A stretch of 64,000 nt of DNA, taken from assembly GCF_037976825.1 (NCBI RefSeq), contig NZ_CP150269.1:4415501-4479500 (forward strand), written 5' to 3'. Source of the stretch: Paenibacillus sp. FSL K6-1330 (GTDB lineage Bacteria; Bacillota; Bacilli; Paenibacillales; Paenibacillaceae). Positions 1 to 64,000 of the stretch are shown here, piece by piece. The notes beneath the pieces were generated by a model. That model saw nothing but the letters and a program-made list of their open reading frames with translations. It was not told the origin of the DNA and ran no database searches. Position 1 is the first letter of the stretch; the number at the start of each line of letters is the position of its first letter. The translations under genes and the position numbers were made by a program.

Positions 1-366
1 AGTACGGAGCTCATGAGAAGCTTATCCCATTACGATACGAAGCCCGTTCTATGTGGCAACGATGTCCTCTTTCATGAAATGCTGGTTCATGGAGCCTCTG
101 GTGGAATATTGGCGTCGGCCAATGTGAATACCGAGGTTTTCATTCGGGTGTTTCAATTAGCTGCCCAAGGAGATTATTCACGATCCGAAATGGAATTCGA
201 AGACCTGCTTCCCTACATTCGTAAGCTGTTTGAAGAATCCAATCCCGCTCCGCTAAAATGGTTGCTTGCCAAGCAGGGTATCATCTCATCGGACACCCTT
301 CGACTGCCTATGGGACCCATTACGGATGAGCTTAAGCTCTCATTAGATCATGCAATGAAAATCTGA
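1..366 (+). CDS. DapA/dihydrodipicolinate synthase family protein, C-terminal part (5' end outside window)
   Basis: The frame is open from the first base, so the start lies upstream; 121 residues are visible. The sequence reads like the C-terminal third of the DapA/N-acetylneuraminate lyase (class I aldolase) family: a GND segment, then HGASGGILASANV (the family's late glycine-rich strand), then a helical part with NPAPLKWLLAKQG and LRLPMGPI near the end. Members condense or cleave pyruvate with an aldehyde through a Schiff-base lysine; that lysine would lie upstream and cannot be seen. The substrate cannot be told from this fragment: true DapA, a hydroxyproline-type lyase or a sugar-acid aldolase are all possible. 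Confidence 0.85.
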   Translation, partial: STELMRSLSHYDTKPVLCGNDVLFHEMLVHGASGGILASANVNTEVFIRVFQLAAQGDYSRSEMEFEDLLPYIRKLFEESNPAPLKWLLAKQGIISSDTLRLPMGPITDELKLSLDHAMKI

Positions 367-421
367 TACAACCGGCTCGTTAATGTCATCGATTTCTCCT
401 TGGAATGGCAAGGCATTCTCA

Positions 422-455
422 CTGCCTTGTCATTCTTGCTGCCTTGTCATTCTTG
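422..455. repeat. 17-bp perfect tandem duplication in the 367-653 intergenic region
   Basis: CTGCCTTGTCATTCTTG occurs twice back to back (422-438 and 439-455). Either copy can pair with TGGCAAGGCA around 404-413 with one mismatch, so this may be a weak stem-loop after the DapA-family gene with a duplicated 3' arm. No strong T-run follows. The rest of 367-653 holds only the AAAGGAGA ribosome binding site at 640-647 for the next gene. Confidence 0.5.
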
Positions 456-653
456 AACTGCGTACGTCATCTTCCTCTAAAAGCCCCGCTCTATTTCTTT
501 CACGTCTATGACATGTGATAGATTTCACTGATTTTTCGCCAAAACAAGATGTTTCCGTTAAAATCTATCGCTTTAAAGGATTGATGAATGACAGGGTCCA
601 ACATATAATATGGGTACATTCAATCCTCCCAGAATTTTGAAAGGAGATTTGCA

Positions 654-2096
654 GTGCTGCCCTATTCCAGCCCTAATCATGATTTTGCCTTTGAACAATC
701 TGTAATCGGAATGGCAATGGTATCGCTTGATGGAACGATTCTCAAGGTCAATTCGGCACTATGTGATCTATTGGGATATTCGCAGCAGGAGTTAACTGCC
801 GGGGCGCCGCAAGAAGAAAACAGCTTCCGCGAATTACTGAATCGAGTGGTTCAGAACGCAAAAGCTGCACATGGGCTTCAGCAATCCCTAATCCCGTTTG
901 AATATGCTTATTGCCATCCGTCCGGTCGCGAGTTATACCTTAATGCACGTTGCTCTGTTGAGCAGGATCCGGAGCAGGGTCCCAAGGGATATTTGGTACA
1001 ATTTGAGGATCGAACGCTGCTGAGACAGCTCATGAAACAGCTGGAGCAGATGGAACAGAAGCTCAACGAGAAGGAACATTCGTTTCTGCAGCTGCTGGAA
1101 GGACTTCCCCTCTCCGTACTCATCACAAAAAAAGGCATTGTCCACTATGTTAATCCTGCCGCGCTCAGACTTGTTAACGCTGCGCATCCCCGTGACGTCC
1201 TTGGAATTTCAACCGACGTGATCGTCGACGCATCGTACCATAACGCATTGATGAAACGCAGGGCAAAATATGCGGAGAACGGAGAGCTCGGAAGCTTCAA
1301 TTATCTGATACGCTGTCTGGACGGACAAAAGAAGATGGTCACCGGGTTCACGTTAATCATCAATTATGAAGGCGAGAAGGCCGCTGTCGGCATCTTTAAA
1401 GACATCACAGAGCAGCGGGCAGAAGAGGATCGCGTGATGCAATCCGAGAAGCTGACCACCGCCGGCCAGTTGGCCGCTGGCATTGCCCATGAAATTCGAA
1501 ATCCATTAACTTCGATTAATGGATTCGTGAAGTTGCTGCGATCCGCGGAGCGCAGCAACGAGCTTTATTTTGAAATCATTGAATCGGAGCTCAAACGCAT
1601 CGAGCTCATTGTCAATGAACTCCTGGTGCTCTCGAAACCGCAGGGCGTTCACATCAGCGGACCCATCGACGTGTTTGCCATTATGGAACAGATCATTACG
1701 CTGATGAAGGTTCAAGCTGCCCTCAAAAACATCGAGATCATCCCTCATTATCCGAGGGTTCCGGTCTTCGTTCAGGGTGAAGTAAACCAGCTCAAGCAAG
1801 TATTCATCAATCTGCTAAAAAATGCCATGGAAGCGATGAATCAAGGTGGTACCATTACCTTAGACATTTTGCACAATTCTCAAGAGGTTCAAATTATCGT
1901 GCAGGATGAAGGGGTTGGAATGACACAGGAGCAAATCCAATCCCTGGGACAGCCTTTTGTTACAACCAAAGACACCGGGACGGGACTCGGAATGATGATT
2001 ACCAAGAACATTATTCATAATCATGGCGGAACGATGAACGTAGAGAGCATACCTGATCACGGGACAACCTTTACGATCCATTTACCGGCTTTATAA
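654..2096 (+). CDS. Cytosolic PAS-PAS sensor histidine kinase
   Basis: A 480-residue kinase with a GTG start set by the AAAGGAGA ribosome binding site eight bases upstream. There is no signal peptide or membrane span, so it senses inside the cell. Order: PAS domain about 10-120, a short Gln/Glu-rich coiled coil about 122-145, a second PAS about 146-255, then HisKA with the phospho-acceptor H279 in AGIAHEIRNPLTSINGF, and a HATPase with the N box (NLLKNAMEAM), G1 (DEGVGM) and G2 (GTGLGM). This is the architecture of the Bacillus KinA/KinE-type phosphorelay kinases and of many orphan kinases. No response regulator is adjacent, which fits an orphan phosphorelay role, but that is inference. The next gene starts 27 bp downstream and may be co-transcribed. 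Confidence 0.93.
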   Translation: MLPYSSPNHDFAFEQSVIGMAMVSLDGTILKVNSALCDLLGYSQQELTAGAPQEENSFRELLNRVVQNAKAAHGLQQSLIPFEYAYCHPSGRELYLNARCSVEQDPEQGPKGYLVQFEDRTLLRQLMKQLEQMEQKLNEKEHSFLQLLEGLPLSVLITKKGIVHYVNPAALRLVNAAHPRDVLGISTDVIVDASYHNALMKRRAKYAENGELGSFNYLIRCLDGQKKMVTGFTLIINYEGEKAAVGIFKDITEQRAEEDRVMQSEKLTTAGQLAAGIAHEIRNPLTSINGFVKLLRSAERSNELYFEIIESELKRIELIVNELLVLSKPQGVHISGPIDVFAIMEQIITLMKVQAALKNIEIIPHYPRVPVFVQGEVNQLKQVFINLLKNAMEAMNQGGTITLDILHNSQEVQIIVQDEGVGMTQEQIQSLGQPFVTTKDTGTGLGMMITKNIIHNHGGTMNVESIPDHGTTFTIHLPAL

Positions 2097-2123
2097 CGCA
2101 TACATATTATCGGAGGAAAAGGC

Positions 2124-2576
2124 ATGGACAATCAGGAACCAAAAACACATAAACAATTTGCGATGGACTGCTTCAATCAGGTATGGGATATCTTGGAGAA
2201 CAAACAACGTACACCGGAAGACGAAGAAAACATGATTCACATATGTCACAGCTCGTTTTGGCACTGGACACGGGTTGAAGATCATACACAGCGCAACCTT
2301 TCCATTGGATATTGGCAGCTCTCCAGAGTGTATGCGGTAGCGGGTCAAGGCGAACAAGCACTGCGTTATGCCAAGCGCTGCATCATTGTCGGATCATCGG
2401 CAAGCCTCGAACCATTCTATATAGGTTACGGGTATGAAGCGGAAGCCCGAGCCTATCTGGTCCTGGGAAACAAGGAGCAAGCTATGGCGTCCAAAGAAAA
2501 CGCGACAAGGTATCTCGATAGGGTAACCGACAAGGAGAGCCATCAGATGCTTGCGAACGATCTCAAGAATCTGTAA
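2124..2576 (+). CDS. Conserved small helical (TPR-like) protein of unknown function
   Basis: 150 residues, good ribosome binding site (CGGAGGAAAAGGC) before the ATG. The composition is helical and soluble: an N-terminal aromatic-rich region with SSFWHWTRVEDHTQRNLS, then ALRYAKRCIIVG and AEARAYLVLGNKEQA, which resemble a tetratricopeptide hairpin. No catalytic motif is visible. It follows the histidine kinase closely on the same strand. I do not know a function; a protein-interaction role is only suggested by the TPR-like helices. Confidence 0.8.
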   Translation: MDNQEPKTHKQFAMDCFNQVWDILENKQRTPEDEENMIHICHSSFWHWTRVEDHTQRNLSIGYWQLSRVYAVAGQGEQALRYAKRCIIVGSSASLEPFYIGYGYEAEARAYLVLGNKEQAMASKENATRYLDRVTDKESHQMLANDLKNL

Positions 2577-2606
2577 TCGGACACGGCCTTCCTCTGAGCA
2601 GACCCC

Positions 2607-3239
2607 TTATCGGAATGGTGCAGCCAGTTGATAACCGATATGATAAAAGACTTCTCTGATTAAAAAAGGGACTTTGCTTCTCAGGCTCTGATACGCACTC
2701 CGGGATGCGGGTGAAGGATTGGCTTCCAGGCCCATATCTTCTGCCATCATCATCGCCCGCTTCATATGCAGCGGGTCACTTACAATAAGGTAGGAGGACA
2801 GCCCTGCTGAATCTCCTACCTTATTGGCATAATGCAGATTTTGCTCGGTGATCCTCGAAGCCGTTTCGATAAGGATATCGCTCTCTGGAACACCGTGCTT
2901 GATGGCATACTGCCTGGCGACTTCCGATTCAGCAAGTTCATCCTCCGAACTACGTCCACCTGTAAATATCAGCTTGTTTACGAACTGACGGTCATACAGC
3001 CAAAGTGCATGATCAATGCGTCCCTGAAAAACAGGCGAAGGCTCTCCTTCCCATACTGCAGCCCCCAGCACTATTGCTGCATCAGCCGGGATATTCACTA
3101 TTCTTTGTGCGTAGTTCCAAATCGTGCTGCCCACATATATCGTATAAATCAGCAGGATTCCCATTAGTCCCAGCAAAACTCGAATCACGATACGCTTTCT
3201 TCTGCCCCCCGCTTCCCTTGCCGGCATATTTCGCATCAT
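2607..3239 (-). CDS. SanA/YdcF family (DUF218) membrane-anchored protein
   Basis: 210 residues. A basic N-terminus is followed by one membrane span (about 18-40) and an extracytoplasmic DUF218 domain: AIVLGAAVWEGEPSPVFQGRI, FTGGRSSEDELAESEVA, ETASRITEQNLHYA and SDPLHMKRAMM are the usual family blocks. The family includes SanA, ElyC and YdcF, linked to envelope and lipid-carrier functions in other bacteria; the reaction is not firmly known. The start is backed by GGAGGTGCAAC. It is convergent with the preceding gene, with no obvious terminator between them. A second, cytosolic-looking family member lies at 58.4 kb. Confidence 0.88.
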   Translation of the reverse strand: MMRNMPAREAGGRRKRIVIRVLLGLMGILLIYTIYVGSTIWNYAQRIVNIPADAAIVLGAAVWEGEPSPVFQGRIDHALWLYDRQFVNKLIFTGGRSSEDELAESEVARQYAIKHGVPESDILIETASRITEQNLHYANKVGDSAGLSSYLIVSDPLHMKRAMMMAEDMGLEANPSPASRSAYQSLRSKVPFLIREVFYHIGYQLAAPFR

Positions 3240-3314
3240 GTTGCACCTCCAAGCCCAATCTTAATCTAGCTAAGGCATCCGTTCTAAGCAAGCCGCCCTT
3301 ATTCACAGATTTCA

Positions 3315-3362
3315 GAAAAAATAAGCCCAATGCACCTCATTGTTATGAGAGATACATTGGGC
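3315..3362 (-). terminator. Rho-independent terminator of the GNAT gene
   Basis: On the minus strand GCCCAATG (3362-3355) pairs with CATTGGGC (3332-3325), with a partly paired interior, and is followed by a T-rich run (3324-3315). It lies directly downstream of the GNAT gene. Confidence 0.7.
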
Positions 3363-3383
3363 ACGCATGTTACAACAACAGAA

Positions 3384-3905
3384 CTATGAAATAGTACGCC
3401 ATTCAGACTTTAGCATAGCATAGGAATACTCATCCCACCAAATATCGCCACGAGGGATACACTGTTGAAAATAGCCTTCTCTCCTCATGCCCAGCTTCTC
3501 CATCACCCGGTACGAAGGTGTATTCTCGGGCTGGCATGTCGCAATGATTCGATGCAACCCCAATACCTCGAAGCCGTGCTGAAGCAAAGCTCTGGCGGCT
3601 TCCGTGGCAAACCCCCTACGATGATAGGTCGAATTAAACACCCAGCCGATTTCATACGTATGTTCGCCGAACCATGGATGAAACACCATGTGACCAATCA
3701 CATGCTGATCTTCCTGCAGCATAACCGCATAATGATGAGCTTTTTCACCCTTGTTCTGCTCCAAAAATTGCTTCACCGTTTCTTCCGTATGCACCGGCTC
3801 AGGCATGTAATGCATCACCACCGGATCGGATGTATACTGCAGAACATCCTGCCAATCATCTGGTTCAAACTCGCGAATCACTAATCTTTCGGTAACGATA
3901 TCCAT
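3384..3905 (-). CDS. GNAT acetyltransferase, RimJ/RimL type
   Basis: 173 residues. It opens with TERLVIREF, the hallmark first strand of RimJ/RimL-type N-acetyltransferases, and has the acetyl-CoA loop region in STYHRRGFATEAARALLQHGFE, followed by LHRIIATCQPENTPSYRVMEKLGM. Such proteins move an acetyl group from acetyl-CoA to an amine, often a protein N-terminus or a small molecule. The substrate cannot be predicted. Ribosome binding site GAGGAG precedes the ATG. Confidence 0.9.
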   Translation of the reverse strand: MDIVTERLVIREFEPDDWQDVLQYTSDPVVMHYMPEPVHTEETVKQFLEQNKGEKAHHYAVMLQEDQHVIGHMVFHPWFGEHTYEIGWVFNSTYHRRGFATEAARALLQHGFEVLGLHRIIATCQPENTPSYRVMEKLGMRREGYFQQCIPRGDIWWDEYSYAMLKSEWRTIS

Positions 3906-4260
3906 TTGCCTAACTCCTCTTCAAGTTGTATTTAAGTGTCCTCATTCCTCACACTTCAATACAGAGGCAAATGCGATTCGCCGTATATGCAGATCTTTCT
4001 TGATAACGCCGGGTCACCCTCTTTCACTGTACAGACTACTCCGAATATATTCGCCCTAAATTATGAGACTCCTTCATAATATGTCAAATTCCCGGTTATT
4101 TTGGCTGAGAATCGATTTCATTTTATCAAAATGCATGCCTTCATGATATAAGCAAAAGCTTAAGAATTCTTCTACCCTGGTTAACTTTAAACCTTTGGAG
4201 GTTGTATAGGGAGATAAAACCGTTCAAATGGACAGCCCTTCTCCCTATAGATATTCTTAA

Positions 4261-4512
4261 CTATAGTCTGTAATCCGTGACGGAAAATCAGCAGCAATAA
4301 AGATAGAATGTTTATTGCTGATTCAACTCGTCCAATAGCTGAAGCAGCGTTTCTTCCTTCACTGCGCTACCCCCTCGTCTTTTTCATCAATAACATGATC
4401 CTCCAACAATATGGTATCAGATATGCGACGACTTGAACGGGATCCAGTCGGCAACCATTTATTGTTTAATGAATTTCCATTGACACCGGTTTCATTAAGG
4501 ATATATTATAAA
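4261..4512 (-). other. Intergenic 3906-4640: possible remnant or leader-like small frames
   Basis: The 735-bp divergent gap holds no full gene. On the minus strand a frame runs from about 4509 to 4366 (about 48 codons, ending LLEDHVIDEKDEGVAQ then TGA) without an obvious start codon. A GTG overlaps that stop, has GAGGGGG upstream, and opens a 16-residue frame VKEETLLQLLDELNQQ. This is followed by an AT-rich hairpin (arms near 4286-4301 and 4311-4323). The coupled arrangement looks gene-like, but homology is unknown. A further inverted repeat, TATAGGGAGA (4205-4214) with TCTCCCTATA (4240-4249), lies nearby. Confidence 0.3.
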
Positions 4513-4576
4513 CTTAAATAGAGTTTTTCAATATTAATTCTTCATAAACATTTTGATAATCCCACATTCACGTCCT

Positions 4577-4601
4577 TTTAAGTTTATTTATTAAACTTAA
4601 A
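4577..4601. promoter_or_regulatory. Palindromic operator for the ROK repressor
   Basis: TTTAAGTTTA (4577-4586) and TAAACTTAAA (4592-4601) are perfect 10-bp inverted arms around TTTAT. The A/T-rich TTTA/TAAA arms and 5-bp spacing resemble XylR/NagC-type operators of Bacillota. The site lies 40 bp before the ROK gene. A related half site (ATAAACTTAAAT) sits near 4508. Autoregulation is the simplest reading. Confidence 0.75.
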
Positions 4602-4640
4602 GGGCAGAGTGTTTAAAGAGGAAGGTAGTGATCGCACACA

Positions 4641-5813
4641 ATGGAAGTACATTTGCCCAGCACGATTCGCAGGATGAACAAAGAGATTGTGCTCAACACC
4701 ATTAAGGATATGGGACCTATAGCCCGGACCGACATTGCCAAAGAGACCGGGATAACCAAGGCAACCGTGTCCGATATCGTCAAGACACTCATTGAGGAGA
4801 AGTTAATTTTTGACGAGAAGGATGACGCCGATTTAAGCAAACGCGGCACAAGACTTCATTTTGCCAAGAACGCCGCCTTCGGTATCGCCGTTGATCTTGG
4901 GGGGACTACCCTCCATTTCGGACAATTCAATCTGGCCGGCGAATGCATCGCTAAGCATACCGTTGCTACTTATAAGCATCAGTCAAGCCGGGAATTTCTA
5001 GACCATATGGCAACCGACATCAAAGATTTCATTGAATCTACCAGACAGCCGGCCAACCGCCTCGCATTCATAAGTATTGCCACTCCCGGAATCGTTGATC
5101 CATCCTGCGGCATGGTCCTTGAAGGATCTCCCAACTTGCCGGAATGGAAGAACATTGATCTAAGGCAGTACTTTAGCAACGTATTTCAGGTACCCGTTAC
5201 CGTTGAGAACGACGTGCGAGCTGCGCTTGTCGGCGAGATGTATGCCGGCGCGCTCCAGAATTTAAACTCTGCCGTGCTCATTGGCATTGGAACCGGGCTG
5301 GGTTCCGCTATTCTGATTGACGGCAAATTGATACGAGGTGCAAGAAACGCAGCAGGTGAAATTGGTTACATGCTGTTTCAGCAGCATCATTTGTATACCC
5401 CATCGGACAAGGGACACTTTGAAATTATATGTTCCGGTTCCGGTTTGGAAGCTGCTGCGCTTAAGATTTTCGATAAGAAGCTTACGGCTAAAGAAGTATT
5501 TGAGATGTCTGTGGAGGGAGATATCCAGGCACGTCATTTGGTTTCTAGATTCGAGGAGCATTTGGCCCTGGGCATTCTGAATATTATTTCCCTGCTCAAT
5601 CCGGAGAAGATCCTGCTTATGGGTGGATTAACGCAATCCCTCTCGCTCGAAGGATTGAATGCCAAAGTGGGGCTCCACACTACGGACGTGACCGATGTTA
5701 CGATCGAGATATCAACCCTACAGCATCAATCCGCACTGCAAGGCATAGCCATTCTGGGCTTAAAGCAAGCTTACCCGTCACTTCAATATATGAATGACAA
5801 ACAACTCTACTAA
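4641..5813 (+). CDS. ROK family transcriptional repressor (XylR/NagC-like)
   Basis: 390 residues. An N-terminal winged helix-turn-helix (about 10-65: TDIAKETGITKATVSDIVKTLIEEKL) is joined to a ROK sugar-kinase-like domain with the phosphate loop AVDLGGTT, VENDVRAALVGE and GIGTGLGSAILIDG. The usual CxCGxxGC zinc motif after AGEIGYM is missing, and the segment is instead HHLYTPSDKGHFE. It is therefore a regulator rather than a kinase, and its zinc site is lost or altered. It heads an operon with an uncharacterised protein (18 bp downstream) and an MFS carrier. The likely role is induction of that operon by a sugar or sugar derivative. Confidence 0.92.
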   Translation: MEVHLPSTIRRMNKEIVLNTIKDMGPIARTDIAKETGITKATVSDIVKTLIEEKLIFDEKDDADLSKRGTRLHFAKNAAFGIAVDLGGTTLHFGQFNLAGECIAKHTVATYKHQSSREFLDHMATDIKDFIESTRQPANRLAFISIATPGIVDPSCGMVLEGSPNLPEWKNIDLRQYFSNVFQVPVTVENDVRAALVGEMYAGALQNLNSAVLIGIGTGLGSAILIDGKLIRGARNAAGEIGYMLFQQHHLYTPSDKGHFEIICSGSGLEAAALKIFDKKLTAKEVFEMSVEGDIQARHLVSRFEEHLALGILNIISLLNPEKILLMGGLTQSLSLEGLNAKVGLHTTDVTDVTIEISTLQHQSALQGIAILGLKQAYPSLQYMNDKQLY

Positions 5814-5831
5814 CAGGAGCGTGATTATAAA

Positions 5832-7112
5832 ATGTCAGGAATCCAATTGCACCCGCATGATATTGTAGACGAAGGTATACCGCAGATTATGTCTTATATT
5901 CGTAAGCTGAAGGATGTCCGTTACATCTTCCCTGAAGTTAATACCATTTTCGAACGAAATCCGAACCCTGTTGGCCGTTTACCGCGAAACGCCGTGCACG
6001 AAGTTGTATTCGGTACGGGAACGATGCACGCCATCCTTCCTTCTTATGAGGGCTCTGGACTTGATCAGCGAAGAGAACTCACCCTCAGCCCGGATCAGGA
6101 CCCTTTGATGATGATTAAAGAATCACTGCAGGACGAAGAGTACGAGATTATCCCGTGGCTGAATATTTTAAATGGCCATTTTGAAGGCCGTTTGCTCGCC
6201 AACAACCTAGTTACGGATATGGATGGACAAGTCATACCTCACTGGCTCTGTCCCAATGCCCCTGATGTCATCGGCTTCTGGGAAACAGCATTGCTCGACT
6301 TGCGCAAGCGCTACGGATACACCACTTACATGATTGATCGCATCCGGTATCCGGATTGGGGCGGCGAAGAAGTGAACCCGAAAGGATTGTTAACTTGCTT
6401 CTGTCCGCACTGCGAGAAGAAAATGCTGAAACAGCACATGGATGTAAGCGCCCTCAAGGATACGCTGAGACAATGGACCTCCCTAATTGCAGAGAAAAAA
6501 TTCGAGGAGGCCGTAACGTTTGCCCAAAACCATGTGCTTATACAAGAATGGATCACGTTTCGTCAACGAAGCGTAACCGGCTTCGTGGAACGTCTCATCG
6601 ATCGCGTAAGGAAAGTAAACGAAGACTTTACCTTGTGGCTGGACCTCTGGCCTCCTGCTTACAGCTGGATGCTCGGTCAGGATTATGCAAGCATCACGAA
6701 GTTTGCGCCCGCCTTGAAACATTTTCCGTATCATAAGCTGGGCGGCGGTGCGGACGTACAAGGACTGATTCATTATTTAGCGGATACTGCAGAGGAACAG
6801 GAACGTGCATTCCGAGCTTTTAAAAGATTCTTTGAGCTTCCGTACGACCTGTCCTATGAGACGTTTAAGCGAGAAGGGTTCCCTATTCAATTTGTCGCTG
6901 ATCAGAACAACAAGGTGCGAAATCTATCCGCCCCCGATACGCGTATCTATAGCGGAATTCAGATGTGGAACATCTCTCCTCAGAATCTGATCGAGGCCGT
7001 GAAGGCCGGTGAGCGTAGTGCCGCAGATGAACTGCTGTACTACTGTTACGGCTGGGCTGCGGATGAACTGTTTGAAGCCATACAAACCTATCGAGAGAAA
7101 GGAATGAACTAG
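5832..7112 (+). CDS. Uncharacterised TIM-barrel-like protein, possible glycoside hydrolase
   Basis: 426 residues, no signal peptide, so cytoplasmic. I do not recognise a named family with confidence. The pattern of alternating strands and helices, RKRYGYTTYMIDRIRYPDW, LWLDLWPPAYSW and late aromatic, acidic blocks look like glycoside-hydrolase-like barrels (GHL10 or alpha-galactosidase-related). A CFCPHCEKKM segment about residue 195 could bind a metal or form a disulfide, and is unusual in such barrels. It sits between the ROK repressor and an MFS permease, only 1 bp from the latter. A role in breaking down an imported oligosaccharide or glycoside is inferred from context. Confidence 0.85.
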   Translation: MSGIQLHPHDIVDEGIPQIMSYIRKLKDVRYIFPEVNTIFERNPNPVGRLPRNAVHEVVFGTGTMHAILPSYEGSGLDQRRELTLSPDQDPLMMIKESLQDEEYEIIPWLNILNGHFEGRLLANNLVTDMDGQVIPHWLCPNAPDVIGFWETALLDLRKRYGYTTYMIDRIRYPDWGGEEVNPKGLLTCFCPHCEKKMLKQHMDVSALKDTLRQWTSLIAEKKFEEAVTFAQNHVLIQEWITFRQRSVTGFVERLIDRVRKVNEDFTLWLDLWPPAYSWMLGQDYASITKFAPALKHFPYHKLGGGADVQGLIHYLADTAEEQERAFRAFKRFFELPYDLSYETFKREGFPIQFVADQNNKVRNLSAPDTRIYSGIQMWNISPQNLIEAVKAGERSAADELLYYCYGWAADELFEAIQTYREKGMN

Positions 7113-7113
7113 C

Positions 7114-8295
7114 ATGCAAAAAATACAGCGCCCCATTATTTACTTTCTCATCTTTGCTACCATGTTTGTACTCGGCGGAATTCAGAACACCAAGGGGCTC
7201 ATTCTGGAGAAGGTCCAGACCGATATCAATCTGGATCTCAGCCAAGTCGGCGTTATGGTATCCGTCTTTCAAGTAGGATTTTTGCTGGCAAGCCTTGTGG
7301 CCGGTATATTCGCAGACCGTAAAGGCATCAAGATTGTCATGACCTTCGGTACGGTTCTGATGATTCTCGGTTTAATCGGAACCGGCTCCTCCTATGCCGT
7401 GGCCTTCTTCCTCGGATTCTATCTGATTGTCGGTGTTGGTATCGGCTCCATGACAGTCTCTGTTGCGACGCTGATCCCCACCTTCTTCAAGGAACGATCC
7501 GGCGTGGTGTTCAACCTAGCCAACGCGTTATTCGGAGTTGGAATGATTGTTACTCCGCTCGTACTGAATGCGATTTTCTCTCACAACATCAGTTGGCGGA
7601 TGTTCTATATCGGAGTAGCCGTCGTGATTGCCCTCATTCTGGCTGGACTTATGATGTTTAAACCGGAACGGAAGGTCGTCTCCGAAGGACAAGATAAAGT
7701 CAGCTTGATGTCGGTTGCAAGATTGTTTAAGGATCGCCAAATCTTATACGTCATTCTGTTCATTTTGTTCTATGTTGCAGCAGAAGCCGGATTCCTGAAT
7801 TTCTTCCCTATCTTCTATACGTCGCTGGACATAGCCGGGATGGACGCGGCGCAGAAAGCCTCAACGGCAGCGTATATCATTGCCAGCTTTGCTTTCTTAT
7901 TTACCATTGGACGTTTCGTGGGCGGGTTCATCATCTACAAGCTTGGCGAAAGACGCACCTTGATCGGATTCTCCGTATTCGCTTTTCTAGCCTTGATTCT
8001 CGGGCGGGTCCTAGTTGTGAACGCCAGCTATCTGATGATGCTGTTCGGACTTGCCCTGTCCGTATTGTTTCCGACGGCTCAGGGCATTGCTTCGAAACTC
8101 ACGAAGCAGGCCGGGTCACTGCAAGGCCTCATCTACGTTGCCTCTGGTTTGGGAGGTGCCGTTGTTGGACTCTTGATTGGAGAAGTATCCGATTCCTTTG
8201 GCATTCAGCATGGATTTAATATGATCTTTCTTTTTACAGCAATTATTACAGTGTTGGCCCTGCTTATTCGCACCCCTGGACGGACAAAAGCCTAA
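7114..8295 (+). CDS. MFS permease of the ROK operon
   Basis: 393 residues with about twelve hydrophobic spans. The first cytoplasmic loop carries GIFADRKGIKIVM, close to the MFS signature GxxaDrxGrkxx. A long central loop after MMFKPERKVVSEGQDKVSLM separates the two halves. The start codon lies 1 bp past the stop of the preceding gene, so translation is probably coupled. It is likely the importer for the compound sensed by the ROK regulator; uptake rather than export is an inference from the operon. Confidence 0.92.
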   Translation: MQKIQRPIIYFLIFATMFVLGGIQNTKGLILEKVQTDINLDLSQVGVMVSVFQVGFLLASLVAGIFADRKGIKIVMTFGTVLMILGLIGTGSSYAVAFFLGFYLIVGVGIGSMTVSVATLIPTFFKERSGVVFNLANALFGVGMIVTPLVLNAIFSHNISWRMFYIGVAVVIALILAGLMMFKPERKVVSEGQDKVSLMSVARLFKDRQILYVILFILFYVAAEAGFLNFFPIFYTSLDIAGMDAAQKASTAAYIIASFAFLFTIGRFVGGFIIYKLGERRTLIGFSVFAFLALILGRVLVVNASYLMMLFGLALSVLFPTAQGIASKLTKQAGSLQGLIYVASGLGGAVVGLLIGEVSDSFGIQHGFNMIFLFTAIITVLALLIRTPGRTKA

Positions 8296-8324
8296 TCATT
8301 TCTGCATAATCATTACGCTCCCCA

Positions 8325-8360
8325 AGATCGCCCGCAGCATCGGGCGATCTTTTTATTTTT
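8325..8360 (+). terminator. Rho-independent terminator of the ROK operon
   Basis: AGATCGCCCG (8325-8334) and CGGGCGATCT (8341-8350) form a perfect 10-bp stem with a 6-nt loop, followed by a T-rich tail. Confidence 0.92.
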
Positions 8361-8521
8361 GGACTGCCACGATGCTCACAAGAGATTTTTCATCTTCTGT
8401 GCAACATTAGCACGTCCCGTCCGTCTATGGATATATAGCAGCAAGTACATATTACCAATTCATGATAAGACTTAGCTGAATCCTAGCGTTCTATGATAAT
8501 CTACATTTGGAGGATACTACC

Positions 8522-9730
8522 ATGAAAAAAATCTACAAAGTACTAACAACCGCTACAGTTCTAGCGATGGCGGCACTGCCGATAGCAGCGAATGCACAGG
8601 ACGTCCCTCCTGCTTCAGCCCATACGGGACAAGGTAACATCATGAACCAGGTGAAGAAAAGCGTGCCTGGAACGATGGGCTACATAAAGGACTTCGTAAA
8701 TGACAAAACAGGCACATGGATTACCGTAGCCGGCCGGGGGTTGGCAGCAACCGACCAACAAGAAATCAGGCTCTCCGTATCCAAGGATACTAAAATCATC
8801 GATGCCCAAGGGAACCAGGTCCAGCTGCAAACGATCGTGGATAAAAACAAAGCGATAAAAGCTTTCTATAGCCCAAACATAACGAAGAGCTTACCCGCTC
8901 AAGGTTCGGCGCTTACGATTATTGTTCAGGATCACGACTTTGCCGTTATAGATGGAACTATCTCCGAGGTTAACAAACAAGGTATCCTTGTGGAGGGAAC
9001 CAATCTGTACAACGACAGCCAAGAGACCATTCTGCTTCATCTGGATCCAAAAGCAAAAATCATCGATCAAAATGGCAACACAATGAAAGCAAGCGACCTG
9101 AAAACCGGCATGAGCATTCGTTCCTTCTATGGACCTGCCGTTGCGTTAAGTATGCCGCCTCAATCAACAACGAATTATATTCGGGTCAACGCGGATGCCG
9201 AGAATAACGATCAGGAGCAAGCAGCCGGCATTGACGGAATCCTTACAGAAATGAAGGATGGAAGAATTAGCGTTTCCGGTAAACCAGTTAAAGCAGGTGA
9301 CCTCGAATACATCGTGCTCGCTGTTGATGGCGACACAAAGATTGTAGATGCCGAGGGCAAACCATTAACAGCTGAAGCCTTGAAATCGGGTCTGCGAATC
9401 GAAGCTGAATACGTGTCCGTGATTTACCCTGCCCTGTCGCATGCAGATAAGATCGTGGTCTCCGATACCTCAGCGCCCAAAGTCGAAGGCACGATAACTG
9501 CATCCGAACGCACTTCTAAGGATCAACTGTATATCAATGTAGGTTCAGATCAATCCACGGATAACGATATCATCATCACCATCTCCAAGGATACTCAAGT
9601 GATTGGACTGAATCCCGACGAGAAGCTGGAACCCGGCATGAAAATCGTGGTCTCCCACTCCCCGATCATGACCATGTCCATACCCGCATTCACTTCCGCC
9701 GAAGTGATTATGGTTCAAGCCGACAACTAA
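8522..9730 (+). CDS. Secreted protein with four tandem beta-rich repeats, unknown function
   Basis: 402 residues. The ATG at 8522 is chosen because TTGGAGG (8507-8513) is its ribosome binding site. A signal peptide (MKKIYKVLTTATVLAMAALPIAANA, cleavage after ANA) is followed by about four repeats of 90-100 residues. Each has an ISVSKDTKI(I/V)DxxG-like strand pair and a later (A/S)FYSP or EYVSVIYPAL-type block ending in a TIIVQ/IRVNA/KIVVS/IMVQA strand. No catalytic motif is visible, nor an S-layer or LPxTG anchor. It may be an extracellular binding or biofilm-matrix protein. It is monocistronic, bounded by terminators. Confidence 0.85.
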   Translation: MKKIYKVLTTATVLAMAALPIAANAQDVPPASAHTGQGNIMNQVKKSVPGTMGYIKDFVNDKTGTWITVAGRGLAATDQQEIRLSVSKDTKIIDAQGNQVQLQTIVDKNKAIKAFYSPNITKSLPAQGSALTIIVQDHDFAVIDGTISEVNKQGILVEGTNLYNDSQETILLHLDPKAKIIDQNGNTMKASDLKTGMSIRSFYGPAVALSMPPQSTTNYIRVNADAENNDQEQAAGIDGILTEMKDGRISVSGKPVKAGDLEYIVLAVDGDTKIVDAEGKPLTAEALKSGLRIEAEYVSVIYPALSHADKIVVSDTSAPKVEGTITASERTSKDQLYINVGSDQSTDNDIIITISKDTQVIGLNPDEKLEPGMKIVVSHSPIMTMSIPAFTSAEVIMVQADN

Positions 9731-9780
9731 GCTAATGTTCTGGCTGCTTACCGTAGCTAAAATAAATCGCCAAAAAACAA

Positions 9781-9822
9781 AAAAACATCGTACTCAGGAA
9801 TTCCTGAATACGATGTTTTTTT
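9781..9822. terminator. Bidirectional terminator between convergent genes
   Basis: A long near-perfect palindrome (arms 9781-9800 and 9801-9820, one mismatch) runs from AAAAACATCG to CGATGTTTTT. It gives T-runs on both strands, and serves the secreted repeat protein and the yebC-type gene. Confidence 0.88.
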
Positions 9823-9851
9823 AATGTAGTAAGATATCAATCGTTACTTAA

Positions 9852-10571
9852 CTATTCCTCAAATTCCACGTTGTGATACACCTGCTGAACATCCTCGAGG
9901 TCTTCCAGTGCATCGATCAGCTTCTCGAACTGTACCTGTCCTTCTTCCGGTAAGGTGACAAAATTCTGAGCCAGCATGGTAAGCTCGGCAACGGTAAACT
10001 CCGTAATTCCAGCGGCTTTGAATGCTTCCTGAACCGCATGGAACTGGTCGGGTTCAGCATAGACGATCACCGCTTCTTCCTCTTCCAGGATGTCACGGAC
10101 ATCCAGATCGGCCTCGAGCAGCAGGTCCATAACTTCCTCAGCCGACTTACCTTCAACGCCGATTACTGCGGTTGGATCAAACATATAAGATACTGAACCG
10201 CTGACGCCCATATTGCCGCCGTTCTTATTAAAGGCAGAACGTACAGCAGGCGCCGTACGATTGACGTTGTTGGTTAAAGCATCAACAATGATCATCGAAC
10301 CATTCGGACCAAAACCTTCATAGCGCAGCTCTTCATAATTCTCATCCCCGCTGCCTTTGGCTTTATCCAAGGCACGGTCAATAATGGCTTTCGGCACATT
10401 GTATGTTTTGGCACGCTCAAGAACAACCTTCAGCGCACGGTTGGACTCGGGATCCGGCTCGCCTTTTTTGGCAGCAACATAGATTTCTACACCGAATTTC
10501 GCGTATACGCGACTTGTATTAGCATCCTTGGATGCTTTCTTTTCCTTAATATTATTCCATTTACGGCCCAT
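9852..10571 (-). CDS. YebC/PmpR family protein (TACO1-like)
   Basis: 239 residues from [20 protein letters not shown], the conserved family N-terminus. The frame is open 15 codons further up, but this ATG has AGAGCGG upstream and matches the family. Typical blocks follow: [54 protein letters not shown]. YebC proteins were described as DNA-binding regulators; recent work supports a role in translation of difficult (for example proline-rich) peptides on the ribosome. The NxxEKK form resembles the Bacillus YeeI subgroup. Monocistronic. Confidence 0.94.
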
Positions 10572-10740
10572 ACATTTCCGCTCTCTTTCATCATTGAATC
10601 TGTAGCCGGTATTCAATAAATACCCTTGTCCATTATATCTCTATTAAGTCCCTTGAACAAGGTTAAGAGCGTATATCCGGAAAATAGACACATCCCCGTA
10701 ATCATCAATCCGTGATGATCGCCGACGAGTAAGCTATAAG

Positions 10741-10905
10741 GAAGATTTTATATTCCAACAAATGAACGAGAAATTCTTGAAGGAGGCTGGAATTGCCCCC
10801 AGATATGTATGCCGGGTTGACGAACCTCCGGCTATTGCAAGTCTTGTTCGTGCTGGTCTTGGTGCTGCCCTCTTCGAATGTCTCAAAGGCACTTCCTGCT
10901 CATGA
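10741..10905 (+). pseudogene. Remnant of a LysR-family regulator (C-terminal piece)
   Basis: The frame starting upstream of 10762 reads EDFIFQQMNEKFLKEAGI and then VDEPPAIASLVRAGLGAALF, a classic LysR effector-domain segment in which a short xDxPxxIxxLVxAGLGxxLxP-like block follows a xAGxxP helix. The frame then degenerates and stops at 10905. No N-terminal helix-turn-helix is present in the 170 bp upstream, so this is a truncated remnant, not a working gene. It lies upstream of the efflux-type MFS gene that it may once have regulated. Confidence 0.75.
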
Positions 10906-10928
10906 ACAAATGCGGGAAGCGCTTTTTT
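10889..10928 (+). terminator. Terminator-like hairpin after the LysR remnant
   Basis: GCACTTCCTG (10889-10898) pairs with CGGGAAGCGC (10913-10922), with one mismatch and one G-U pair, followed by seven T residues. It overlaps the end of the remnant frame. Confidence 0.65.
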
Positions 10929-10960
10929 TACGAAAAAAGTAGATGAAATAAAAAAAACAG

Positions 10961-10995
10961 TTGATTATTTATAGACAAAATAATATTATGTCTAT
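10961..10995 (+). promoter_or_regulatory. Sigma-A-type promoter overlapped by a palindromic operator
   Basis: TTGATT (10961-10966), a 17-bp spacer and TATTAT (10984-10989) make a good housekeeping promoter for the MFS gene at 11081. Perfect inverted arms ATAGACA (10971-10977) and TGTCTAT (10989-10995) flank the -10 box, so a dimeric repressor (for example TetR or MarR type) bound here would block the promoter. No such regulator is adjacent. Confidence 0.6.
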
Positions 10996-11080
10996 GTATC
11001 AAACAACGAAATGCGCATTCGCTTGTTTTTTACGATATCCCATCTGTTAAGTACAGATCCCGAAAGGAGACACCTTCATT

Positions 11081-12286
11081 TTGCTTAACAATCCCTATGT
11101 TCGAACGATTGTCTTGTCACGCATTCTCTTGAATCTTGGCATTTGGGTTCGTAACTTTGCCATTCTGCTATACGTTACCGACTTGACAGGCAATAACCCT
11201 GTGTATGTATCCCTCATATCCGTAGCTGAATTTGCGCCCATTTTCTTGTTTGCCTTCATCGGCGGTACTTTCGCGGACCGCTGGCGACCCAAGCGTACTA
11301 TGGTCAGTTCTGATGCATTGTCTGCGGTATCGGTATTTCTCGTACTGATCGCCGTTCATAACGGGTCGTGGCAGGCATTGCTGGTACTTACGTTCGTCTC
11401 AGCTTCGCTGTCTCAATTCTCTCAGCCCTCAGCGATGAAGCTGTTCAAACAGCATGTACCCGCTGAACAGCTGCAATCCGTGATGGCCATGTTTCAATCG
11501 ATGGTTGCCTTCTTTACGGTCATCGGCCCGATCGCCGGTGCATTTGTATATCAAACGTTCGGCATAGAAGTATCGCTGATCGTAACAGGCGCGTTATTCC
11601 TGGGTTCTGGATTGATTCTGACAATGCTGCCCCGTGATTTACAGGAAGAGACACAATCCAAGCAGCAGAACCTGAAACAAGAGCTTATTGAAGGCCTTCG
11701 TTATGTGTGGAATAATCAAACGCTTCGAACCCTTGGCGCGACCTTCGCCGCGGCTGGCTTGGGAGCGGGACTTACTCAGCCGCTCGCGATATTTGTGACG
11801 ATTGAGAACCTCGGTCAGGATAAGTCATTCTTGCAATGGCTGTTAACGGTCAATGGGGCGGCGATGCTCGTCGGAGGGGGCTTCGTCATGGCATTTGCTA
11901 AGAAAATACCCCCTCAAACCTTACTTGCTCTCGGCCTGAGCGTTAGTGCTGTCGGGACCCTTGGTATCGGCTGGTCAACCAGCGTCATCTTTACGATACT
12001 GCTTCTAGTGCTTAACGGATTCTTTTATCCGACCATCCACATTGGAATCAACACCATGATCCTAAACAATACGGAGGGGCCGTATATCGGTCGGGTCGGC
12101 GGCGCCCTAACCCCCATCTATATGGGAATGATGGTGCTGGGCATGTCGCTGGGGGGATTGCTCAAAGACCAACTGTCCCTGTTCGCCGTTTATGCGGCCA
12201 GCACATTCTTATTCCTGACCGGTTCGGCGCTGCTGCTCCCTCTGTTGAAAAAGAAAACGAGCACCGCAAGCGTATTGGAGCAATGA
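11081..12286 (+). CDS. MFS efflux transporter (macrolide-efflux-like subfamily)
   Basis: 401 residues, TTG start with AAAGGAGA ten bases upstream. About twelve membrane spans; FADRWRPKRTMVSSD is the loop 2-3 signature. The N-terminal half with FSQPSAMKLFKQHVPAEQLQSVMAMFQS resembles the MFS_3 / MefA-like group, which exports drugs or siderophores. The substrate is unknown. It stands alone between a LysR remnant and a terminator, downstream of a promoter with a palindromic operator. Confidence 0.9.
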   Translation: MLNNPYVRTIVLSRILLNLGIWVRNFAILLYVTDLTGNNPVYVSLISVAEFAPIFLFAFIGGTFADRWRPKRTMVSSDALSAVSVFLVLIAVHNGSWQALLVLTFVSASLSQFSQPSAMKLFKQHVPAEQLQSVMAMFQSMVAFFTVIGPIAGAFVYQTFGIEVSLIVTGALFLGSGLILTMLPRDLQEETQSKQQNLKQELIEGLRYVWNNQTLRTLGATFAAAGLGAGLTQPLAIFVTIENLGQDKSFLQWLLTVNGAAMLVGGGFVMAFAKKIPPQTLLALGLSVSAVGTLGIGWSTSVIFTILLLVLNGFFYPTIHIGINTMILNNTEGPYIGRVGGALTPIYMGMMVLGMSLGGLLKDQLSLFAVYAASTFLFLTGSALLLPLLKKKTSTASVLEQ

Positions 12287-12291
12287 ACAAC

Positions 12292-12332
12292 AATAAGAGC
12301 CGCCTCACACATTTCTAGAGGCGGCTCTTATT
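12292..12332. terminator. Bidirectional terminator (MFS gene / anti-sigma gene)
   Basis: Fifteen-base arms (12292-12306 and 12318-12332, AATAAGAGCC...GGCTCTTATT) form a perfect stem with an 11-nt loop between convergent genes. Confidence 0.9.
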
Positions 12333-12335
12333 CTC

Positions 12336-13463
12336 TTATTTTATTTTGAACTCCAGCATATGTTTTTCTACTTCTTGTTCAGATGCATACGATGAACGGG
12401 ATTCAGGATACAACTTCAGTACCATAGACTCTGGATCATCCAGCATATTGCTGCTGAACGTATACTGAGACCCATCCTCCGTTCCGTGTCCCAACAAGCT
12501 GGACAATTTATAAGTTCGCCCATCTGCCGTCTTCGATACAATTTCGAATGGTTGTACCATGTCACTTATCGAAAGCTTGGTTTGAAAATCAATTTTTTTC
12601 CCAGGATCGTAAGCGAATCTTACTTGTGTCATGAGCGGAGAAATCTCAACCTCAGATAACACAATCTGATGATCGCCTAGCTTGAATGTTTGATTTGGTT
12701 GATACGTCTCCGTCTTGATTGAAGCAAATTTCGGATCCAAGTTGAACTTAATTTTCATCCTCTCGGAGTAATTCATCTCTGACTTGACCGTTCCTGTCTT
12801 GGGATCAGACAGTTTGCCTCGATCTACGGATGCAATTTGAAAATCCACTTCAATGCTTCTAGGGAAAGGTTGGCTGCGATCCAACTTTAATGTTCCACGC
12901 CCTTGCCAGCTTTGACTCTCCCAGCCTCCTATTTTTGAGGTATTTCCTAAAGAACGGCCTGTTTGCGCATCCTTCATTCTAACACTGTTCACATCATAGA
13001 TCTCCTGGCTGTAATCCGTCTTGGCTGAATATAACAGTATTAATTTGTTCTCGTCCGCTGTAACAGCATCGATGTTAATCTCGTAAAGTCCCGATTTCAC
13101 CGACTTGTTGATCATCTGAATATAATTGTTTCTTATCGCCGACTCCAATGTACTTTGATCGATATCATAGTCCATTCCCTTAAACTTGCTCAGTGCTCCC
13201 CAGTCCAACGTCTGCTCCTTGGCTGCCTGTGGAGCAACGGTGTCCTTGAACGGACTGAGCAGCCACAAACCGGCAGCCATAATAGTTATGAGTGTGATAG
13301 CAGCCACTTTCAAAGAAAGATTTCGAGATTTCCCGCGCGTCCGTCCCATCGCCAACCCGCGCTGAATAGCGTATGTAGCATCGATAGCATGAAGCTGCTG
13401 CCGTTGTTCCTGACGGATCTGTTCCGCATCGGCAAGCATTGCTTGTTCTTCAGGACTAGTCAT
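12336..13463 (-). CDS. Membrane anti-sigma factor, DUF4179 type
   Basis: 375 residues. A basic cytoplasmic N-terminal part (about 1-48) could bind the sigma factor. One membrane span follows (about 50-70, LSLKVAAITLITIMAAGLWLL), then a large extracytoplasmic beta-rich domain like the DUF4179 proteins found next to ECF sigma genes. The start overlaps the end of the sigma gene by 8 bp, so expression is coupled. The inferred role is to hold the sigma factor inactive until an envelope signal releases it. The signal is unknown. Confidence 0.88.
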   Translation of the reverse strand: MTSPEEQAMLADAEQIRQEQRQQLHAIDATYAIQRGLAMGRTRGKSRNLSLKVAAITLITIMAAGLWLLSPFKDTVAPQAAKEQTLDWGALSKFKGMDYDIDQSTLESAIRNNYIQMINKSVKSGLYEINIDAVTADENKLILLYSAKTDYSQEIYDVNSVRMKDAQTGRSLGNTSKIGGWESQSWQGRGTLKLDRSQPFPRSIEVDFQIASVDRGKLSDPKTGTVKSEMNYSERMKIKFNLDPKFASIKTETYQPNQTFKLGDHQIVLSEVEISPLMTQVRFAYDPGKKIDFQTKLSISDMVQPFEIVSKTADGRTYKLSSLLGHGTEDGSQYTFSSNMLDDPESMVLKLYPESRSSYASEQEVEKHMLEFKIK

Positions 13464-14007
13464 CCTGCCATTCCCCCCGATTATTCATTAATTTTCGTAA
13501 ATGCTCCAGCCCCTTGTACTGCCATGTCTTTACTGTTCCCTCCGGCTTGCCGAGGATCGCAGCTATCTCCTTCAGTGTCATGTCATTATAATATTTCAAT
13601 ATCAGCACATGTCGGTACTTGGGCTTCACCTTTTTCAGAACGGGCCACATAGCAAGCCTGTTATGATTGAACCCTTCCAAAGCTGGTTTGACAATCGCTT
13701 TTTCCAGCTCATGATCAGGCACTGGGACAGCTCGCTTGCGACGTCTCTGTTCGTCAATACAAACATAGATCAAGATGCGGATGATCCAGGCTTTGAATGC
13801 TCTCCCTTCTTTTAACGTTGAACGCTTGACCCATGCTCTACACGTCATCTCCTGCACTGCTTCCAGGGCATCATATCGGTTGCACAAATAACTGTAAGCA
13901 ATATGGATCAGTGTGTCCTTGTGTTCCATAATAGCCTGGTAAAAATCGGTTTCTTCTTCCGTTGTTGTCAGTACCACCTTTTTCATCTCTGCTTGGGAGC
14001 CCATCAT
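13456..14007 (-). CDS. ECF-type RNA polymerase sigma factor
   Basis: 183 residues. Region 2 is visible in HIAYSYLCNRYDALEAVQEMTCRAW and AFKAWIIRILIYVCID. Region 4 is in KPKYRHVLILKYYNDMTLKEIAAILGKPEGTVKTWQYKGLEHLRK, with a clear helix-turn-helix. No sigma region 1 or 3, as expected for ECF factors. It resembles the SigV/SigM-like groups but I cannot assign it. It is co-transcribed with the anti-sigma gene and preceded by an ECF-type promoter, which suggests autoregulation. Confidence 0.94.
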   Translation of the reverse strand: MMGSQAEMKKVVLTTTEEETDFYQAIMEHKDTLIHIAYSYLCNRYDALEAVQEMTCRAWVKRSTLKEGRAFKAWIIRILIYVCIDEQRRRKRAVPVPDHELEKAIVKPALEGFNHNRLAMWPVLKKVKPKYRHVLILKYYNDMTLKEIAAILGKPEGTVKTWQYKGLEHLRKLMNNRGEWQDD

Positions 14008-14048
14008 GATCTCCTCTCCTTCTCTCTCTATATGATGCTCTATGGGTT

Positions 14049-14077
14049 AAGACGGACGAACTCCCAAAACGGTTTTA
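14049..14077 (-). promoter_or_regulatory. ECF-type autoregulatory promoter
   Basis: Reading the minus strand, AAAACC (14076-14071), exactly 16 bases, then CGTC (14054-14051) match the Bacillus ECF pattern AAC-N16-CGTC. The site lies about 45 bp upstream of the sigma gene start. Confidence 0.65.
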
Positions 14078-14106
14078 ATTTATCTCAATCCCATGTGCAA
14101 TAAACA

Positions 14107-14148
14107 AAACAAACCGAAGCTCTCCTCAAGAAGAACTCCGGTTTGTTT
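14107..14148 (-). terminator. Terminator of the cysJI operon
   Basis: AAACAAACCG (14107-14116) and CGGTTTGTTT (14139-14148) are perfect arms just after the cysI stop; the minus strand continues with a T-rich tail. Confidence 0.82.
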
Positions 14149-14162
14149 ATAACTGAGTATCA

Positions 14163-15881
14163 TTATGCATGAAATTGTTGCCCGTCTAATACTTCCTTCA
14201 CGTAACCGGCACGAATAACAAAGTCACCGAAATGCTCGCCTTGCTCGCGTTCTTGTGCAAATTGCTTCATGATGGGACGAAGGGAATCCAAAATTTCGGC
14301 CTCACCGATGTTTTCCTTATAAAGCTTGTTCAGTCGGTGTCCGGAGAAACCTCCACCCAGGTACATGTTATATTTTCCAGGCGCCTTTCCGATAAATGCG
14401 ATTTCGGCCAGCATCGGTCTGGCACATCCATTCGGGCACCCGGTCATTCGAATGACGATATCCTCTTCGCGAAGTCCGTTCTCTTCCAGAATGACATCGA
14501 TTTTATCCAATAACGTCGGCAAATATCGCTCGGATTCTGCCATCGCCAATCCACATGTCGGTAGGGCTACACATGCCATGGAATTTCTTCTCAGGGCAGA
14601 ATCATGATGACCGTCCATAAGTCCGTAACGCTTGATGAGTTCTTCAATCTTTTTCTTCTTGTGGCTGCTGATATTGGCAATGATCAGATTCTGATTGGCC
14701 GTCAGACGAAAATCTCCATTATGGATTTGAGCGATTTCACGCAGGCCTGTCATCAGCAGGTAATCGGCTTCGTCTTTCACACGCCCGTTTTGGATGAACA
14801 GTGTAAAATGCCATTTGCCATTGCTGCCTTTAACCCAGCCGTAGCGATCACCATTATGATCAAAATGAAACGGTTTTGCCTCCTCCAGCTTCCAACCCAG
14901 ACGGCTTGTGAGCTCGCCCACAAACCAATCGATTCCGCGATCATCAATCGTATATTTGAAACGAGCATGCTTGCGCACCGCACGGTCTCCGTAATCACGT
15001 TGGATCATCACCGTCTTCTCGGCCAAGTCAACGATCTGCTCGGGTTTGCAGAAACCAATGACTTTTGCCACTTGAGGATAGGTTAACGGATCACCGTGTG
15101 TCATCCCCATGCCACCGCCTACCGAAACGTTAAAGCCTTTCAATTGTCCTTCCTCAATGATTGCAATGAGGCCAAGATCTTGGGAATACACATCAACATC
15201 ATTGGAAGGCGGCACAGCCATCCCGATCTTGAATTTCCGCGGCAGATACACCGGCCCATAAATCGGCTCCTGCTCCTCCTGGAGGCTGTCTACAATCTTC
15301 TCGCCGTCCAGCCAAATCTCATGATACGCACGCGAGCGCGGATCGAGATGACTGCTAAGCATACGTGCCCATTCGTATACCTCCGAATGAATTTCGGATT
15401 GATAAGGGTTCGGATTGCACATCACGTTACGGTTGACGTCACCGCAAGCAGCCAATGTACTAAGCATGGCTTCATTCACTTCTTGAATGGTGCTCTTCAT
15501 ATTCCACTTCAGTACGCCATGAAGCTGAAAAGATTGGCGTGTGGTCAAGCGAATCGTTCCGTTGGCATACTTTTGGGCTACATGGTCCATCATCAGCCAT
15601 TGCTCCGGAGTTACGACACCGCCAGCGGCACGAACACGCAGCATGAACTGGTAAGCAGGCTCAAGCTTTTGCTTGTGTCGTTCGTTACGCAAATCCCGGT
15701 CATCCTGCATATAACTGCCGTGAAATTTCATCAGCCGGTTATCGTCTTCGGGAATCGATGCCGTAATGCGATCCTCTAATGTCTCTACAAGACTGCCACG
15801 CAGATAGTTGCTTCGACGCTTGATGTCCTCAACATCACTATGCGGCGCACTATGGGGTGATACTAGATTATTATCAGACAT
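14163..15881 (-). CDS. cysI: Assimilatory sulfite reductase (NADPH) hemoprotein beta subunit
   Basis: 572 residues from [19 protein letters not shown] lies upstream of this ATG, and an upstream in-frame extension of 16 codons is not needed. The siroheme and 4Fe-4S ligands are all present: C437 and C443 in CVALPTC, C482 and C486 in [19 protein letters not shown] and the duplicated ferredoxin-like halves are typical. With CysJ it reduces sulfite to sulfide by six electrons in sulfate assimilation. It starts 37 bp after the cysJ stop, so the two form an operon closed by the hairpin downstream. Confidence 0.97.
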
Positions 15882-15918
15882 GTTCCTTTTTCTCCTCTCG
15901 AAAACCACAGGGATGATC

Positions 15919-17757
15919 TCAATACACATCCCGCTGATAACGTTTCTGTTGCTGCATGAGCGTCAGATATTCCGCAGCTTCTTCCGGACTCATGCCGCCT
16001 TCTTGCTCGAGAATGGACCCCAGGGCGGAATGCACATCATGAGCCATCTTCTTCTCATCGCCGCAAACATAGACGCAGGCTCCTTCTTGGAGCCACTGAT
16101 ATAGCTCCTTGCTCTTCTCCAGCATGCGGTGCTGTACGTACACTTTTTGGTCCGTATCCCGAGAGAAAGCAACATCCATACGCGTCAGTACTCCATCCTT
16201 CAACCAACGCTGCCATTCAATCTGATAGAGGAAGTCCGTTGAGAAATGCTGATCTCCGTAGAACAACCATGATTTCCCTTCTGCCCCCGTCTCTTCCCGT
16301 TCCCCCAGAAAGGCTCTGAAAGGTGCCACGCCTGTACCAGGTCCGATCATAATGATCGGAGTGTCCGAATTCTCAGGCAGCTTAAAGTTCGGGTTATGCT
16401 GAATGTATACCGGCAGCGAATCGCCAGCTTCCAGACGCTCTGCCAATTGTACGGAACATACGCCGTAGCGATGGCGGCCATGTGCTTCATAACGGACCGT
16501 TCGAACGGTAACATGAACTTCATCGGGAAATGCTTTGGAGCTGCTTGCGATAGAGTAAAGGCGGGCCGGAATCTTGCGTAGTATGGATACAAAATCACTC
16601 GCCGCCACTTGCTGCAGACCATAATCCTGTACCAGATCGAGTAAATCCCGTTCCTCAATATAGGTGCGCAATTCCTGCTCATGACCTGGCTTCAGCAATG
16701 ATTGTAGTCCTTCATTCCCTGAAATCTTAACCACTTGCTCGATCAGAGGTTTCGTGAGAACCGTGATTTCATAGTGACGGAGCAAGGCATCTCGAAGCGT
16801 TCGCGCTTCACCATGCTTATTAATGACAACCACTTCATCAGCATTCCATCCCATAGCAGCGATGAGATCATCCACCAGCTGCGGGTGATTTTCCGGATAG
16901 ATTCCCAAGCTATCGCCCGGCTCATACTGCAAATTCGAACCTTCAAGAGAAATTTCGATATGGCGTGTTTCACGGTCGGATCCTCTTCCGTTCAAGTTCA
17001 AATTTTCGAGGATTTCCGCTTGAAATGGATGGCTTCTTGAAAATTCCGATTCCGTACTATCGCTCAGGGCTACCGCACTCCCATTTTCAACAACGGATGA
17101 TCCCGCTCCAGCCTCGTTCAACGATAGAAGAACCTGATTCATCCAATCTGCAGCCGACTCATCAAAGTCCACATCGCAATCTACTCTTGGCGTCAGCCGC
17201 TTGCCGCCCAATTCCTCGAGCCGCTTGTCGAAATCTTTACCCGTTTGGCAGAAAAATTCATACGAGGTATCCCCCAGCGCCAGTACGGAATATTGAAGAT
17301 GGTCTACCTGAGGTGCTCGCTTGCTATGCAAAAATTCATAGAATGGGATTGCATTATCCGGCGGTTCACCCTCTCCATGCGTACTGACGATAATCAGGAG
17401 ATTCTGTAACTTCTTCAGATTATTCGGTTTAAAATCGCTCATAGAAGACATCGTGACCTGCAGGCCAACCTCTTCCAGCTTCTTCGATAACTTTTTCGAT
17501 AATCCATGACCATTGCCTGTCTGTGATCCGTATAGGATGGTGACTTCTTTAGCAGCTGTTGCCACTGGCGCCGATACAGCGGCTAACGTGTTCGCTTGCG
17601 GTGCTGCCACAACTGCTGCTGCGGCTGCCGTTCCCTGTAATGCAGCGATAAATCCGCTGAGCCAGGTCCGCTGGGATTCTGTCAGTGTGGGCAGTAGGCG
17701 GTTCAGCAGCTCCACCTGTTCCTGATTAAAAGGACTGTTCATTACTTGAAGTTCCAA
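15919..17757 (-). CDS. cysJ: Assimilatory sulfite reductase (NADPH) flavoprotein alpha subunit
   Basis: 612 residues. The TTG at 17757 is chosen because GAGAGGTGG lies six bases upstream and the product then begins with [14 protein letters not shown], which matches the start I remember for Bacillus CysJ. Order: Ala-rich linker about 45-70, flavodoxin domain ([33 protein letters not shown]) binding FMN, FAD-binding region ([20 protein letters not shown]), and the NADPH domain ([32 protein letters not shown]). It passes electrons from NADPH through FAD and FMN to CysI. The promoter region is the 245-bp divergent gap towards cdaS; no S-box or T-box was seen there. Confidence 0.97.
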
Positions 17758-18002
17758 CAATATCCACCTCTCAAAAGCGCACATTATTAATTCCTACTAT
17801 TACGATACAATTAATTTTATTTCTCCTTTGAACCTATCACAGCTTACCTGGACCGGTCAATTACAATGTTCTTATAGCATTTATCAGTTTTACTAATAAA
17901 TCGGATTTTCCGAGTTTAACTATAAGTGAAACTCCACCAGCTTTAAAGAATATCGATATCCCCGAATGGTAATGATACCAATGATAAGGAGGAAGATATC
18001 GG

Positions 18003-18620
18003 ATGCAAAATCAGGATTGTAATTTTACGCCGCTGAAAAACAAATTAAAGGAACAGCTCTCGGATATCACCAGACAATTACAGCATATCATCGTCAATTT
18101 GGACCAGGATAGTTCATGTCTGCTGGGTGAGTTAGACCTTGTCAGAACTAAATTTTTGGAAGCTGAATCGATTTCATCAACGTATTATCTCAATTGTTTT
18201 CTCTTCCCCTTCACAAGCAAATACCAAGAAATCGCGAAATCCATATATCATCTCAGTCAAAAAAAACGGGGTGCGCTCATTGTGATTCAACGGGAAGATG
18301 GTCTGGATTCGTTAATAACGCCAGGGATTCCCTTGTCTGCAGAAATCACAAGTCCCTTGCTTGAATCCATATTTGTTCCCGGCAGCCCGCTGCACGATGG
18401 GGCTGTGCTCGTACGTAAAGAGATGATTATTTCCGCCGCAAACGTGTTGCCTTTAACAGCAAAAACCTATGGTGAACGTAAGCTCGGAACCCGTCACCGT
18501 GCAGCCATTGGCCTATCCGAAATCAGCGATGCCTTGGTACTCGTTGTATCAGAGGAGACAGGCAAAACCTCCTTCTGTATGAAAGGAACGCTTTACCCCT
18601 TATCCATTAGTAGCCCCTAA
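18003..18620 (+). CDS. cdaS: Sporulation-type diadenylate cyclase
   Basis: 205 residues, AAGGAGGAAG before the ATG. An N-terminal two-helix region (about 1-70, rich in charged and Leu residues) is the autoinhibitory YojJ-type extension. The DAC domain carries the two signature motifs: D132-G133-A134 in LHDGAVLV and R164-H165-R166 in GTRHRAAIGLSE. It makes cyclic di-AMP from two ATP. In B. subtilis CdaS acts in the spore and germination, under late sporulation sigma factors. I could not assign a sigma-G promoter here with confidence. Confidence 0.95.
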   Translation: MQNQDCNFTPLKNKLKEQLSDITRQLQHIIVNLDQDSSCLLGELDLVRTKFLEAESISSTYYLNCFLFPFTSKYQEIAKSIYHLSQKKRGALIVIQREDGLDSLITPGIPLSAEITSPLLESIFVPGSPLHDGAVLVRKEMIISAANVLPLTAKTYGERKLGTRHRAAIGLSEISDALVLVVSEETGKTSFCMKGTLYPLSISSP

Positions 18621-18631
18621 TTAGTCAGCAC

Positions 18632-18763
18632 ATGGATCTCGGCGTGGCCGGAATCGCTGCATCCTTCATCGTGCAATACTTAATCGATAAATACCGTATT
18701 TATATCCATCCGATTTGTTCTAAGAAGGCGGCACGTCGATTCATTCTCTCCGCAATGCATTAA
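18632..18763 (+). CDS. Possible 43-residue small protein downstream of cdaS
   Basis: An ATG frame begins 12 bp after the cdaS stop: a hydrophobic part (MDLGVAGIAASFIVQYLID) followed by a basic tail (SKKAARRFILSAMH). The composition is protein-like (one amphipathic or short membrane segment plus a cationic end), and the frame lies before the shared terminator. There is no convincing ribosome binding site, so it could be translated by coupling to cdaS, or be a remnant of a longer gene. Homology is unknown. Confidence 0.35.
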   Translation: MDLGVAGIAASFIVQYLIDKYRIYIHPICSKKAARRFILSAMH

Positions 18764-18778
18764 GACCAAACCATGCAA

Positions 18779-18814
18779 AAAAGAGCCGCAGAATTAGCAT
18801 CTGCGGCTCTTTTT
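18779..18814. terminator. Bidirectional terminator (cdaS / bshB2)
   Basis: AAAGAGCCGCAGA and TCTGCGGCTCTTT form a perfect stem with a 7-nt loop and flanking A and T runs, between convergent transcription units. Confidence 0.9.
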
Positions 18815-18838
18815 ATGGATCCATCCCATGTTGGAGAT

Positions 18839-19495
18839 TTATTCAAATGTATAGGTCCAGAAACGTTCCGTCCCGAAGCGCTGCTCCACTTCCTTGGCCT
18901 TCATCTGTTTCTTGCCCAGCAGCTCCGCTGCTTGGAATTGAGAGCGATGGGCTTGAATGGAGTTCAGCTTCTGTACCATAAACATGGATACATCTTGATA
19001 AACATCCGGTTTACCCAATTCTTGCTCACAATTGTTGGAGAATGCCAGACATTGAACGACTGGTCGATCCCCGGCAGGCATACGCTGAATCGTGCGGATT
19101 ACAGCCGCTCCCGTTGCATCATGGTCAGGGTGAACGCTATATCCAGGGTAGAACGTGAACACCAGCGATGGCTTTATCTCCTGAAGCAGGGAAGCAATCG
19201 CGCTATCCAGCTTATTTTGATCCTCGAATTCAATCGTTTTATCATGGAAACCAAGCAATCTCAAATCCTGTATGCCTATCGCTTTGCAGGATTCCTCCAG
19301 CTCTGCTTTGCGAATGGTTGGAAGCGTGATACGGTTTGCAAACGGGGGAATGCCCATATTGCGGCCCATCTCCCCAAGCGTTAGGCAAGCATAGGTCACA
19401 TGAGCGCCTTCCATAATGTATTTAGCCAACGTTCCGGATAAACCAAATGCTTCATCATCCGGGTGCGGCAATATGACCAGTATGTTTTGCTCCAT
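18839..19495 (-). CDS. bshB2: Bacillithiol biosynthesis deacetylase BshB2
   Basis: 218 residues of the PIG-L/LmbE zinc deacetylase family. The zinc motif HPDDE is at residues 11-15, and a later HPDHDA block (after FTFYPGYSV) supplies the third metal ligand. BshB removes the acetyl group of GlcNAc-malate to give GlcN-malate, the second step of bacillithiol synthesis. The assignment to BshB2 (YojG type) rather than BshB1 rests on the YojF partner 22 bp upstream, as in B. subtilis. ATG at 19495 is preferred over the in-frame TTG just before it. Confidence 0.93.
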   Translation of the reverse strand: MEQNILVILPHPDDEAFGLSGTLAKYIMEGAHVTYACLTLGEMGRNMGIPPFANRITLPTIRKAELEESCKAIGIQDLRLLGFHDKTIEFEDQNKLDSAIASLLQEIKPSLVFTFYPGYSVHPDHDATGAAVIRTIQRMPAGDRPVVQCLAFSNNCEQELGKPDVYQDVSMFMVQKLNSIQAHRSQFQAAELLGKKQMKAKEVEQRFGTERFWTYTFE

Positions 19496-19517
19496 CAATC
19501 CTCGTCTCCTCTCTCTA

Positions 19518-19862
19518 TTAAAAAGGCTCCCGGCTCAGCTGCAAAGCGACAACCAGTTTGCCCTGACTGTCATGACCTGCCATGATCAGCCGATCGGTAT
19601 CACTCTGTTCGAAATGGGTGAGTCCTTCCGTATATACCCAGCCTTGACTCATTTTCAATCCAACCCGATAGGGTCCATTGCCGGATATAGAACCGTGGCT
19701 GTAACGAATGGTTGCATTCGTAATAAAGTTAGCCGCGGGGTGCTTCGTGCTGTCATAATGGGCAGCATAAGCGCCTGTTGTCATCTCAAGGTGAATATAT
19801 AAATCCTGGTCCTTCAATTTATCAATCATTTGTTGTACTTCGGTTTGATTTATGAGTTCCAT
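19518..19862 (-). CDS. yojF: YojF family protein (DUF1806), bacillithiol-linked
   Basis: 114 residues from MELINQTEVQQMIDKLKDQ; the ATG follows GGAGGGAATT, and an in-frame TTG lies inside that ribosome binding site. Blocks YIHLEMTTGAYA and ATIRYSHGSISGNGPYRVGLKM fit DUF1806. The fold is a small beta-rich protein of unknown activity that is nearly always next to bshB2. It probably supports the deacetylase or the same pathway. Confidence 0.88.
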   Translation of the reverse strand: MELINQTEVQQMIDKLKDQDLYIHLEMTTGAYAAHYDSTKHPAANFITNATIRYSHGSISGNGPYRVGLKMSQGWVYTEGLTHFEQSDTDRLIMAGHDSQGKLVVALQLSREPF

Positions 19863-19964
19863 AATTCCCTCCAATATAAAGAATCACAACATGTAAGCAG
19901 TCGATATGATAATTCTATCATAATTATAGAGCAGGACGAAAATATATAAACGAAGACGTTTGAT

Positions 19965-20456
19965 TTATCTCCCAATAAAAAGAGAGGCGTATTCCGGCTG
20001 TGCTGCATATACGCTAAGGTCGTGCTCTGAAATAACCTTATAACCTTCCCTGCGCAGCAGAGCCGTAGTTACGCCATAACCGGCTATCTTCTCATTGGCA
20101 AATTCTCCATTATAAATCATGGCACTGCCGCAGGAAGGACTGCTCTCTTTCAGGACGATCAGCAATGCTCCGAGCTCTTGTGCCACTCGAAGCGCTTGGT
20201 AGGCACCATTTATATACATCTCGGTCACGTCTTTCCCGGACAATTCAACCACTCTAGCATTCCCTGCCAGTACGTCATCACCGTTTCCTCCGACGATCTC
20301 CGCAGGCTCCCGTGGAGTTGAGAATCCGCCAAGAAGTTCGGGACATACGGTCACAGCTTTCTTCGATTTGACCAGCTGCTGAATGTTCGCATCCAAACTG
20401 TCCGTAGCGTTATAACGAACCTGCAAACCGGCTAAACACGAGCTTACAACAATCAC
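19965..20456 (-). CDS. DUF523 family protein
   Basis: 163 residues from a GTG start: TTTGAGGTG serves as ribosome binding site six bases before it, and the product then begins with IVVSSCLAGLQVRYN, the family N-terminus. Conserved cysteines occur in SSCLAG, VCPELLGG and KESSPSCGS, which could hold a metal cluster or thiol site. The function is not established. The next gene downstream on the same strand is yojF with about 100 bp between, so co-transcription is uncertain. Confidence 0.88.
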   Translation of the reverse strand: MIVVSSCLAGLQVRYNATDSLDANIQQLVKSKKAVTVCPELLGGFSTPREPAEIVGGNGDDVLAGNARVVELSGKDVTEMYINGAYQALRVAQELGALLIVLKESSPSCGSAMIYNGEFANEKIAGYGVTTALLRREGYKVISEHDLSVYAAQPEYASLFIGR

Positions 20457-20640
20457 AGGTGACACCTCAAATCTCTCGTTCTTACTTACAAATAACAATA
20501 CTGCCTATGCCATTCGCCCTCATTTAAGTATCAGGAATCAGAATCCAAATGTCAACGAAATGCAATGAAGAGCTGCCATGGTGTGAGGTAGCCTTCAATG
20601 CCAAAAGTGTATCAACATACGAACCGATCCTCTCCAGGGC

Positions 20641-21501
20641 TCAACGCAGCATGGGAGCAACCCTTTTGAGAAAATGATTCATTAATAATGGCAAAGAAAT
20701 CAGAATCGGCGGATCATCCAGCCGGGGAACATGCAATGTTACATGAAGATGCGGGGTCTTGAAGTTTGGGGTAACGATAATGGGTTCCTTCGAACGGGTA
20801 CGCAGCGTGGTAGACTTAGGAAGCAGGAAATCAACCGCCTGCATGCCCCATGGGACCGAAGTGGCCATCAGATAATACGTTCCGGGTCTGACGTCGCCGA
20901 ACCGAAACGAGCCGACGGAGGATAACAAAGTTCCGTATAACGGTAAACCTTCGGGAATCGGCTTGGCGAACAGCCCGATCAAGATGACACCCTGAAATGG
21001 AGCCGTTGCCTCTACCGTGCCCTCAACTGTCAGATTGGGATTCACAACCGGTATGGAGTCACGCCAGCTGTTCAGTTTCTGTAGGGATAACAGATGCTCG
21101 TCCGCCTCTTCCCTCGAGTTTCGAAACTGGGAAGGGGTCACTCCTACTCTTTCCGTAAAGCGTGTTGTAAATGTACCCAGACTCTGCTGACCGATCTCCA
21201 TGGCGACATCCCGGATACTCAGATGTGTATGTAATAGCAAGTCCTTCGCCTTCTCCAAACGAAGCGAGGACACATAATATAATGGAGGCAGTCCGATTCG
21301 ATCCTTAAATATACGCGAAAAATGATATGGGCTGTATCCTATGTAATCCGCCAGTGTCGATAACGGAAGAGGCTCATAAATATTATTGTGAATATACGCG
21401 ATTACCTCATCGATTTCAGCATATCGATCAGTCATCAGGTCTGCACCATCCTTCATTCCGGATATTATGTCTGGGTCCAATCCAACTCTTCCGAGGAACA
21501 A
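20641..21501 (-). CDS. AraC family regulator, N-terminal DNA-binding type
   Basis: Up to 286 residues. The double helix-turn-helix is at the N-terminus (about 28-125: LSTLADYIGYSPYHFSRIFKDRIGLPPLYYVSSLRLEKAKDLLLH and the second HTH ending GVTPSQFRNSR). A beta-rich C-terminal domain follows (about 150-286), perhaps ligand binding as in the MmsR/YdeC-like proteins. The true start may be the ATG at 21435 (MTDRYAEIDEV), which follows AAGGATGGTG. It has no adjacent partner on its strand within 120 bp and may be autonomous. Confidence 0.85.
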   Translation of the reverse strand: MFLGRVGLDPDIISGMKDGADLMTDRYAEIDEVIAYIHNNIYEPLPLSTLADYIGYSPYHFSRIFKDRIGLPPLYYVSSLRLEKAKDLLLHTHLSIRDVAMEIGQQSLGTFTTRFTERVGVTPSQFRNSREEADEHLLSLQKLNSWRDSIPVVNPNLTVEGTVEATAPFQGVILIGLFAKPIPEGLPLYGTLLSSVGSFRFGDVRPGTYYLMATSVPWGMQAVDFLLPKSTTLRTRSKEPIIVTPNFKTPHLHVTLHVPRLDDPPILISLPLLMNHFLKRVAPMLR

Positions 21502-21587
21502 TTGTTCGCATTTATACTATCATATCCATCTAAAAAATGGAAGCTTTTATATGTTAAAAATATCACCTCACAAGTATAAACAATCAC

Positions 21588-21617
21588 AAAAAAAAGCCGC
21601 GCTGCACGCGCGGCTTT
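21588..21617 (-). terminator. Terminator of the Gfo/Idh operon
   Basis: Minus strand: AAAGCCGCGCG, short loop, GCGCGGCTTT followed by a T-run (complement of the A-run at 21588-21595), ten bases after the dehydrogenase stop. Confidence 0.88.
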
Positions 21618-21624
21618 CTTACCA

Positions 21625-22713
21625 TCAATCCAAGTCCGGAATATGAATCTCAACCTCTTTTTTGCTTTGGGAAGACCGCAAGATGCCGTCCAGAATCGCT
21701 TGATTCCGAAGCACCTGCTCGCCCGGGATCGGTGCCGGCTTGCCTTCGCGCACAGCGCTTACGAAATCCTTGATTTTCTCCTCAAATACGTTAAGCTCAT
21801 GGTGGACCAGCGGTATTGCGCTTTCGGTATGATGACCTTGGATATCATGGAACAAGGAGATCGATCCTACCTTCCCATCCCACACACCGCTCCAAGGGCC
21901 TGAACCTGCCGGTGTAATCTTCATGCCCGCATCCGTTCCAAGGAACATGGTCGCCCCCAAGGTATCCATATGCATAGCCCACGAAGTTTTAAAGTTAAGC
22001 ACAAGGTCTCCTTCGAATCGTATCATCGCTACGCCGAAATCCTCGACGTTAAACGCTCCGGATTCGGAGTGATATTTGGGATTCGTGCCAAAATAATTCG
22101 ATGTATACGCGGATACCGTCAACGGTTTGGGATATCCAAGTGCGTTCAGGGCCATGTCCAAGGAATAACAGCCAATGTCCGCCATGGCACCTGCCCCTGA
22201 AATCTCCTGTCGAACAAACGTGCCACCCGGCATCCCACGGCGGCGACCGCCTCCGGTTTCCACATAATAGACTTTTCCAAGCTCGCCGTTTTGGATCAGA
22301 TTCTTAATGATGCCCATGTTCGGATCATAACGCGGCTGGAAGCCTACATTGAGCATATTCCCTGTCTTCTTCGCGATCTGGACCATCTCGATGGCTTCAT
22401 CCAACGTGACCGACATCGGTTTCTCGAGCATTACGTGTTTGCCCGCTGACAGCGCATCAATCGTGGTACTGTAATGAGCGACGTTTGGCGTACAGATGCT
22501 TACGCCATCCAGGTCGAGATCCAACAATCTGCGGTGATCATCAAATCCGATTGCCCCCTGAAGTCCCCAGCGCTCAATAAATTGATCGGCTCTGCCGGGT
22601 AAAATATCAGCTACGGCAACAATCTGCACATCGTCAATTTGTTTATAATACTTTGCATGCTCCCCCGCAATGCCGCCGCTTCCAATAATTCCTATTCGAA
22701 TGGTTTTGCTCAT
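21625..22713 (-). CDS. Gfo/Idh/MocA family NAD(P)-dependent oxidoreductase (first)
   Basis: 362 residues. Rossmann motif RIGIIGSGGIAGEHAKYY at the N-terminus; EKPMSVTLDEA carries the family lysine of the EKP motif; the C-terminal alpha/beta domain follows with GGGRRRGMPGGTF and DIGCYSLDMALNALG, whose D and H/Y-type residues shape the active site. Such enzymes oxidise or reduce a hydroxyl or aldehyde of sugars, inositols or glycosides. It is the last gene of a dehydrogenase-AraC-dehydrogenase operon; the gap to the AraC gene is 14 bp. Confidence 0.93.
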   Translation of the reverse strand: MSKTIRIGIIGSGGIAGEHAKYYKQIDDVQIVAVADILPGRADQFIERWGLQGAIGFDDHRRLLDLDLDGVSICTPNVAHYSTTIDALSAGKHVMLEKPMSVTLDEAIEMVQIAKKTGNMLNVGFQPRYDPNMGIIKNLIQNGELGKVYYVETGGGRRRGMPGGTFVRQEISGAGAMADIGCYSLDMALNALGYPKPLTVSAYTSNYFGTNPKYHSESGAFNVEDFGVAMIRFEGDLVLNFKTSWAMHMDTLGATMFLGTDAGMKITPAGSGPWSGVWDGKVGSISLFHDIQGHHTESAIPLVHHELNVFEEKIKDFVSAVREGKPAPIPGEQVLRNQAILDGILRSSQSKKEVEIHIPDLD

Positions 22714-22727
22714 GGCTGATACTCCCC

Positions 22728-23675
22728 CTACAATTTCACATTCATTGCTCGATATGTTGATGGCGTATATCCATATCTCTTTCGAAACACGGTATGCAAA
22801 TAACTTCCGCTTGAGAAGCCTTCGTGGATGGCGATTTTATCAATCGACCAATTGGTATCGATCAGCTTCCTGCATACGGCTTCAAGCCGGACATGTTCCA
22901 GTATTTCGCTGAAGGACTGCCCTTCCGCTTGCTCCTTGAATATTCGCTGCAGCTGCCTTGAGCTGATATGCAGCTTCTCCGCGACGTCATCCAGTACAAC
23001 CTCTCCCGAAGAGTTTGCATGAATATACTCCAGGGCCAATTGATAGCGGTAAGCCTTCATATCTCGTGAAGGCAGTTCCGCTTCCGATGGCTCGGATTCA
23101 TATGCGCGTACAGCGCGCAGCAATATCTGAATAATGCACTGCTTAATCGTTGTATACAGACCCGAATACTTCTCCTGAGAAGCCTGATAAGCCTCAAGGA
23201 AATAAGGCATCGCACGATGGATATCCATCGTTGGCTTCAGCGGTAATCCCCTCAGCTTCTCCATACAGTCATCGGCTTCCGCCATTTCCCATGGATCCGA
23301 AACAGGCAGCACCTGGCTCTCATGCTCGGATACCTCATCGCGTGGAATAATGTCCACATGCAGACATAATTCGTCCATCGGCTCCGCTGCATCCGCCTCC
23401 TGATAATGAAGCACATTCGGACCCGTTAAATAAAACATGCCTTCCCGCAGCGGATAAGGTTCCTCTTCCATAATAACGGTCCCCTTGCCGCGGGGTATGA
23501 AATGAAACTCATACTCCGCATGCTTGTGGAAGGAGACAATCTTTCCTGGCGGAAAGGTGGTGAGATGAAACCGAAGAACCCGGATCTCATAACGCCCCCA
23601 ATAGACTCTCAGATCAAGTCGCTCCAAGGCATCCTGCCGATCTTTCATCAATTCGTATGGAAAATGGTTATTCAT
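22728..23675 (-). CDS. AraC family regulator with N-terminal cupin
   Basis: 315 residues. The N-terminal cupin-like sugar-sensing domain (about 25-110, SFHKHAEYEFHFIPRGKGTVI and HYQEADAAEPMDELCLHVD) is joined to a C-terminal AraC double HTH (about 212-312: VVLDDVAEKLHISSRQLQRIFKEQAEGQSFSEILEHVRLE then IDKIAIHEGFSSGSYLHTVFRKRYGYTPSTYR). It lies between two sugar-type dehydrogenases with short gaps and most likely controls them. The inducer is unknown. Confidence 0.93.
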   Translation of the reverse strand: MNNHFPYELMKDRQDALERLDLRVYWGRYEIRVLRFHLTTFPPGKIVSFHKHAEYEFHFIPRGKGTVIMEEEPYPLREGMFYLTGPNVLHYQEADAAEPMDELCLHVDIIPRDEVSEHESQVLPVSDPWEMAEADDCMEKLRGLPLKPTMDIHRAMPYFLEAYQASQEKYSGLYTTIKQCIIQILLRAVRAYESEPSEAELPSRDMKAYRYQLALEYIHANSSGEVVLDDVAEKLHISSRQLQRIFKEQAEGQSFSEILEHVRLEAVCRKLIDTNWSIDKIAIHEGFSSGSYLHTVFRKRYGYTPSTYRAMNVKL

Positions 23676-23697
23676 CCTGATGCATCATCCCTGTATC

Positions 23698-24699
23698 TTA
23701 TGCTTGCAGTTCATCCAAACGAATGGCGCGATGCTCTTTGGCCGAACGGTTGGATGCTTCCATTAGTTTGGTTAGTTCAACCGCAAATGCGATATTTTCC
23801 TCTGCAATGGTATCCTCTTGAATATGGGAAATCCATTGTTCAAATGCACTTGCACGATTCGCCGGTACCGGCAGCTCAATCCAAGCATCCTTGTACTCTT
23901 CTTTTTTCGTTGAACGAATCAGAAGTTTGCTATCCGGCGTTCCGTACAGAATCGTTCCATCCGTACCATGAATTTCAATCGTAAATGGCGAGAAGCTGTT
24001 AACAAATCCGGCTTCAACCACACCGACCGCTCCCGTAGCTGTAGAAAGCGTAGCAACGGCGTTGTCTTCCACTTCCTTACCCGTGATGTATCCGAAATTC
24101 GCATTGACATCAACCGCTTCTTCACCCAGGAACAAGCGTGTCAAATACATCGGATGACATCCCAGATCGATTAAGGCGCCTCCACGGCACTGCTCCAGGC
24201 TGTAAAAATGCTCAGGCAGCCATCCGGCAGTCGCGCCATTATGAGACAAGCGTACACGAACAAGTGTTACGGTGCCAAGCAACTCTTGCTGCAATACCTC
24301 GCGGATCGCCAAAGTATAACCGTCATTCAGTCGCGGTAGCGATACCGTTAATTTGACTTGGTTCTCATTCACGGCATTGATGATATCATTGACTTCTTGC
24401 AGGGTGGCAGCAATTACTTTTTCCGTGAAAATGTGTTTGCCTGCTGCCGCAGCTTTCAACATCACTTCTCTATGCATGGATGTCGGAGCATCCACGATCA
24501 CAGCATCGATATCGTCACTTTGCAGCATGTCATCCAAGGATTCATAAAAAGGTACGCCTTGCTTCTCCGCTGCTTCTCTTCCGCGCTCTGGGTTCTCATC
24601 CCATACCGCTACGATTTGAGCATCCGGATGCTCCTGCGCTTGTTTCGTATAATCCCACGCGTGCACATGCCAATAACTAATTTTTCCGATTCTAATCAT
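23698..24699 (-). CDS. Gfo/Idh/MocA family oxidoreductase (second)
   Basis: 333 residues; the ATG at 24699 has TGAGGTG six bases upstream (an in-frame GTG lies inside that site). The N-terminal MIRIGKISYWHVHAWDY has an atypical dinucleotide-binding turn (usual GxGxxG replaced by KISYWHVHAW). EKVIAATLQEV replaces the common EKP, and DLGCHPMYLTRLFLG is conserved. The altered nucleotide loop suggests a divergent subfamily or weak cofactor specificity. First gene of the three-gene operon. Confidence 0.9.
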   Translation of the reverse strand: MIRIGKISYWHVHAWDYTKQAQEHPDAQIVAVWDENPERGREAAEKQGVPFYESLDDMLQSDDIDAVIVDAPTSMHREVMLKAAAAGKHIFTEKVIAATLQEVNDIINAVNENQVKLTVSLPRLNDGYTLAIREVLQQELLGTVTLVRVRLSHNGATAGWLPEHFYSLEQCRGGALIDLGCHPMYLTRLFLGEEAVDVNANFGYITGKEVEDNAVATLSTATGAVGVVEAGFVNSFSPFTIEIHGTDGTILYGTPDSKLLIRSTKKEEYKDAWIELPVPANRASAFEQWISHIQEDTIAEENIAFAVELTKLMEASNRSAKEHRAIRLDELQA

Positions 24700-24817
24700 T
24701 CTCGTCACCTCAGTATCTAATATTAGGACATCATGCCATTAATCTATCACACGAACCGCCCGATTCACAGTGTAAAATTGCGACAATCAAGTTAGATATC
24801 ACGACACGGTGACACGT

Positions 24818-24841
24818 AAAAAACTCCGCCAGTTGACGGAG
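24818..24841 (-). terminator. Terminator of the bstA-like gene
   Basis: Minus strand: CTCCGTCAACTGGCGGAG (CTCCG/CGGAG stem) followed by TTTTTT, 16 bp after the stop. Confidence 0.8.
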
Positions 24842-24856
24842 CAGGCTGTGCTGTAT

Positions 24857-25381
24857 CTAAAATTTCAATCGTTCTTTTGCAGATGTGACATGTGCAGTAT
24901 GGTGCTTTCCATGCCAGGCGTACATGCCCATGGCGTATTCCAGACTGGTTTTTCGCTGGTTCTCTGGGTGATAGAACGTTCTGAGATAGTCTCCGTTATC
25001 CATGATGTCTAACAAAGCACCCCATCTGGCATGCATGCCATCAAGCAAAACAAGCGATGCCTCAATGTCCAGGATCAATGAATCTTGAAGGGCAGCCCAC
25101 TTCTGCTCGTCATAAGGCTTAATTGTTGGGTTGTCTTCCGTTAAAGCAAGTTTAAACCGAATATAGCTGTTCATGTGGCTATCTGCAAGATGGTGAACGA
25201 CTTGACGGATCGTCCAACCTCCATCTCGATAAGATACATTCAGTTGTTCCTGGCTTAGCCCCTGGACTGCAGCCCTCAGTTTCTCCGGCAGGCTCTTAAT
25301 CTCTTGAATCCAGAGCTCCCTTTGTTCAGGCGCGGAGTGCCCTTCCCATTCAAATTGCCCTATCGGGTATCTCAAATCCAT
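24857..25381 (-). CDS. bstA: DinB/YfiT family metal-dependent thiol-S-transferase (BstA-like)
   Basis: 174 residues of the YfiT branch of the DinB four-helix fold. It begins DLRYPIGQFEWEG, and carries VVHHLADSHMNS (H63, H64) and HGKHHTAHV (H157, H160, H161) that supply the metal-binding histidines. B. subtilis YfiT is a bacillithiol S-transferase that joins bacillithiol to electrophiles. The presence of bshB2-yojF 5 kb away fits, although physical linkage is loose. Full length; the start follows AAGGAGTGAGGG. Confidence 0.85.
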   Translation of the reverse strand: MDLRYPIGQFEWEGHSAPEQRELWIQEIKSLPEKLRAAVQGLSQEQLNVSYRDGGWTIRQVVHHLADSHMNSYIRFKLALTEDNPTIKPYDEQKWAALQDSLILDIEASLVLLDGMHARWGALLDIMDNGDYLRTFYHPENQRKTSLEYAMGMYAWHGKHHTAHVTSAKERLKF

Positions 25382-25472
25382 GTTCCCTCACTCCTTGACC
25401 ATCATTTTTTGTAAAATTCGTATGGTAATGATATTAGCATTTTACAACGAGTCCAGTATCCCTGATCCGATG

Positions 25473-26381
25473 TCAATCCACCGCAATCCGTTCAAAATTA
25501 CGCAGCGTCCGAAGTGCATTCCATGTCAGAACGCCCTTCCATTCCTCCTTGGCCAACGGCCATACCTCTTCGTACTGGTACCAGCTCCAATTGGGCTCCC
25601 AGGCACCATCTTCCCCTTGATTCTCTATAAGCAAATCCAGTTCCAGCGGCAGAAGCTCTTGGTATTTAGCATAATAAGGTGAATTCGGAGAATCCATAAT
25701 GCTGAGAGGCGTTGCTCCGTATCCCTCGCGGCTGCCAGGATCCCTGCTTATGCAATTATCCATGAAGACCTCAAGGGTTTCTTCGATCTCGGAAGCCTGT
25801 TCTTTCGGCAATCTTTCGTTCAAGCGCAAATAACAAAACAATTCATGCATTTCATGAAGATCGCTAGATTGTTTCAGGTAGTTCACAGCATAATCAATCC
25901 TTGATTCCAAAAACTCTAAAGGGTATAACTCCCGCTCGTCGATAAAATAGGCGGTGATATCCGCATTCGGATTTCCCCAATGATCCTTGAAGGCTCCGTA
26001 CTGCCACCAGATCGCCCTCGGAGACTGCTCGGCTTCCTTAGGAATAATGTCCCACCCTGACCGTTCTGGCACATAGGAGTGCTCAAGATACTTTAACGTG
26101 GATATAACCCGTTCGCTGCGCTCCGGATGATCTGGATTTAACCGAAGAATCTCAAGCGCTCTGGTTGTTGCCAGAGCAGATGACTCCTTGCAGCGAAGAT
26201 CGGGCTCAAGACCATGACCAAATCCACCGTCCTCGTTCTGATAGCTATCGAGCTCGGTTAATACGTCAGTAAACGACCCGTCCTCGAATTCGTACCGGAA
26301 TAGTGCCCGTTCAAGGTCCCTGGCCTGGTGCAGCATATATTGCCTGGCTTGTTCAAATCGCATCCTGTTTAGCTTCTTCAC
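25473..26381 (-). CDS. Uncharacterised alpha/alpha-toroid (terpene-cyclase-like) protein
   Basis: 302 residues, soluble and helical. SYQNEDGGFGHGLEPDLR and ENQGEDGAWEPNWSW are QxxDGGF/W-type repeats, as in prenyltransferase and squalene-cyclase toroids. The usual catalytic DxDD is not seen, so an enzymatic cyclase role is not supported. GTG start overlaps the stop of the VOC gene by 4 bp (GTGA), so the two are translationally coupled. Function unknown. Confidence 0.82.
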   Translation of the reverse strand: MKKLNRMRFEQARQYMLHQARDLERALFRYEFEDGSFTDVLTELDSYQNEDGGFGHGLEPDLRCKESSALATTRALEILRLNPDHPERSERVISTLKYLEHSYVPERSGWDIIPKEAEQSPRAIWWQYGAFKDHWGNPNADITAYFIDERELYPLEFLESRIDYAVNYLKQSSDLHEMHELFCYLRLNERLPKEQASEIEETLEVFMDNCISRDPGSREGYGATPLSIMDSPNSPYYAKYQELLPLELDLLIENQGEDGAWEPNWSWYQYEEVWPLAKEEWKGVLTWNALRTLRNFERIAVD

Positions 26382-26743
26382 TTGGATTCCAACTCCTCGT
26401 AGAAAGTGATTCGGTTGCCGAATGGATCAACGACACATAGTTCTTTGCTGTTCCAAGGTGCAGTCTCGATTCCAGGCCTGGAATACGGATAGTTCTGGCT
26501 TAACAGCTGTTCGTGAAAATCTTCAATCCCTGCCATCTCCACGCGAATGGCTGCTCCTGGGGAACAGTCTCCGTAATGCTCCGTCAAATGAATCGTTAAC
26601 AAATCCTTTGTTATTTGCATGTAGAGCGGTGCCGAGTCATCAAACCGATGTTCCCAATCCAAGGTAAAACCAAGATATTGGATATAGAATTCCCTTGCCT
26701 TCGTTTCATCGAATACCCTGAATAATGGTATGATTTTGCTCAT
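26378..26743 (-). CDS. VOC (glyoxalase/bleomycin-resistance fold) protein
   Basis: 121 residues from MSKIIPLFRVFD; the ATG follows GGGGGCAG. Paired beta-alpha-beta modules: KAREFYIQYLGFTLDWEHRF in the first, and PWNSKELCVVDPFGNRITFYEE in the second, the usual end with a conserved acidic metal or active-site position. It is close to the resistance-protein-type VOC subfamily (DPFGNRI). Substrate unknown. Confidence 0.88.
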   Translation of the reverse strand: MSKIIPLFRVFDETKAREFYIQYLGFTLDWEHRFDDSAPLYMQITKDLLTIHLTEHYGDCSPGAAIRVEMAGIEDFHEQLLSQNYPYSRPGIETAPWNSKELCVVDPFGNRITFYEELESK

Positions 26744-26845
26744 GATCTGCCCCCTACTACATCCTTTATTTTTCAAACTCCTTATGTATGTACTGCTGAC
26801 TTATTTAGAATATATCATAAATTCTGTAAGGCTCGTCCCAAAAAT

Positions 26846-26884
26846 AAAAACCCAGCACAGATACATAAAACCACGTTTGCTGGG
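26846..26884 (-). terminator. Terminator of the DedA/PAP2 operon
   Basis: Minus strand CCCAGCA (26884-26878) pairs with TGCTGGG (26857-26851), then TTTTTATTTTT. Confidence 0.8.
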
Positions 26885-26916
26885 CCAGCTTTGGCAAGTA
26901 TTCTTTTCATTTATAA

Positions 26917-27552
26917 CTATTCATTCCTGGTCACTTTGGGCAGCTTCTTGGCTTTCTCGCGTTTAACACGACTCCACACCAGCAGAACGAGAAATGAACT
27001 ACCCAGGCAGACAAAGATCACTTTCAAATAATGCTCAACCACATTCAGAATGTACTGCCACTGTTCGCCGAATATAAAGCCTATGCTGAAAAAGACCAGC
27101 ACCCATGAGGCTACCCCCGTGTACCCATATAGCCACACCGTTCGATAGGGAACCCGAATCATGCCGATAAAATACCCGATAAATTGCCTGACCCCGGGTA
27201 TGAAAAAACAAATAATGAGCAGCTTATTTCCATACTTGTTGTAATAGGCCTGCGTTTTCTCTACAAGGGACGGCTTAATAAACAGCCATTTTCCATAGCG
27301 CTCTATAAGCGGCATCCCCAGCTTGTATCCCAGGATATAGGTAATGGTTAGCCCCATAGCCGCTCCCATAAAAGCAGAGCCAACGGCAGGAACCATATCG
27401 ATGATTCCTTTATAGGTCAAAAACCCGGTATAGGTTAAGGTACTATTTCCAGGAGGAATTGGAAGAGCAATAAAATCAAGGGGAAGCCCAATCAATAACA
27501 CCAGGTAGCCGTATTGTTCAAACAACTGCTCAACCAATTCAAACAAATTCAT
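26917..27552 (-). CDS. DedA family membrane protein (lipid-carrier flippase type)
   Basis: 211 residues with several membrane spans and the VTT/DedA core: GLPLDFIALPIPPGNS near the N-terminus, YKLGMPLIERYGKWLFIKPSL, and FIPGVRQFIGYFIGMIRVPYRTVWLYGYTGVASW, where the conserved F/RxxxPGxR and G(Q) positions lie. DedA proteins are now linked to transport of undecaprenyl phosphate and other lipids back across the membrane. It is the last gene of a four-gene operon with a glycosyltransferase, a PAP2 phosphatase and a second VTT protein. Confidence 0.92.
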   Translation of the reverse strand: MNLFELVEQLFEQYGYLVLLIGLPLDFIALPIPPGNSTLTYTGFLTYKGIIDMVPAVGSAFMGAAMGLTITYILGYKLGMPLIERYGKWLFIKPSLVEKTQAYYNKYGNKLLIICFFIPGVRQFIGYFIGMIRVPYRTVWLYGYTGVASWVLVFFSIGFIFGEQWQYILNVVEHYLKVIFVCLGSSFLVLLVWSRVKREKAKKLPKVTRNE

Positions 27553-27570
27553 GGGGAAAACTCCTTCATC

Positions 27571-28812
27571 TTACCGATAACTGTCATAGTAGTGTTGTAG
27601 AGCATCATTTACATAAACTTCTTTGTTCAGCACCTCGTAGGGCACCGGATTCATATTTTCAGACCATTCACGAGAATGGCGCTGATTCTGTTGAATATCC
27701 ATCAATCTTGTGAGGACTGATAAAGCCGAATTTTTATGCGTGTTAATGGCCGCTCTTCGCTTCATTTCTTGCAATAAGGGCGGACTTGTAATTAATGTTA
27801 GCAATTGGTGCTGCAGTTCACCCGCCATGGCTTGCCGTGCCACGCCTATTCCAACCAGGTAGTCCGCATTATCCTGTTCTTGGCCTGGCAAGGGTTTCAC
27901 TAACAGCATCGGCCGTTCCATCGTTAATGCCTCGGAAATCGTGAGGCCTCCCGGCTTTGTAATCATTAGGTCCGCTATCGCCATCAACTCATGCATACGA
28001 TCTACGTAACCCATGACCGTGATTTGCGGATGCTCTGAAAACTCTTCCAGCAGTGATTGATATAATTTCATATTGCGGCCGCACACGACCATAAACCGAA
28101 CACCCTGCGGGTATGCCCTTGATTTCAAGAGTTCGATTATTTCTTTATCGATCATCCCTTCTCCACCGCCCATAATCAGTACGACCTGTTCGGATGGACA
28201 CAAGCCGTAATAGGCTCGGAGCCGTTCCGGATCGACAGGTTGACTATACAGCGGATTAACGGGTATGCCGGTCACAGAGATCTTTTCGCTTGGCACGCCT
28301 TTGCGCTCCAATGCAACCTGTACCACATCGGAACCAACCATGTAATAATCCGTATGAGAGTGTATCCAGTAGCTGTGATCCGTATGGTCCGTCATGACGG
28401 TTGCCGTCGGCACATTTGTGAAACCCATCGCTTTCAGCAGAGACATCCCCGCTGCTGCCGGCGGAAAGGTACTGACCACGACAGCCGGATTTTCCGTTTC
28501 CAGCATCGTGCTGAGCCTGTGAAGACTGAAGGTACTAAAGCGTTTCAGCATCTGGATGAGGGTGTTTTCCTCGCGCGTTTTCTGGAATAAGTATCCATAA
28601 AAGGATGGAAAGTGCTTCATCCATTGCACAAAGAAAAACTGACCAGCCACATGCAGACGTGGATGAGTTAACTCCATGTAATCAATGACTTTCACGCGCA
28701 GATGAGGGTAGTTTCTTTTTGCTGATTCCACAATGGCCTTTGATGCCTGGTTGTGACCCTCTCCCAGACTTCCGGTTAATATGATGATTTTTTGCTCATA
28801 TATGGATCTCAT
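27571..28812 (-). CDS. UgtP/MGDG-synthase-like glycosyltransferase
   Basis: 413 residues, GT28/GT-B fold. N-terminal KIIILTGSLGEGHNQASKAI is the MGDG-synthase motif (GxGHxxAA), with FPPAAAGMSL and TDHTDHSYWIH in the acceptor domain. The C-terminal domain has VLIMGGGEGMID, ADLMITKPGGLTISEAL and PGQEQDNA, which bind the nucleotide sugar. Relatives transfer glucose or galactose to diacylglycerol, giving glycolipids and anchors for lipoteichoic acid. The C-terminal extension (RHSREWSENMNPVPYEVLNKEV...) is longer than in UgtP. Its exact acceptor is unknown. Confidence 0.9.
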   Translation of the reverse strand: MRSIYEQKIIILTGSLGEGHNQASKAIVESAKRNYPHLRVKVIDYMELTHPRLHVAGQFFFVQWMKHFPSFYGYLFQKTREENTLIQMLKRFSTFSLHRLSTMLETENPAVVVSTFPPAAAGMSLLKAMGFTNVPTATVMTDHTDHSYWIHSHTDYYMVGSDVVQVALERKGVPSEKISVTGIPVNPLYSQPVDPERLRAYYGLCPSEQVVLIMGGGEGMIDKEIIELLKSRAYPQGVRFMVVCGRNMKLYQSLLEEFSEHPQITVMGYVDRMHELMAIADLMITKPGGLTISEALTMERPMLLVKPLPGQEQDNADYLVGIGVARQAMAGELQHQLLTLITSPPLLQEMKRRAAINTHKNSALSVLTRLMDIQQNQRHSREWSENMNPVPYEVLNKEVYVNDALQHYYDSYR

Positions 28813-28834
28813 GAATATTACTCCTTATCTAACG

Positions 28835-29371
28835 TTATGTGATTCCAATGACATGCATCAGGTAAACGACCAGCCATCCAGAACCGAATCCAATCAGACT
28901 GCCTGCCAGGCAATCAGTTGGGTAATGATATCCCCAATATATACGGGATAGACCGACCAGCGCAGCCAGGATAATTAGCAGTATCGTAGGCAGCGGAGAT
29001 ACCAGAAACAACAATGGTGTTATGACGGCAAAGATCGCCGTGGTGTGTCCTGACGGGAAGGAATAGTCCTTCAATGGAAAATTTCCAATCTTCACCTGCT
29101 CTAGAACCCGAAACGGACGATCTCTTCTGACGATCTTCTTGATGAGGACAACAATCAGATGGCTAACGGTTAAGGCAATGGCACTCTGATATGCCGTTAT
29201 GTCCCATGCTTCAAATGCAGCCCAGGCGATGAGCAGTGCGCTCAGAATCGTAAAGGTGGCTCCACCGAGATGGGTAATGCTGCCGAACAGCCGATCAAAG
29301 GCTCTGTTGCTGATCGTCTGGTTGCACCAGACAAATATCCGGTGATCAAATCTTCGTAATCGCTCGATCAT
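28835..29371 (-). CDS. PAP2-family membrane phosphatase (BcrC-like)
   Basis: 178 residues, five or six spans. The three catalytic motifs are present: KKIVRRDRPF, PSGHTT and SRIYWGYHYPTD. Such enzymes remove phosphate from undecaprenyl diphosphate or phosphatidate. The start is adjacent to the upstream stop (TGAATG), so translation is coupled. In this operon it could generate undecaprenyl phosphate for the flanking VTT/DedA proteins; this is inference. Confidence 0.93.
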   Translation of the reverse strand: MIERLRRFDHRIFVWCNQTISNRAFDRLFGSITHLGGATFTILSALLIAWAAFEAWDITAYQSAIALTVSHLIVVLIKKIVRRDRPFRVLEQVKIGNFPLKDYSFPSGHTTAIFAVITPLLFLVSPLPTILLIILAALVGLSRIYWGYHYPTDCLAGSLIGFGSGWLVVYLMHVIGIT

Positions 29372-29989
29372 TCATTCTTCACCTGCCGTTACATCAACTG
29401 AATCTTTTGAACCCTGCACGACAGGGATTTCCGAACGTTTTTTCCTGCGTTTCTTGATAAAATGAACCGTCAGCCAAATTCCTCCAATCAGAGCACCTAC
29501 GGACATCAAAATAATCGTAAGCACGCTGTCCACCATATTCTCTGCAGCACGGCCATATACGTAGAAGAGCACACCTACGGTATAGAACTTCACGGCGCGT
29601 CCGATCGCTGCGTAGGTGAGAAGTTTCCATAAGGGATAGCTCATGCAGCCGGATAGAATGGTGAAGATTTTAAAAGGAATCGGTGTAAACGCACCGACAA
29701 GAATTGCGGCTTCGCCATGCTTGGTAAACAAGGCGGTGGCGGAATCGTGCCATTTTTTCTTCATGACCTTGGTTAAGACCAAATTTCCGGAAGCCTTGCC
29801 AATTCCATAACCGATCGGCGTTCCGATCAAGCAGCCGACAAATCCGATCGAGGCGAGCCAGATCGCTCGGTCCGGACTCAATGCACTTAAAGACAATTGC
29901 GAGAAAAGTGCCGGAATCGGAAAAATAATCGCATCGATCATGGCATGAATAAATAATCCGATATCGCCTAAATTACGTAAAAAATCCAT
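29372..29989 (-). CDS. VTT-domain (YqaA-type) membrane protein
   Basis: 205 residues. The SNARE-associated/VTT core is visible: FVGCLIGTPIGYGIGKASG, then FTPIPFKIFTILSGCMSYPLWKLLTYAAIGRAVKF with the FxPxPxK pattern of the YqaA subgroup. The tail is basic and cytoplasmic (KKRRKKRS). First gene of the operon. With the DedA protein at its other end, the operon encodes two different VTT-fold proteins, which is unusual. Confidence 0.9.
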   Translation of the reverse strand: MDFLRNLGDIGLFIHAMIDAIIFPIPALFSQLSLSALSPDRAIWLASIGFVGCLIGTPIGYGIGKASGNLVLTKVMKKKWHDSATALFTKHGEAAILVGAFTPIPFKIFTILSGCMSYPLWKLLTYAAIGRAVKFYTVGVLFYVYGRAAENMVDSVLTIILMSVGALIGGIWLTVHFIKKRRKKRSEIPVVQGSKDSVDVTAGEE

Positions 29990-30321
29990 CAGGTCTTGTC
30001 TCCTCTGCTAGACTACACACTGGGCAATCCCTATACTGTGCGATATCGTGGGTCAAATTTATATCCGAAATCATCCGTTCACATTCCTCTCACATATCAT
30101 GTTAATGTAAGAATATCATGATTGAAGAAAGATGACTTCCGTCTTCAGACGATAATCAACCTAGACTTAGGTCTAGATACTAATAGTAGATATAATATAG
30201 TAGATATAGTATAAACGAGTTTTATGATCAATAAGTTGAGTTTATAACCATTTGGACCATAAACAAAAAAAACAGCTTAGCCGCAATATGCGGCCAAACT
30301 GCCAAGCTCTAAGACCATGAA
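29990..30321. other. Intergenic region with palindrome and terminator
   Basis: No gene is seen. On the minus strand the leader of the VTT operon occupies the left part. A palindrome CTAGAC-TTAG-GTCTAG lies near 30160-30175, followed by A/T-rich TATAAT-like stretches (30190-30215). At the right, AGCTTAGCCGC...GCGGC...AAGCT (30274-30308) with a T-run on the minus strand ends the HAD gene. Confidence 0.5.
30264..30308 (-). terminator. Terminator of the HAD phosphatase gene
   Basis: Minus strand AGCTT (30308-30304) and AAGCT (30278-30274) enclose GGCCGCATATTGCGGC, a nested stem, followed by TTTTTTTTG. Confidence 0.75.
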
Positions 30322-30969
30322 CTATTCAAATTGACAAATTTGCGCGACCTCTCGGACCGAGTTCACCACATGATCGGCCTGCGATAAGTCCTGATTCCCC
30401 GAGTTCGGGTTCACGAAGCCTATGCAATTCATTCCAGCCGCCTTCGCTGCAGCAACGCCATGCCTTGCATCCTCAAGCACCATGCAATGCTCTGGATTCA
30501 CTCCGAGCAATTCAGCCGCCTTAAGATACACATCCGGTGCCGGCTTCCCTTTCTCCACTTCTTCACCGCTCACAACGCATTCAAACTGATCCAAGAGATC
30601 GAACTTACGCAAGACGGCCGATATAAATACTGGTGGCGATGATGATGCAATAGCTGCCGGTATGTTACGTGCTTTAAGCTCCGCAAGGAGCTCCCGAATG
30701 CCATCTATAGGCTCCATTTCCCGTGAGGTGAGTATTTCAATTTTATTGGACAATTGGTATTCAATGATTTCCGAAACGGATTGAGCAAGCTGATGTTCAT
30801 CTTTAATGGCTGCCCACATCTCCGGATTGGTCATGCCTACATACTTCTCCAGCTGTTCATGGGTTATCGCCGATCCGTAGTCGTTCATCACCTGAATATC
30901 GACTTCAAAGTGAAGCGGTTCACTGTCAATAATGACCCCATCCATGTCAAAAATAAATGCCTGTATCAT
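30322..30969 (-). CDS. HAD hydrolase, beta-phosphoglucomutase-like
   Basis: 215 residues. Motif I FIFDMDGVIIDSEP with nucleophile D and general acid D; motif II in IASSS; motif III/IV in KGKPAPDVYLKAAELLG and VLEDARHGVAAAKAAGM. The four-helix cap fits the YcjU/PgmB subgroup, which dephosphorylates or isomerises sugar phosphates. ATG at 30969 is chosen because AAAGGAG then lies at a proper distance. Single gene. Confidence 0.92.
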   Translation of the reverse strand: MIQAFIFDMDGVIIDSEPLHFEVDIQVMNDYGSAITHEQLEKYVGMTNPEMWAAIKDEHQLAQSVSEIIEYQLSNKIEILTSREMEPIDGIRELLAELKARNIPAAIASSSPPVFISAVLRKFDLLDQFECVVSGEEVEKGKPAPDVYLKAAELLGVNPEHCMVLEDARHGVAAAKAAGMNCIGFVNPNSGNQDLSQADHVVNSVREVAQICQFE

Positions 30970-31000
30970 GTTCATGCTCCTTTGTTGATATGTATTTTAG

Positions 31001-31117
31001 TTAACGCCAGATAATATCGAGTAACGTTCCCAGCACTCCGGTTTTATGGCCTCTGAGCACATCGGGATTGAATACTTCGACGAAACCGCATCGGGTACAG
31101 GATACAACAAGATCACT
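31001..31117 (-). pseudogene. C-terminal remnant of a DUF2082-type Zn-ribbon gene
   Basis: A frame of 39 codons ending at 31001 reads SDLVVSCTRCGFVEVFNPDVLRG and ends GTLLDIIWR. This is the second half of the DUF2082 nucleic-acid-binding zinc ribbon (CxxC, then YxEx, then a GxxLDxx end) that I know as a complete protein of about 70 residues. The first CxxC half is missing. The frame runs without a start into the antisense of the neighbouring pyrimidine nucleotidase gene (31113). It is a 5'-truncated remnant, joined abruptly to the next gene. Confidence 0.7.
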
Positions 31118-31811
31118 CAGATGAAATAATATCGTGCAGTTCCATAAGGGAATGGATCTCATACTTAGGTTGAATGGATGTCGGGTTTGGCTTGCGCAGT
31201 GGGTTATACCAGCAGGTATCAATCCCGTAATGGATGCCTCCTTGTATATCGGAAGTTAACGAATCGCCGACGATGAGAACTTCCTTCTTGTCGGGATGAT
31301 TCAACTTATCGAATGCATAATCGAATATGCCTTCGTGGGGCTTCTGGGACCCAGCATCCTCCGAAACAATGATGCATTCAAAGGAATCGCATAACGGAGA
31401 CCGGCTAATTCGGTTAAACTGCACTTCCTTGATTCCGTTCGTGATGATAGCCATTCGTTGGCCGCGTTCGGCCAGTTGACTGCACAGCTCTTCTGCCCCT
31501 TCCATCAGAAAGGAGCCTTGCCCTAGATATTTTATGTATATATCGCTAAAGGCATTGGCATCCAAGGCGCACTTGATGTTGTGTTCTGCCAACAGCCGGT
31601 CAAACCTGGCCGTACGCAAGTCACTTTGTGTAACCTTCCCCTCCTCGAAATCACGCCACAACTGCTGGTTAATGCGTCTGTATCTGTCTACGATGGCATC
31701 CGTGCACTCCTGATCAATCTCGCCAAAAACGCCGGACAACGCAAAAGCCTCCGATTTGGCATAGTCGTATAATGTTTCATCTGCATCAAATAAAATAACG
31801 TTGTAACGCAC
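31113..31811 (-). CDS. YjjG/YfnB-type pyrimidine nucleotidase (HAD)
   Basis: 232 residues from the GTG at 31811 (AAGGAGGG six bases upstream; product starts VRYNVILFDADETLYDY). HAD motif I FDADETL, motif II ITNGI, lysine and acidic loop in QKPHEGIFDYAF and GDSLTSDIQGG. Members remove phosphate from noncanonical pyrimidine nucleotides such as 5-halo-UMP and so protect the nucleotide pool. The gene's 3' end overlaps the truncated DUF2082 remnant by 5 bp, so an insertion or deletion joined them. Confidence 0.9.
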   Translation of the reverse strand: MRYNVILFDADETLYDYAKSEAFALSGVFGEIDQECTDAIVDRYRRINQQLWRDFEEGKVTQSDLRTARFDRLLAEHNIKCALDANAFSDIYIKYLGQGSFLMEGAEELCSQLAERGQRMAIITNGIKEVQFNRISRSPLCDSFECIIVSEDAGSQKPHEGIFDYAFDKLNHPDKKEVLIVGDSLTSDIQGGIHYGIDTCWYNPLRKPNPTSIQPKYEIHSLMELHDIISSE

Positions 31812-31897
31812 GGCTGCCCTCCTTCTCATGCTGCTTAACTTCAACGATTACCCTTCTGCTACCCAGCATATCATTTTATTCATTCTGACTCATCAAA

Positions 31898-32146
31898 TCA
31901 ATGCCCGGATGTCGAAGTTAATTTGGATTGTTGGTTCAATTCCTTAATCCTTTGCCTTTGTAGATGATCTAGACGATTTCTGTTACTCTTCACCAACTCT
32001 GTCAGACGCATGAAAATTAACAATAATATCGTAATGATTACACCTGCTGAGAACACCATCATTGCCCATTCGCCCACGCCCAAGAGCGTGATCAAAAGCA
32101 ATTCCGTCACAATAAAGATTCCCGCTTCAAGGGCTAGCTGTTTCAT
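31898..32146 (-). CDS. Small two-span membrane protein of unknown function
   Basis: 82 residues. Two hydrophobic helices (about 10-25 and 28-48, ending in FMRLTEL) are followed by a basic, glutamine-rich cytoplasmic tail (RNRLDHLQRQRIKELNQQ). Good ribosome binding site (GGGAGG). It starts 10 bp after the stop of the GNAT gene upstream and belongs to that operon. No homology recognised. Confidence 0.75.
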   Translation of the reverse strand: MKQLALEAGIFIVTELLLITLLGVGEWAMMVFSAGVIITILLLIFMRLTELVKSNRNRLDHLQRQRIKELNQQSKLTSTSGH

Positions 32147-32155
32147 ATGGCCTCC

Positions 32156-32737
32156 CTAATTCTCATCGCATAAATTATAGTGATGATACCGTTCCTGCTC
32201 AAGTTCGATCTCGCCGATATAGGTAAACCCGCATTTTTGGATCACTTTATTGGAGGCATGATTATGAACGACGGCTAAAGCGCTTAGCTCGCGCTCGCTT
32301 GTATTCCGGAACAAGAACTGGATTAATGCCCGTACAGCTTGCGTAGTATATCCCTTATTATAATGCTGATTCGAGATTCCGTACATAATCTCTCGATTGG
32401 GCTGAGGCAGCTCTTCCTTAGGACCTGTATTGCACCAGCCGATACATTCGCCTGTTTCTTTTAAGACCATGGCTAGCCGCAGACGCAGCTTCCCCACGTC
32501 CCCGCCGTCATGAACGGTCTGCAAGAACTGCCGATTCTCCACAATTTCATAGTTGATTAACCATTCGAGCCGCTGTTCCCTGGGTACATCCCAACCGGGC
32601 AGGAACTGTCTGATCTCAGGTTCGTGCGTGATCTTAAAGATCGCATCAAGGTCTTCCACCATATATTCCCTGAGCAGGATGTCCTCACATTCAATTGTGA
32701 AGGGCATTCCTGGGGAATGGATACTTGTCTTGTTCAA
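32156..32737 (-). CDS. GNAT acetyltransferase
   Basis: 193 residues, TTG start with GCAGGAGG upstream. N-terminal ECEDILLREYMVEDLDAIFKIT is RimJ-like; NREIMYGISNQHYNKGYTTQAVRALIQFLF carries the acetyl-CoA loop; VVHNHASNKVIQKCGFTYIGEIELE is the usual C-terminal block. Acceptor unknown. Confidence 0.9.
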   Translation of the reverse strand: MNKTSIHSPGMPFTIECEDILLREYMVEDLDAIFKITHEPEIRQFLPGWDVPREQRLEWLINYEIVENRQFLQTVHDGGDVGKLRLRLAMVLKETGECIGWCNTGPKEELPQPNREIMYGISNQHYNKGYTTQAVRALIQFLFRNTSERELSALAVVHNHASNKVIQKCGFTYIGEIELEQERYHHYNLCDEN

Positions 32738-32765
32738 TATAGTCCTCCTGCATTCATTCGCTCGC

Positions 32766-33422
32766 TCATTTTCCCTGGCCCATGACGAGGGCTATTAACT
32801 GATCGGGCCGAGTATAAATATCATCAGGTTCAACGCTAAATTCTACGTTCTGTACGGTATCAAACCAATGCGCTCCAATGGTGAGCACCTGGGCTGATTT
32901 GCCTGCCGCTATATCGGCATCGCTGTCGCCGACAAAAACCACGTCCGATGTACTCAGACCGAGCAATTGAACGGCTTTGAATATCCCTTCCGGGTCCGGC
33001 TTGGAACGTTCAACCTCATCACCCGTGATAGTAGCGGCAAAAAAACCGTCCAGCTCCAGATTTCTAAGACAGATATCCAGGCACCTTCTGCTCTTGCCCG
33101 TAATAATGACCATGGGTATATGTAAATCCCACAACTTCGAGATTAGATTCTGGATCGATTCCGACACCTGTACATGCTTCTGAAAATCCTTCTCAAACAC
33201 TTCGTAATAATATTCTACGGCTTCGTCAACATGGGCTGGGTTCGAGAGATATTTAGTTATAATCTCTTCCTCCGTTGGACCAAAGGTCTCCACGATTTCC
33301 GCATCCGTCAACGTTTTGCCTTCATATTTCAAGAAAACCGCCCGGAACGCTTTAAACGAAAGCGGCAACGTATCTGCTAATGTACCATCAAAATCAAACA
33401 GCACCGCCTGAATGGTGGACAT
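32766..33422 (-). CDS. HAD hydrolase (PpaX/Gph-like phosphatase)
   Basis: 218 residues from MSTIQAVLFDFDGTLADTLPL; the ATG follows GGGGAGCGAGG. HAD motif I DFDGTLADT, motif II ITGKSR, motif III KPDPEGIFKAVQLLG, motif IV GDSDADIAAG. It resembles pyrophosphatase PpaX and phosphoglycolate phosphatase. Substrate unknown. Confidence 0.92.
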   Translation of the reverse strand: MSTIQAVLFDFDGTLADTLPLSFKAFRAVFLKYEGKTLTDAEIVETFGPTEEEIITKYLSNPAHVDEAVEYYYEVFEKDFQKHVQVSESIQNLISKLWDLHIPMVIITGKSRRCLDICLRNLELDGFFAATITGDEVERSKPDPEGIFKAVQLLGLSTSDVVFVGDSDADIAAGKSAQVLTIGAHWFDTVQNVEFSVEPDDIYTRPDQLIALVMGQGK

Positions 33423-33474
33423 ACCTCGCTCCCCTTTCATCCTTTCCTTCAAGAACGACTATACACCATCCCAC

Positions 33475-33954
33475 TCAGACTAAATTCATCCTCATCTGAA
33501 TGGTAATCATCTTCTGATCATCATCTAACGTCGTAATACGGACATCGAAGGGCTCAAATCCAAGCTTATGATAAAAAACCAGCCCTCTGGAGTTGGTATT
33601 ATGGCAGCTAAGAGAAAAGGTTGTCATTCCATATTTCTCTTTGGCTATATCCATCATGGTCTGTAACAGCTTCTGCGCGGCTCCCATTCCCCTATGCGAC
33701 GGAGCAACGATAACATTGCCGAGCAGCAGAGATTGATCAACATCCTCATAAAAATTCGCATAAGCGACAACCTGCCCTGTAGATTCTTCAACAATAACCG
33801 TAGGATCATATCGATTTTCTAGCAAACTCAAGATTTGCTCCGGCGTCCAAGGAAACTCCGATCTGGGACTCACGTAAAACAGCTCCTCCGGCGTTTGAGG
33901 AAAGCTGCATATCGTTGATAAATCCTCGTCTGCCAGCGGCCTATGGGTGTACAT
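33475..33954 (-). CDS. GNAT acetyltransferase
   Basis: 159 residues. Acetyl-CoA loop VIVAPSHRGMGAAQKLLQTMMDIAKEKYG (the QxxGxG/A pattern as HRGMGAA) and SLSCHNTNSRGLVFYHKLGFEPFDV. The start follows AGGAGGAG. It lies 15 bp after the methyltransferase stop on the same strand, so the two are probably co-transcribed. Confidence 0.92.
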   Translation of the reverse strand: MYTHRPLADEDLSTICSFPQTPEELFYVSPRSEFPWTPEQILSLLENRYDPTVIVEESTGQVVAYANFYEDVDQSLLLGNVIVAPSHRGMGAAQKLLQTMMDIAKEKYGMTTFSLSCHNTNSRGLVFYHKLGFEPFDVRITTLDDDQKMITIQMRMNLV

Positions 33955-33969
33955 ATTACAAGCTCCTCC

Positions 33970-34671
33970 TTACTTCATATTTCGTGCAATATACATGCCT
34001 CTTCCAATCAAGCCTTGCGTATCATGCTCCACGTGAAGGCCCGCTTCCTGGAATGCCTTAATCATCTCATCCACGGTAAAGAGCCCCATACGATGCTCCT
34101 CCGTATAATGTTCAATTCCATGCTCGCTTCCAAACAAATACTCGAATTTCATGATCGAAATATTGCCTTCGCGGTCCGAATGGGACATCCTGCTGATATG
34201 GATCCCGCGACGCTCAGTCATGATCGCGTCCACTCTTCCGGCGGTCCAGACATCCGGTGTAAACCACGGCTCAACCAGAATGACACCCTCCTCGTTCAGA
34301 TGCTCCTTAAACTGCGTAAGGGTCTGTACCAATAGATCCAGCGTTTTCACATAACCGATGGAGCTGAACAGACACAGGATCACATCATATTTCCGATCCA
34401 AGTGAAAACGGGTCATGTCGGCAACCGAATAATTTCCCTCAGGATTTTTTGACTTCGCTATCGAGACGAATTCGGGATTTAGATCAATACCATCGATTGC
34501 ATAGAACTGCTTTAAGAACAAAGCATGTTCCGCAGTTCCACAGGCAACATCGAGCATGGTCCGGTAATTCTTGCCCTGTCCTTCAATATATTCCCGGACC
34601 AGGTGCGCCTCCTGCTTATAATCCTTAAGGCTGTAAATTACATCATAATATTTCGACGATAAATCAAACAT
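33970..34671 (-). CDS. SAM-dependent methyltransferase (class I, MT25-type)
   Basis: 233 residues. SSKYYDVIYSLKDYKQEAHLV is the usual N-terminus. Motif I MLDVACGTAEHALFLKQF binds SAM; motif II-like DGIDLNPEFVSIAK; ADMTRFHLDRKYDVILCLFSSIGYV; VEPWFTPDVW. It resembles N- or O-methyltransferases of small molecules such as those near aminosugar or glycopeptide genes. I choose the ATG at 34671; an in-frame ATG seven codons earlier is possible. Acceptor unknown. Confidence 0.9.
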   Translation of the reverse strand: MFDLSSKYYDVIYSLKDYKQEAHLVREYIEGQGKNYRTMLDVACGTAEHALFLKQFYAIDGIDLNPEFVSIAKSKNPEGNYSVADMTRFHLDRKYDVILCLFSSIGYVKTLDLLVQTLTQFKEHLNEEGVILVEPWFTPDVWTAGRVDAIMTERRGIHISRMSHSDREGNISIMKFEYLFGSEHGIEHYTEEHRMGLFTVDEMIKAFQEAGLHVEHDTQGLIGRGMYIARNMK

Positions 34672-34716
34672 GGATTCACCAACTTTCCGCATCGGATAAC
34701 ATCAACTCAAGCCGGG

Positions 34717-34809
34717 TCATCCGTGCCAGGCATCTTCCATGATTATACAACTGTTCATCAGATTGAGTAACCCCTTGTTCACATAAGCAGCGGATTCATC
34801 AATATCCAT
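34717..34809 (-). CDS. Possible 30-residue small protein between GNAT and methyltransferase genes
   Basis: An ATG frame reads MDIDESAAYVNKGLLNLMN and ends SCIIMEDAWHG. It is protein-like (amphipathic helix) and continues in the same frame as the GNAT gene, past that gene's stop (34828) and five further codons. It could be a separate small gene, a readthrough extension or the remnant of a longer fusion. No good ribosome binding site is present. Confidence 0.3.
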   Translation of the reverse strand: MDIDESAAYVNKGLLNLMNSCIIMEDAWHG

Positions 34810-34827
34810 GATTTGGGTCGCATGTGC

Positions 34828-35574
34828 TTACCCTTCGATACGTTTGTGTCTGTACCAATAGGAATAAATCTCTTTGTACTGAAGACGATCATACAATCGG
34901 CTTGCAGCAAGATTACTCTGTACCACCTGTAAATAGCTGCTCGTGGCTCCATTCTTCTTGGCCCACTGCAGTATATGTAACAGTAACTGTTTGCCAAACC
35001 CGCGATTTCGACATGCCGGAGCCGTAACCAGATCATATATTCCTACAAAGCCCTGCTCCAAAGCTCCGATCCCGCATGCTACAGGTTCAGCTTGATCATA
35101 TAGGATGAAGAATCCATACGGTATCACGGAATAGTTAAATAGCTTTCTTTTCACAGCCTTGTTTCTCTCGGAAATTCCGGTAACATCCCCGAGCACATTC
35201 AGCCATTCATTGGTTAGCTTTTCTTCGATCTTAACCTCCTCATGGGATGGAGGCTCAATATCATCCAAGTGATCCAACACTCTAAAGCTGGTAGGATCCT
35301 GTATGGTATATCCCCTGGATTCCAAAATAGGATCGAGTTCCTGCGGATTGAATGGTGTCATTTTAAATATGACGTCAAGCCCGGCCTTTACATATAAACG
35401 CTCACATTGTTCAATCTGGCCATAAAGGTCTATCGAAGGCTCTGTATAGAGAGCATGAATGGAGTTGGATCTCTTGGTATAACCGTCTGCAAATCGTAAC
35501 AGCCATCCATGATGTGTCAAGGTTTGGAGCGCTGGCCAAGCGTTTAAGGTAAGCTCTTCGATTCTCTTATGCAC
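34828..35574 (-). CDS. GNAT acetyltransferase (N-terminal extension type)
   Basis: 248 residues from GTG at 35574, which has TAGGAG eight bases upstream. The N-terminal half (about 1-120) is a divergent GNAT-like or ligand domain; the C-terminal half carries the real acetyl-CoA loop GIYDLVTAPACRNRGFGKQLLLHILQWAKKNG and VQSNLAASRLYDRLQYKEIYSYWYRHK. A two-lobed GNAT of this size resembles the YobR/mycothiol-synthase type. Acceptor unknown. Confidence 0.88.
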   Translation of the reverse strand: MHKRIEELTLNAWPALQTLTHHGWLLRFADGYTKRSNSIHALYTEPSIDLYGQIEQCERLYVKAGLDVIFKMTPFNPQELDPILESRGYTIQDPTSFRVLDHLDDIEPPSHEEVKIEEKLTNEWLNVLGDVTGISERNKAVKRKLFNYSVIPYGFFILYDQAEPVACGIGALEQGFVGIYDLVTAPACRNRGFGKQLLLHILQWAKKNGATSSYLQVVQSNLAASRLYDRLQYKEIYSYWYRHKRIEG

Positions 35575-35695
35575 GTATACCACTCCTACAACATGATAGG
35601 TATAAATATACGATAATACGAATTTTTACTCAATAAATAAAAATGTCTGCTTTCAACCAGAACTTCCACTTGGCTTCGATTGTTCGAATAACCGC

Positions 35696-36253
35696 CTATA
35701 ATCTGAACAGAACAGGAACATCCACGAGCCTTCTTTTCCATATCATATGGTCTGCTCCGCTCCCCCAATGGTCCTGAAGGACATAATCGGGTTCACCTAG
35801 CTTCTTCTTCCAGATCTTCTGTGCTTGGGTGTATCCGCTATCCAAACAAAATTCGGTCATTCCTTTATTGAGAAGCGTAAGATACATGACATTTAACATT
35901 AAACTTCCGATCCCTTGCTGTTGGTAATCAGGATGAACAAATACCGTTCCGATTTCAACCACATCACGCCATTCACCATCAGTAGCTTCCCGGATCAATG
36001 CATTGGATGGTCCAAACTCGATGCAGCTCACAATGTTGTTGTCTAGCAGTCCGATGAGAAAGTATCTCTGCTCTCCGTGCGTATCAAAATCCGCGTTCAA
36101 GTACCTATTTTTGCTGTCGATCTCCTGCTCCATATCTTCAAGTAAATCTGATAAACCTTCTTTGGCAAAAGTATCGGTAATCACGAACCTGAAAAAATCA
36201 TCCATGGCATCTATATCGCCGCGATTGGGTCGCCTAACTCCTACTTGAAGCAT
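35696..36253 (-). CDS. GNAT acetyltransferase
   Basis: 185 residues. VFVHPDYQQQGIGSLMLNVMYLTLLNKG is the acetyl-CoA loop (QxxGIG), followed by FCLDSGYTQAQKIWKKKLGEP. The C-terminal part contains YVLQDHWGSGADHMIWKRRL. Good ribosome binding site (AAGGGGGG). Acceptor unknown. Confidence 0.9.
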   Translation of the reverse strand: MLQVGVRRPNRGDIDAMDDFFRFVITDTFAKEGLSDLLEDMEQEIDSKNRYLNADFDTHGEQRYFLIGLLDNNIVSCIEFGPSNALIREATDGEWRDVVEIGTVFVHPDYQQQGIGSLMLNVMYLTLLNKGMTEFCLDSGYTQAQKIWKKKLGEPDYVLQDHWGSGADHMIWKRRLVDVPVLFRL

Positions 36254-36289
36254 GAAAAGCCCCCCCTTGTACCTTCAATTACAATAGAC

Positions 36290-36757
36290 TCACAGATTTT
36301 TGGTGTGTTTCATAACATGTGCTTTAATTTCATTCTTTTGTTCATCGGTTAGCTGGACGGGTTTCCATGTTTGGTCATCAGGGATGTGGATGGTTAGAGG
36401 CTGATCAAACTCCTGTTCGAGATTGTTTGTATCCTCCGTCTGTAGATTTTTCAATCGTTTATGACTCTGATCATATACCTTTGTTATAATAAAGTTACCA
36501 TTGCTATCATAATAATCTTCAATCGCCCGTACTCGTGACTGAGTTTCCCCTCGATTGTCTTCATAATTGGTAATGGAATTCACTTTTTTATAACCTGCGG
36601 GTACAGAGAATCCATCTGCATTCATCATTATATTTTCAGCGATAAAAGCTTCAACATGCTCTACCTTTTCACCTTCGCTCTGACAGGAGCACAAAACCAA
36701 TACCATCCAGACAGAACAGATCCATAAACCCAATCGAAGTTTATTCTTCAGAGCCAC
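36290..36757 (-). CDS. Lipoprotein of unknown function
   Basis: 155 residues. A type II signal peptide (NKLRLGLWICSVWMVLVLCSC) ends in a lipobox LCSC, so it is a membrane-anchored extracytoplasmic lipoprotein. The mature part is hydrophilic with YKKVNSITNYEDNRGETQSRV. The GTG start lies very close to AGGAGG, so the exact start is uncertain. Function unknown; it is between a GNAT and a phospholipase-like gene. Confidence 0.75.
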   Translation of the reverse strand: MALKNKLRLGLWICSVWMVLVLCSCQSEGEKVEHVEAFIAENIMMNADGFSVPAGYKKVNSITNYEDNRGETQSRVRAIEDYYDSNGNFIITKVYDQSHKRLKNLQTEDTNNLEQEFDQPLTIHIPDDQTWKPVQLTDEQKNEIKAHVMKHTKNL

Positions 36758-36799
36758 AACCTCCTATATATCCCTAAGTAATTGTATTTTCTTTTCAAT

Positions 36800-37444
36800 T
36801 CAACCTCCATGTTCATGAATTCCCGATGGGATGAATAATGTGTTCAACTCGGCAGCTGTGTCCTGTATGAACGTTTCCACTTTATCTAAGGTAAAATAAA
36901 TCAGCTCAACCTTCGGCTCATTACGTTCATCCAACAGCCACTCTAATTTGAGCGTTCGGTACTGCTCTACCTCTGACTTTTCAACAAAAAGAGGTATGGA
37001 ATGTCCTGCCGAATCCTTAAGCTTATTCAAAATGGAGTCTGTCCAATGCTCTGATCGTTTCAATTCGAATTCAAGCTGGCTGACCTCCTGGTTGTATGTA
37101 TATCTTATGTTTTCTTCGTCCTCTATGTTTTCTTGCTTAAAATCAGCGTACAACGACTGAACCCACCGTAAATCCGTGTAGATATGCGCAAAATAACCGT
37201 ATATATATTCTCTCCAAGCCTTCTCCGGCTTCAGATTTAGATAATGCAGATAATTCTCCTTGATGAGATTTGCATCAGGCAGCCTTCCGTCATGTACCAG
37301 ATGCGTAATCCCTTTCTGTTCTCTCGTGATCTTGCCTCTAACATGAATGGCATCCGGAGCGATGCTCCCGATCAGCAAGTACGGAGACGGCTCCGGTACG
37401 CCCAGCTGCTGGGCAACCGCAAAATGGACCATGGGCCACGGCAT
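36800..37444 (-). CDS. Zn-dependent phospholipase C-like protein
   Basis: 214 residues, all helical. The N-terminal MPWPMVHFAVAQQLGV has the W/H start of zinc-dependent phospholipase C/S1-P1 nuclease relatives, and PDAIH then YGYFAHIYTDLRW carry candidate metal ligands (H7, D30, H33, H105?, D109). No signal peptide, so it is cytoplasmic, unlike secreted PlcB. An active phospholipase is not proven; it may be a related hydrolase of unknown substrate. Confidence 0.75.
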   Translation of the reverse strand: MPWPMVHFAVAQQLGVPEPSPYLLIGSIAPDAIHVRGKITREQKGITHLVHDGRLPDANLIKENYLHYLNLKPEKAWREYIYGYFAHIYTDLRWVQSLYADFKQENIEDEENIRYTYNQEVSQLEFELKRSEHWTDSILNKLKDSAGHSIPLFVEKSEVEQYRTLKLEWLLDERNEPKVELIYFTLDKVETFIQDTAAELNTLFIPSGIHEHGG

Positions 37445-37577
37445 AGCGATAACCTCCTGAACTTATCGTAATTGTGAGAAAGACCCAGCGCCCCAAATGC
37501 TCCCATCTCAGGTCTGAGTCTTGATGATCGGTTTGTCTTATAAATCATTGTAGTATATACCTTTCGTTTCCATGCGT

Positions 37578-38123
37578 TTACTCCAAGCGTTCATTGCGGA
37601 TAACCATATGTAGGTGGTCTTCCCAGACGCCGTTAATCTTCAGGTATTTAATAGCCAGTCCTTCTTCGTAGAAGCCTAGTCGTCTCACTACATTCAATGA
37701 AGCTTTGTTTCTTGGCATGATGTTAGCTTCCAACCGGTGTAACTCCAACGTATCAAAACAATAGGCGACCACAGCCTTTAGCGCTTCGGTCATATATCCT
37801 TTCCCCGTGTGAGCCTGTGCCAGCTTGTATCCCACATGTGCCGATTGAAAGACGCCTCGAACGATATTGCTGATCGAAATCGAACCGATGATTTCATCAT
37901 CTTGATGCAGCCACACTTTAAACAGAGATCCGTCAGCTATGCTTCGACTCTCCGCAGCCAGAATCTCCGCCTGTTTATCGATGGTGTAGAACTCAGCTTC
38001 TCTAGCGGGCTCCCACACCTTCCAATGGTCATCGTTCTTGACTATAAAATCCACCACATCCGCTGCCCGATCCTGATCCACGGTCTTCAACTGCAGACGC
38101 GAAGTTTGTAGTGTAATGGACAT
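37578..38123 (-). CDS. GNAT acetyltransferase, RimJ/RimL type
   Basis: 181 residues. TSRLQLKTVDQDRAADVVDFIVKND start; VGYKLAQAHTGKGYMTEALKAVVAYCFDTLELHRLEANIMPRNKASLNVVRRLGFYEEG carries the acetyl-CoA loop and the C-terminal signature of RimJ-type N-acetyltransferases. Good ribosome binding site (GGGGGAG). Confidence 0.92.
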   Translation of the reverse strand: MSITLQTSRLQLKTVDQDRAADVVDFIVKNDDHWKVWEPAREAEFYTIDKQAEILAAESRSIADGSLFKVWLHQDDEIIGSISISNIVRGVFQSAHVGYKLAQAHTGKGYMTEALKAVVAYCFDTLELHRLEANIMPRNKASLNVVRRLGFYEEGLAIKYLKINGVWEDHLHMVIRNERLE

Positions 38124-38171
38124 GCAAAACTCCCCCTTGAACAGCTTAAACTGAAATCAGATCATACCATA

Positions 38172-38513
38172 TTAGTCCCTTGGGATATAATGCCTTAGCT
38201 TTGATCGGGTAATTCCACGGGCTTTCCCCTCTGGCGTCAATCGGTATTCGAACTGCATAATCGTATCATGTGCAAAATAAATATATTCGACATCAGGCTC
38301 GTCCTTGAACACCACGACGACATAAAAGGGAGGCAGCTTAACGCCCCAGACGCCTTTTACCGACTGTATCTCATCCTTGCTGTAATGTTCTTCTTCTAGC
38401 AGGTAGGCATTCACCTTCTTAGCGTAGATCATTTTATTCGCCTGCACGTACACAAAGGGAGACAGAAGCACAAGAGCTAACAATACCAGTAATGCAATTC
38501 TGATTTTCTTCAT
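38172..38513 (-). CDS. DUF3139 family small membrane-anchored protein
   Basis: 113 residues from MKKIRIALLVLLALV. One N-terminal membrane span (about 3-22), then an extracytoplasmic YxxxHYS-like part (LLEEEHYSKDEIQSVKGVWGVKLPPFYVVVVFKDEPDVEYIYF), characteristic of DUF3139. Function unknown. The start lies 18 bp past the kinase stop. Confidence 0.82.
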   Translation of the reverse strand: MKKIRIALLVLLALVLLSPFVYVQANKMIYAKKVNAYLLEEEHYSKDEIQSVKGVWGVKLPPFYVVVVFKDEPDVEYIYFAHDTIMQFEYRLTPEGKARGITRSKLRHYIPRD

Positions 38514-38530
38514 TTTATTCCCTGCTATTT

Positions 38531-39157
38531 TCATAGATTAAAATGCCGTTTAACCTCTTCGTAGTTCTCCTGAATGCTTCTGCTTCCGTCCACGAAGATA
38601 ACCTTGAATCCCCGATCCATGGCGTCCTGGGCCACATATGCCGCAAAGCCGATATCTCGTCCCATCCAATTCTGAAACGCGGTATCAGGATCATCACATT
38701 GATTCAGAATATCATGGATCCATTCCCGCTTCGCATAATGCTCCTTCTGGAAATCCGGTACCGGCACGACCCAGATCGCCTGATGAGGGCTGGATACCAG
38801 CTCTGCTACTTTTTCCGGCAAAAGCGCTGCACCCTCCACAATGATGGGGCTCGTATCCGGCATGGCCGATACATCATCCACAATCATCCGGAATTCCTCG
38901 CGATAAAACTCCAGTTCTTCATGAACCTGCTGCTCTACAGGTCGTGACCACAACGCATTCCAGGTCATATCCTTCAATCGGAACATGGTGGGAAACTCAG
39001 ACGGATTGCTTGCGTTCACATGCTTCTCGTTGAACAAATCACATTGATAATAGGTGTAGCCATAATCTTTCGTGATCATTTCAGCAATCGTGGATTTGCC
39101 TGAACAGGGGGACCCCCCGATCCAATATACGTGGGAGTAGTCTTTTTTCTCGTTCAT
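38531..39157 (-). CDS. P-loop kinase-like protein (AAA/shikimate-kinase fold)
   Basis: 208 residues. Walker A GGSPCSGKST (about residues 14-23), then a DLFNEKHV lid region and ARG-containing WIHDILNQC segment. It belongs to the small kinases of the nucleoside/2-phosphoglycerate-kinase-like group often annotated simply as AAA. Its relative at 60.8 kb has GNSCTGKTY. Substrate unknown. Confidence 0.85.
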   Translation of the reverse strand: MNEKKDYSHVYWIGGSPCSGKSTIAEMITKDYGYTYYQCDLFNEKHVNASNPSEFPTMFRLKDMTWNALWSRPVEQQVHEELEFYREEFRMIVDDVSAMPDTSPIIVEGAALLPEKVAELVSSPHQAIWVVPVPDFQKEHYAKREWIHDILNQCDDPDTAFQNWMGRDIGFAAYVAQDAMDRGFKVIFVDGSRSIQENYEEVKRHFNL

Positions 39158-39164
39158 TATATAA

Positions 39165-39290
39165 TCACGTCCCTCTGTCGCTATCTTGTCTTAACTCGTT
39201 TCGAATCTCCAGCAATACGTTCCAGATCGCCCTCAAATATGCCACAACGAATAAAAAGCCTACTATCAATATCAATGCGAGCATTTCCAT
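39165..39290 (-). CDS. Small 41-residue single-span membrane protein
   Basis: Not a large frame, but supported: AAGGTGG lies before the ATG. The product has one hydrophobic helix (MEMLALILIVGFLFVVAYL) and a charged, amphipathic tail with LLEIRNELRQDSDRGT. The gene fits exactly between the phosphatase-like gene (54 bp upstream) and the kinase (8 bp downstream). It resembles many small Bacillota membrane proteins; function unknown. Confidence 0.65.
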   Translation of the reverse strand: MEMLALILIVGFLFVVAYLRAIWNVLLEIRNELRQDSDRGT

Positions 39291-39343
39291 CTTCACCCCA
39301 CCTTACTGCTTGGACTGGAGACCTGCATTCAACCATATCTCTT

Positions 39344-40510
39344 CTATATGTAATCCCTCTTGCCTTCAGCGCTTTTTCGTATTCGCAGCGTATCAAACAA
39401 TCGCCCTTCATCATCGATGGCGCGCACTTCCAAGCGATCCAACGTTACAACGACTTGCAGAAAATGAGGCACCGCCAAAGACTGCGAAGTATGCCATTCC
39501 CTCTTAGGCAGCAACCAGCCCGGCATGGCTCCGGCGCCGCCTGCTACGATGTACACGATGCCGTTGTCGTAATCCACGGTTCCTTGCGTCAATGGGTGGC
39601 TTCGCTCATATACAATCGTATGCGAGTTGATAACCAGATCCACGCCATACCGTTCAAATACCGGGCAAAGCTGCCGCAAATCCTCGACTTGATAGCCACC
39701 CGAAACATATGGCGGGTAGTGAAAATATACAATTTTCCACCTGCGATTGCTTGTTGAGAGCTCGCGTTCCAAGAAATCATACTGCGCATTTCCCGGACTC
39801 ATTACGCCGGAGCTGCGAGGATAATCTTCTTTTCTGATCAATTCCGTGCTGTCCAAGCAGATGAAATGAGCGTCTCCGTAATAAAATGCGTAGAAATTCT
39901 TCGGTTCGGGAAAAGCAAACAGATCGTAATACCATGACGCGTTGTCCTCATGATTTCCCAGGCAACTGTAGATAGGTGTATCCACAAAAAAATCTCGTCC
40001 AGGCCCAAAGAAATACTTGTCCCAATCCTCAGCAAGCTTCCCGTCATGGACGACATCTCCTACAAACAAGGCGATATCGGGTCGATACTGCTTCATCCGG
40101 CTGAAAATTCTCTGATTTATACGTCCTCCCGACGAATCAAACCCGCTGTAACCCCCGGTTTCACTGGTCACTGTAAAAGAGAATGGCTCACCTTGTCCTG
40201 CTGCTGTCTTGAACATATAAAATCTTGAATCAATCTTATAGGATTCATGCTGGGTGTAGATCCTGTAATAATAGGTGGTTCCGGGCTCGAGACCCTCCAC
40301 CGTTATTTGATGTATCCGTGTTGGAGACTCATTAGCGAAAGTACCGAATAGGTCAACAGGCTGCTTGTAGTTCCCTTGATGTCCGCTATGTATTCTCTCA
40401 GCAAGTAGAACATCTACCCTGGAAGTTGCAGGGAGAGACGTTTCCCACATCACGGTCATAGTGTGTTCGGTCGGGTTTTGCAGGTACGGCCCTTTCATAA
40501 TGGAAAGCAT
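39344..40510 (-). CDS. Purple-acid-phosphatase-like metallophosphoesterase
   Basis: 388 residues, no clear signal peptide. An N-terminal FN3-like domain (about 5-100: GPYLQNPTEHTMTVMWET, VEGLEPGTTYYYRIY) precedes a calcineurin-like domain with DIALFVGDVVHDG, LGNHED, HYPPY and NSHTIVYERSHP, the GDxxxxG, GNHE and (G/N)HxH/Y-type motifs that hold the two metals. This is the purple-acid-phosphatase architecture; activity on phosphomonoesters is likely, but the physiological substrate is unknown. Cytoplasmic location would be unusual for the class. Confidence 0.85.
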   Translation of the reverse strand: MLSIMKGPYLQNPTEHTMTVMWETSLPATSRVDVLLAERIHSGHQGNYKQPVDLFGTFANESPTRIHQITVEGLEPGTTYYYRIYTQHESYKIDSRFYMFKTAAGQGEPFSFTVTSETGGYSGFDSSGGRINQRIFSRMKQYRPDIALFVGDVVHDGKLAEDWDKYFFGPGRDFFVDTPIYSCLGNHEDNASWYYDLFAFPEPKNFYAFYYGDAHFICLDSTELIRKEDYPRSSGVMSPGNAQYDFLERELSTSNRRWKIVYFHYPPYVSGGYQVEDLRQLCPVFERYGVDLVINSHTIVYERSHPLTQGTVDYDNGIVYIVAGGAGAMPGWLLPKREWHTSQSLAVPHFLQVVVTLDRLEVRAIDDEGRLFDTLRIRKSAEGKRDYI

Positions 40511-40642
40511 GTTCAGCCTCCTTCGTTCCTATTTTTCGGGAAATTATGGTAGCACGATCTCACTTCCTCTCTAATTATAACTATCCTTTCAGCTAAAAAG
40601 TTACGCTAACCTTACATTCACGCCAATGTCCTACATAACGAA

Positions 40643-40669
40643 AAGAACCGGCAAAAACCCCCGGTTCTT
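40643..40669 (-). terminator. Terminator of the NusG-domain-II gene
   Basis: AAGAACCGG (40643-40651) and CCGGTTCTT (40661-40669) are perfect arms; the minus strand ends with TTTT. Confidence 0.68.
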
Positions 40670-40709
40670 AGTGAAATTTATGATAACCATACCCTCTTGT
40701 ACCCTGAAC

Positions 40710-41114
40710 TTAGCCTACCACAGCATCCAGTTCCGTCTCACGCTGTTCATGTTCGGGGACTAACACCTCGACCACGACTCTAGTCGGCACGCAGATGATC
40801 TGCTGGTAGGGTTCCGAAATAAATCCCATATCCAGTGCAATTCTCCTCGGGGCATCCGAGTATATCATCTGGATCCCGTAGTCGTACACTTTCAGGGTGT
40901 TGTGTCCAAACTTGGTCTTAATATCAATGATACGTTCGTCCCCGGTCAGTGGGACGGTTTCGTATTCTTTGCCATTCACCGTAATCAAGGCCTGCAGTTG
41001 TCCCTGCTGGTAATCCACATGGCTATGCTTCCACCATTGCAGACCCGTGAAGGAGCCAAGGATCAGGATCAAGGCAAACAGGATCATATCTCCGCGTCTT
41101 AATCTGGACAACAT
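40710..41114 (-). CDS. NusG domain II-like single-span protein
   Basis: 134 residues from MLSRLRRGDMILFALILILG; the ATG follows AGGAGGG. One N-terminal membrane span, then a beta-rich extracytoplasmic domain (ALITVNGKEYETVPLTGDERIIDIKTKFGHNTLKVYDYGIQMIYSDAPRRIALDMGF) typical of the NusG domain II (DUF) proteins of Bacillota. Function unknown. Transcribed away from the Fur-box region. Confidence 0.75.
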   Translation of the reverse strand: MLSRLRRGDMILFALILILGSFTGLQWWKHSHVDYQQGQLQALITVNGKEYETVPLTGDERIIDIKTKFGHNTLKVYDYGIQMIYSDAPRRIALDMGFISEPYQQIICVPTRVVVEVLVPEHEQRETELDAVVG

Positions 41115-41287
41115 GCTCCCTCCTGACATGCACAGTCTTTGGAACCCAAGTATGAACGATGTGCAAAGCCATCGAAATGAATTTTGTCACATTCGTTATC
41201 CACTTCAAACGGCTTGTACAAACTGAAAAGGAACCTTTTCTTTTGTCCATTGAGTCCGGAACAAGCATCCGCTATGATGTTTTTAAC

Positions 41288-41306
41288 GAGAATGATTATC
41301 ATTATC
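41288..41306 (+). promoter_or_regulatory. Fur box upstream of the siderophore-binding lipoprotein gene
   Basis: GAGAATGATTATCATTATC matches the classical 19-bp Fur box GATAATGATTATCATTATC at 18 of 19 positions. It lies 37 bp before the lipoprotein gene and predicts iron repression. Confidence 0.88.
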
Positions 41307-41342
41307 TCTAATATTTTTGAAAACCGTTGTGGAGGAGAAACC

Positions 41343-42353
41343 ATGAAACCTACTAAAAAATTGCCCATAACTATCAGCATCCTTGCATTGATGAGTCTCA
41401 TGTTGATGGCATGCAATGGAAGCAGCCCCCCTTCTTCTATGAAGCAGGGAACGGCAGGAACTGCTATTCAGCCAACCGTCAGCCCTAACGACTCCCCCCC
41501 ATCCGATACTGGCTCGGAAGATGCTATGCGTTCCTATACGGATTATAAAGGACACAGTGTTGATATCCCCGTATCGCCAAAGCGCATCATATTCTCCGGT
41601 GAAACTTTCAGCGATTTATTGGTCTTGGATGTCCAAGTAATCGGTACCGATATGAACCGGATGAAAGGGGCCGTTTATGAAGACAGGATTCAAAATGTGG
41701 AAGACATTGGATTTCCGACCAGCTTCGAGAAGGTGCTCGCACTCAACCCGGACTTGATTATCGTGGCGAACCCAGACGAGACGGCATACGAACAACTGTC
41801 CAAGATAGCACCCACGCTTATGTTTGATACATTTGCTCCTTTGGAGAAGCGTTTGCCGGAGCTTGGCGATATTCTCGGCAGAAAGGCGCAAGCTGAACAA
41901 TGGGTAACCGATTATGAGGCTAAGGCAGATGCCATGTGGCAGCAACTGCAATCCGTCGGCATGAAACCCGATGAGACAGCCTCCGTCTTCACGTATTATC
42001 CGGGGGACCGGCTCTTTGTCATGGCCAGCACGGGCTTATCTCAAGAACTCTATCATCCTAACGGCTTTAAGCCCACGCCAAATATTCAACAGTTGCTGGA
42101 TGAAGACAGTGGATTCAAGGAGATCTCGATGGAGAACCTTCCCGAGTTTGCCGGAGACAGAATCTTTATCCTGAATCCGGTTCAGCCCGAAGCTCAGAAA
42201 TCCACACAAGACATGATGAACAGTCCGATCTGGGCTAGCCTTCCTGCTGTCAAGGATGGGCATGTGTATACCATCGACATTGCTAAATCCGGTAGTGACG
42301 CAGCTACAAGGGAATGGTTACTTCAAGAGCTTCCGAATATGATAACCGAATAA
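41343..42353 (+). CDS. Iron-siderophore ABC transporter substrate-binding lipoprotein
   Basis: 336 residues; ATG with GTGGAGGAG upstream. Type II signal peptide with lipobox LMAC (C24). The mature part follows the FeuA/BtuF-type helical-backbone fold: VDIPVSPKRIIFSGETFSDLLVL, NVEDIGFPTSFEKVLALNPDLII, and GDRIFILNP near the end. It should capture a ferric siderophore and hand it to a FecCD-type permease, but no permease or ATPase gene is in the window. It is Fur-regulated and followed by its own terminator. Its sequence closely resembles the C-terminal half of the next gene. Confidence 0.93.
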   Translation: MKPTKKLPITISILALMSLMLMACNGSSPPSSMKQGTAGTAIQPTVSPNDSPPSDTGSEDAMRSYTDYKGHSVDIPVSPKRIIFSGETFSDLLVLDVQVIGTDMNRMKGAVYEDRIQNVEDIGFPTSFEKVLALNPDLIIVANPDETAYEQLSKIAPTLMFDTFAPLEKRLPELGDILGRKAQAEQWVTDYEAKADAMWQQLQSVGMKPDETASVFTYYPGDRLFVMASTGLSQELYHPNGFKPTPNIQQLLDEDSGFKEISMENLPEFAGDRIFILNPVQPEAQKSTQDMMNSPIWASLPAVKDGHVYTIDIAKSGSDAATREWLLQELPNMITE

Positions 42354-42367
42354 CTGACCATCTGTAT

Positions 42368-42407
42368 GAGACAGTTCAATACTTACCTATTGAATTGTCT
42401 CGTTTTT
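42368..42407 (+). terminator. Terminator of the lipoprotein gene
   Basis: GAGACAGTTCAATA and TATTGAATTGTCTC (one mismatch) form a stem with a short loop, then GTTTTTCT. Confidence 0.85.
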
Positions 42408-42422
42408 CTATTTACAATTATC

Positions 42423-42441
42423 GATATTGATTATCATTATC
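42423..42441 (+). promoter_or_regulatory. Fur box upstream of the Btr-like regulator
   Basis: GATATTGATTATCATTATC is 18 of 19 identical to the consensus Fur box, 27 bp before the ATG. Both iron genes therefore respond to Fur separately. Confidence 0.88.
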
Positions 42442-42467
42442 ATTAAGATTATGGAGTTGTTGCCATC

Positions 42468-44156
42468 ATGAAGGCGAATCCCTTTCAGATCCCCTATCGT
42501 TCCTTAACTTATCATTTAGTGGATGCGGATAGCCGAACGGAGTCCATCGGATGGACATCGGGTAGTTTGACGTCGAACTCCCATACCTTGTTAATCTTTG
42601 CCAAAGGTAAAGGCAGTCTGCATATCGATCAACATGTCCTCACGATTACGCCTGGCAAGTGTTATTTACTGTGTCCCGGCACCACTTATCAGGTTCATAA
42701 CGGAACGGACAACGCCATTCAATACTCCACGCTTGCCTTCGCGGTCATTCAAGTTGGTGAACAGCAGCATACAACATACAAAGACGAACTCATTCCGGGG
42801 AAGTTTGAATTATGTGCGTATCCTAGTTCTCATTTGCTCCGGCTGATTGAATCGTTACATTCTAACGGTGAATATTCATCTAATATCCACTGGGTGCAGC
42901 AGCATGCCAAGTTTCACGAATTGCTCGTCTTTTTGCTTCAGCAAAATATTCAGGCAGACCGTGAACCAACCTCTGTGCAAGCCGTAGAGAGCGTTATTCA
43001 ATATGTTGACGAGCACTACATGTATCCTGATCTGACGGTAAAACAACTGGCGGAGATGGCCGAATTATCGACCTGGCGTTTCACGCACATATTCCAGGAA
43101 CGAACCGGGAAAAAACCTCTGCATTACTTAACCGACTTGCGCATTAATCGCGCCAAAGAACTTCTAGCGCAAAGGAATGAACCGCTGCGAAACATCGCCC
43201 AAGAGATTGGATACACGGATGAATACTATTTCAGCCGCCGTTTCCGCCAGATTACGGGGATGTCACCGAAGCAATTCGCCGAACGCATGGACGTCAGTAA
43301 ACGCGTAAACGACTGGACCGGACATGAAGTCGATATTCCGTCGGTACCAAATCGCATTCTGTATTACGGCGAAACTTTCGGTGATCTGCTCGCGATCGGA
43401 ATGCGGCCAATGGCAGGCAATTGCCTGACCAATACCCATAACCAGCAGGCTGATATTCAATATGCTCTTGATATAAGCCATCGGAAAAATTCGATTGAAA
43501 CCATGGAATGGAAACCGGATTTGATCATTTTGGCCCATGCCGATGAAAAAGAATACCGATGGTTCTCCAAAATCGCCCCTACTGTCACATTCAATTCCTT
43601 CGCTCCTCTCGCCCATCGTTTGCATACGCTTGGCGATTGGCTCGGAAGAGCGCATGAGGCGGATCAATGGCTCAATTGGTATCGAACCAGGACGGATAAC
43701 ATGTGGAGGGAACTGCAGCAAGCCATGAAGCCTAGCGAAACCGCGTCCGTCTTCGTATATGACCATGGATCCCGTCTCTTCGTTATGGGAATGTCCGGTC
43801 TGTCAACAGGTCTATATCACGCGCGTGGATTTCAACCGCCGGAGCCTATTCGCAAGGTGCTGAACGACGGGTTGGGTTATAAGGAAATTTCGACTGAGGA
43901 GTTGCCCTTCTTCGCCGGTGACCGTATCTTTATGCTTATACCGGGCAATGCCGTATCCAGGCAAGCTGCGGAAGACATGATGCAGTCCTCGCTATGGGAC
44001 AACCTGCCGGCTGTCCGGAACGGCCTTGTTCATGTGTTGGGGGCAGAACGCTGGAACTACGGAGATGCCCGAACGCTGGTAAAGCTTCTGAACCTGCTGC
44101 CTGAACTATTATTGTCTACGTCCACTTCTAAAAACCGCCTTATAGTTTCTCAATAA
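42468..44156 (+). CDS. AraC regulator fused to a siderophore-binding domain (Btr-like)
   Basis: 562 residues in three parts: a cupin-like N-terminus (about 25-100), an AraC double helix-turn-helix (about 165-275: LTVKQLAEMAELSTWRFTHIFQERTGKKPLHYLTDLRINRAKELL then IAQEIGYTDEYYFSRRFRQITGMSPKQF), and a periplasmic-binding-protein-like domain (about 290-555). This is the layout of B. subtilis Btr, which activates siderophore uptake when it binds ferric bacillibactin or its like. The binding domain lacks a lipobox and is cytoplasmic. VDIPSVPNRILYYGETFGDLL parallels the lipoprotein upstream. Confidence 0.93.
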   Translation: MKANPFQIPYRSLTYHLVDADSRTESIGWTSGSLTSNSHTLLIFAKGKGSLHIDQHVLTITPGKCYLLCPGTTYQVHNGTDNAIQYSTLAFAVIQVGEQQHTTYKDELIPGKFELCAYPSSHLLRLIESLHSNGEYSSNIHWVQQHAKFHELLVFLLQQNIQADREPTSVQAVESVIQYVDEHYMYPDLTVKQLAEMAELSTWRFTHIFQERTGKKPLHYLTDLRINRAKELLAQRNEPLRNIAQEIGYTDEYYFSRRFRQITGMSPKQFAERMDVSKRVNDWTGHEVDIPSVPNRILYYGETFGDLLAIGMRPMAGNCLTNTHNQQADIQYALDISHRKNSIETMEWKPDLIILAHADEKEYRWFSKIAPTVTFNSFAPLAHRLHTLGDWLGRAHEADQWLNWYRTRTDNMWRELQQAMKPSETASVFVYDHGSRLFVMGMSGLSTGLYHARGFQPPEPIRKVLNDGLGYKEISTEELPFFAGDRIFMLIPGNAVSRQAAEDMMQSSLWDNLPAVRNGLVHVLGAERWNYGDARTLVKLLNLLPELLLSTSTSKNRLIVSQ

Positions 44157-44331
44157 GCAATACATGGAAGTATACGAAAGCCATTCATCCTATCCCTTAA
44201 AATAATCCGTTCCGCCACAACTTCATCCGCCAGCAGGTAGCGAATAATCGCGAGTATACTTTAGGCTTATGAGTAGCAATGTTCACAACGTAATGTTGCT
44301 TCAAATAGGAACGATAGGAGGAAACAATAGA

Positions 44332-45510
44332 ATGGCTAGAATCCGGATCGGCATGTTCTTCAGCGTATTTGTCGCCATGGTCGGATTAATGATCATCGCT
44401 CCCGTTATGCCGCCCTTGATCAGAGAATTGGGATTAAGCGAGACGCATTCGGGCTTGATCATATCCCTGGGCTCTATCGCAATGGCCGTCATGGGACCGG
44501 TATGGGGAAATTTAAGTGATTCCAAGGGCAGGAAGCCTGTCATTGTATTTGGTTTTATCGGCATGTTCGTCAGTTATATGTTATTCACTGCGGTTATGTA
44601 CCTGGGTCTTCATGATAGAATCTCCGGTGCGCTGCTTATCCTTCTGCTCATTGTTACTCGGGCTATGGTGGGTTTCTTTATTCCGGCTGTTCCCTCTTCA
44701 GCTCAGGCGTATATCGCCGATGTGACCGACGAGAAAGGGCGCTCCGCCGGAATGGCACTTCTTGGCTCGGCTAACGGCTTAGGCTTAGTATTGGGTCCTG
44801 CTATTGCCGGCGGGTTTGCGCTCATCAGCCTGATCGCCCCGCTGTATGCTGGCGCCCTTCTACCGGTAATCGCTGTGGTTGCTGTACTTTACCTTGTCCC
44901 TGCCACAAAACCGGTCATTCAGCAGAAGGCCCCCCGTGTGAATCCGTTCCAAAAAGGAGTTTGTCTTTATTTATTTGCGGGCCTGGCCACCATGCTGGGC
45001 ATCATTACGGTGCAAGTCATCGGCGGGTTTTATTATCAGGATCAGCTCGATCTGACGACCCAGGAAACAGCCCGTATGATCTCCCTCAGTTTGATGATTA
45101 GCGGAGTCGCCATGATTGTCACGCAGGGCCTGCAGATGAAGAAACTCAAATGGCCGCCAAAAGCGATGATTCTGATCGGCGCTGTACTGCTTATGGCCAG
45201 TATGCTGCTGCTGCTCTTCACCGGAAGCTTGATAAGCTACTTCATCGCATTCTTCTTATTCGGTGTGGGCACCGGGTTGATGATGCCGGGATTTATGGCA
45301 GGCGCTTCGCTTGCGGTTAGCCGCGAGCAGCAAGGCGGCGTAGCCGGCCTGGTGTCTGCCGTTCAGGGCATTGCTGCCATGATCTCCCCGATTCTCAGCA
45401 CGCCCCTCTATCGAGTGGACAAACATATCCCGTTTGCGCTGATCGGGATCATTGTCCTTCTGATGGCATTGGTTGTGCTTGGAACACGGGATCAGCCCCT
45501 CTGCGAATGA
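44332..45510 (+). CDS. MFS transporter, possible siderophore exporter
   Basis: 392 residues from MARIRIGMFFSVF (ATG after AGGAGGAAACAATAG). About twelve spans. WGNLSDSKGRKPVIVFGF is the MFS signature; the second half is more divergent. Location next to the iron regulator suggests export of a siderophore or uptake of its precursor, but no Fur box was seen here. Drug efflux is equally possible. Confidence 0.88.
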   Translation: MARIRIGMFFSVFVAMVGLMIIAPVMPPLIRELGLSETHSGLIISLGSIAMAVMGPVWGNLSDSKGRKPVIVFGFIGMFVSYMLFTAVMYLGLHDRISGALLILLLIVTRAMVGFFIPAVPSSAQAYIADVTDEKGRSAGMALLGSANGLGLVLGPAIAGGFALISLIAPLYAGALLPVIAVVAVLYLVPATKPVIQQKAPRVNPFQKGVCLYLFAGLATMLGIITVQVIGGFYYQDQLDLTTQETARMISLSLMISGVAMIVTQGLQMKKLKWPPKAMILIGAVLLMASMLLLLFTGSLISYFIAFFLFGVGTGLMMPGFMAGASLAVSREQQGGVAGLVSAVQGIAAMISPILSTPLYRVDKHIPFALIGIIVLLMALVVLGTRDQPLCE

Positions 45511-45533
45511 TGCTTGATTCGACGACTTAAACA

Positions 45534-45567
45534 AAATAAGGCGTCCCCAAACGGGGAGGCCTTATTT
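45534..45567. terminator. Bidirectional terminator (MFS / AraC gene)
   Basis: AAATAAGGC and GCCTTATTT plus an inner TCCCC/GGGGA, with one mismatched pair between, closed by AAAC. Both neighbours are convergent. Confidence 0.85.
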
Positions 45568-45608
45568 CGATCACAAGAAAGTTAAACGAATTCGTGTAAA
45601 TCTCTGTA

Positions 45609-46592
45609 TCAGTAGTACTTCTTAACTTCAGAAGGGCTGACACCATAGGTTTGGCGAAATGTCTGCGAGAATGCACTCACATTGCGATAACCTACGGCCA
45701 AGGCTGCCTCGGTCACGTTAGCCTCCCCGCTATGCAATAATTCCATCGCCCGCTCCATCCTGACCTTCCGGATGAACCCATATACGGTTGTCCCGTAGCA
45801 TTGCCTGAAGCCCATCTTAAGTTTATAATCATTCAGCCCAATTTCTCTGGCCAGCTCCAGCAACGAAGGCGGTGAAGCATATCTCGACTCCAGAATCCCA
45901 TGAGCGAGGCATAGCTTGCGTACATCAGCCGCTGATAGCCCTTCAGGCAAGGATTCATGACCGAACAGCTGCTGGATCGTTCGATCCAGCAGTTCATAGG
46001 CTGTACCTTCAACAAGCAGCATGGATCGCATGGGCTGACAAACATCATGAATCAATCTCTTGATCAGTTCTTGTTCATAGGAGCTGAAAGACAAGTGGAT
46101 TTTTTGAAATTCGGAAACATCCAGCAGCTGCCTGAAATGATTCTCTTCACGTCCTGCAGTCTGGGCCACCGCAAAATTAAACAGGGAGACAGGAATGCCA
46201 AGCGAGAAAGACTGATGCCGCTCTTGGTTCGGTAGCGCAAAGCGAACGTCAATATCCTCCATCAACAGCAGGGCGCTTGTCCCACGGTCCAGGGTGCGAT
46301 CCTTTCCGCCAATATGGATATGCCGTTCTCCGCTAAAATTGAACTGAATCTCGATCATCGGCTCTTTCGATTGAAACCGGTTCGTAAACCGGCGATGATA
46401 TTGATAATCCGAATAGCATATCTGTAGGCCGCTATAGGTCCGCAAGCGGTAGAAGCCACCTTCTCCCGCAGATGGAGCGAGCATATAGGCATTGCTGCCG
46501 GACTTTTGAATATTTAAAGTGGCAAAATAAGCATCATAGATCATCTGCAATGATTCCGAGCAGCTGGAAGCTGCCGAAAAATCCGGCTGCAT
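45609..46592 (-). CDS. AraC family regulator (PchR-like)
   Basis: 327 residues from ATG at 46592, preceded by GGGAGG at eight bases. An N-terminal beta domain (HIHIGGKDRTLDRGTSALLLMEDID) and a C-terminal double HTH (SLLELAREIGLNDYKLKMGFRQCYGTTVYGFIRKVRMERAMELLH and VTEAALAVGYRNVSAFSQTFRQTYGVSPSEVKKYY) resemble PchR/YqhC-type regulators of siderophore genes. Regulation of the MFS or iron genes is plausible. Confidence 0.92.
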   Translation of the reverse strand: MQPDFSAASSCSESLQMIYDAYFATLNIQKSGSNAYMLAPSAGEGGFYRLRTYSGLQICYSDYQYHRRFTNRFQSKEPMIEIQFNFSGERHIHIGGKDRTLDRGTSALLLMEDIDVRFALPNQERHQSFSLGIPVSLFNFAVAQTAGREENHFRQLLDVSEFQKIHLSFSSYEQELIKRLIHDVCQPMRSMLLVEGTAYELLDRTIQQLFGHESLPEGLSAADVRKLCLAHGILESRYASPPSLLELAREIGLNDYKLKMGFRQCYGTTVYGFIRKVRMERAMELLHSGEANVTEAALAVGYRNVSAFSQTFRQTYGVSPSEVKKYY

Positions 46593-46667
46593 ACCGGGCA
46601 CCTCCCACCTTGGATTACAATGTTGATTTCATCATGAATTGCATAAATCACATACCTTATTCTTCTA

Positions 46668-47138
46668 TCAATACAGCTCCGTTGACCTGCATGCACAGAT
46701 CACATACCGCCCATAGACTTGGGCTCCCTGATAACACCAATCTCGGCCGATATAAGGGTGCACATATTGCGAGATGCAATCCTGACACTTGGCTCGATGT
46801 CCTACTGGATCACTCGTATACCACCACCCGGAAGGATAAGGACATAGACCTTTGCAATCGTTAATCACCGTCTTGGGTGTGCAAATAATATAATCGGACG
46901 GACAGGAAGCATCTGCGCCGCAGCCCGAGCAATATTGTCCATGCGGAGGCCGGCAGGGCCCCGCAGCAAACGAGATTTTGACAATATCGTCATCATCGGG
47001 CCGGACCAATACTTTGGCAAGCGTCTCGGCCGTTTTTTGCGCAAATTTATTCAGTAGCGACTTCCGATTCATCTTCCGGGTAACCCGGCTGATCAACACC
47101 TGCGTCTCTTCGTCCTTGTTCTCCGGCTTCCGCCACAT
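46668..47138 (-). CDS. 12-cysteine MauA-like (methylamine dehydrogenase light chain-like) protein
   Basis: 156 residues. The first 60 carry no cysteine: charged, with NRKSLLNK near 24-31 recalling the Tat region of MauA precursors, but without a hydrophobic core. From residue 62 on there are 12 Cys: 62, 70, 73, 79, 86, 95, 99, 118, 121, 135, 148, 150. MauA also has 12 Cys (six disulfides). W134-C135 matches the WC that carries the second TTQ tryptophan in MauA, but the first TTQ tryptophan seems replaced by T or V near 90. An active TTQ amine dehydrogenase is thus unlikely. It follows MauD- and MauE-like genes in the mau gene order. No MauB is present. Confidence 0.7.
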   Translation of the reverse strand: MWRKPENKDEETQVLISRVTRKMNRKSLLNKFAQKTAETLAKVLVRPDDDDIVKISFAAGPCRPPHGQYCSGCGADASCPSDYIICTPKTVINDCKGLCPYPSGWWYTSDPVGHRAKCQDCISQYVHPYIGRDWCYQGAQVYGRYVICACRSTELY

Positions 47139-47152
47139 ACTCTCACCTCATC

Positions 47153-47692
47153 TTAAGAAGCCCTTGATGCTTTCGCGTACGCTTCAAGTTGTTCCCGACT
47201 GTTGACCAATCCCTTATGCCGGATGACGCCGTTCATATCCACCGCATAGGCATAGGGGGTGACCTGCACATCCAGATGATTCGCAAACTCCGAACTTACG
47301 ATCAGCACCTCATCGTCATAAGCCATTTTTCGGACATAATCCGATGCTAAATCCACGGACGAGAATAACAAAAGAATGGGTTTCACGTTATTCATCTGGG
47401 CGATCCGCCTAAAATCAGGCAAAATATCGGCGCATTCCTTACACGTCGGCGATCCGAACAGCATGAGGGAAGGCGTGCCAATCAGCTCGCTCGTGGACCA
47501 CTCGGCTCCTTGCAAGGTCGTCGTTGTGGCCCCGGGTATTTTTTTGCCGACCGGAATGCCGGACTGATTCACGCCTCTCGCGGTACCCATCACCATAATC
47601 CCCAACTGCCGGAACAGGACCAGGTTCAGAATGACCAACGGTACGACCAGAATCCACAGCATGGTATATGAGATCCAGAAGAACGTGTCCAT
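47153..47692 (-). CDS. MauD-like thioredoxin-fold protein
   Basis: 179 residues. One N-terminal membrane span (about 8-33), then an extracytoplasmic thioredoxin-like domain with the redox motif SPTCKEC (C84, C87) and DVQVTPYAYAVDMNGVIRHKGLV, the cis-Pro strand. MauD helps to form the disulfides of the MauA light chain. The gene lies between MauE-like and MauA-like genes with short gaps (10 and 14 bp), which is the mau order E-D-A. Confidence 0.85.
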   Translation of the reverse strand: MDTFFWISYTMLWILVVPLVILNLVLFRQLGIMVMGTARGVNQSGIPVGKKIPGATTTTLQGAEWSTSELIGTPSLMLFGSPTCKECADILPDFRRIAQMNNVKPILLLFSSVDLASDYVRKMAYDDEVLIVSSEFANHLDVQVTPYAYAVDMNGVIRHKGLVNSREQLEAYAKASRAS

Positions 47693-47702
47693 CGCGGCCT
47701 CC

Positions 47703-48230
47703 TTACAACCTTTTTATTTTGGAAATATGTGTTGCGGCAATCTCTCGGTACATTCGGATCGCGTGCAGCGCATCCGGAACGCCTATGATGATAAACAGCG
47801 ATAGCAGCAACATCATCCCCTCCATAAGCAGGCCGGTAACAGCGAAAGAGTGACTATGCGCAAACCAGACAGGATGGCTGTAGGCCAATCCCATGAGACC
47901 CATCGCCAGATTGAACCCAATCAATGGAAAGCCAAGCTTGGAGTTGATCTGAGGTCCGAGGCAGCCGCAGTCCACCCTTCCTTTTTTCCGGATGAAATAA
48001 GCGACGCCCAAGCCCTGAACGAAATAGAGTAAAGAGATGCCCCGGAAGCTGAGCCGCGATGGAAAACAATATACCATGGTAACGGACAGGACTTGCAGTA
48101 GGGTGAGCAGAACATGCAGACGGGCACTTCCGGGGAAAAGATCGGGGTCACCGAATACACGGCTCCAGCCAAAGCTCACCACCGACAACAGCATGGGCAG
48201 AGTAACGGATATCGCGAGCAAATCGTACAT
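47703..48230 (-). CDS. MauE-like (DoxX-related) redox membrane protein
   Basis: 175 residues with four or more membrane spans. RKKGRVDCGCLGPQINSK carries C88 and C90, the CGC(L)G motif of MauE that probably exchanges electrons with MauD. The start follows AAAGGAG and the gap to the MauD-like gene is short, so they are one operon. Confidence 0.85.
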   Translation of the reverse strand: MYDLLAISVTLPMLLSVVSFGWSRVFGDPDLFPGSARLHVLLTLLQVLSVTMVYCFPSRLSFRGISLLYFVQGLGVAYFIRKKGRVDCGCLGPQINSKLGFPLIGFNLAMGLMGLAYSHPVWFAHSHSFAVTGLLMEGMMLLLSLFIIIGVPDALHAIRMYREIAATHISKIKRL

Positions 48231-48252
48231 GGGTCCCTATGCTCCTTTCTCT

Positions 48253-48897
48253 TCAGTAGCTGATGATCCAGATGATGGAACCGATAATCAGCAGCTTGGA
48301 TACCGTTTGCCGCACGGCCGTGAGAAGCGTGAGGTTGCGTACTCTTTTTTCAAGCATACGGTACACGATGGATCGGATCAGCGGGAGGCTGAACACGGTA
48401 CCGCGAACGACTCCAAACGTTGCGCCTGCCAGCAGGCTCAACCACCATGGAGCGGCGAACAAGGAGACCAGGATATAGGCGTGAAAGAGGACGCCCACCT
48501 GCAATGTGATAAAACCCAAGCCCAGAATCTGGCCCCATAATACCGCGGAACGGTACCCTGCGTGCTTGATCCATTCCGAGGGAACGATGAAATTGCCGGA
48601 TGGAAGAATTCCCGTTTTCTGAATGAACTCCAAGCCCAGGAGTATGGCAAACAGCACGACAATAAAATAGTTTTGATATAAACCAACAGGGGTTAATTTG
48701 AGCAAAAGATTGATGAACCCGATCGCCAGTCCCGTCATAGCGCCGCCCAGGGTACAGGACACGATATACACCAGCGCATATTTGGATTTACTGACCTTCG
48801 TGCCCTCCAGACTGCCTAACACATTCAGCCCACAGGTGGTGTCCACGCTGGCCACTGCAGCACCGACGGAAAATATAAAGAGCAACATCGACAGCAA
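48253..48897 (-). CDS. Polytopic membrane protein in the mauF position
   Basis: 214 residues from a TTG start (GGGGAGGTGG six bases upstream); an in-frame GTG 14 codons earlier has a weaker site. Six or seven spans. TTCGLNVLGS near the N-terminus holds one cysteine; a further C is in IVSCTLGGAM. MauF, a CcdA/DsbD-like protein, occupies this position in mau operons, but I cannot show sequence similarity and give only the positional match. It is first in the operon with the MauE, MauD and MauA-like genes. Confidence 0.7.
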   Translation of the reverse strand: MLSMLLFIFSVGAAVASVDTTCGLNVLGSLEGTKVSKSKYALVYIVSCTLGGAMTGLAIGFINLLLKLTPVGLYQNYFIVVLFAILLGLEFIQKTGILPSGNFIVPSEWIKHAGYRSAVLWGQILGLGFITLQVGVLFHAYILVSLFAAPWWLSLLAGATFGVVRGTVFSLPLIRSIVYRMLEKRVRNLTLLTAVRQTVSKLLIIGSIIWIISY

Positions 48898-49021
48898 GTC
48901 ATGCCACCTCCCCACAATCCCTAGGAATGAACCCTTCACTTCTTCATCTTATGAGTGACAGCCTGTCGATTATTTACACAAATATGCGATGGATATGCCC
49001 GCTACATGGCTATCTTATTGA

Positions 49022-49063
49022 GAAAAAAAGAAACCGTCCATGGACAATCTCCATAGACGGTTT
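49022..49063 (-). terminator. Terminator of the GNAT gene
   Basis: AAACCGTC (49031-49038) and GACGGTTT (49056-49063) enclose ATGG/CCAT; the minus strand ends with CTTTTTTTC. Confidence 0.8.
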
Positions 49064-49120
49064 TCCTGAAAACTATATTCTTTTCGATATGGAGTGCCGT
49101 AACGTATAGGGGCTCTTTCC

Positions 49121-49723
49121 CTAATAGCGTGGATCAGGCTTTCTCCATTCCATAAAGATACGGTCGTTGAAGCCTTTCTCCCCTGAGTCATCCTCGGATA
49201 AACGTTTAAACTCCCGGAATCCTAATTTCTGATATAACCGAAGCGCGACCTGGTTACTGTCGGTCACTTCCAGAACATAACGCTTGTATGGCAGCTCCTC
49301 CATGACATGCTTCATTAAAGCGGTGGAAACGCCTTTGCCGCGCGCTTTTGTGGTAGTTGCCACACATTCGATATAACCCGTCTCGTCATCATAGGGCAAT
49401 GCCGGGTTAAATTCATTTTTCATGACGTTATAAGCAAGTTCCCCTGTCTTGTCTCCAAATGCTTCCTGAAGCGGAGCTATTTCGACCGGCATGGCCCGCT
49501 GCCCATGATGGGAACAGGCTAAAATCCCGATCATGATTCCCTGGACCTCTGCTACATAAAACACCTCAGGACTGAAGAGACCCCGGAAGGCTTTCTTCAA
49601 TGTGCTTCGGTCCTGGGTGAAATAGGACAATTCGTTATAATACCCATCAACAAACACTTCCGCCACTTCCTCGCGAATGTCTCGTTCATAATCTGCCATT
49701 CTTCTAATCGTAATGGAGCACAT
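49121..49723 (-). CDS. GNAT acetyltransferase
   Basis: 200 residues. ECVATTTKARGKGVSTALMKHVMEELPYKRYVLEVTDSNQVALRLYQKLGFREFKRL carries the acetyl-CoA loop (ARGKGVS) and the usual helix. Good ribosome binding site (AGGAGG). It starts only 15 bp downstream of the DUF6320 gene stop, so it may be co-transcribed with that pair. Acceptor unknown. Confidence 0.9.
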   Translation of the reverse strand: MCSITIRRMADYERDIREEVAEVFVDGYYNELSYFTQDRSTLKKAFRGLFSPEVFYVAEVQGIMIGILACSHHGQRAMPVEIAPLQEAFGDKTGELAYNVMKNEFNPALPYDDETGYIECVATTTKARGKGVSTALMKHVMEELPYKRYVLEVTDSNQVALRLYQKLGFREFKRLSEDDSGEKGFNDRIFMEWRKPDPRY

Positions 49724-49738
49724 GATGTTTACCTCCTG

Positions 49739-50419
49739 TCAAAAATGTAATCTGCGCTTCATATCCTTTCGAAATCCCTTATCTGCAATCAGGCACATCC
49801 CGCTAAACGTTAATAAGGCATATACGGCCGCCGCAACGGCTGTCCATAATACGTGCGACATGCCGATGGCGTACAGTAATAAGGGCACAAACCCAAGCAA
49901 GATCAGGGTTAACAAGTAACCTGCGAACTCGCGCCAGCGCATTTTTCTGGTGCAGCATATAACGGTAATCAGCAGGGTTGCCGCCATCATCAGGAACGGA
50001 ATGACGTAGCCGGTCGACCAGTAATTCGTACCCGCTGCGACGTTGAGCCAAAGCAGCATGCCGGACAGCCCTAGCAACTGTACGACGATTTTGCCGCCGA
50101 GGTGCGACTTGGACATTAAGGTATGTCTGATGAACAGCCATGAATAGAGCACGCAGGGCATGAGGTACAGACTCCACCATACTTCGTGATTTCCCAGAAT
50201 ATTTATAAGAACGGATAAGCCGATGACGGACACGGCAATGAAGGTAAGCCACTTGGATAAAAGACTGCTCGCACGCTGCTCCTCAACAGCCTCATAGACG
50301 GGGTACCAAGAATTATCTCCCACAGATGGTGCGTTGCCCTTACCCTGTAAATTTCTCCGGCATAAGGGACATGTTGCGTGCGCCGGGTTTACGGATACCC
50401 CACAGCTCTCACATCTCAT
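49739..50419 (-). CDS. Zn-ribbon membrane protein (DUF6320-like)
   Basis: 226 residues from ATG at 50419, overlapping the acyltransferase stop (ATGA). MRCESCGVSVNPAHATCPLCRRNL is a four-cysteine zinc ribbon at the cytoplasmic N-terminus; about six membrane spans follow. This pair (condensation-like acyltransferase plus zinc-ribbon membrane protein) recurs in Bacillota. A joint role in making or moving an acylated lipid is inferred. Confidence 0.82.
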   Translation of the reverse strand: MRCESCGVSVNPAHATCPLCRRNLQGKGNAPSVGDNSWYPVYEAVEEQRASSLLSKWLTFIAVSVIGLSVLINILGNHEVWWSLYLMPCVLYSWLFIRHTLMSKSHLGGKIVVQLLGLSGMLLWLNVAAGTNYWSTGYVIPFLMMAATLLITVICCTRKMRWREFAGYLLTLILLGFVPLLLYAIGMSHVLWTAVAAAVYALLTFSGMCLIADKGFRKDMKRRLHF

Positions 50420-51687
50420 GCACCCATCCCCCAATCGTTGCTGACGATCCTTATATCCAATCCGCTTAAGATGGCAAGCTGACGAAAAAAGTGCCTGATC
50501 ACATCGCTTTCAACGATATTCCTGGCAAAGGTGATGGTCAGCTGGTCATTGATCGAACTGACGGCACAGTTCATTGGACTCTTGGCCGTAGGATACATCG
50601 TGGTTTCCATCGACTCGATATGCGCAGCCATGCTCGCAGGGATGTCGACTCGGCCCAGATTGGTAAGCGTTAGCGTTTTGGCCTCTTCACCGAAATGGTC
50701 GAATCCATAACGAATCGCCATATCCTTCAGTTTCAGCGGCGTGAATCGGGATAACAGGTTCTTCTCGTATTTCATGCTGCCGGCCATCGCTTGGCTTAGA
50801 TAAGACTTCGTCGTTTTCTCTTTCATCTGTGCATGCACGATACCTTGTACATCATCCAATGTCATGCCTTCCTTCATCTGTACGCCAATGTTGATGACTG
50901 CAAAAAAGTTGCGCAGGCTGCTCGAAGGGAAGATTTTTCGCAGGTTCACCGGCATGCTAATCACGATCGGCCGGTTCTCGTTGTTGAAAGGCAACGTGGT
51001 CTCATAAACCGCCATGATCAAAATCGCTGTCAGGTAAGCGGTGAGGGTCACTCCCTTCTGCTTGGCCGCCGCATTCAGGCGCGAGGCGTGAATCATGCCG
51101 TGGATGACGTTGTGTCCATAAGGCGAGAATCGGGTGCCGGGAATTTGCAGGGCCTCCGGCATTCTGGAATCGGCCGTGACCGAAGTATAATGAGCTTTAA
51201 AGCTGTCCTGTGCTTCGGCATAACGGGCAAATGAAGCGGGCGGCAGAATCAGACCTTCCTTGTCCTCCACGTTCTCACCGAGCAGATATAAATACTGGAA
51301 CACCAAGGTTTTGAGGAACTCCAGAGCCCCACCGCCGTCTGTTAGCGCATGGAAAATCTCCACGCTGATTTTGTTGCCATGATATAAAATCCTCACCAAA
51401 CTTCCGTTCTCCGTCGAGAGGGCTGCAGGAGCACAGGGATAGGTGGATTCCGGTTCCACCATCAAACGTGTCTCCTTCTCCCGTAGAAATTTCCAGAACA
51501 GGCCATTTCTAAGCTCGACGTTCAATAGAGGGAATCTCTTTATTACACTATCGAGCGCCTGTTGTAAAACTGATGGCTTCACGTGACTTGTCAGCATCAT
51601 CGACAATCGGTAGGTTGATGAATTCTCCCTTCCCGCAACCGCGGGAAACAGCTTCCCGGCGTGGTCAAGTTTATACCATTCTTCCAT
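50416..51687 (-). CDS. Condensation-like/PapA-type acyltransferase
   Basis: 423 residues. The active-site motif HALTDGGG (HxxxDG) lies in the N-terminal half, with the chloramphenicol-acetyltransferase fold of NRPS condensation domains and alcohol acetyltransferases. SMPVNLRKIFPSSSLRNFFAVINIG and TLTLTNLGRVDIP are the matching C-terminal blocks. It joins an acyl group to an alcohol or amine. No NRPS module is nearby, so it is a free-standing enzyme. Translationally coupled with the Zn-ribbon gene. Confidence 0.88.
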   Translation of the reverse strand: MEEWYKLDHAGKLFPAVAGRENSSTYRLSMMLTSHVKPSVLQQALDSVIKRFPLLNVELRNGLFWKFLREKETRLMVEPESTYPCAPAALSTENGSLVRILYHGNKISVEIFHALTDGGGALEFLKTLVFQYLYLLGENVEDKEGLILPPASFARYAEAQDSFKAHYTSVTADSRMPEALQIPGTRFSPYGHNVIHGMIHASRLNAAAKQKGVTLTAYLTAILIMAVYETTLPFNNENRPIVISMPVNLRKIFPSSSLRNFFAVINIGVQMKEGMTLDDVQGIVHAQMKEKTTKSYLSQAMAGSMKYEKNLLSRFTPLKLKDMAIRYGFDHFGEEAKTLTLTNLGRVDIPASMAAHIESMETTMYPTAKSPMNCAVSSINDQLTITFARNIVESDVIRHFFRQLAILSGLDIRIVSNDWGMGA

Positions 51688-51771
51688 CTGTTGCTCTCCT
51701 CATTTCTTGTAGAACTCCCATTTAGCAGTTTATAACTGGATTACCTTATGTACGTCGCAATGCCTTTTCAC

Positions 51772-52419
51772 TCAAGCTTCAAGCCCAGCCGATACCAAGA
51801 CGACATGACCCTCTTCATGTGGAGGCCGCTTATCCGCCATTGAAAATCGCTTCATCAGCGATGAGCGGGTATGTATTAACATCATCGGAACAAGTAATTC
51901 GGTTCTTCGATCAATCCGGCTCTTCCCATCCGGGTGCATCACCGATAACAGCATTCGCAGGTAGGAAGTGGTCAGCTTCTGGAACAAGTCCGGTTTCATC
52001 GCTTGATGCTCAAAACCAAGCCCATGAGTTAATCCACGGTGCAGCAGTGTAATCCCGACCAACGCGCTCACCTCGCTGAACTCGGACTGGTCTTCATATG
52101 CACGGCTAATCTGCTGCATGGACTTTCTTGTAAGTCTTGCTATTTTCAAAGCCGCACGATCTGGCCCTTCCGATCGGATGAGTTTCAGAATCGTTTCATT
52201 ATCCAAATGAAGCTCGCCTACCAGATCTCCATTCTGAATAACCGTCGAGTCCTCGCAGACGATGCACTCGCCTCGATGCTTCTTAATCATGACCGTGCAT
52301 ATGCCAAAGCGCGAGATATGCGAGCTGCGGAACCTGGAAATGAAGCTGAAGATACGTTCCCATATCATCCAGGAGCTTTGCATGACGGTTTTAAGTAATT
52401 TTCGCAGCAGTTGAAACAC
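51772..52419 (-). CDS. YkoP-like protein
   Basis: 215 residues. WMIWERIFSFISRF near the N-terminus, GDLVGELHLDNETILKLIRSEGP and the helical remainder recall B. subtilis YkoP and the C-terminal part of some Paenibacillus polysaccharide deacetylases. The start is uncertain: the GTG at 52419 has a weak site and ATG 12 codons later is possible. Function unknown. It precedes the acyltransferase pair by 84 bp. Confidence 0.6.
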   Translation of the reverse strand: MFQLLRKLLKTVMQSSWMIWERIFSFISRFRSSHISRFGICTVMIKKHRGECIVCEDSTVIQNGDLVGELHLDNETILKLIRSEGPDRAALKIARLTRKSMQQISRAYEDQSEFSEVSALVGITLLHRGLTHGLGFEHQAMKPDLFQKLTTSYLRMLLSVMHPDGKSRIDRRTELLVPMMLIHTRSSLMKRFSMADKRPPHEEGHVVLVSAGLEA

Positions 52420-52804
52420 CTCACTATATATTTTATTGAATATTTTATTGAATATTTCATTCCATGATTCTCCAGTAAAATTCCGTTAATCTCAGCATAA
52501 AGCAGATCTGCACAGGTTCACACCGTCTCAGGTACAGAGTTGCTCTCAGTCTCAAGACGTAGATGCGGATAAAAAAAGTTGCCAATCCGAACGTTTTCGA
52601 GATGAGCACAGCTCTTGCTGAAATACTCAAAGACATTCCCCTATTCCAAAATAATAACCTGACACGTCCCTAATATCGGTTCTAATCGATTTTTTTCGTA
52701 ATATTAAAAAGTAAGCGCTTCATATTTTTGCAAATGTATAGCCATTGTAACTGCCGGAGAGTCCATTAGGTTTACATCAAACTGACAAGGATGTGACTAC
52801 GATA
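52420..52804. other. Divergent intergenic region with short direct repeats
   Basis: Near 52429-52462 there are three near-identical 12-bp steps (ATATTTTATTGA, ATATTTTATTGA, ATATTTCATTCC). The remainder is A/T-rich leader DNA for the large secreted-protein gene. Apart from the possible cre site I see nothing else. Confidence 0.5.
52708..52724 (+). promoter_or_regulatory. Possible catabolite-repression (cre) site
   Basis: AGTAAGCGCTTCAT contains the palindromic core TAAGCGCTT of cre sites (CcpA), but several outer positions differ. It lies about 90 bp before the glycosidase-like gene. Weak. Confidence 0.3.
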
Positions 52805-55192
52805 ATGCTTTCACATTTACGTAGGTGCGGGCTTTTGTTTCTGGCGGCAGTGCTCATCTCTACAATCTGGGTTCCACTCCCACATGCCAAGGCAGCAGCG
52901 TTAATTACAATCGATTCCCATCAGGATGGGCAAACGCTTCAGCCGGGTGTGTCTGAGTTATTCGGGACCTACAATGGTGTGTATGAGCTTCAACTCATCG
53001 TAGACGGAGAGTTTGTAACGGATGTTCAGATGGATGATCCCAATGGCGATGACAGTGGGACCTGGTCCTACAAGCTCGATACGAGTCAATTGGACGGTTC
53101 AGTCGAAATGGTGCTGAAAGCAAATGACGCGGTTACGCGTTATGGAATCTGGTCTCCTTGGATTCACCTGAACATCGATAATCCTGCAGCTCATATTCCA
53201 GAAGTGGAGATTACCAGCCCTATTGAGTATACTTTGCAGCGCAACAAAATGGATATTAACATATCCGCAGCAGGTAAAAATCCGATATCACTGGTTGAGC
53301 TCCGCATCGATGGTGGAGAATGGCTGCAGGTCTCCCCTGCCAAAAACGGCTATAAATATACATTTGATTCGCGTCAATCCCCGCGACGGGTTCACAGTCT
53401 GGAAGCCAGAGCAGCCGATTCTTATGGCAATATAGGCTATAGCCTAACGGTCTATGCAAGAACAGGGGGGCAGCCACCGGTTAACCAAGGTAATCATCCC
53501 GCGACGGTTACAGATGCCGTTTATACGAATCTCTTCCACCCAACTCCCTTCAACGTAATTGAAGAAGTATACAGTCCCTCCGCGACGAACCCTGAAACGG
53601 TAACTAGCAGCACCTATAACTCAGAACCGCTGACAGATCAAGATCGTGCGATCTGGATCTGGGAAAATGCCTCCTACCCTCTCGTTCTGAATTCGAATTC
53701 CCGCGTTGTCCTCTTGTCCATGGCAAAGGATACCGCAACCTTTAATCAACGTCCGATTACGACGCTTTATTTGGCTGTAGGTCAATATAACGGAACCAAA
53801 ATGCTGGAAGATCATCGTAGTAAGGTCCAACAATTCATCGAGTGGGCACACGCCGAGGGTTTTCGGGTTCAAGCGTTGATCGCCGGTGGTACCACCCCAC
53901 CTTACTTCGGAGCCTATAATCGATATCAGTCTCATGCCGTAAGGGAATTTGAGCAGATACTGAATTACAATTTGGCCTCCGGCGAGTCTGCTCGTTTTGA
54001 TGGCGTGAACTTGGATACAGAACCGTATATCCTGCCGGATTTCAAAACAGCAAAGCCTTCCGTCCAGGTTCAGTACCTGGATATGCTGCAGCTGCTGATG
54101 GAACGTAAGCAGGCATCGGGACTCGCCTTGTCAGTCGGCGCAGCGATTCCTAGATGGTACGACACTTCGGCCGACGCCAGCAATATTACATGGAATGGAA
54201 AGACGAAATGGCTGTCTGAGCATATTCAGGACACGGCCGATTATATTTCGATTATGAATTATCGCGATCAGGCCGATGGGAGCGCCGGTATTATCGCACA
54301 AGCGCTGAACGAGCTGGCCTATGCAAATACGATCGGCAAGCCGAAGTCGGTTGTGATCGGAGTCGAGACGAAAGACATCGCGGATGGCGGGGATCCGGAA
54401 ACCATCAGCTTCCATGAAGAAGGGCGAACTTACATGGAGCAGGAGTTAAACAAAGTGTATGACGCTTTTCTGAACGATTCAGCGTTTGGAGGCATCGCTC
54501 TCCATCACTACTCCTCGATCGTTGATTTTCCAAGCGAATGGGGACCTGGCGGCTACGCATGGCAGCCTCCTGCTGATCATGAACCGCCAAGTACGGTTAG
54601 CGGGGCAACAGCTGCCACGTTTGATTTTCAACGCATTAATATAACTTACAATATGGCGATGGATAACTCGGCCGTGAATGCTTATCGGATCTACCGCGGG
54701 ACTGAAGCCGACTTTGAGATCGGACCCGCTACTTACGCGGGAACCTCTAAAGGACTTTCCTACAAAGATGCCGGACTGCTGCCGAGCACCACCTATTATT
54801 ATAAAATCACGGCAGTCGATATCAGCGGCAATGAAGGCGCTCCCAGCGCGGCTGCTTCAGCAACAACGGCGCCGTCCACCATGAAACCGATGGTTATTGA
54901 TCAGATGACCATCACCTATTCTAATGGTGCCGCCAGAGTATCCATGCAGATGGTTGATATGGAAACAAGGCAGCCTGTTACGGCCAAGATCAGCGGAAGA
55001 TTCACCCATATGGCAGGCAAATATGTTAATGCCACAACAAATGCGGAAGGCGTGTTCCAATCGCAATCCGAGCTCATCTCCGCATCCCGTGGCGAGATCG
55101 GTTTCCTGCCACGGCGCATCATGGCCGACTCCTATTACTGGGCCAGTGCTTGTGACCAACTCCCGTACCCAACGGTGATATGGGAGCCTTGA
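52805..55192 (+). CDS. Large secreted TIM-barrel plus FN3 protein
   Basis: 795 residues from ATG at 52805 (AAGGA upstream; an in-frame GTG at 52793 lies on top of that site). Signal peptide to about residue 31. Then two Ig-like domains (about 32-225), a large barrel-like domain (about 235-590) with VVLLSMAKDTATF, QQFIEWAHAEGFRVQALIAGG, FDGVNLDTEPYI (DxxxxDxE-like, as in GH18-type barrels) and ISIMNYRDQADG, an FN3 domain (about 600-690), and a C-terminal carboxypeptidase-regulatory-like beta domain. A sugar-binding or glycosidase role is inferred; the glutamate in DTEP is the candidate acid. Confidence 0.85.
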   Translation: MLSHLRRCGLLFLAAVLISTIWVPLPHAKAAALITIDSHQDGQTLQPGVSELFGTYNGVYELQLIVDGEFVTDVQMDDPNGDDSGTWSYKLDTSQLDGSVEMVLKANDAVTRYGIWSPWIHLNIDNPAAHIPEVEITSPIEYTLQRNKMDINISAAGKNPISLVELRIDGGEWLQVSPAKNGYKYTFDSRQSPRRVHSLEARAADSYGNIGYSLTVYARTGGQPPVNQGNHPATVTDAVYTNLFHPTPFNVIEEVYSPSATNPETVTSSTYNSEPLTDQDRAIWIWENASYPLVLNSNSRVVLLSMAKDTATFNQRPITTLYLAVGQYNGTKMLEDHRSKVQQFIEWAHAEGFRVQALIAGGTTPPYFGAYNRYQSHAVREFEQILNYNLASGESARFDGVNLDTEPYILPDFKTAKPSVQVQYLDMLQLLMERKQASGLALSVGAAIPRWYDTSADASNITWNGKTKWLSEHIQDTADYISIMNYRDQADGSAGIIAQALNELAYANTIGKPKSVVIGVETKDIADGGDPETISFHEEGRTYMEQELNKVYDAFLNDSAFGGIALHHYSSIVDFPSEWGPGGYAWQPPADHEPPSTVSGATAATFDFQRINITYNMAMDNSAVNAYRIYRGTEADFEIGPATYAGTSKGLSYKDAGLLPSTTYYYKITAVDISGNEGAPSAAASATTAPSTMKPMVIDQMTITYSNGAARVSMQMVDMETRQPVTAKISGRFTHMAGKYVNATTNAEGVFQSQSELISASRGEIGFLPRRIMADSYYWASACDQLPYPTVIWEP

Positions 55193-55229
55193 GGCTCAGT
55201 TTGATTGTACGTTACAGTCGCATTTAGAC

Positions 55230-55263
55230 AAGATACGCCCAGGCCTAAGCCTGGGCGTATCTT
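55230..55263 (+). terminator. Strong terminator-like hairpin
   Basis: AAGATACGCCCAGGC and GCCTGGGCGTATCTT are perfect 15-bp arms around CTAA, 37 bp after the stop. A diverged copy of this element and its flank lies at 57921-57956. Confidence 0.85.
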
Positions 55264-55336
55264 GCTTCACTATTTTTGAAGGAATCGACATTCTCTCTAT
55301 AGGATCGTACGGGAAATGATCGCACCTAGTTAATAG

Positions 55337-55415
55337 CAATATCCGCATCAACAAAATTGTTGGGCCATGTAGGTCTTACCTGTACAGCTATTCCCGCTGA
55401 TTAATATGATCATGT
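55337..55415 (-). pseudogene. Scar: kinase 5' end joined to YdcF 3' end
   Basis: On the minus strand, GGAGG, seven bases, then ATG opens MIILISGNSCTGKTYMAQQF (55413 to 55354), nearly identical to the start of the kinase gene at 60762-61361 (56 of 61 nucleotides over 55355-55415). It then runs directly into a 21-nt block (55337-55357) that is identical to the 3' end of the YdcF gene (58374-58394, VDADI). The fused frame stops at once. It is what remains of a second copy of the kinase-to-YdcF block after deletion of everything between. Confidence 0.72.
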
Positions 55416-55446
55416 ATGCACCTCCCATAACGGCCATGTCTTAGCT

Positions 55447-56016
55447 TTTGTACTATATTTCGTACAAATGGGCATCATGCAAGCAACCAGACTCAGCATT
55501 TGTACGATATATCGTACAATTGGGCTTGCCGCAAGCAACCAGATTCAGCATTTGTGCTAAATATCGTACAATCGGGCTTGCCGTCAGCAACCAGATTCAA
55601 TATTTGTGCGAAATATCGTACAAATGGGCTTGCCGTCAGCAACCAGACTCAGCATTTGTGCGAAATATCGTACAATTGGGCATACCGCAAGCAACCAGGT
55701 TCAGCATTTGTACGATATATCGTACAATTGGCATACCGCAAGCAACCAGATTCAGCATTTGTGCGAAATATCGTACAAATGGGCATACCGCAAGCAACCA
55801 GACTCAGCATTTGTGCGAAATATCGTACAAATGGGCATACCGCAAGCAACCAGATTCAGCAATTGTACGATATATCGTACAATTGGGCATACCGCAAGCA
55901 ACCAGATTCAGCATTTGTACTATATATCGTACAATCGGCCTTGCCGTCAGCAACCAATCTCATATTTTGTTCGAAAAATCATACAAACGAACGCACCACG
56001 AACGTCTAGTTTCGGC
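55447..56016. repeat. Eleven tandem 52-bp repeats with palindromic core
   Basis: Units start at 55447, 55499, 55551, 55603, 55655, 55707, 55758, 55810, 55862, 55914 and 55966 (52 bp each, one of 51; the last is degraded). Each has a palindromic part, perfect in units 2, 6 and 9 (TTGTACGATATATCGTACAA) and near-perfect (TTGTGCGAAATATCGTACAA) in others, then a conserved GGGC(A/T)T(A/G)CCGCAAGCAACCAG linker and (A/G)(A/C)TTCAGCA. Linkers are as conserved as the palindromes, so this is not a CRISPR array. The array lies between convergent genes. Confidence 0.92.
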
Positions 56017-56030
56017 AAAGAAACCAAACA

Positions 56031-56086
56031 GAAACCTCTCCATGTTAATGATGGTTTTATACCACCACATATCAAAGAGAGGTTTC
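56031..56086. terminator. Possible hairpin between the repeat array and the chitinase gene
   Basis: GAAACCTCTC (56031-56040) and GAGAGGTTTC (56077-56086) are perfect arms around a 36-nt loop, 117 bp after the chitinase stop. Only weak T-runs follow. Confidence 0.35.
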
Positions 56087-56202
56087 CTATTTGATAACTA
56101 TAATTTACTTAATGGTCGACAGCCATCCACACAGCTCTGGACCACGCAACGTGCGCACAAGGAGCAGTACACACGTTGTACTGATTGTACAGTATCCTTA
56201 AG

Positions 56203-57666
56203 TTAAGGCAGCGTGTTCAAGAATGGTCTTACCGTTTTGGCAAGCGTGTAATTCGTGGTCGCATCCCAGTTAATGGACCAAGTCATTGCTCCCCGTATAT
56301 CAGGGTATTTAGCAACGGGCTTATAACTTCCACAGCTGTTTCCAGTTGCTAGACAATTCAGGGCATTATTTACGACCGTTGGAGAAACATATCCGCCTCC
56401 AGCTGCTGAAGAGGTAGCAGGTACTCCCAATCCCAATTGGGAAGGTGATACCCACTGCAGCGTTAAGTCTGAAAGAGCCGTCAGGAAATCAACAGTGCCT
56501 TGGGAATAGCATTTTCCGTCCCGACCTAGCATGCATCCGGAATTATAATACTGGACGTTAATTACGGTTGTCATATCCTTTAGATTGTTATAGAGCTTCA
56601 TATAGGAGGTGTTTGGATTCTGCATGTCTATCGTTTGGGGAGCCATCGTCAGAACAAAATCATTTCCTACTTTTTGCTTCAGTTGGCGGATCGCATTGGT
56701 TAAGTTAGGTACATTCATGCCATGCTCCAGATCAATGTCTATCCCATCAAGTCCAAATTGAGTGATGATTCCGTACATGCTATTCACAAAGTTCGCTACA
56801 TTCGGGGAAGGATTATTCAAATTAATGTTTCCCTTTTCCCCTCCAATGGATATAATGACCTTCTTGCCTTGAGCACGTTTAGCCTGAATATCCGCGATCA
56901 GTTCAGCATTTGTGTACCCACCGAGAGCAGCGGATAGCGCAGAATCTACATTGAAAGTGACACCACCAGGGTTAGCAGGGTCCATCTCGGCAAACGCTAA
57001 AACAATGATGTCGTACTGATCCGGTATATCTCTCACTTTCAATTTGCTGGCACCATTGACAAAGTTCTGCCAGTACCCTGTCAATATATGCTTCGTCGGC
57101 TGGGGACCTCCGCCTGGTCCTTCTGTAGTTGTTGCATTCACGGTCGCACTAGCAGGGGAAAGATTCCCGGCAGCATCCTTAGCAATGACCTTAAAAGAAT
57201 ATGTCGTTTTCGGTGAAAGACCCGTTATTGTCGCTGTCGTACCGGTAACAGATATGGCAAGGGCTGTGCCTTGGTATACATCATATCCTGTCACGCCTAC
57301 GTTGTCCGTAGATGCTTGCCAGGATAAAGTAACACTTGAAGAGGTGACTGCGCTTACAGTTACATTCGTAGGAGTTGTCGGAGCTACAGTATCACTACCT
57401 CCACCACCTTGAACAAACTGCCACAATGCAGGAACATTAGGCGGTTCCCACCCGGGTAATGAGGTATGAGATTGAATGGCTTTATACGCTTTCCCATCGT
57501 ATGTCACGTTGTCGTTTACGACATAAGACACATTGGGTGCCCAAGCACCCCGTTCTGCTGCAGAAACCTCAAGGGGAAAAAAGTTCATAATCATAGACAC
57601 GACGACCAATAAAGGCAACATCATCACTTTCGATTTGTCCAGAACTTTGGATAAACCCTTTTTCAT
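56203..57666 (-). CDS. Secreted GH18 chitinase with CBM5/12 and FN3
   Basis: 487 residues. Signal peptide to about residue 36; CBM5/12 about 38-85 (WAPNVSYVVNDNVTYDGKAYKAIQSHTSLPGWEPPNVPALW); FN3 about 93-180; catalytic GH18 domain about 193-485 with GYWQNF, ISIGGEKG and the catalytic DGIDIDLE (D307 to E314, acid E314), plus MTMAPQ-like LTMAPQ and MTWSINWD at the end. It resembles Bacillus ChiD-type chitinases. It hydrolyses chitin outside the cell. Preceded by GGAGGG; divergent relative to the YdcF block. Confidence 0.96.
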   Translation of the reverse strand: MKKGLSKVLDKSKVMMLPLLVVVSMIMNFFPLEVSAAERGAWAPNVSYVVNDNVTYDGKAYKAIQSHTSLPGWEPPNVPALWQFVQGGGGSDTVAPTTPTNVTVSAVTSSSVTLSWQASTDNVGVTGYDVYQGTALAISVTGTTATITGLSPKTTYSFKVIAKDAAGNLSPASATVNATTTEGPGGGPQPTKHILTGYWQNFVNGASKLKVRDIPDQYDIIVLAFAEMDPANPGGVTFNVDSALSAALGGYTNAELIADIQAKRAQGKKVIISIGGEKGNINLNNPSPNVANFVNSMYGIITQFGLDGIDIDLEHGMNVPNLTNAIRQLKQKVGNDFVLTMAPQTIDMQNPNTSYMKLYNNLKDMTTVINVQYYNSGCMLGRDGKCYSQGTVDFLTALSDLTLQWVSPSQLGLGVPATSSAAGGGYVSPTVVNNALNCLATGNSCGSYKPVAKYPDIRGAMTWSINWDATTNYTLAKTVRPFLNTLP

Positions 57667-58365
57667 CCATTAATCCCTCCTCAATAATTGATAATTAAGC
57701 TTTAGCCCTATCTTGCATAAAATGACAAACATCACCTCCTGTATAAAATACAATCATCCTGTTACATTTCAAAAACCAAGATGATCCATTTCACTTACTC
57801 AATTTTGATTCATTTACATATTTCGCAAGTTGATTTATATGTTAATAATTTACTTTATATGTTAATTATTATAAATATCTCTGGAGGATCAATTTAGTCT
57901 ATGTAAGAAGATTTTTTAAACAAGATGCGCCCGGGCCTAGGCCTGAGCGTAGGGTTGCTTCCCTATTTTGCAAGATAAAAATAACCGTCCTCCTTGAAGT
58001 GTATTCAGGAAAACGGCCGCTGTATGGTTAGTTTAGTTATGGGTTATGTTTCGGGATCTCCGGATAGATTTCGCCACTCTCATGACCGTATGCAATGGTG
58101 ATAAAAACCCAACTCTTTGTGAAGCAGCACTACGAATGCGGATCATACTTTTGATCCCTGTTGCCCCCAGATTTCTTATTGTACTTCTCCAAGGTTGAAA
58201 TCCGGGGGCAAAGGGGACCGCTCTGCTTCTCCAGCATGCTTCCGCCTTCTCCGTTAGAGAATCGAAGACCCTAAAATGCGAATTATCGAACATGCTTCAA
58301 TATAGTAAGTTCGAATCCTTGTAACGGTTAAAAACTGGAAATACTCAGTGAAATCGTGATAATGT
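57667..58365. other. Intergenic region with diverged hairpin and unknown element
   Basis: A/T-rich leader of the chitinase gene at the left. At 57921-57956 CAAGATGCGCCCGGGCCTAGGCCTGAGCGT is a degenerate copy of the hairpin at 55230, with similar flanks (TTGCTTC-CTATTTT). A minus frame at 58033-58293 (86 codons) is open, but its arginine and serine-rich composition is unlike the neighbours. I read 57970-58330 as a non-coding element, perhaps an interspersed one. No tRNA or IS was seen. Confidence 0.45.
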
Positions 58366-59016
58366 TCAAATTTCAATATCCGCATCAACAAAATATCGGC
58401 CCCTTACCCCGCCAATCACTTTGTTAAGCTCACTCAGTACACGCTTCTCTTCGATAGGATTGGTCCACCAATTGTCGCGCCTCCCTTGAGAACGATGGTC
58501 TGGGCACCACACATACTCATACCAAGGAGGCATAAAGGTCCTGAGCATCAGCTGGCATCGACGCATATGACCAGGTGCACTGACGAGCAAGAGTCGATGG
58601 ATTCGTTGTAACCCTAATGCCCGATCAAGCACGGTTAGGGAAGCCATAATGTTTTCCTTCGTATGGTTGGACATCGTTTCAATAAAAATGGATTCTGGCG
58701 GAATACCCATTTTTGTCGCTTCATCCCGCATCATGACCGCCTCGGGTTGCTCCCACTCGCCAAATCGGTCTCCACCAGTTAATAATAGATAGGGGGCGCG
58801 ACCGCTTTTGTATAATTCAACCGCTTTCCATACTCGATCCAGGTTTTTTCCGCCAAACACAAAGATACAATCTCCGGACTGCGTACCATCATCCACTTCC
58901 GTTTCCGCCCCGAATACCACCGATGTGATCTGTTCTCTCGTTAATGTCTCCGGATTCATCTGTGAGATCAACAATAAGAACGCCTCCCGTTTATCAGGTT
59001 CATCAAACCCAAGCAA
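58366..59016 (-). CDS. YdcF-family (DUF218) protein, N-terminus disturbed
   Basis: 216 residues from TTG 59016. DUF218 blocks: CIFVFGGKN, LLLTGGDRFGEWEQPEAVMMRDEATKMGIPPESIFIETMSNHTKENI, LLLVSAPGHMRRCQLMLRTF, and the ending GRYFVDADIEI, as in E. coli YdcF. No membrane span, unlike the SanA-like protein at 2.6 kb. The coding frame continues upstream of 59016 (SYCNFIDTEVDQALLGFDEP) to a TGA about 25 codons earlier, with no ATG. An ATG in another frame would join it if one base of the TTTT run near 59043 were removed. The gene may thus be frameshifted or use a rare start. Confidence 0.82.
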   Translation of the reverse strand: MLGFDEPDKREAFLLLISQMNPETLTREQITSVVFGAETEVDDGTQSGDCIFVFGGKNLDRVWKAVELYKSGRAPYLLLTGGDRFGEWEQPEAVMMRDEATKMGIPPESIFIETMSNHTKENIMASLTVLDRALGLQRIHRLLLVSAPGHMRRCQLMLRTFMPPWYEYVWCPDHRSQGRRDNWWTNPIEEKRVLSELNKVIGGVRGRYFVDADIEI

Positions 59017-59136
59017 AGCTTGGTCGACTTCAGTATCGATAAAATTGCAATAGCTTTGCAGCGTCTGGAGCCCTCATTGTCCCATTAACTTGGACTGAAC
59101 GGCAGCAGCATCCGTTAGGAAACTCTATACTTTAAT

Positions 59137-59679
59137 CTAATCTACAGATTTAACACGCTTTGCCATAATAATATCCGGTTTTCCTATTCCATTCGCATCT
59201 GGTATAACGCCGACGATTACAAAACCTAACTTTCTATAAAAGTTCGCTGGGTGATCTAGACTTTCAAAATTGGATAGATGGGCCGGAATATCATCATACA
59301 AATTCACGTTTGCTAGACTGGTTTGATTATACTCATCATCCGTACCCAATATGATGGTTATACCTCCGCGTTGGTAGACCTGACGTTCAAAATCGATCAC
59401 TAATAACTTGCCAAAGCCTCGCATTCTACTATCTTTTCTAATAACTAACGGATGCAGTTCCCACACATTACCGTCATACTGACTTCTCCCGCCAATCCAC
59501 CCGATAACTTCATCATCCCCATTAACTAATACTCTACTAATTGAATCATCACTAAGAGATTCGAAAACTTCAAGTATGGCAGAATCTATTGTGGGCCATG
59601 CTTCAAAACTCTCATGCAATAGCCTAGCTGTTTGATTTATCTTTTCTATGTCATTTTCTAACAAATCAATTATGATCAT
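59137..59679 (-). CDS. GNAT acetyltransferase
   Basis: 180 residues. VNGDDEVIGWIGGRSQYDGNVWELHPLVIRKDSRMRGFGKLLVIDFERQV carries the acetyl-CoA loop (RMRGFGK); LGTDDEYNQTSLANVNLYDDIPAHLSNFESLDHPANFYRKLGFVIVGVIPDANG is like aminoglycoside 6'-acetyltransferases of the AacA-type group. Acceptor not proven. Part of a minus-strand run of short-gapped genes. Confidence 0.9.
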   Translation of the reverse strand: MIIIDLLENDIEKINQTARLLHESFEAWPTIDSAILEVFESLSDDSISRVLVNGDDEVIGWIGGRSQYDGNVWELHPLVIRKDSRMRGFGKLLVIDFERQVYQRGGITIILGTDDEYNQTSLANVNLYDDIPAHLSNFESLDHPANFYRKLGFVIVGVIPDANGIGKPDIIMAKRVKSVD

Positions 59680-59778
59680 GCATGTACTCCCACCATTCTT
59701 TAGGTTCTATAACTTCATCTCATTCCTATAGATTATTCAAAAAAAGACGGATCACACGATCGTCCCATACCTGCACCT

Positions 59779-60267
59779 CTATATATCGTTCTGGTCCTGA
59801 TCTCCATCTTTGTTCCATTCTTGCGGCCAACCATATTCGTCCACCAGCCGGAGGTTTTCATTCTTTAAATAGACCTTTCCTCTGTAAGGCTTGTCGTCTT
59901 TATAACGCATTGTGGGAAATAAGTCACCATACGTAAAACTAATCGTCTCGGGGTCAACATCATCGAGGGGAATCTTGACTTCCCTCCCGTTCTGATACCA
60001 CCGCTTGATCCATTCACAAGGGCCAAGTGTCATGTAATGTGGATATTTATTCATCGCCCTGCCACCCTTGGCTATGAATAGCTCTTTTGCATACGACTCT
60101 ATTCCACGTCGGATTACGATATAATCATCTGCACGTTGACTCGCAAACATATTTTTATTTTGTTGAAGTCTTCTCTGTATTTGCTGCGCTTCTTCTATGG
60201 ATAGTGCGGATAAATTTCGAAAGGGTCCGGTTGCTGCTTCATAATAATGATATAAGAATAATTCCAT
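59779..60267 (-). CDS. Conserved Bacillus-type protein of unknown function
   Basis: 162 residues, soluble. MELFLYHYYEAATGPFRNLSALSIEEAQQIQRRL, GRAMNKYPHYMTLGPCEWIKRWYQNG and ISFTYGDLFPTMRY are clear conserved-looking blocks. No motif identifies an activity. Good ribosome binding site (AAGGAAGGAG). Confidence 0.75.
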   Translation of the reverse strand: MELFLYHYYEAATGPFRNLSALSIEEAQQIQRRLQQNKNMFASQRADDYIVIRRGIESYAKELFIAKGGRAMNKYPHYMTLGPCEWIKRWYQNGREVKIPLDDVDPETISFTYGDLFPTMRYKDDKPYRGKVYLKNENLRLVDEYGWPQEWNKDGDQDQNDI

Positions 60268-60297
60268 AACTCCTTCCTTTCCCTGATTACAGCGATA

Positions 60298-60720
60298 TTA
60301 TTTCGCTCGTAGATTTAAAACCCCCTCATGTTTCTCAGAAGTCTCTGAAGCTTCAAATATCAGCCCGTCCATGGTCAACTTACCCTGATTCCATTTTAAT
60401 CTGGATACATGTAGTTTTTGGTCTGTTGACTGCAAATTCATGGGATGATCTGGAATCTCCATCTCAATCTCATGATCATTTATGATTCTGACCTTGGATT
60501 TATGAGAAGAAATGACTGGAAGTCCACTTCCATATATCATATAGAGACCATACTTTTGATTATTTTCTTCATAAAAATACACACCCGTCCCTTTTGCATC
60601 CCACTCCCGATTTACAATGGTTGTCCATATTTCATATTCATTCTTCATCCATTGATTAACACGAAATAATAAAAACATAGATAGGACCACTGCAATGGCA
60701 AGTAATAATTGTTTTTTCAT
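60298..60720 (-). CDS. Single-span exported protein of unknown function
   Basis: 140 residues. N-terminal membrane span (about 4-20), then an extracytoplasmic domain with GVYFYEENNQKYGLYMIYGSGLPVISSHKS. Not recognised. 30 bp after the stop, next gene on the same strand. Confidence 0.7.
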   Translation of the reverse strand: MKKQLLLAIAVVLSMFLLFRVNQWMKNEYEIWTTIVNREWDAKGTGVYFYEENNQKYGLYMIYGSGLPVISSHKSKVRIINDHEIEMEIPDHPMNLQSTDQKLHVSRLKWNQGKLTMDGLIFEASETSEKHEGVLNLRAK

Positions 60721-60761
60721 AGGCTACTCCATATTATTAAATAGGGCTCATCCTTTATATT

Positions 60762-61361
60762 TCACGACTTGTTATTTAATCGATTTCCACTTTCGATTTT
60801 CTGCTTCTCACTTTCGATGTAGTCATATACTTTTGTAATCTCTTCTTCGTAGTTCTCTTTAATTTCAAAATATGGGACAGCAGCAGAAGCTAAACACTTT
60901 TCACGGAAAGCATCATGCTCCTGTATATATTCTGTAGCCGTTCCTTCTTCAGGATACATCCGAGTTTCGATAGCATTTCGATGTTGAATGATGTTGGATT
61001 GGAAGTTTTGCTGAATATACGTGGTTGAGAATCCCAAGAATACCGGTATGATGTGCGCTGAGTAGGATGGCTCGATATCCTGAAGATGGTGAGGCAGGAT
61101 GTAGCAGCCCTCAATGATTAGATTCTGATTATTCTCGATGTTCGTCTTGATGATCCCCTTGAGGATCGGCCATAATTTTTCACCGATAAACTCTGTTGAA
61201 TCCAGGGGGGTGAAGCCACAGTTCATATCCGCTCTGTATAATCCCATTTTCAAATGGTCGATCGAAAGATATGGAACGTGATACCTCTCCAGCAATTGTT
61301 GCGCCATATAGGTCTTACCCGTGCAGCTATTCCCGCTGATTAGTATGATCATGTTCGTCAC
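60762..61361 (-). CDS. P-loop kinase-like protein
   Basis: 199 residues from GTG 61361 (AAAGGAGAA four bases upstream; ATG three codons later is possible). Walker A GNSCTGKTYMAQ (residues 10-17), then DHLKMGLYRAD, LIIEGCYILPHHLQDI (Walker B-like) and an Arg-rich HRNAIETRMYPEEG lid. It belongs to the same small-kinase group as the gene at 38.5 kb. A truncated copy lies at 55355-55415. Confidence 0.82.
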   Translation of the reverse strand: MTNMIILISGNSCTGKTYMAQQLLERYHVPYLSIDHLKMGLYRADMNCGFTPLDSTEFIGEKLWPILKGIIKTNIENNQNLIIEGCYILPHHLQDIEPSYSAHIIPVFLGFSTTYIQQNFQSNIIQHRNAIETRMYPEEGTATEYIQEHDAFREKCLASAAVPYFEIKENYEEEITKVYDYIESEKQKIESGNRLNNKS

Positions 61362-61404
61362 AATTCTCCTTTAATGGCATAGGCATCAACTCGTTAGGCA
61401 AAAA

Positions 61405-61911
61405 TCAGCCCTTTTTTTTATATTTCTCTTTTTTATCCGCTCTATAGAACAAGCTGATATGAGTTGCTTGAAATTCTTGAACTGAGCTAACATACGACTC
61501 CAGCTCCTTCTTCATTTCGATGATCGAGTCAGAAACTACAGATTTTCGAGCAACCGTGATATGCGGTTTGTATCGTTCTAACTCAAAACATTTCATGATT
61601 TGTTCCTGATTGGGGTTAAATATCGTTACAAGTCTCTTATGTAGTTCTATTAACTCATGGGATTTCACTTCTAAATAAAGGACATCCATATTCCCGAAAA
61701 ATTTTAGGTCTCCCACACGTATTGGAAAATCACCAAATTCCGAAATCACCTTCTGACACGGTCGTAGCGACCCTGTATCTTCCGTTAGTCCACACGATGC
61801 TTTTACCGTAATGTGGGGTCCGGAACTTTGATGACCGTTATACTTGTCTCTTAATTTTATAATTTTATCGTGAATATCCATGGGTGGGACAATTCCGAAG
61901 TAATACTCCAA
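61405..61911 (-). CDS. 2'-5' RNA ligase family (2H phosphoesterase) protein
   Basis: 168 residues; TTG start at 61911 (no better codon, site weak). Two HxT motifs: PHITVK (H33, T35) and PHITVA (H117, T119), the hallmark of 2H phosphoesterases. Bacterial members open cyclic nucleotide phosphates or 2'-5' bonds; the physiological substrate is unknown. Basic lysine-rich C-terminus (KKEKYKKKG). Confidence 0.85.
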   Translation of the reverse strand: MEYYFGIVPPMDIHDKIIKLRDKYNGHQSSGPHITVKASCGLTEDTGSLRPCQKVISEFGDFPIRVGDLKFFGNMDVLYLEVKSHELIELHKRLVTIFNPNQEQIMKCFELERYKPHITVARKSVVSDSIIEMKKELESYVSSVQEFQATHISLFYRADKKEKYKKKG

Positions 61912-61957
61912 TGCAGCTACAACTCGCTTTTATAATCTATTGCGGTCCATGATGATA

Positions 61958-62542
61958 TTACTGCAAACGGTAGTATCCTCTACAAAATATACTATTCTTA
62001 GGTTTAATAAGAATTAGAAAAGAATTGATGATATCTGAAGATGATATGACCATGTTAAACCAACAAATATATAACATGAGTGATTTCATGAATCCGCTCA
62101 TACCTATTGAAGCAAAAGCTGGAACTATAGACAACATCATAAGCGGAAGACTCATGAATAACCAAAACCTCTTTTTAGAAAGAGGAGTATCAGTATTAAG
62201 CCAAAAAAATATGCCGCTAAAAGTCAAACTTATATCACCAAGCTTATAGATAACTATAATGTGAAAGAACTCATGTATCACGAATATACAAGCACTAAAT
62301 AGGATTAATGTTATATAAAACACAACACTACTACTGGAACTGATAATTTCTTGATTGGTTTCCGTGATCAATTGTGAGATTAAATCAACGCCAAAAACAA
62401 GGCCAGGTGCTAATGCAATACTTATCATTAACAAATATACAAACTTCATATAATGTGTTCGGAACCAAGGCTTTCGAATAAAAGGAATCCATGAAGAAAA
62501 ATCAGTATCTGTTGCAGGAAGATTTTTAAACCATAAAATCAT
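61958..62542 (-). CDS. DUF3267 membrane zinc-peptidase-like protein
   Basis: 194 residues, about five spans. The HExxH motif appears as HEFFH (H90, E91, H94), in the membrane-embedded position typical of DUF3267. The family is likely to be metalloproteases of unknown substrate. Good ribosome binding site. First gene of the minus-strand run. Confidence 0.85.
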   Translation of the reverse strand: MILWFKNLPATDTDFSSWIPFIRKPWFRTHYMKFVYLLMISIALAPGLVFGVDLISQLITETNQEIISSSSSVVFYITLILFSACIFVIHEFFHIIVIYKLGDISLTFSGIFFWLNTDTPLSKKRFWLFMSLPLMMLSIVPAFASIGMSGFMKSLMLYICWFNMVISSSDIINSFLILIKPKNSIFCRGYYRLQ

Positions 62543-62894
62543 GTGTTAATTTCGCTCCTTTTCCAATTCAATCGGTACCTCTTTGATGCACGACCACTAC
62601 ATAGTTCCCGTTAATGATCATCCATCATATGTTCTTGTAGCGGGGCTTCTTCCATGATTATACATCTGTCCACAAAAAGGCGACAGCCAGAAATTACAGA
62701 AGAGATCAACTTCTCTTCTCAGAAACCATACATTGGGATTTTATTCAAAAAGTTAAACCCTTTTTTATCCAAATGTGGTAAAGTAGAAGTCGAAAGTATA
62801 AGCGGTTTAACTTTTGGAAAGGAGGAATTCATGATTCATTGTTTGTCAAAGCCTTCCCCTGTTGTCATTCCAAAAATTAAAAAGGAAGTGTCGC
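62543..62894. other. Divergent intergenic region, no gene
   Basis: I see only a 14-codon and a 36-codon minus frame with no support and an 81-codon plus frame (62654-62899) lacking a ribosome binding site. The AAGGAAG site for the next gene lies near 62881. Confidence 0.5.
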
Positions 62895-64000
62895 GATGAT
62901 CACACGAAGCAAAATGATGGTCTTAAGTCTCTGCATTTGTATGTTGATCACATTATTTCCTGCATCGGGCTTTGCTGAGGCAGAGGTTGAGGAAGAAACG
63001 GCAGCTGCTGCTGTGCCGAGTCCGTGGAAGCAACAAAATATCGGTTCACCGTCGGTGAAAGGCAATGCATCTTATGATCCAACTGCTGATCAATTTTCCG
63101 TAAGCGGTGCGGGCAAGGACATCTGGGGTAAATCAGATCAGTTTAACTATGTGTACCAGCCCTGGACGGGAGACGGCGCAATTATCGCCCTTGTCTCTTC
63201 TCAAACCAATTCACACGAATTCGCCAAGGCCGGTATCATGATAAGGGAAACGCTGAATGCTGATTCCAAGCATGTCGATTTGCTGTTGACACCTTCGAAC
63301 GGGTTCACATTCCAGTATCGGGCAGAAACAGGCGGAACTTCCCAAAGCGAGAAAATTGCATCGACGAGCCCAGCCTGGATAAAGCTAGAACGTAAAGGTA
63401 ACGTCATTAAAGGATATGTATCCAACAACGGATTGAACTGGGGCGATTTAGGCAATGTGACTCTAAACATGAATGCCTCGTTGTATGTAGGATTGGCTGT
63501 CAGCAGCCATAATGAGTCTAAATTAAGCACGGCTATTTTTGACAAGGTGAAGGTAAATGCGTCAGGTGATGTATACCCGCCTACCGAACCGACCCACTTG
63601 CAAGCAACCAGTGTAACAGATACAACGGCAAGCATATCCTGGACTGCATCATTGGATGATGTTGGCGTGAAGGATTATGACGTGTATAAAGACGATGTGT
63701 TGGCGCAAGCGAATGTAACGGATACTTCCTACACCTTTACCGGTTTAACCCCGAATACCACATATAATTTCACGGTCAGGGCAAGAGATACAGCAGGGAA
63801 TATTTCCAATGCCAGCAGTCCTCTCACCGTGAAAACGACGAACCAAACCGATACTCAGGCGCCGACTGCCCCGACAGAACTTGAAAGCTCAAGCAAAACA
63901 TCTTCATCAGTCCATTTGACCTGGACGGCATCGACAGATGACGTAGGCGTGTACGAGTACGATATTTATAGAAACGGCTCATTAGCAGGCAGCACGTCTG
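62895..64000 (+). CDS. Secreted FN3-repeat protein, 3' end outside window
   Basis: 368 residues are visible and the frame is open at the right edge. Signal peptide (MITRSKMMVLSLCICMLITLFPASGFA). A beta-sandwich (about 45-210, NIGSPSVKGNASYDP, FAKAGIMIRETLNADSKHVDLLLTPSNGF), like the DUF1349/LamG-type domains of glycosidases, then two FN3 domains (about 230-315 and 325 onward; SISWTASLDDVGVKDYDVYKDD, LTWTASTDDVGVYEYDIYRNG). The catalytic part, if any, would lie beyond the window. It resembles modular carbohydrate-active or matrix proteins. Confidence 0.88.

Follow-up and report, generated by a model that had tools for sequence, protein, structure and literature searches.

Among described systems, the closest to the locus reported here is the mauFBEDA operon of Paracoccus denitrificans (L009, NC_008688.1), with which it shares MauF, MauE and MauD homologues as well as a 12-Cys protein that carries a leader; the relative order of these genes is the same. 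In contrast to the Paracoccus operon, the unit in the window (the whole 64,000-nucleotide stretch of Paenibacillus sp. FSL K6-1330 DNA that was analysed) lacks mauB, amicyanin, mauJ, mauG and the TTQ tryptophans. In addition, its mature 12-Cys protein is not significantly alignable with MauA, and its relatives carry extra tat genes and a TGA codon in mauF. We know of no established part for MauF in the assembly of methylamine dehydrogenase.

A second point of comparison is provided by the decRiPPter work on Streptomyces (PMC7794033), the available part of which describes three candidate RiPP families with mauE, one of them also with mauD, every cluster having a precursor of at least eight Cys. 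These families resemble the present locus in that mauE/mauD stand next to a protein of at least eight Cys while the other mau genes are missing; compared by description only, they differ in that no MauF, Tat genes or selenocysteine are named in that part of the report.

The mau-like gene set and its distribution

Four minus-strand ORFs occupy positions 46668..48897 of the window, separated from one another by 22, 10 and 14 bases, and encode, in order, a MauF-like membrane protein, a MauE-like protein, a MauD-like protein and a 12-Cys protein. This arrangement, as well as the CGC motif of the second product, the SPTCKEC motif of the third and the 12 Cys within the 156-aa fourth, agrees with the initial annotation, which had also proposed looking for the four genes in other Paenibacillus genomes. 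All four indeed co-occur in 7/7 Paenibacillus loci (L001-L007), and Bacillus sp. V3-13 has the same four genes in a different order, with mauE interrupted by a contig end; given this recurrence, the set is not a chance association. The module is patchy within the genus (11/100 genomes), and the single positive among the 398 genomes of the phylum sample is the window genome itself. Two pattern matches were found in viral contigs, neither of them a relative of the module. Among plasmid records, P0017, P0018 and the MauF-like P0034 each match one record, that of Nonomuraea, which at 11.85 Mb looks like a chromosome; there, two distinct cassettes are adjacent to each other. Together, the four genes have the look of machinery that builds disulfides into a Cys-rich protein and exports it.

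Gene 1 (48253..48897, minus strand) encodes a polytopic membrane protein of the Cys type, with 214 aa from the TTG at 48897 or 228 aa if translation begins at the GTG at 48939; the TTG is preceded by GGGGAGGTGG, which makes a better ribosome-binding site than the one in front of the GTG. Its sole invariant Cys is C36 (228-aa numbering), encoded by TGT in the motif TT-C-GLNVLGS, and is the residue encoded by TGA in relatives. The MauF-like family aligns with MauF of Paracoccus and Indioceanicola by hhalign at 96.5% (E 8.5e-10) over 176 columns of the membrane domain including the invariant Cys, which falls on the Cys of the MauF motif SP-C-G, whereas 50 block-shuffled control alignments gave at most 2.1%. 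Cys-type members by themselves reach only 0.6%, so the link to MauF goes through the TGA-type members. Judged from these alignments, gene 1 is a distant MauF homologue, so that the operon order corresponds to mauF-(B)-E-D-A with mauB gone, a closer mau parallel than the initial annotation, which left gene 1 without a name, had described. In the AF2 model (pLDDT 81.7) the first helix is interrupted at residue 34; Foldseek found no fold match for it in the PDB, and with a best E of 0.1 a CcdA/DsbD-type fold remains a mere analogy.

Gene 2 (47703..48230, minus strand) encodes a 175-aa MauE-like membrane protein with the motif VDCGCLG. It scores 26.6 bits (E 8e-6) with Pfam PF07291, for which the cut-off is 27, and aligns with MauE by hhalign at 95.4% (1.8e-8); relatives occupying the MauE slot score 72.8 and 44.1 bits with PF07291. 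Gene 3 (47153..47692, minus strand) encodes a 179-aa thioredoxin-like protein with an N-terminal membrane anchor and a CxxC within its SPTCKEC motif. Although it aligns with MauD by hhalign at 99.8% (3e-28), its TIGR02661 score of 72.4 bits (E 3e-20) lies below the equivalog cut-off of 188.6, and it was therefore filed as MauD-like rather than MauD.

The heavy-chain gene mauB, already reported as missing, does not occur in the transcription unit, nor did it turn up elsewhere in the genome: PF06433 gave 0 matches in the window genome and three relatives (G000, G070, G028, G495), while two control plasmids match at 702 and 104 bits. The earlier suggestion of a mau-type maturation set without its heavy chain is supported, the set having apparently been repurposed for a different Cys-rich protein.

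The 12-Cys protein in the mauA position

The fourth gene (46668..47138, minus strand) encodes the 156-aa 12-Cys protein. In the family alignment A4, comprising 31 sequences including that of the window, 11 Cys and W106 are each present in 31/31, and the part from the first Cys onward measures about 95 residues; P0007 (90 aa, truncated) was excluded from A4, and also from alignment A2. The identification of this protein as MauA, by contrast with the apparently repurposed maturation set, was not supported. The initial annotation had set a PF02975 search beforehand as a test that could refute it, and that search matched 0/31 members at E up to 1; a scan of the window genome with PF02975 gave no match, and the control genomes gave none either. 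A Foldseek comparison of the structure model of the protein returned no PDB fold match, the best E being 5, with MauA absent from the matches. Mature 12-Cys protein and mature MauA align by hhalign at 0.4% with a score of 13.0, whereas shuffled controls reach 21.4. Because the mature parts do not align, the TTQ sites were assigned by motif; so placed, the tryptophan pair was not found in the 31 sequences, the T90/V91 columns having no W and W134 being W in 5/31, in keeping with the remark first made on the window sequence. The protein is thus not demonstrably a MauA, as it has no PF02975 match, no TTQ Trp pair and no significantly alignable mature part.

Other relatives were also sought. The window protein matches no Pfam family below E 0.2 and no NCBIfam family, and nothing among PDB sequences better than one chance match (E 0.95). 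Weak NCBIfam matches to Cys-rich models occur within the family (TIGR04201 in 7/31, best 9e-5; TIGR04117 in 2/31, best 7e-5); they were attributed to composition. On the alignment, the 12-Cys protein and its kin are best described as a small, separate family.

RR stands at the leader in 24/31 members of this family, and at E up to 1 the Tat model TIGR01409 matches 16/31. In the window protein the leader reads NRKSLL, in which the second Arg is lost (N-R-K), and its best 16-residue hydropathy is 0.33, against at least 1.2 in 26/31 family members; neither the twin-Arg motif nor the hydrophobic core of a Tat substrate was found in it. It looks like a decayed Tat-type signal and fits Tat export poorly. 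TatC, confirmed by Pfam, lies within the gene run of L081, L083 and L008, and TatA in L083 and L008. Both this Tat link and the TGA codon lie in relatives, outside the window, and for that reason were not visible to the initial annotation.

In-frame TGA codons in mauF-like genes of relatives

TGA-type mauF-like genes were found in kin of Bacillus sp. V3-13, in two other Paenibacillus genomes and in Nonomuraea. In 11/11 intact genes of this type the TGA lies exactly at the invariant Cys, with no other in-frame stop (L085 and L086 are near copies, and L084 starts at a contig end), while the codon is TGT or TGC in 19/19 Cys-type loci and 2/2 true MauF; at the site the window gene has TGT and no TGA. 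Since a gene caller that reads TGA as stop shortens these genes, the family is easily overlooked in annotation. Four TGA-type MauF-like proteins had no NCBIfam match at E up to 1.

The distribution of SelA was tallied over the genomes carrying a mauF-like gene, nine of TGA type and 17 Cys-only. With a cut-off of 267.9 bits, SelA was present in 9/9 of the former versus 0/17 of the latter (Fisher 3.2e-7), though, with seven of the nine drawn from a single family, the genomes do not count as independent cases. The nine include G581, in which the mauF-like copy is truly broken and has TGA and TAG at places other than the site; without it the tally is 8/8 versus 0/17. SelA-like matches of about 48-55 bits occur in 15/17 Cys-only genomes. 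A tRNA-Sec was found in Bacillus V3-13, both TGA-type Paenibacillus and Nonomuraea, and in Nonomuraea SelA, SelD and SelB over the cut-off adjoin the cluster; sel genes are close to the mauF-like gene in 3/10 genomes. In the window genome, SelA, SelB and tRNA-Sec are all not over the cut-off.

A SECIS-like hairpin lies just downstream of the UGA in 8/10 distinct TGA-type genes. Covariation was seen in 7/7 pairs across 8 aligned sequences, a statistic conditional on the choice of sequences because alignment A7 leaves out L086 (identical there to L085) and the two hairpin-less genes; the same hairpin was recovered by a search without prior specification. Individual hairpins are only modestly stable, the fraction of codon shuffles at least as stable being 0.013-0.313. 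The TGA genes of Bacillus V3-13 (L008) and Nonomuraea A, which have no hairpin at the common place, are the two that accompany the 12-Cys family proper.

The MauF-like protein of the relatives appears, from codon, hairpin and sel genes, to be made with selenocysteine, and would then represent an undescribed selenoprotein family. It would resemble the thiol-redox selenoproteins of PMC13188914, which have Sec at a presumed redox site and for which Cys homologues exist. Table 1 of that paper, as far as available, gives 119 selenoprotein families and subfamilies, such as the TsoB rhodanese/DsbD fusion-like, and among these 119 entries the MauF family is absent. A term search of the accessible part of PMC9312934 found no mention of Mau; within open-access PMC literature, a scope that leaves subscription papers outside, no paper joins MauF and selenocysteine, and no title on a MauF selenoprotein was among the matches listed there.

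Proposed function and alternative explanations

We suggest that the MauF-like, MauE-like and MauD-like proteins serve one Cys-rich partner in place of methylamine dehydrogenase. The partner would be taken across the membrane, in the relatives by Tat, and would receive disulfides from MauD, while MauE and MauF would re-oxidise or proof-read MauD. If the relatives insert selenocysteine at the TGA of the mauF-like gene, we infer for MauF a role in redox catalysis through one thiol or selenol. In the window's clade the Cys copy would work without Sec machinery; export there is uncertain, as the signal is degraded. The Cys-rich protein may end up in an envelope, redox or antimicrobial role. The gene set, its conservation, the F, E and D homology, the failure to find mauB and, in relatives whose genomes have selenocysteine machinery, the TGA at the Cys codon are read from sequence, and to the explanation as a whole, in which the window operon is the Cys version of a compact Mau-like module of which we found no description, we attach moderate confidence.

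Several other explanations were weighed. The module might mature a peptide natural product, MauE, MauD and MauF converting a Cys-rich precursor into a secreted disulfide-rich antimicrobial or signal, as the Streptomyces candidates with mauE and precursors of at least eight Cys (PMC7794033, in the part available), the patchy occurrence in the genus and the two different neighbouring cassettes of Nonomuraea would suggest. However, inspection by eye of the conserved neighbours listed showed no gene for a modifying enzyme, a protease or immunity, the mature part keeps its 11 Cys in all 31 sequences, unlike a diversifying weapon, and its length is great for a precursor peptide; we regard this as unlikely, though worth keeping in mind. 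It is also rather improbable that the 12-Cys protein of the window's clade is now cytoplasmic or bound at the membrane surface, binding metal or acting in redox, with MauD, MauE and MauF retained for another use. The leader of P0001 shares with that of the window protein the lost second Arg and the missing hydrophobic core, and AF2 places two low-confidence helices in the leader region of the window protein, but every Cys is retained, the four genes still stand together with short gaps, and in the relative P0006 the RR is still present together with the hydrophobic core.

That the TGA codons come from genes in decay, through nonsense mutation or sequencing error, is very improbable, although the broken copy of G581 gives a real example of such a gene, for the same codon is affected in every intact gene, across three bacterial groups and without a further in-frame stop, and it agrees with the presence of SelA and with a covarying hairpin in most of the genes. 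A decayed methylamine or amine dehydrogenase operon, whose TTQ protein would still be made and would pair with a heavy chain encoded elsewhere, could account for the gene order and the F, E and D homology; it is already contradicted by the lack of PF06433 in four genomes when both control plasmids match, by the unconserved TTQ Trp positions and by the lack of PF02975, and we give it next to no weight.

We consider it quite likely that the MauF-like proteins are a new family of selenoproteins embedded in the membrane, and that together with MauE, MauD, the Tat proteins and a Cys-rich protein carried by Tat they constitute a dedicated line for export and disulfide folding. Such a line would be able to move as an island that includes selA-selB-selC of its own (Paenibacillus EZ-K15, P. 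glucanolyticus), and the window would hold a form that escaped from Sec to Cys or is ancestrally Cys. The swap of Cys and Sec at the only invariant thiol position of MauF points to a likely catalytic residue; if this is true, a catalytic role in methylamine dehydrogenase maturation would follow, by analogy, for the invariant Cys of true MauF. A sel island beside the Tat/Mau line would exemplify Sec decoding that travels together with one membrane selenoprotein.

Mau-type gene order in the window and its relatives

The four minus-strand genes lie where the initial annotation placed them: the MauF-like gene 1 (48253..48897), the MauE-like gene 2 (47703..48230), the MauD-like gene 3 (47153..47692) and gene 4 for the 12-Cys protein (46668..47138), with intergenic gaps of 22, 10 and 14 bases. 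An AraC-type regulator gene is found 66 bases past them and a GNAT gene upstream; neither has a fixed place beside the four genes across seven Paenibacillus loci (L001-L007). The four genes themselves recur together in all seven. Gene 2 matched MauE of Pfam at 26.6 bits (cut-off 27) and gene 3 matched MauD of NCBIfam at 72.4 bits (cut-off 188.6); genes 1 and 4 gave no noteworthy family match in either database.

Profile alignments matched gene 2 with true MauE at 95.4% and gene 3 with true MauD at 99.8%. For gene 1, a profile of 10 sequences matched MauF, represented by Paracoccus and Indioceanicola sequences, at 93.3% (E 2.7e-7), and a profile of 17 sequences at 96.5% (E 8.5e-10, 176 columns), an alignment that places the TT-C-GLNVLGS Cys of gene 1 opposite the SP-C-GYSS Cys of MauF. 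Wrong-partner controls (gene 1 against MauE or MauD, gene 2 against MauF) gave at most 0.3%, and 50 block-shuffled controls of the gene 1/MauF alignment reached 2.1% at most. By subtype, the ten sequences with an in-frame TGA at the invariant Cys (TGA-type) matched MauF at 96.8%, whereas the seven with a Cys codon there (Cys-type) alone gave 0.6%, which is not significant; Cys-type and TGA-type profiles match each other at 99.8%. Judged from these alignments, gene 1 is a MauF homologue. Since genes 1-3 match MauF, MauE and MauD, which bears out the initial proposal of Mau maturation genes, the window order mauF-E-D-(12-Cys) corresponds to mauF-B-E-D-A without B. The proposed lack of mauB also held, as PF06433 had no match in the window genome, in Paenibacillus sp. 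EZ-K15 (G070, of the same species), in G028 or in Bacillus V3-13, with positive controls of 702 and 104 bits in two plasmids.

In Bacillus V3-13 the genes run mauE-mauD-12-Cys-mauF-tatA-tatC-lipoprotein, mauE being truncated at the contig end, and in cassette A of Nonomuraea gerenzanensis mauE-mauD-12-Cys-mauF, with a 173-aa gene of unassigned family directly upstream of mauE (L031:10308-10829). About 1 kb from cassette A lies a second, divergent mau-like cassette (L031:14104-17133), comprising MauE (44.1 bits), a MauF-like gene with TGA, a Tat-led Cys-rich protein of another kind, a MauD-like protein with CPLC and a 257-aa protein of unassigned family. A DUF4871-type lipoprotein recurs beside the TGA-type set (L081:8055-8603, L083:6444-6971 and L008:3282-3740, at 26.2, 17.9 and 24.6 bits; cut-off 25), but not in the P. 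glucanolyticus locus L082 or beside the window operon.

In-frame TGA codons and selenocysteine machinery

A single TGA, exactly at the invariant Cys, crosses the mauF-like frame of Bacillus V3-13 and all three mauF-like genes found in Nonomuraea. A search allowing stop read-through covered 193 genomes of the Bacillus V3-13 family, where a mauF-like gene was found in seven, every one with an internal TGA, and 394 Paenibacillaceae, where 19 genomes carry the gene, each having a Cys copy free of interruptions. A second copy, with one TGA, occurs in two of these 19, G070 and P. glucanolyticus (G024); the window has the Cys form only. In 11/11 intact TGA genes the TGA occupies the invariant-Cys codon and no further in-frame stop occurs, and this codon is TGT or TGC in 19/19 Cys-type loci and 2/2 true MauF. 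The MauF-like proteins of Nonomuraea A and L087 contain zero Cys apart from this position. The mauF-like copy of G581 (L088) is broken by TGA and TAG, both away from the invariant site, and lies near genes resembling a transposase and its helper; this genome still has SelA.

SelA scored above cut-off in exactly the nine genomes with a TGA-type copy (including G581), versus 0/17 Cys-only genomes (Fisher p 3.2e-7, a guide only, as the genomes are related). The most informative comparison is that of the closest pair: in G070, SelA, SelB and tRNA-Sec are above cut-off and a TGA copy is present, whereas the window genome, of the same species, has none of the three above cut-off and no TGA copy. About 5 kb separates selA and mauF(TGA) in G070 and G024, where both belong to the run selA-selB-(tRNA-Sec, other strand)-tatC-mauE-mauD-Cys-rich-mauF(TGA), followed by a lipoprotein gene in G070 only. 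Both compact islands (L081, L082) have the same flanks, a trhO-like rhodanese gene and a 96-aa gene; selD was not noticed on reading the L081, L082, L100 and L101 stretches. Nonomuraea carries selA, a cysteine-desulfurase-like gene, selD, tRNA-Sec and selB in a run reaching to 2.6 kb from the nearest mauF(TGA), its SelA, SelD and SelB all above NCBIfam cut-offs. Within the Bacillus V3-13 family, the seven genomes with a mauF-like gene have selA on a separate contig, except G591, where the distance is about 160 kb.

In bacteria, SECIS elements are located no more than about 40 nt away from the UGA and have G or GU in the loop. A SECIS-like hairpin of at least 7 pairs, whose loop falls at about +36 to +40 relative to the UGA, was found in 8 of 10 distinct TGA genes, the loop containing GGU in seven of the eight and GGG in L087. 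Among these eight genes only, two-sided changes occur in 7/7 pairs, and 96.4% of cells pair, versus 70.4% when shuffled (0/500 reach the observed value) and 52-61% when slid; RNAalifold recovers the same helix unprompted. Bacillus V3-13 and Nonomuraea A are without a hairpin at the common position, and a 7-pair hairpin there was present in 0/8 Cys-type genes. Taken at the sequence level, the evidence for a putative selenocysteine at the TGA of the MauF-like genes is strong. MauF is not among the 119 families and subfamilies in Table 1 of a 2026 selenoprotein review (PMC13188914), no paper joining MauF and selenocysteine was found in the open PMC literature, and four TGA-type proteins had no match in NCBIfam (June 2026) at E up to 1.

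The 12-Cys protein and its leader

The family alignment comprises 31 sequences, the window protein and 30 relatives from protein searches, none of which bears a functional name; named hosts are Paenibacillus, Neobacillus, Bacillus, a Herpetosiphonaceae MAG, Microtetraspora and Sinosporangium. The spread is patchy, with 11/100 genomes in the genus and 1/398 in the phylum sample, the latter being the window genome itself. Eleven Cys are conserved in 31/31 sequences. A GWWY motif is also present (W105 28/31, W106 31/31, Y107 30/31).

The initial annotation regarded the protein as MauA-like. Full-length profiles matched MauA at 88% (E 3e-6), confined to the leader plus the first cluster of Cys; when only the mature parts were compared the match was 0.4%, inside the range of shuffled controls, and the AF2 model (pLDDT 76; mature-part blocks 80-93) had no PDB match. 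TTQ is without sequence support: the T90/V91 columns, where the first TTQ tryptophan was already suspected to be missing, hold W in 0/31, and W134, the second candidate site, is W in 5/31.

The leader has RR in 24/31 family members; in two leaders, that of the window protein and that of P0001, K replaces the second Arg and the hydrophobic core is lost. One conserved Arg, not RR, is seen in leaders of TGA-type Cys-rich partners: SRSTFLK, ERSEFLK, NRKTFLK, SRSTFIK and DRKNFLK in L082, L083, L084, L086 and L087, respectively. Several of these partners adjoin a tatC/tatA of their own, which may be a Tat pair with a signal motif specific to it. In gene lists, tatC was read in the run at L081, L082, L083, L086, L087 and L008 (Bacillus V3-13); Pfam, run on L081, L083 and L008, confirmed TatC at each of these loci and TatA at the latter two. 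The window operon has no tat genes, and three TatC are encoded elsewhere in its genome.

Possible function of the gene set

Streptomyces sets with mauE/mauD beside Cys-rich precursors, taken as RiPP candidates by decRiPPter (PMC7794033), are the nearest precedent found for the repurposing suggested in the initial annotation. As described there, citing van der Palen et al. 1997, MauE is thought to aid disulfide formation in the MADH beta-subunit, and the exact function of MauD is unclear. By MADH logic, the CxxC of MauD may oxidise or isomerise the Cys of the partner outside the membrane, and MauE would pass electrons on. In the tat-bearing relatives, the presence of tat genes beside the set points to a line that would be devoted to exporting the Cys-rich protein; such export may not extend to the window clade, because the leader there has decayed. 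The putative exchange of Cys and Sec at the invariant residue of MauF would mark this residue as redox-active.
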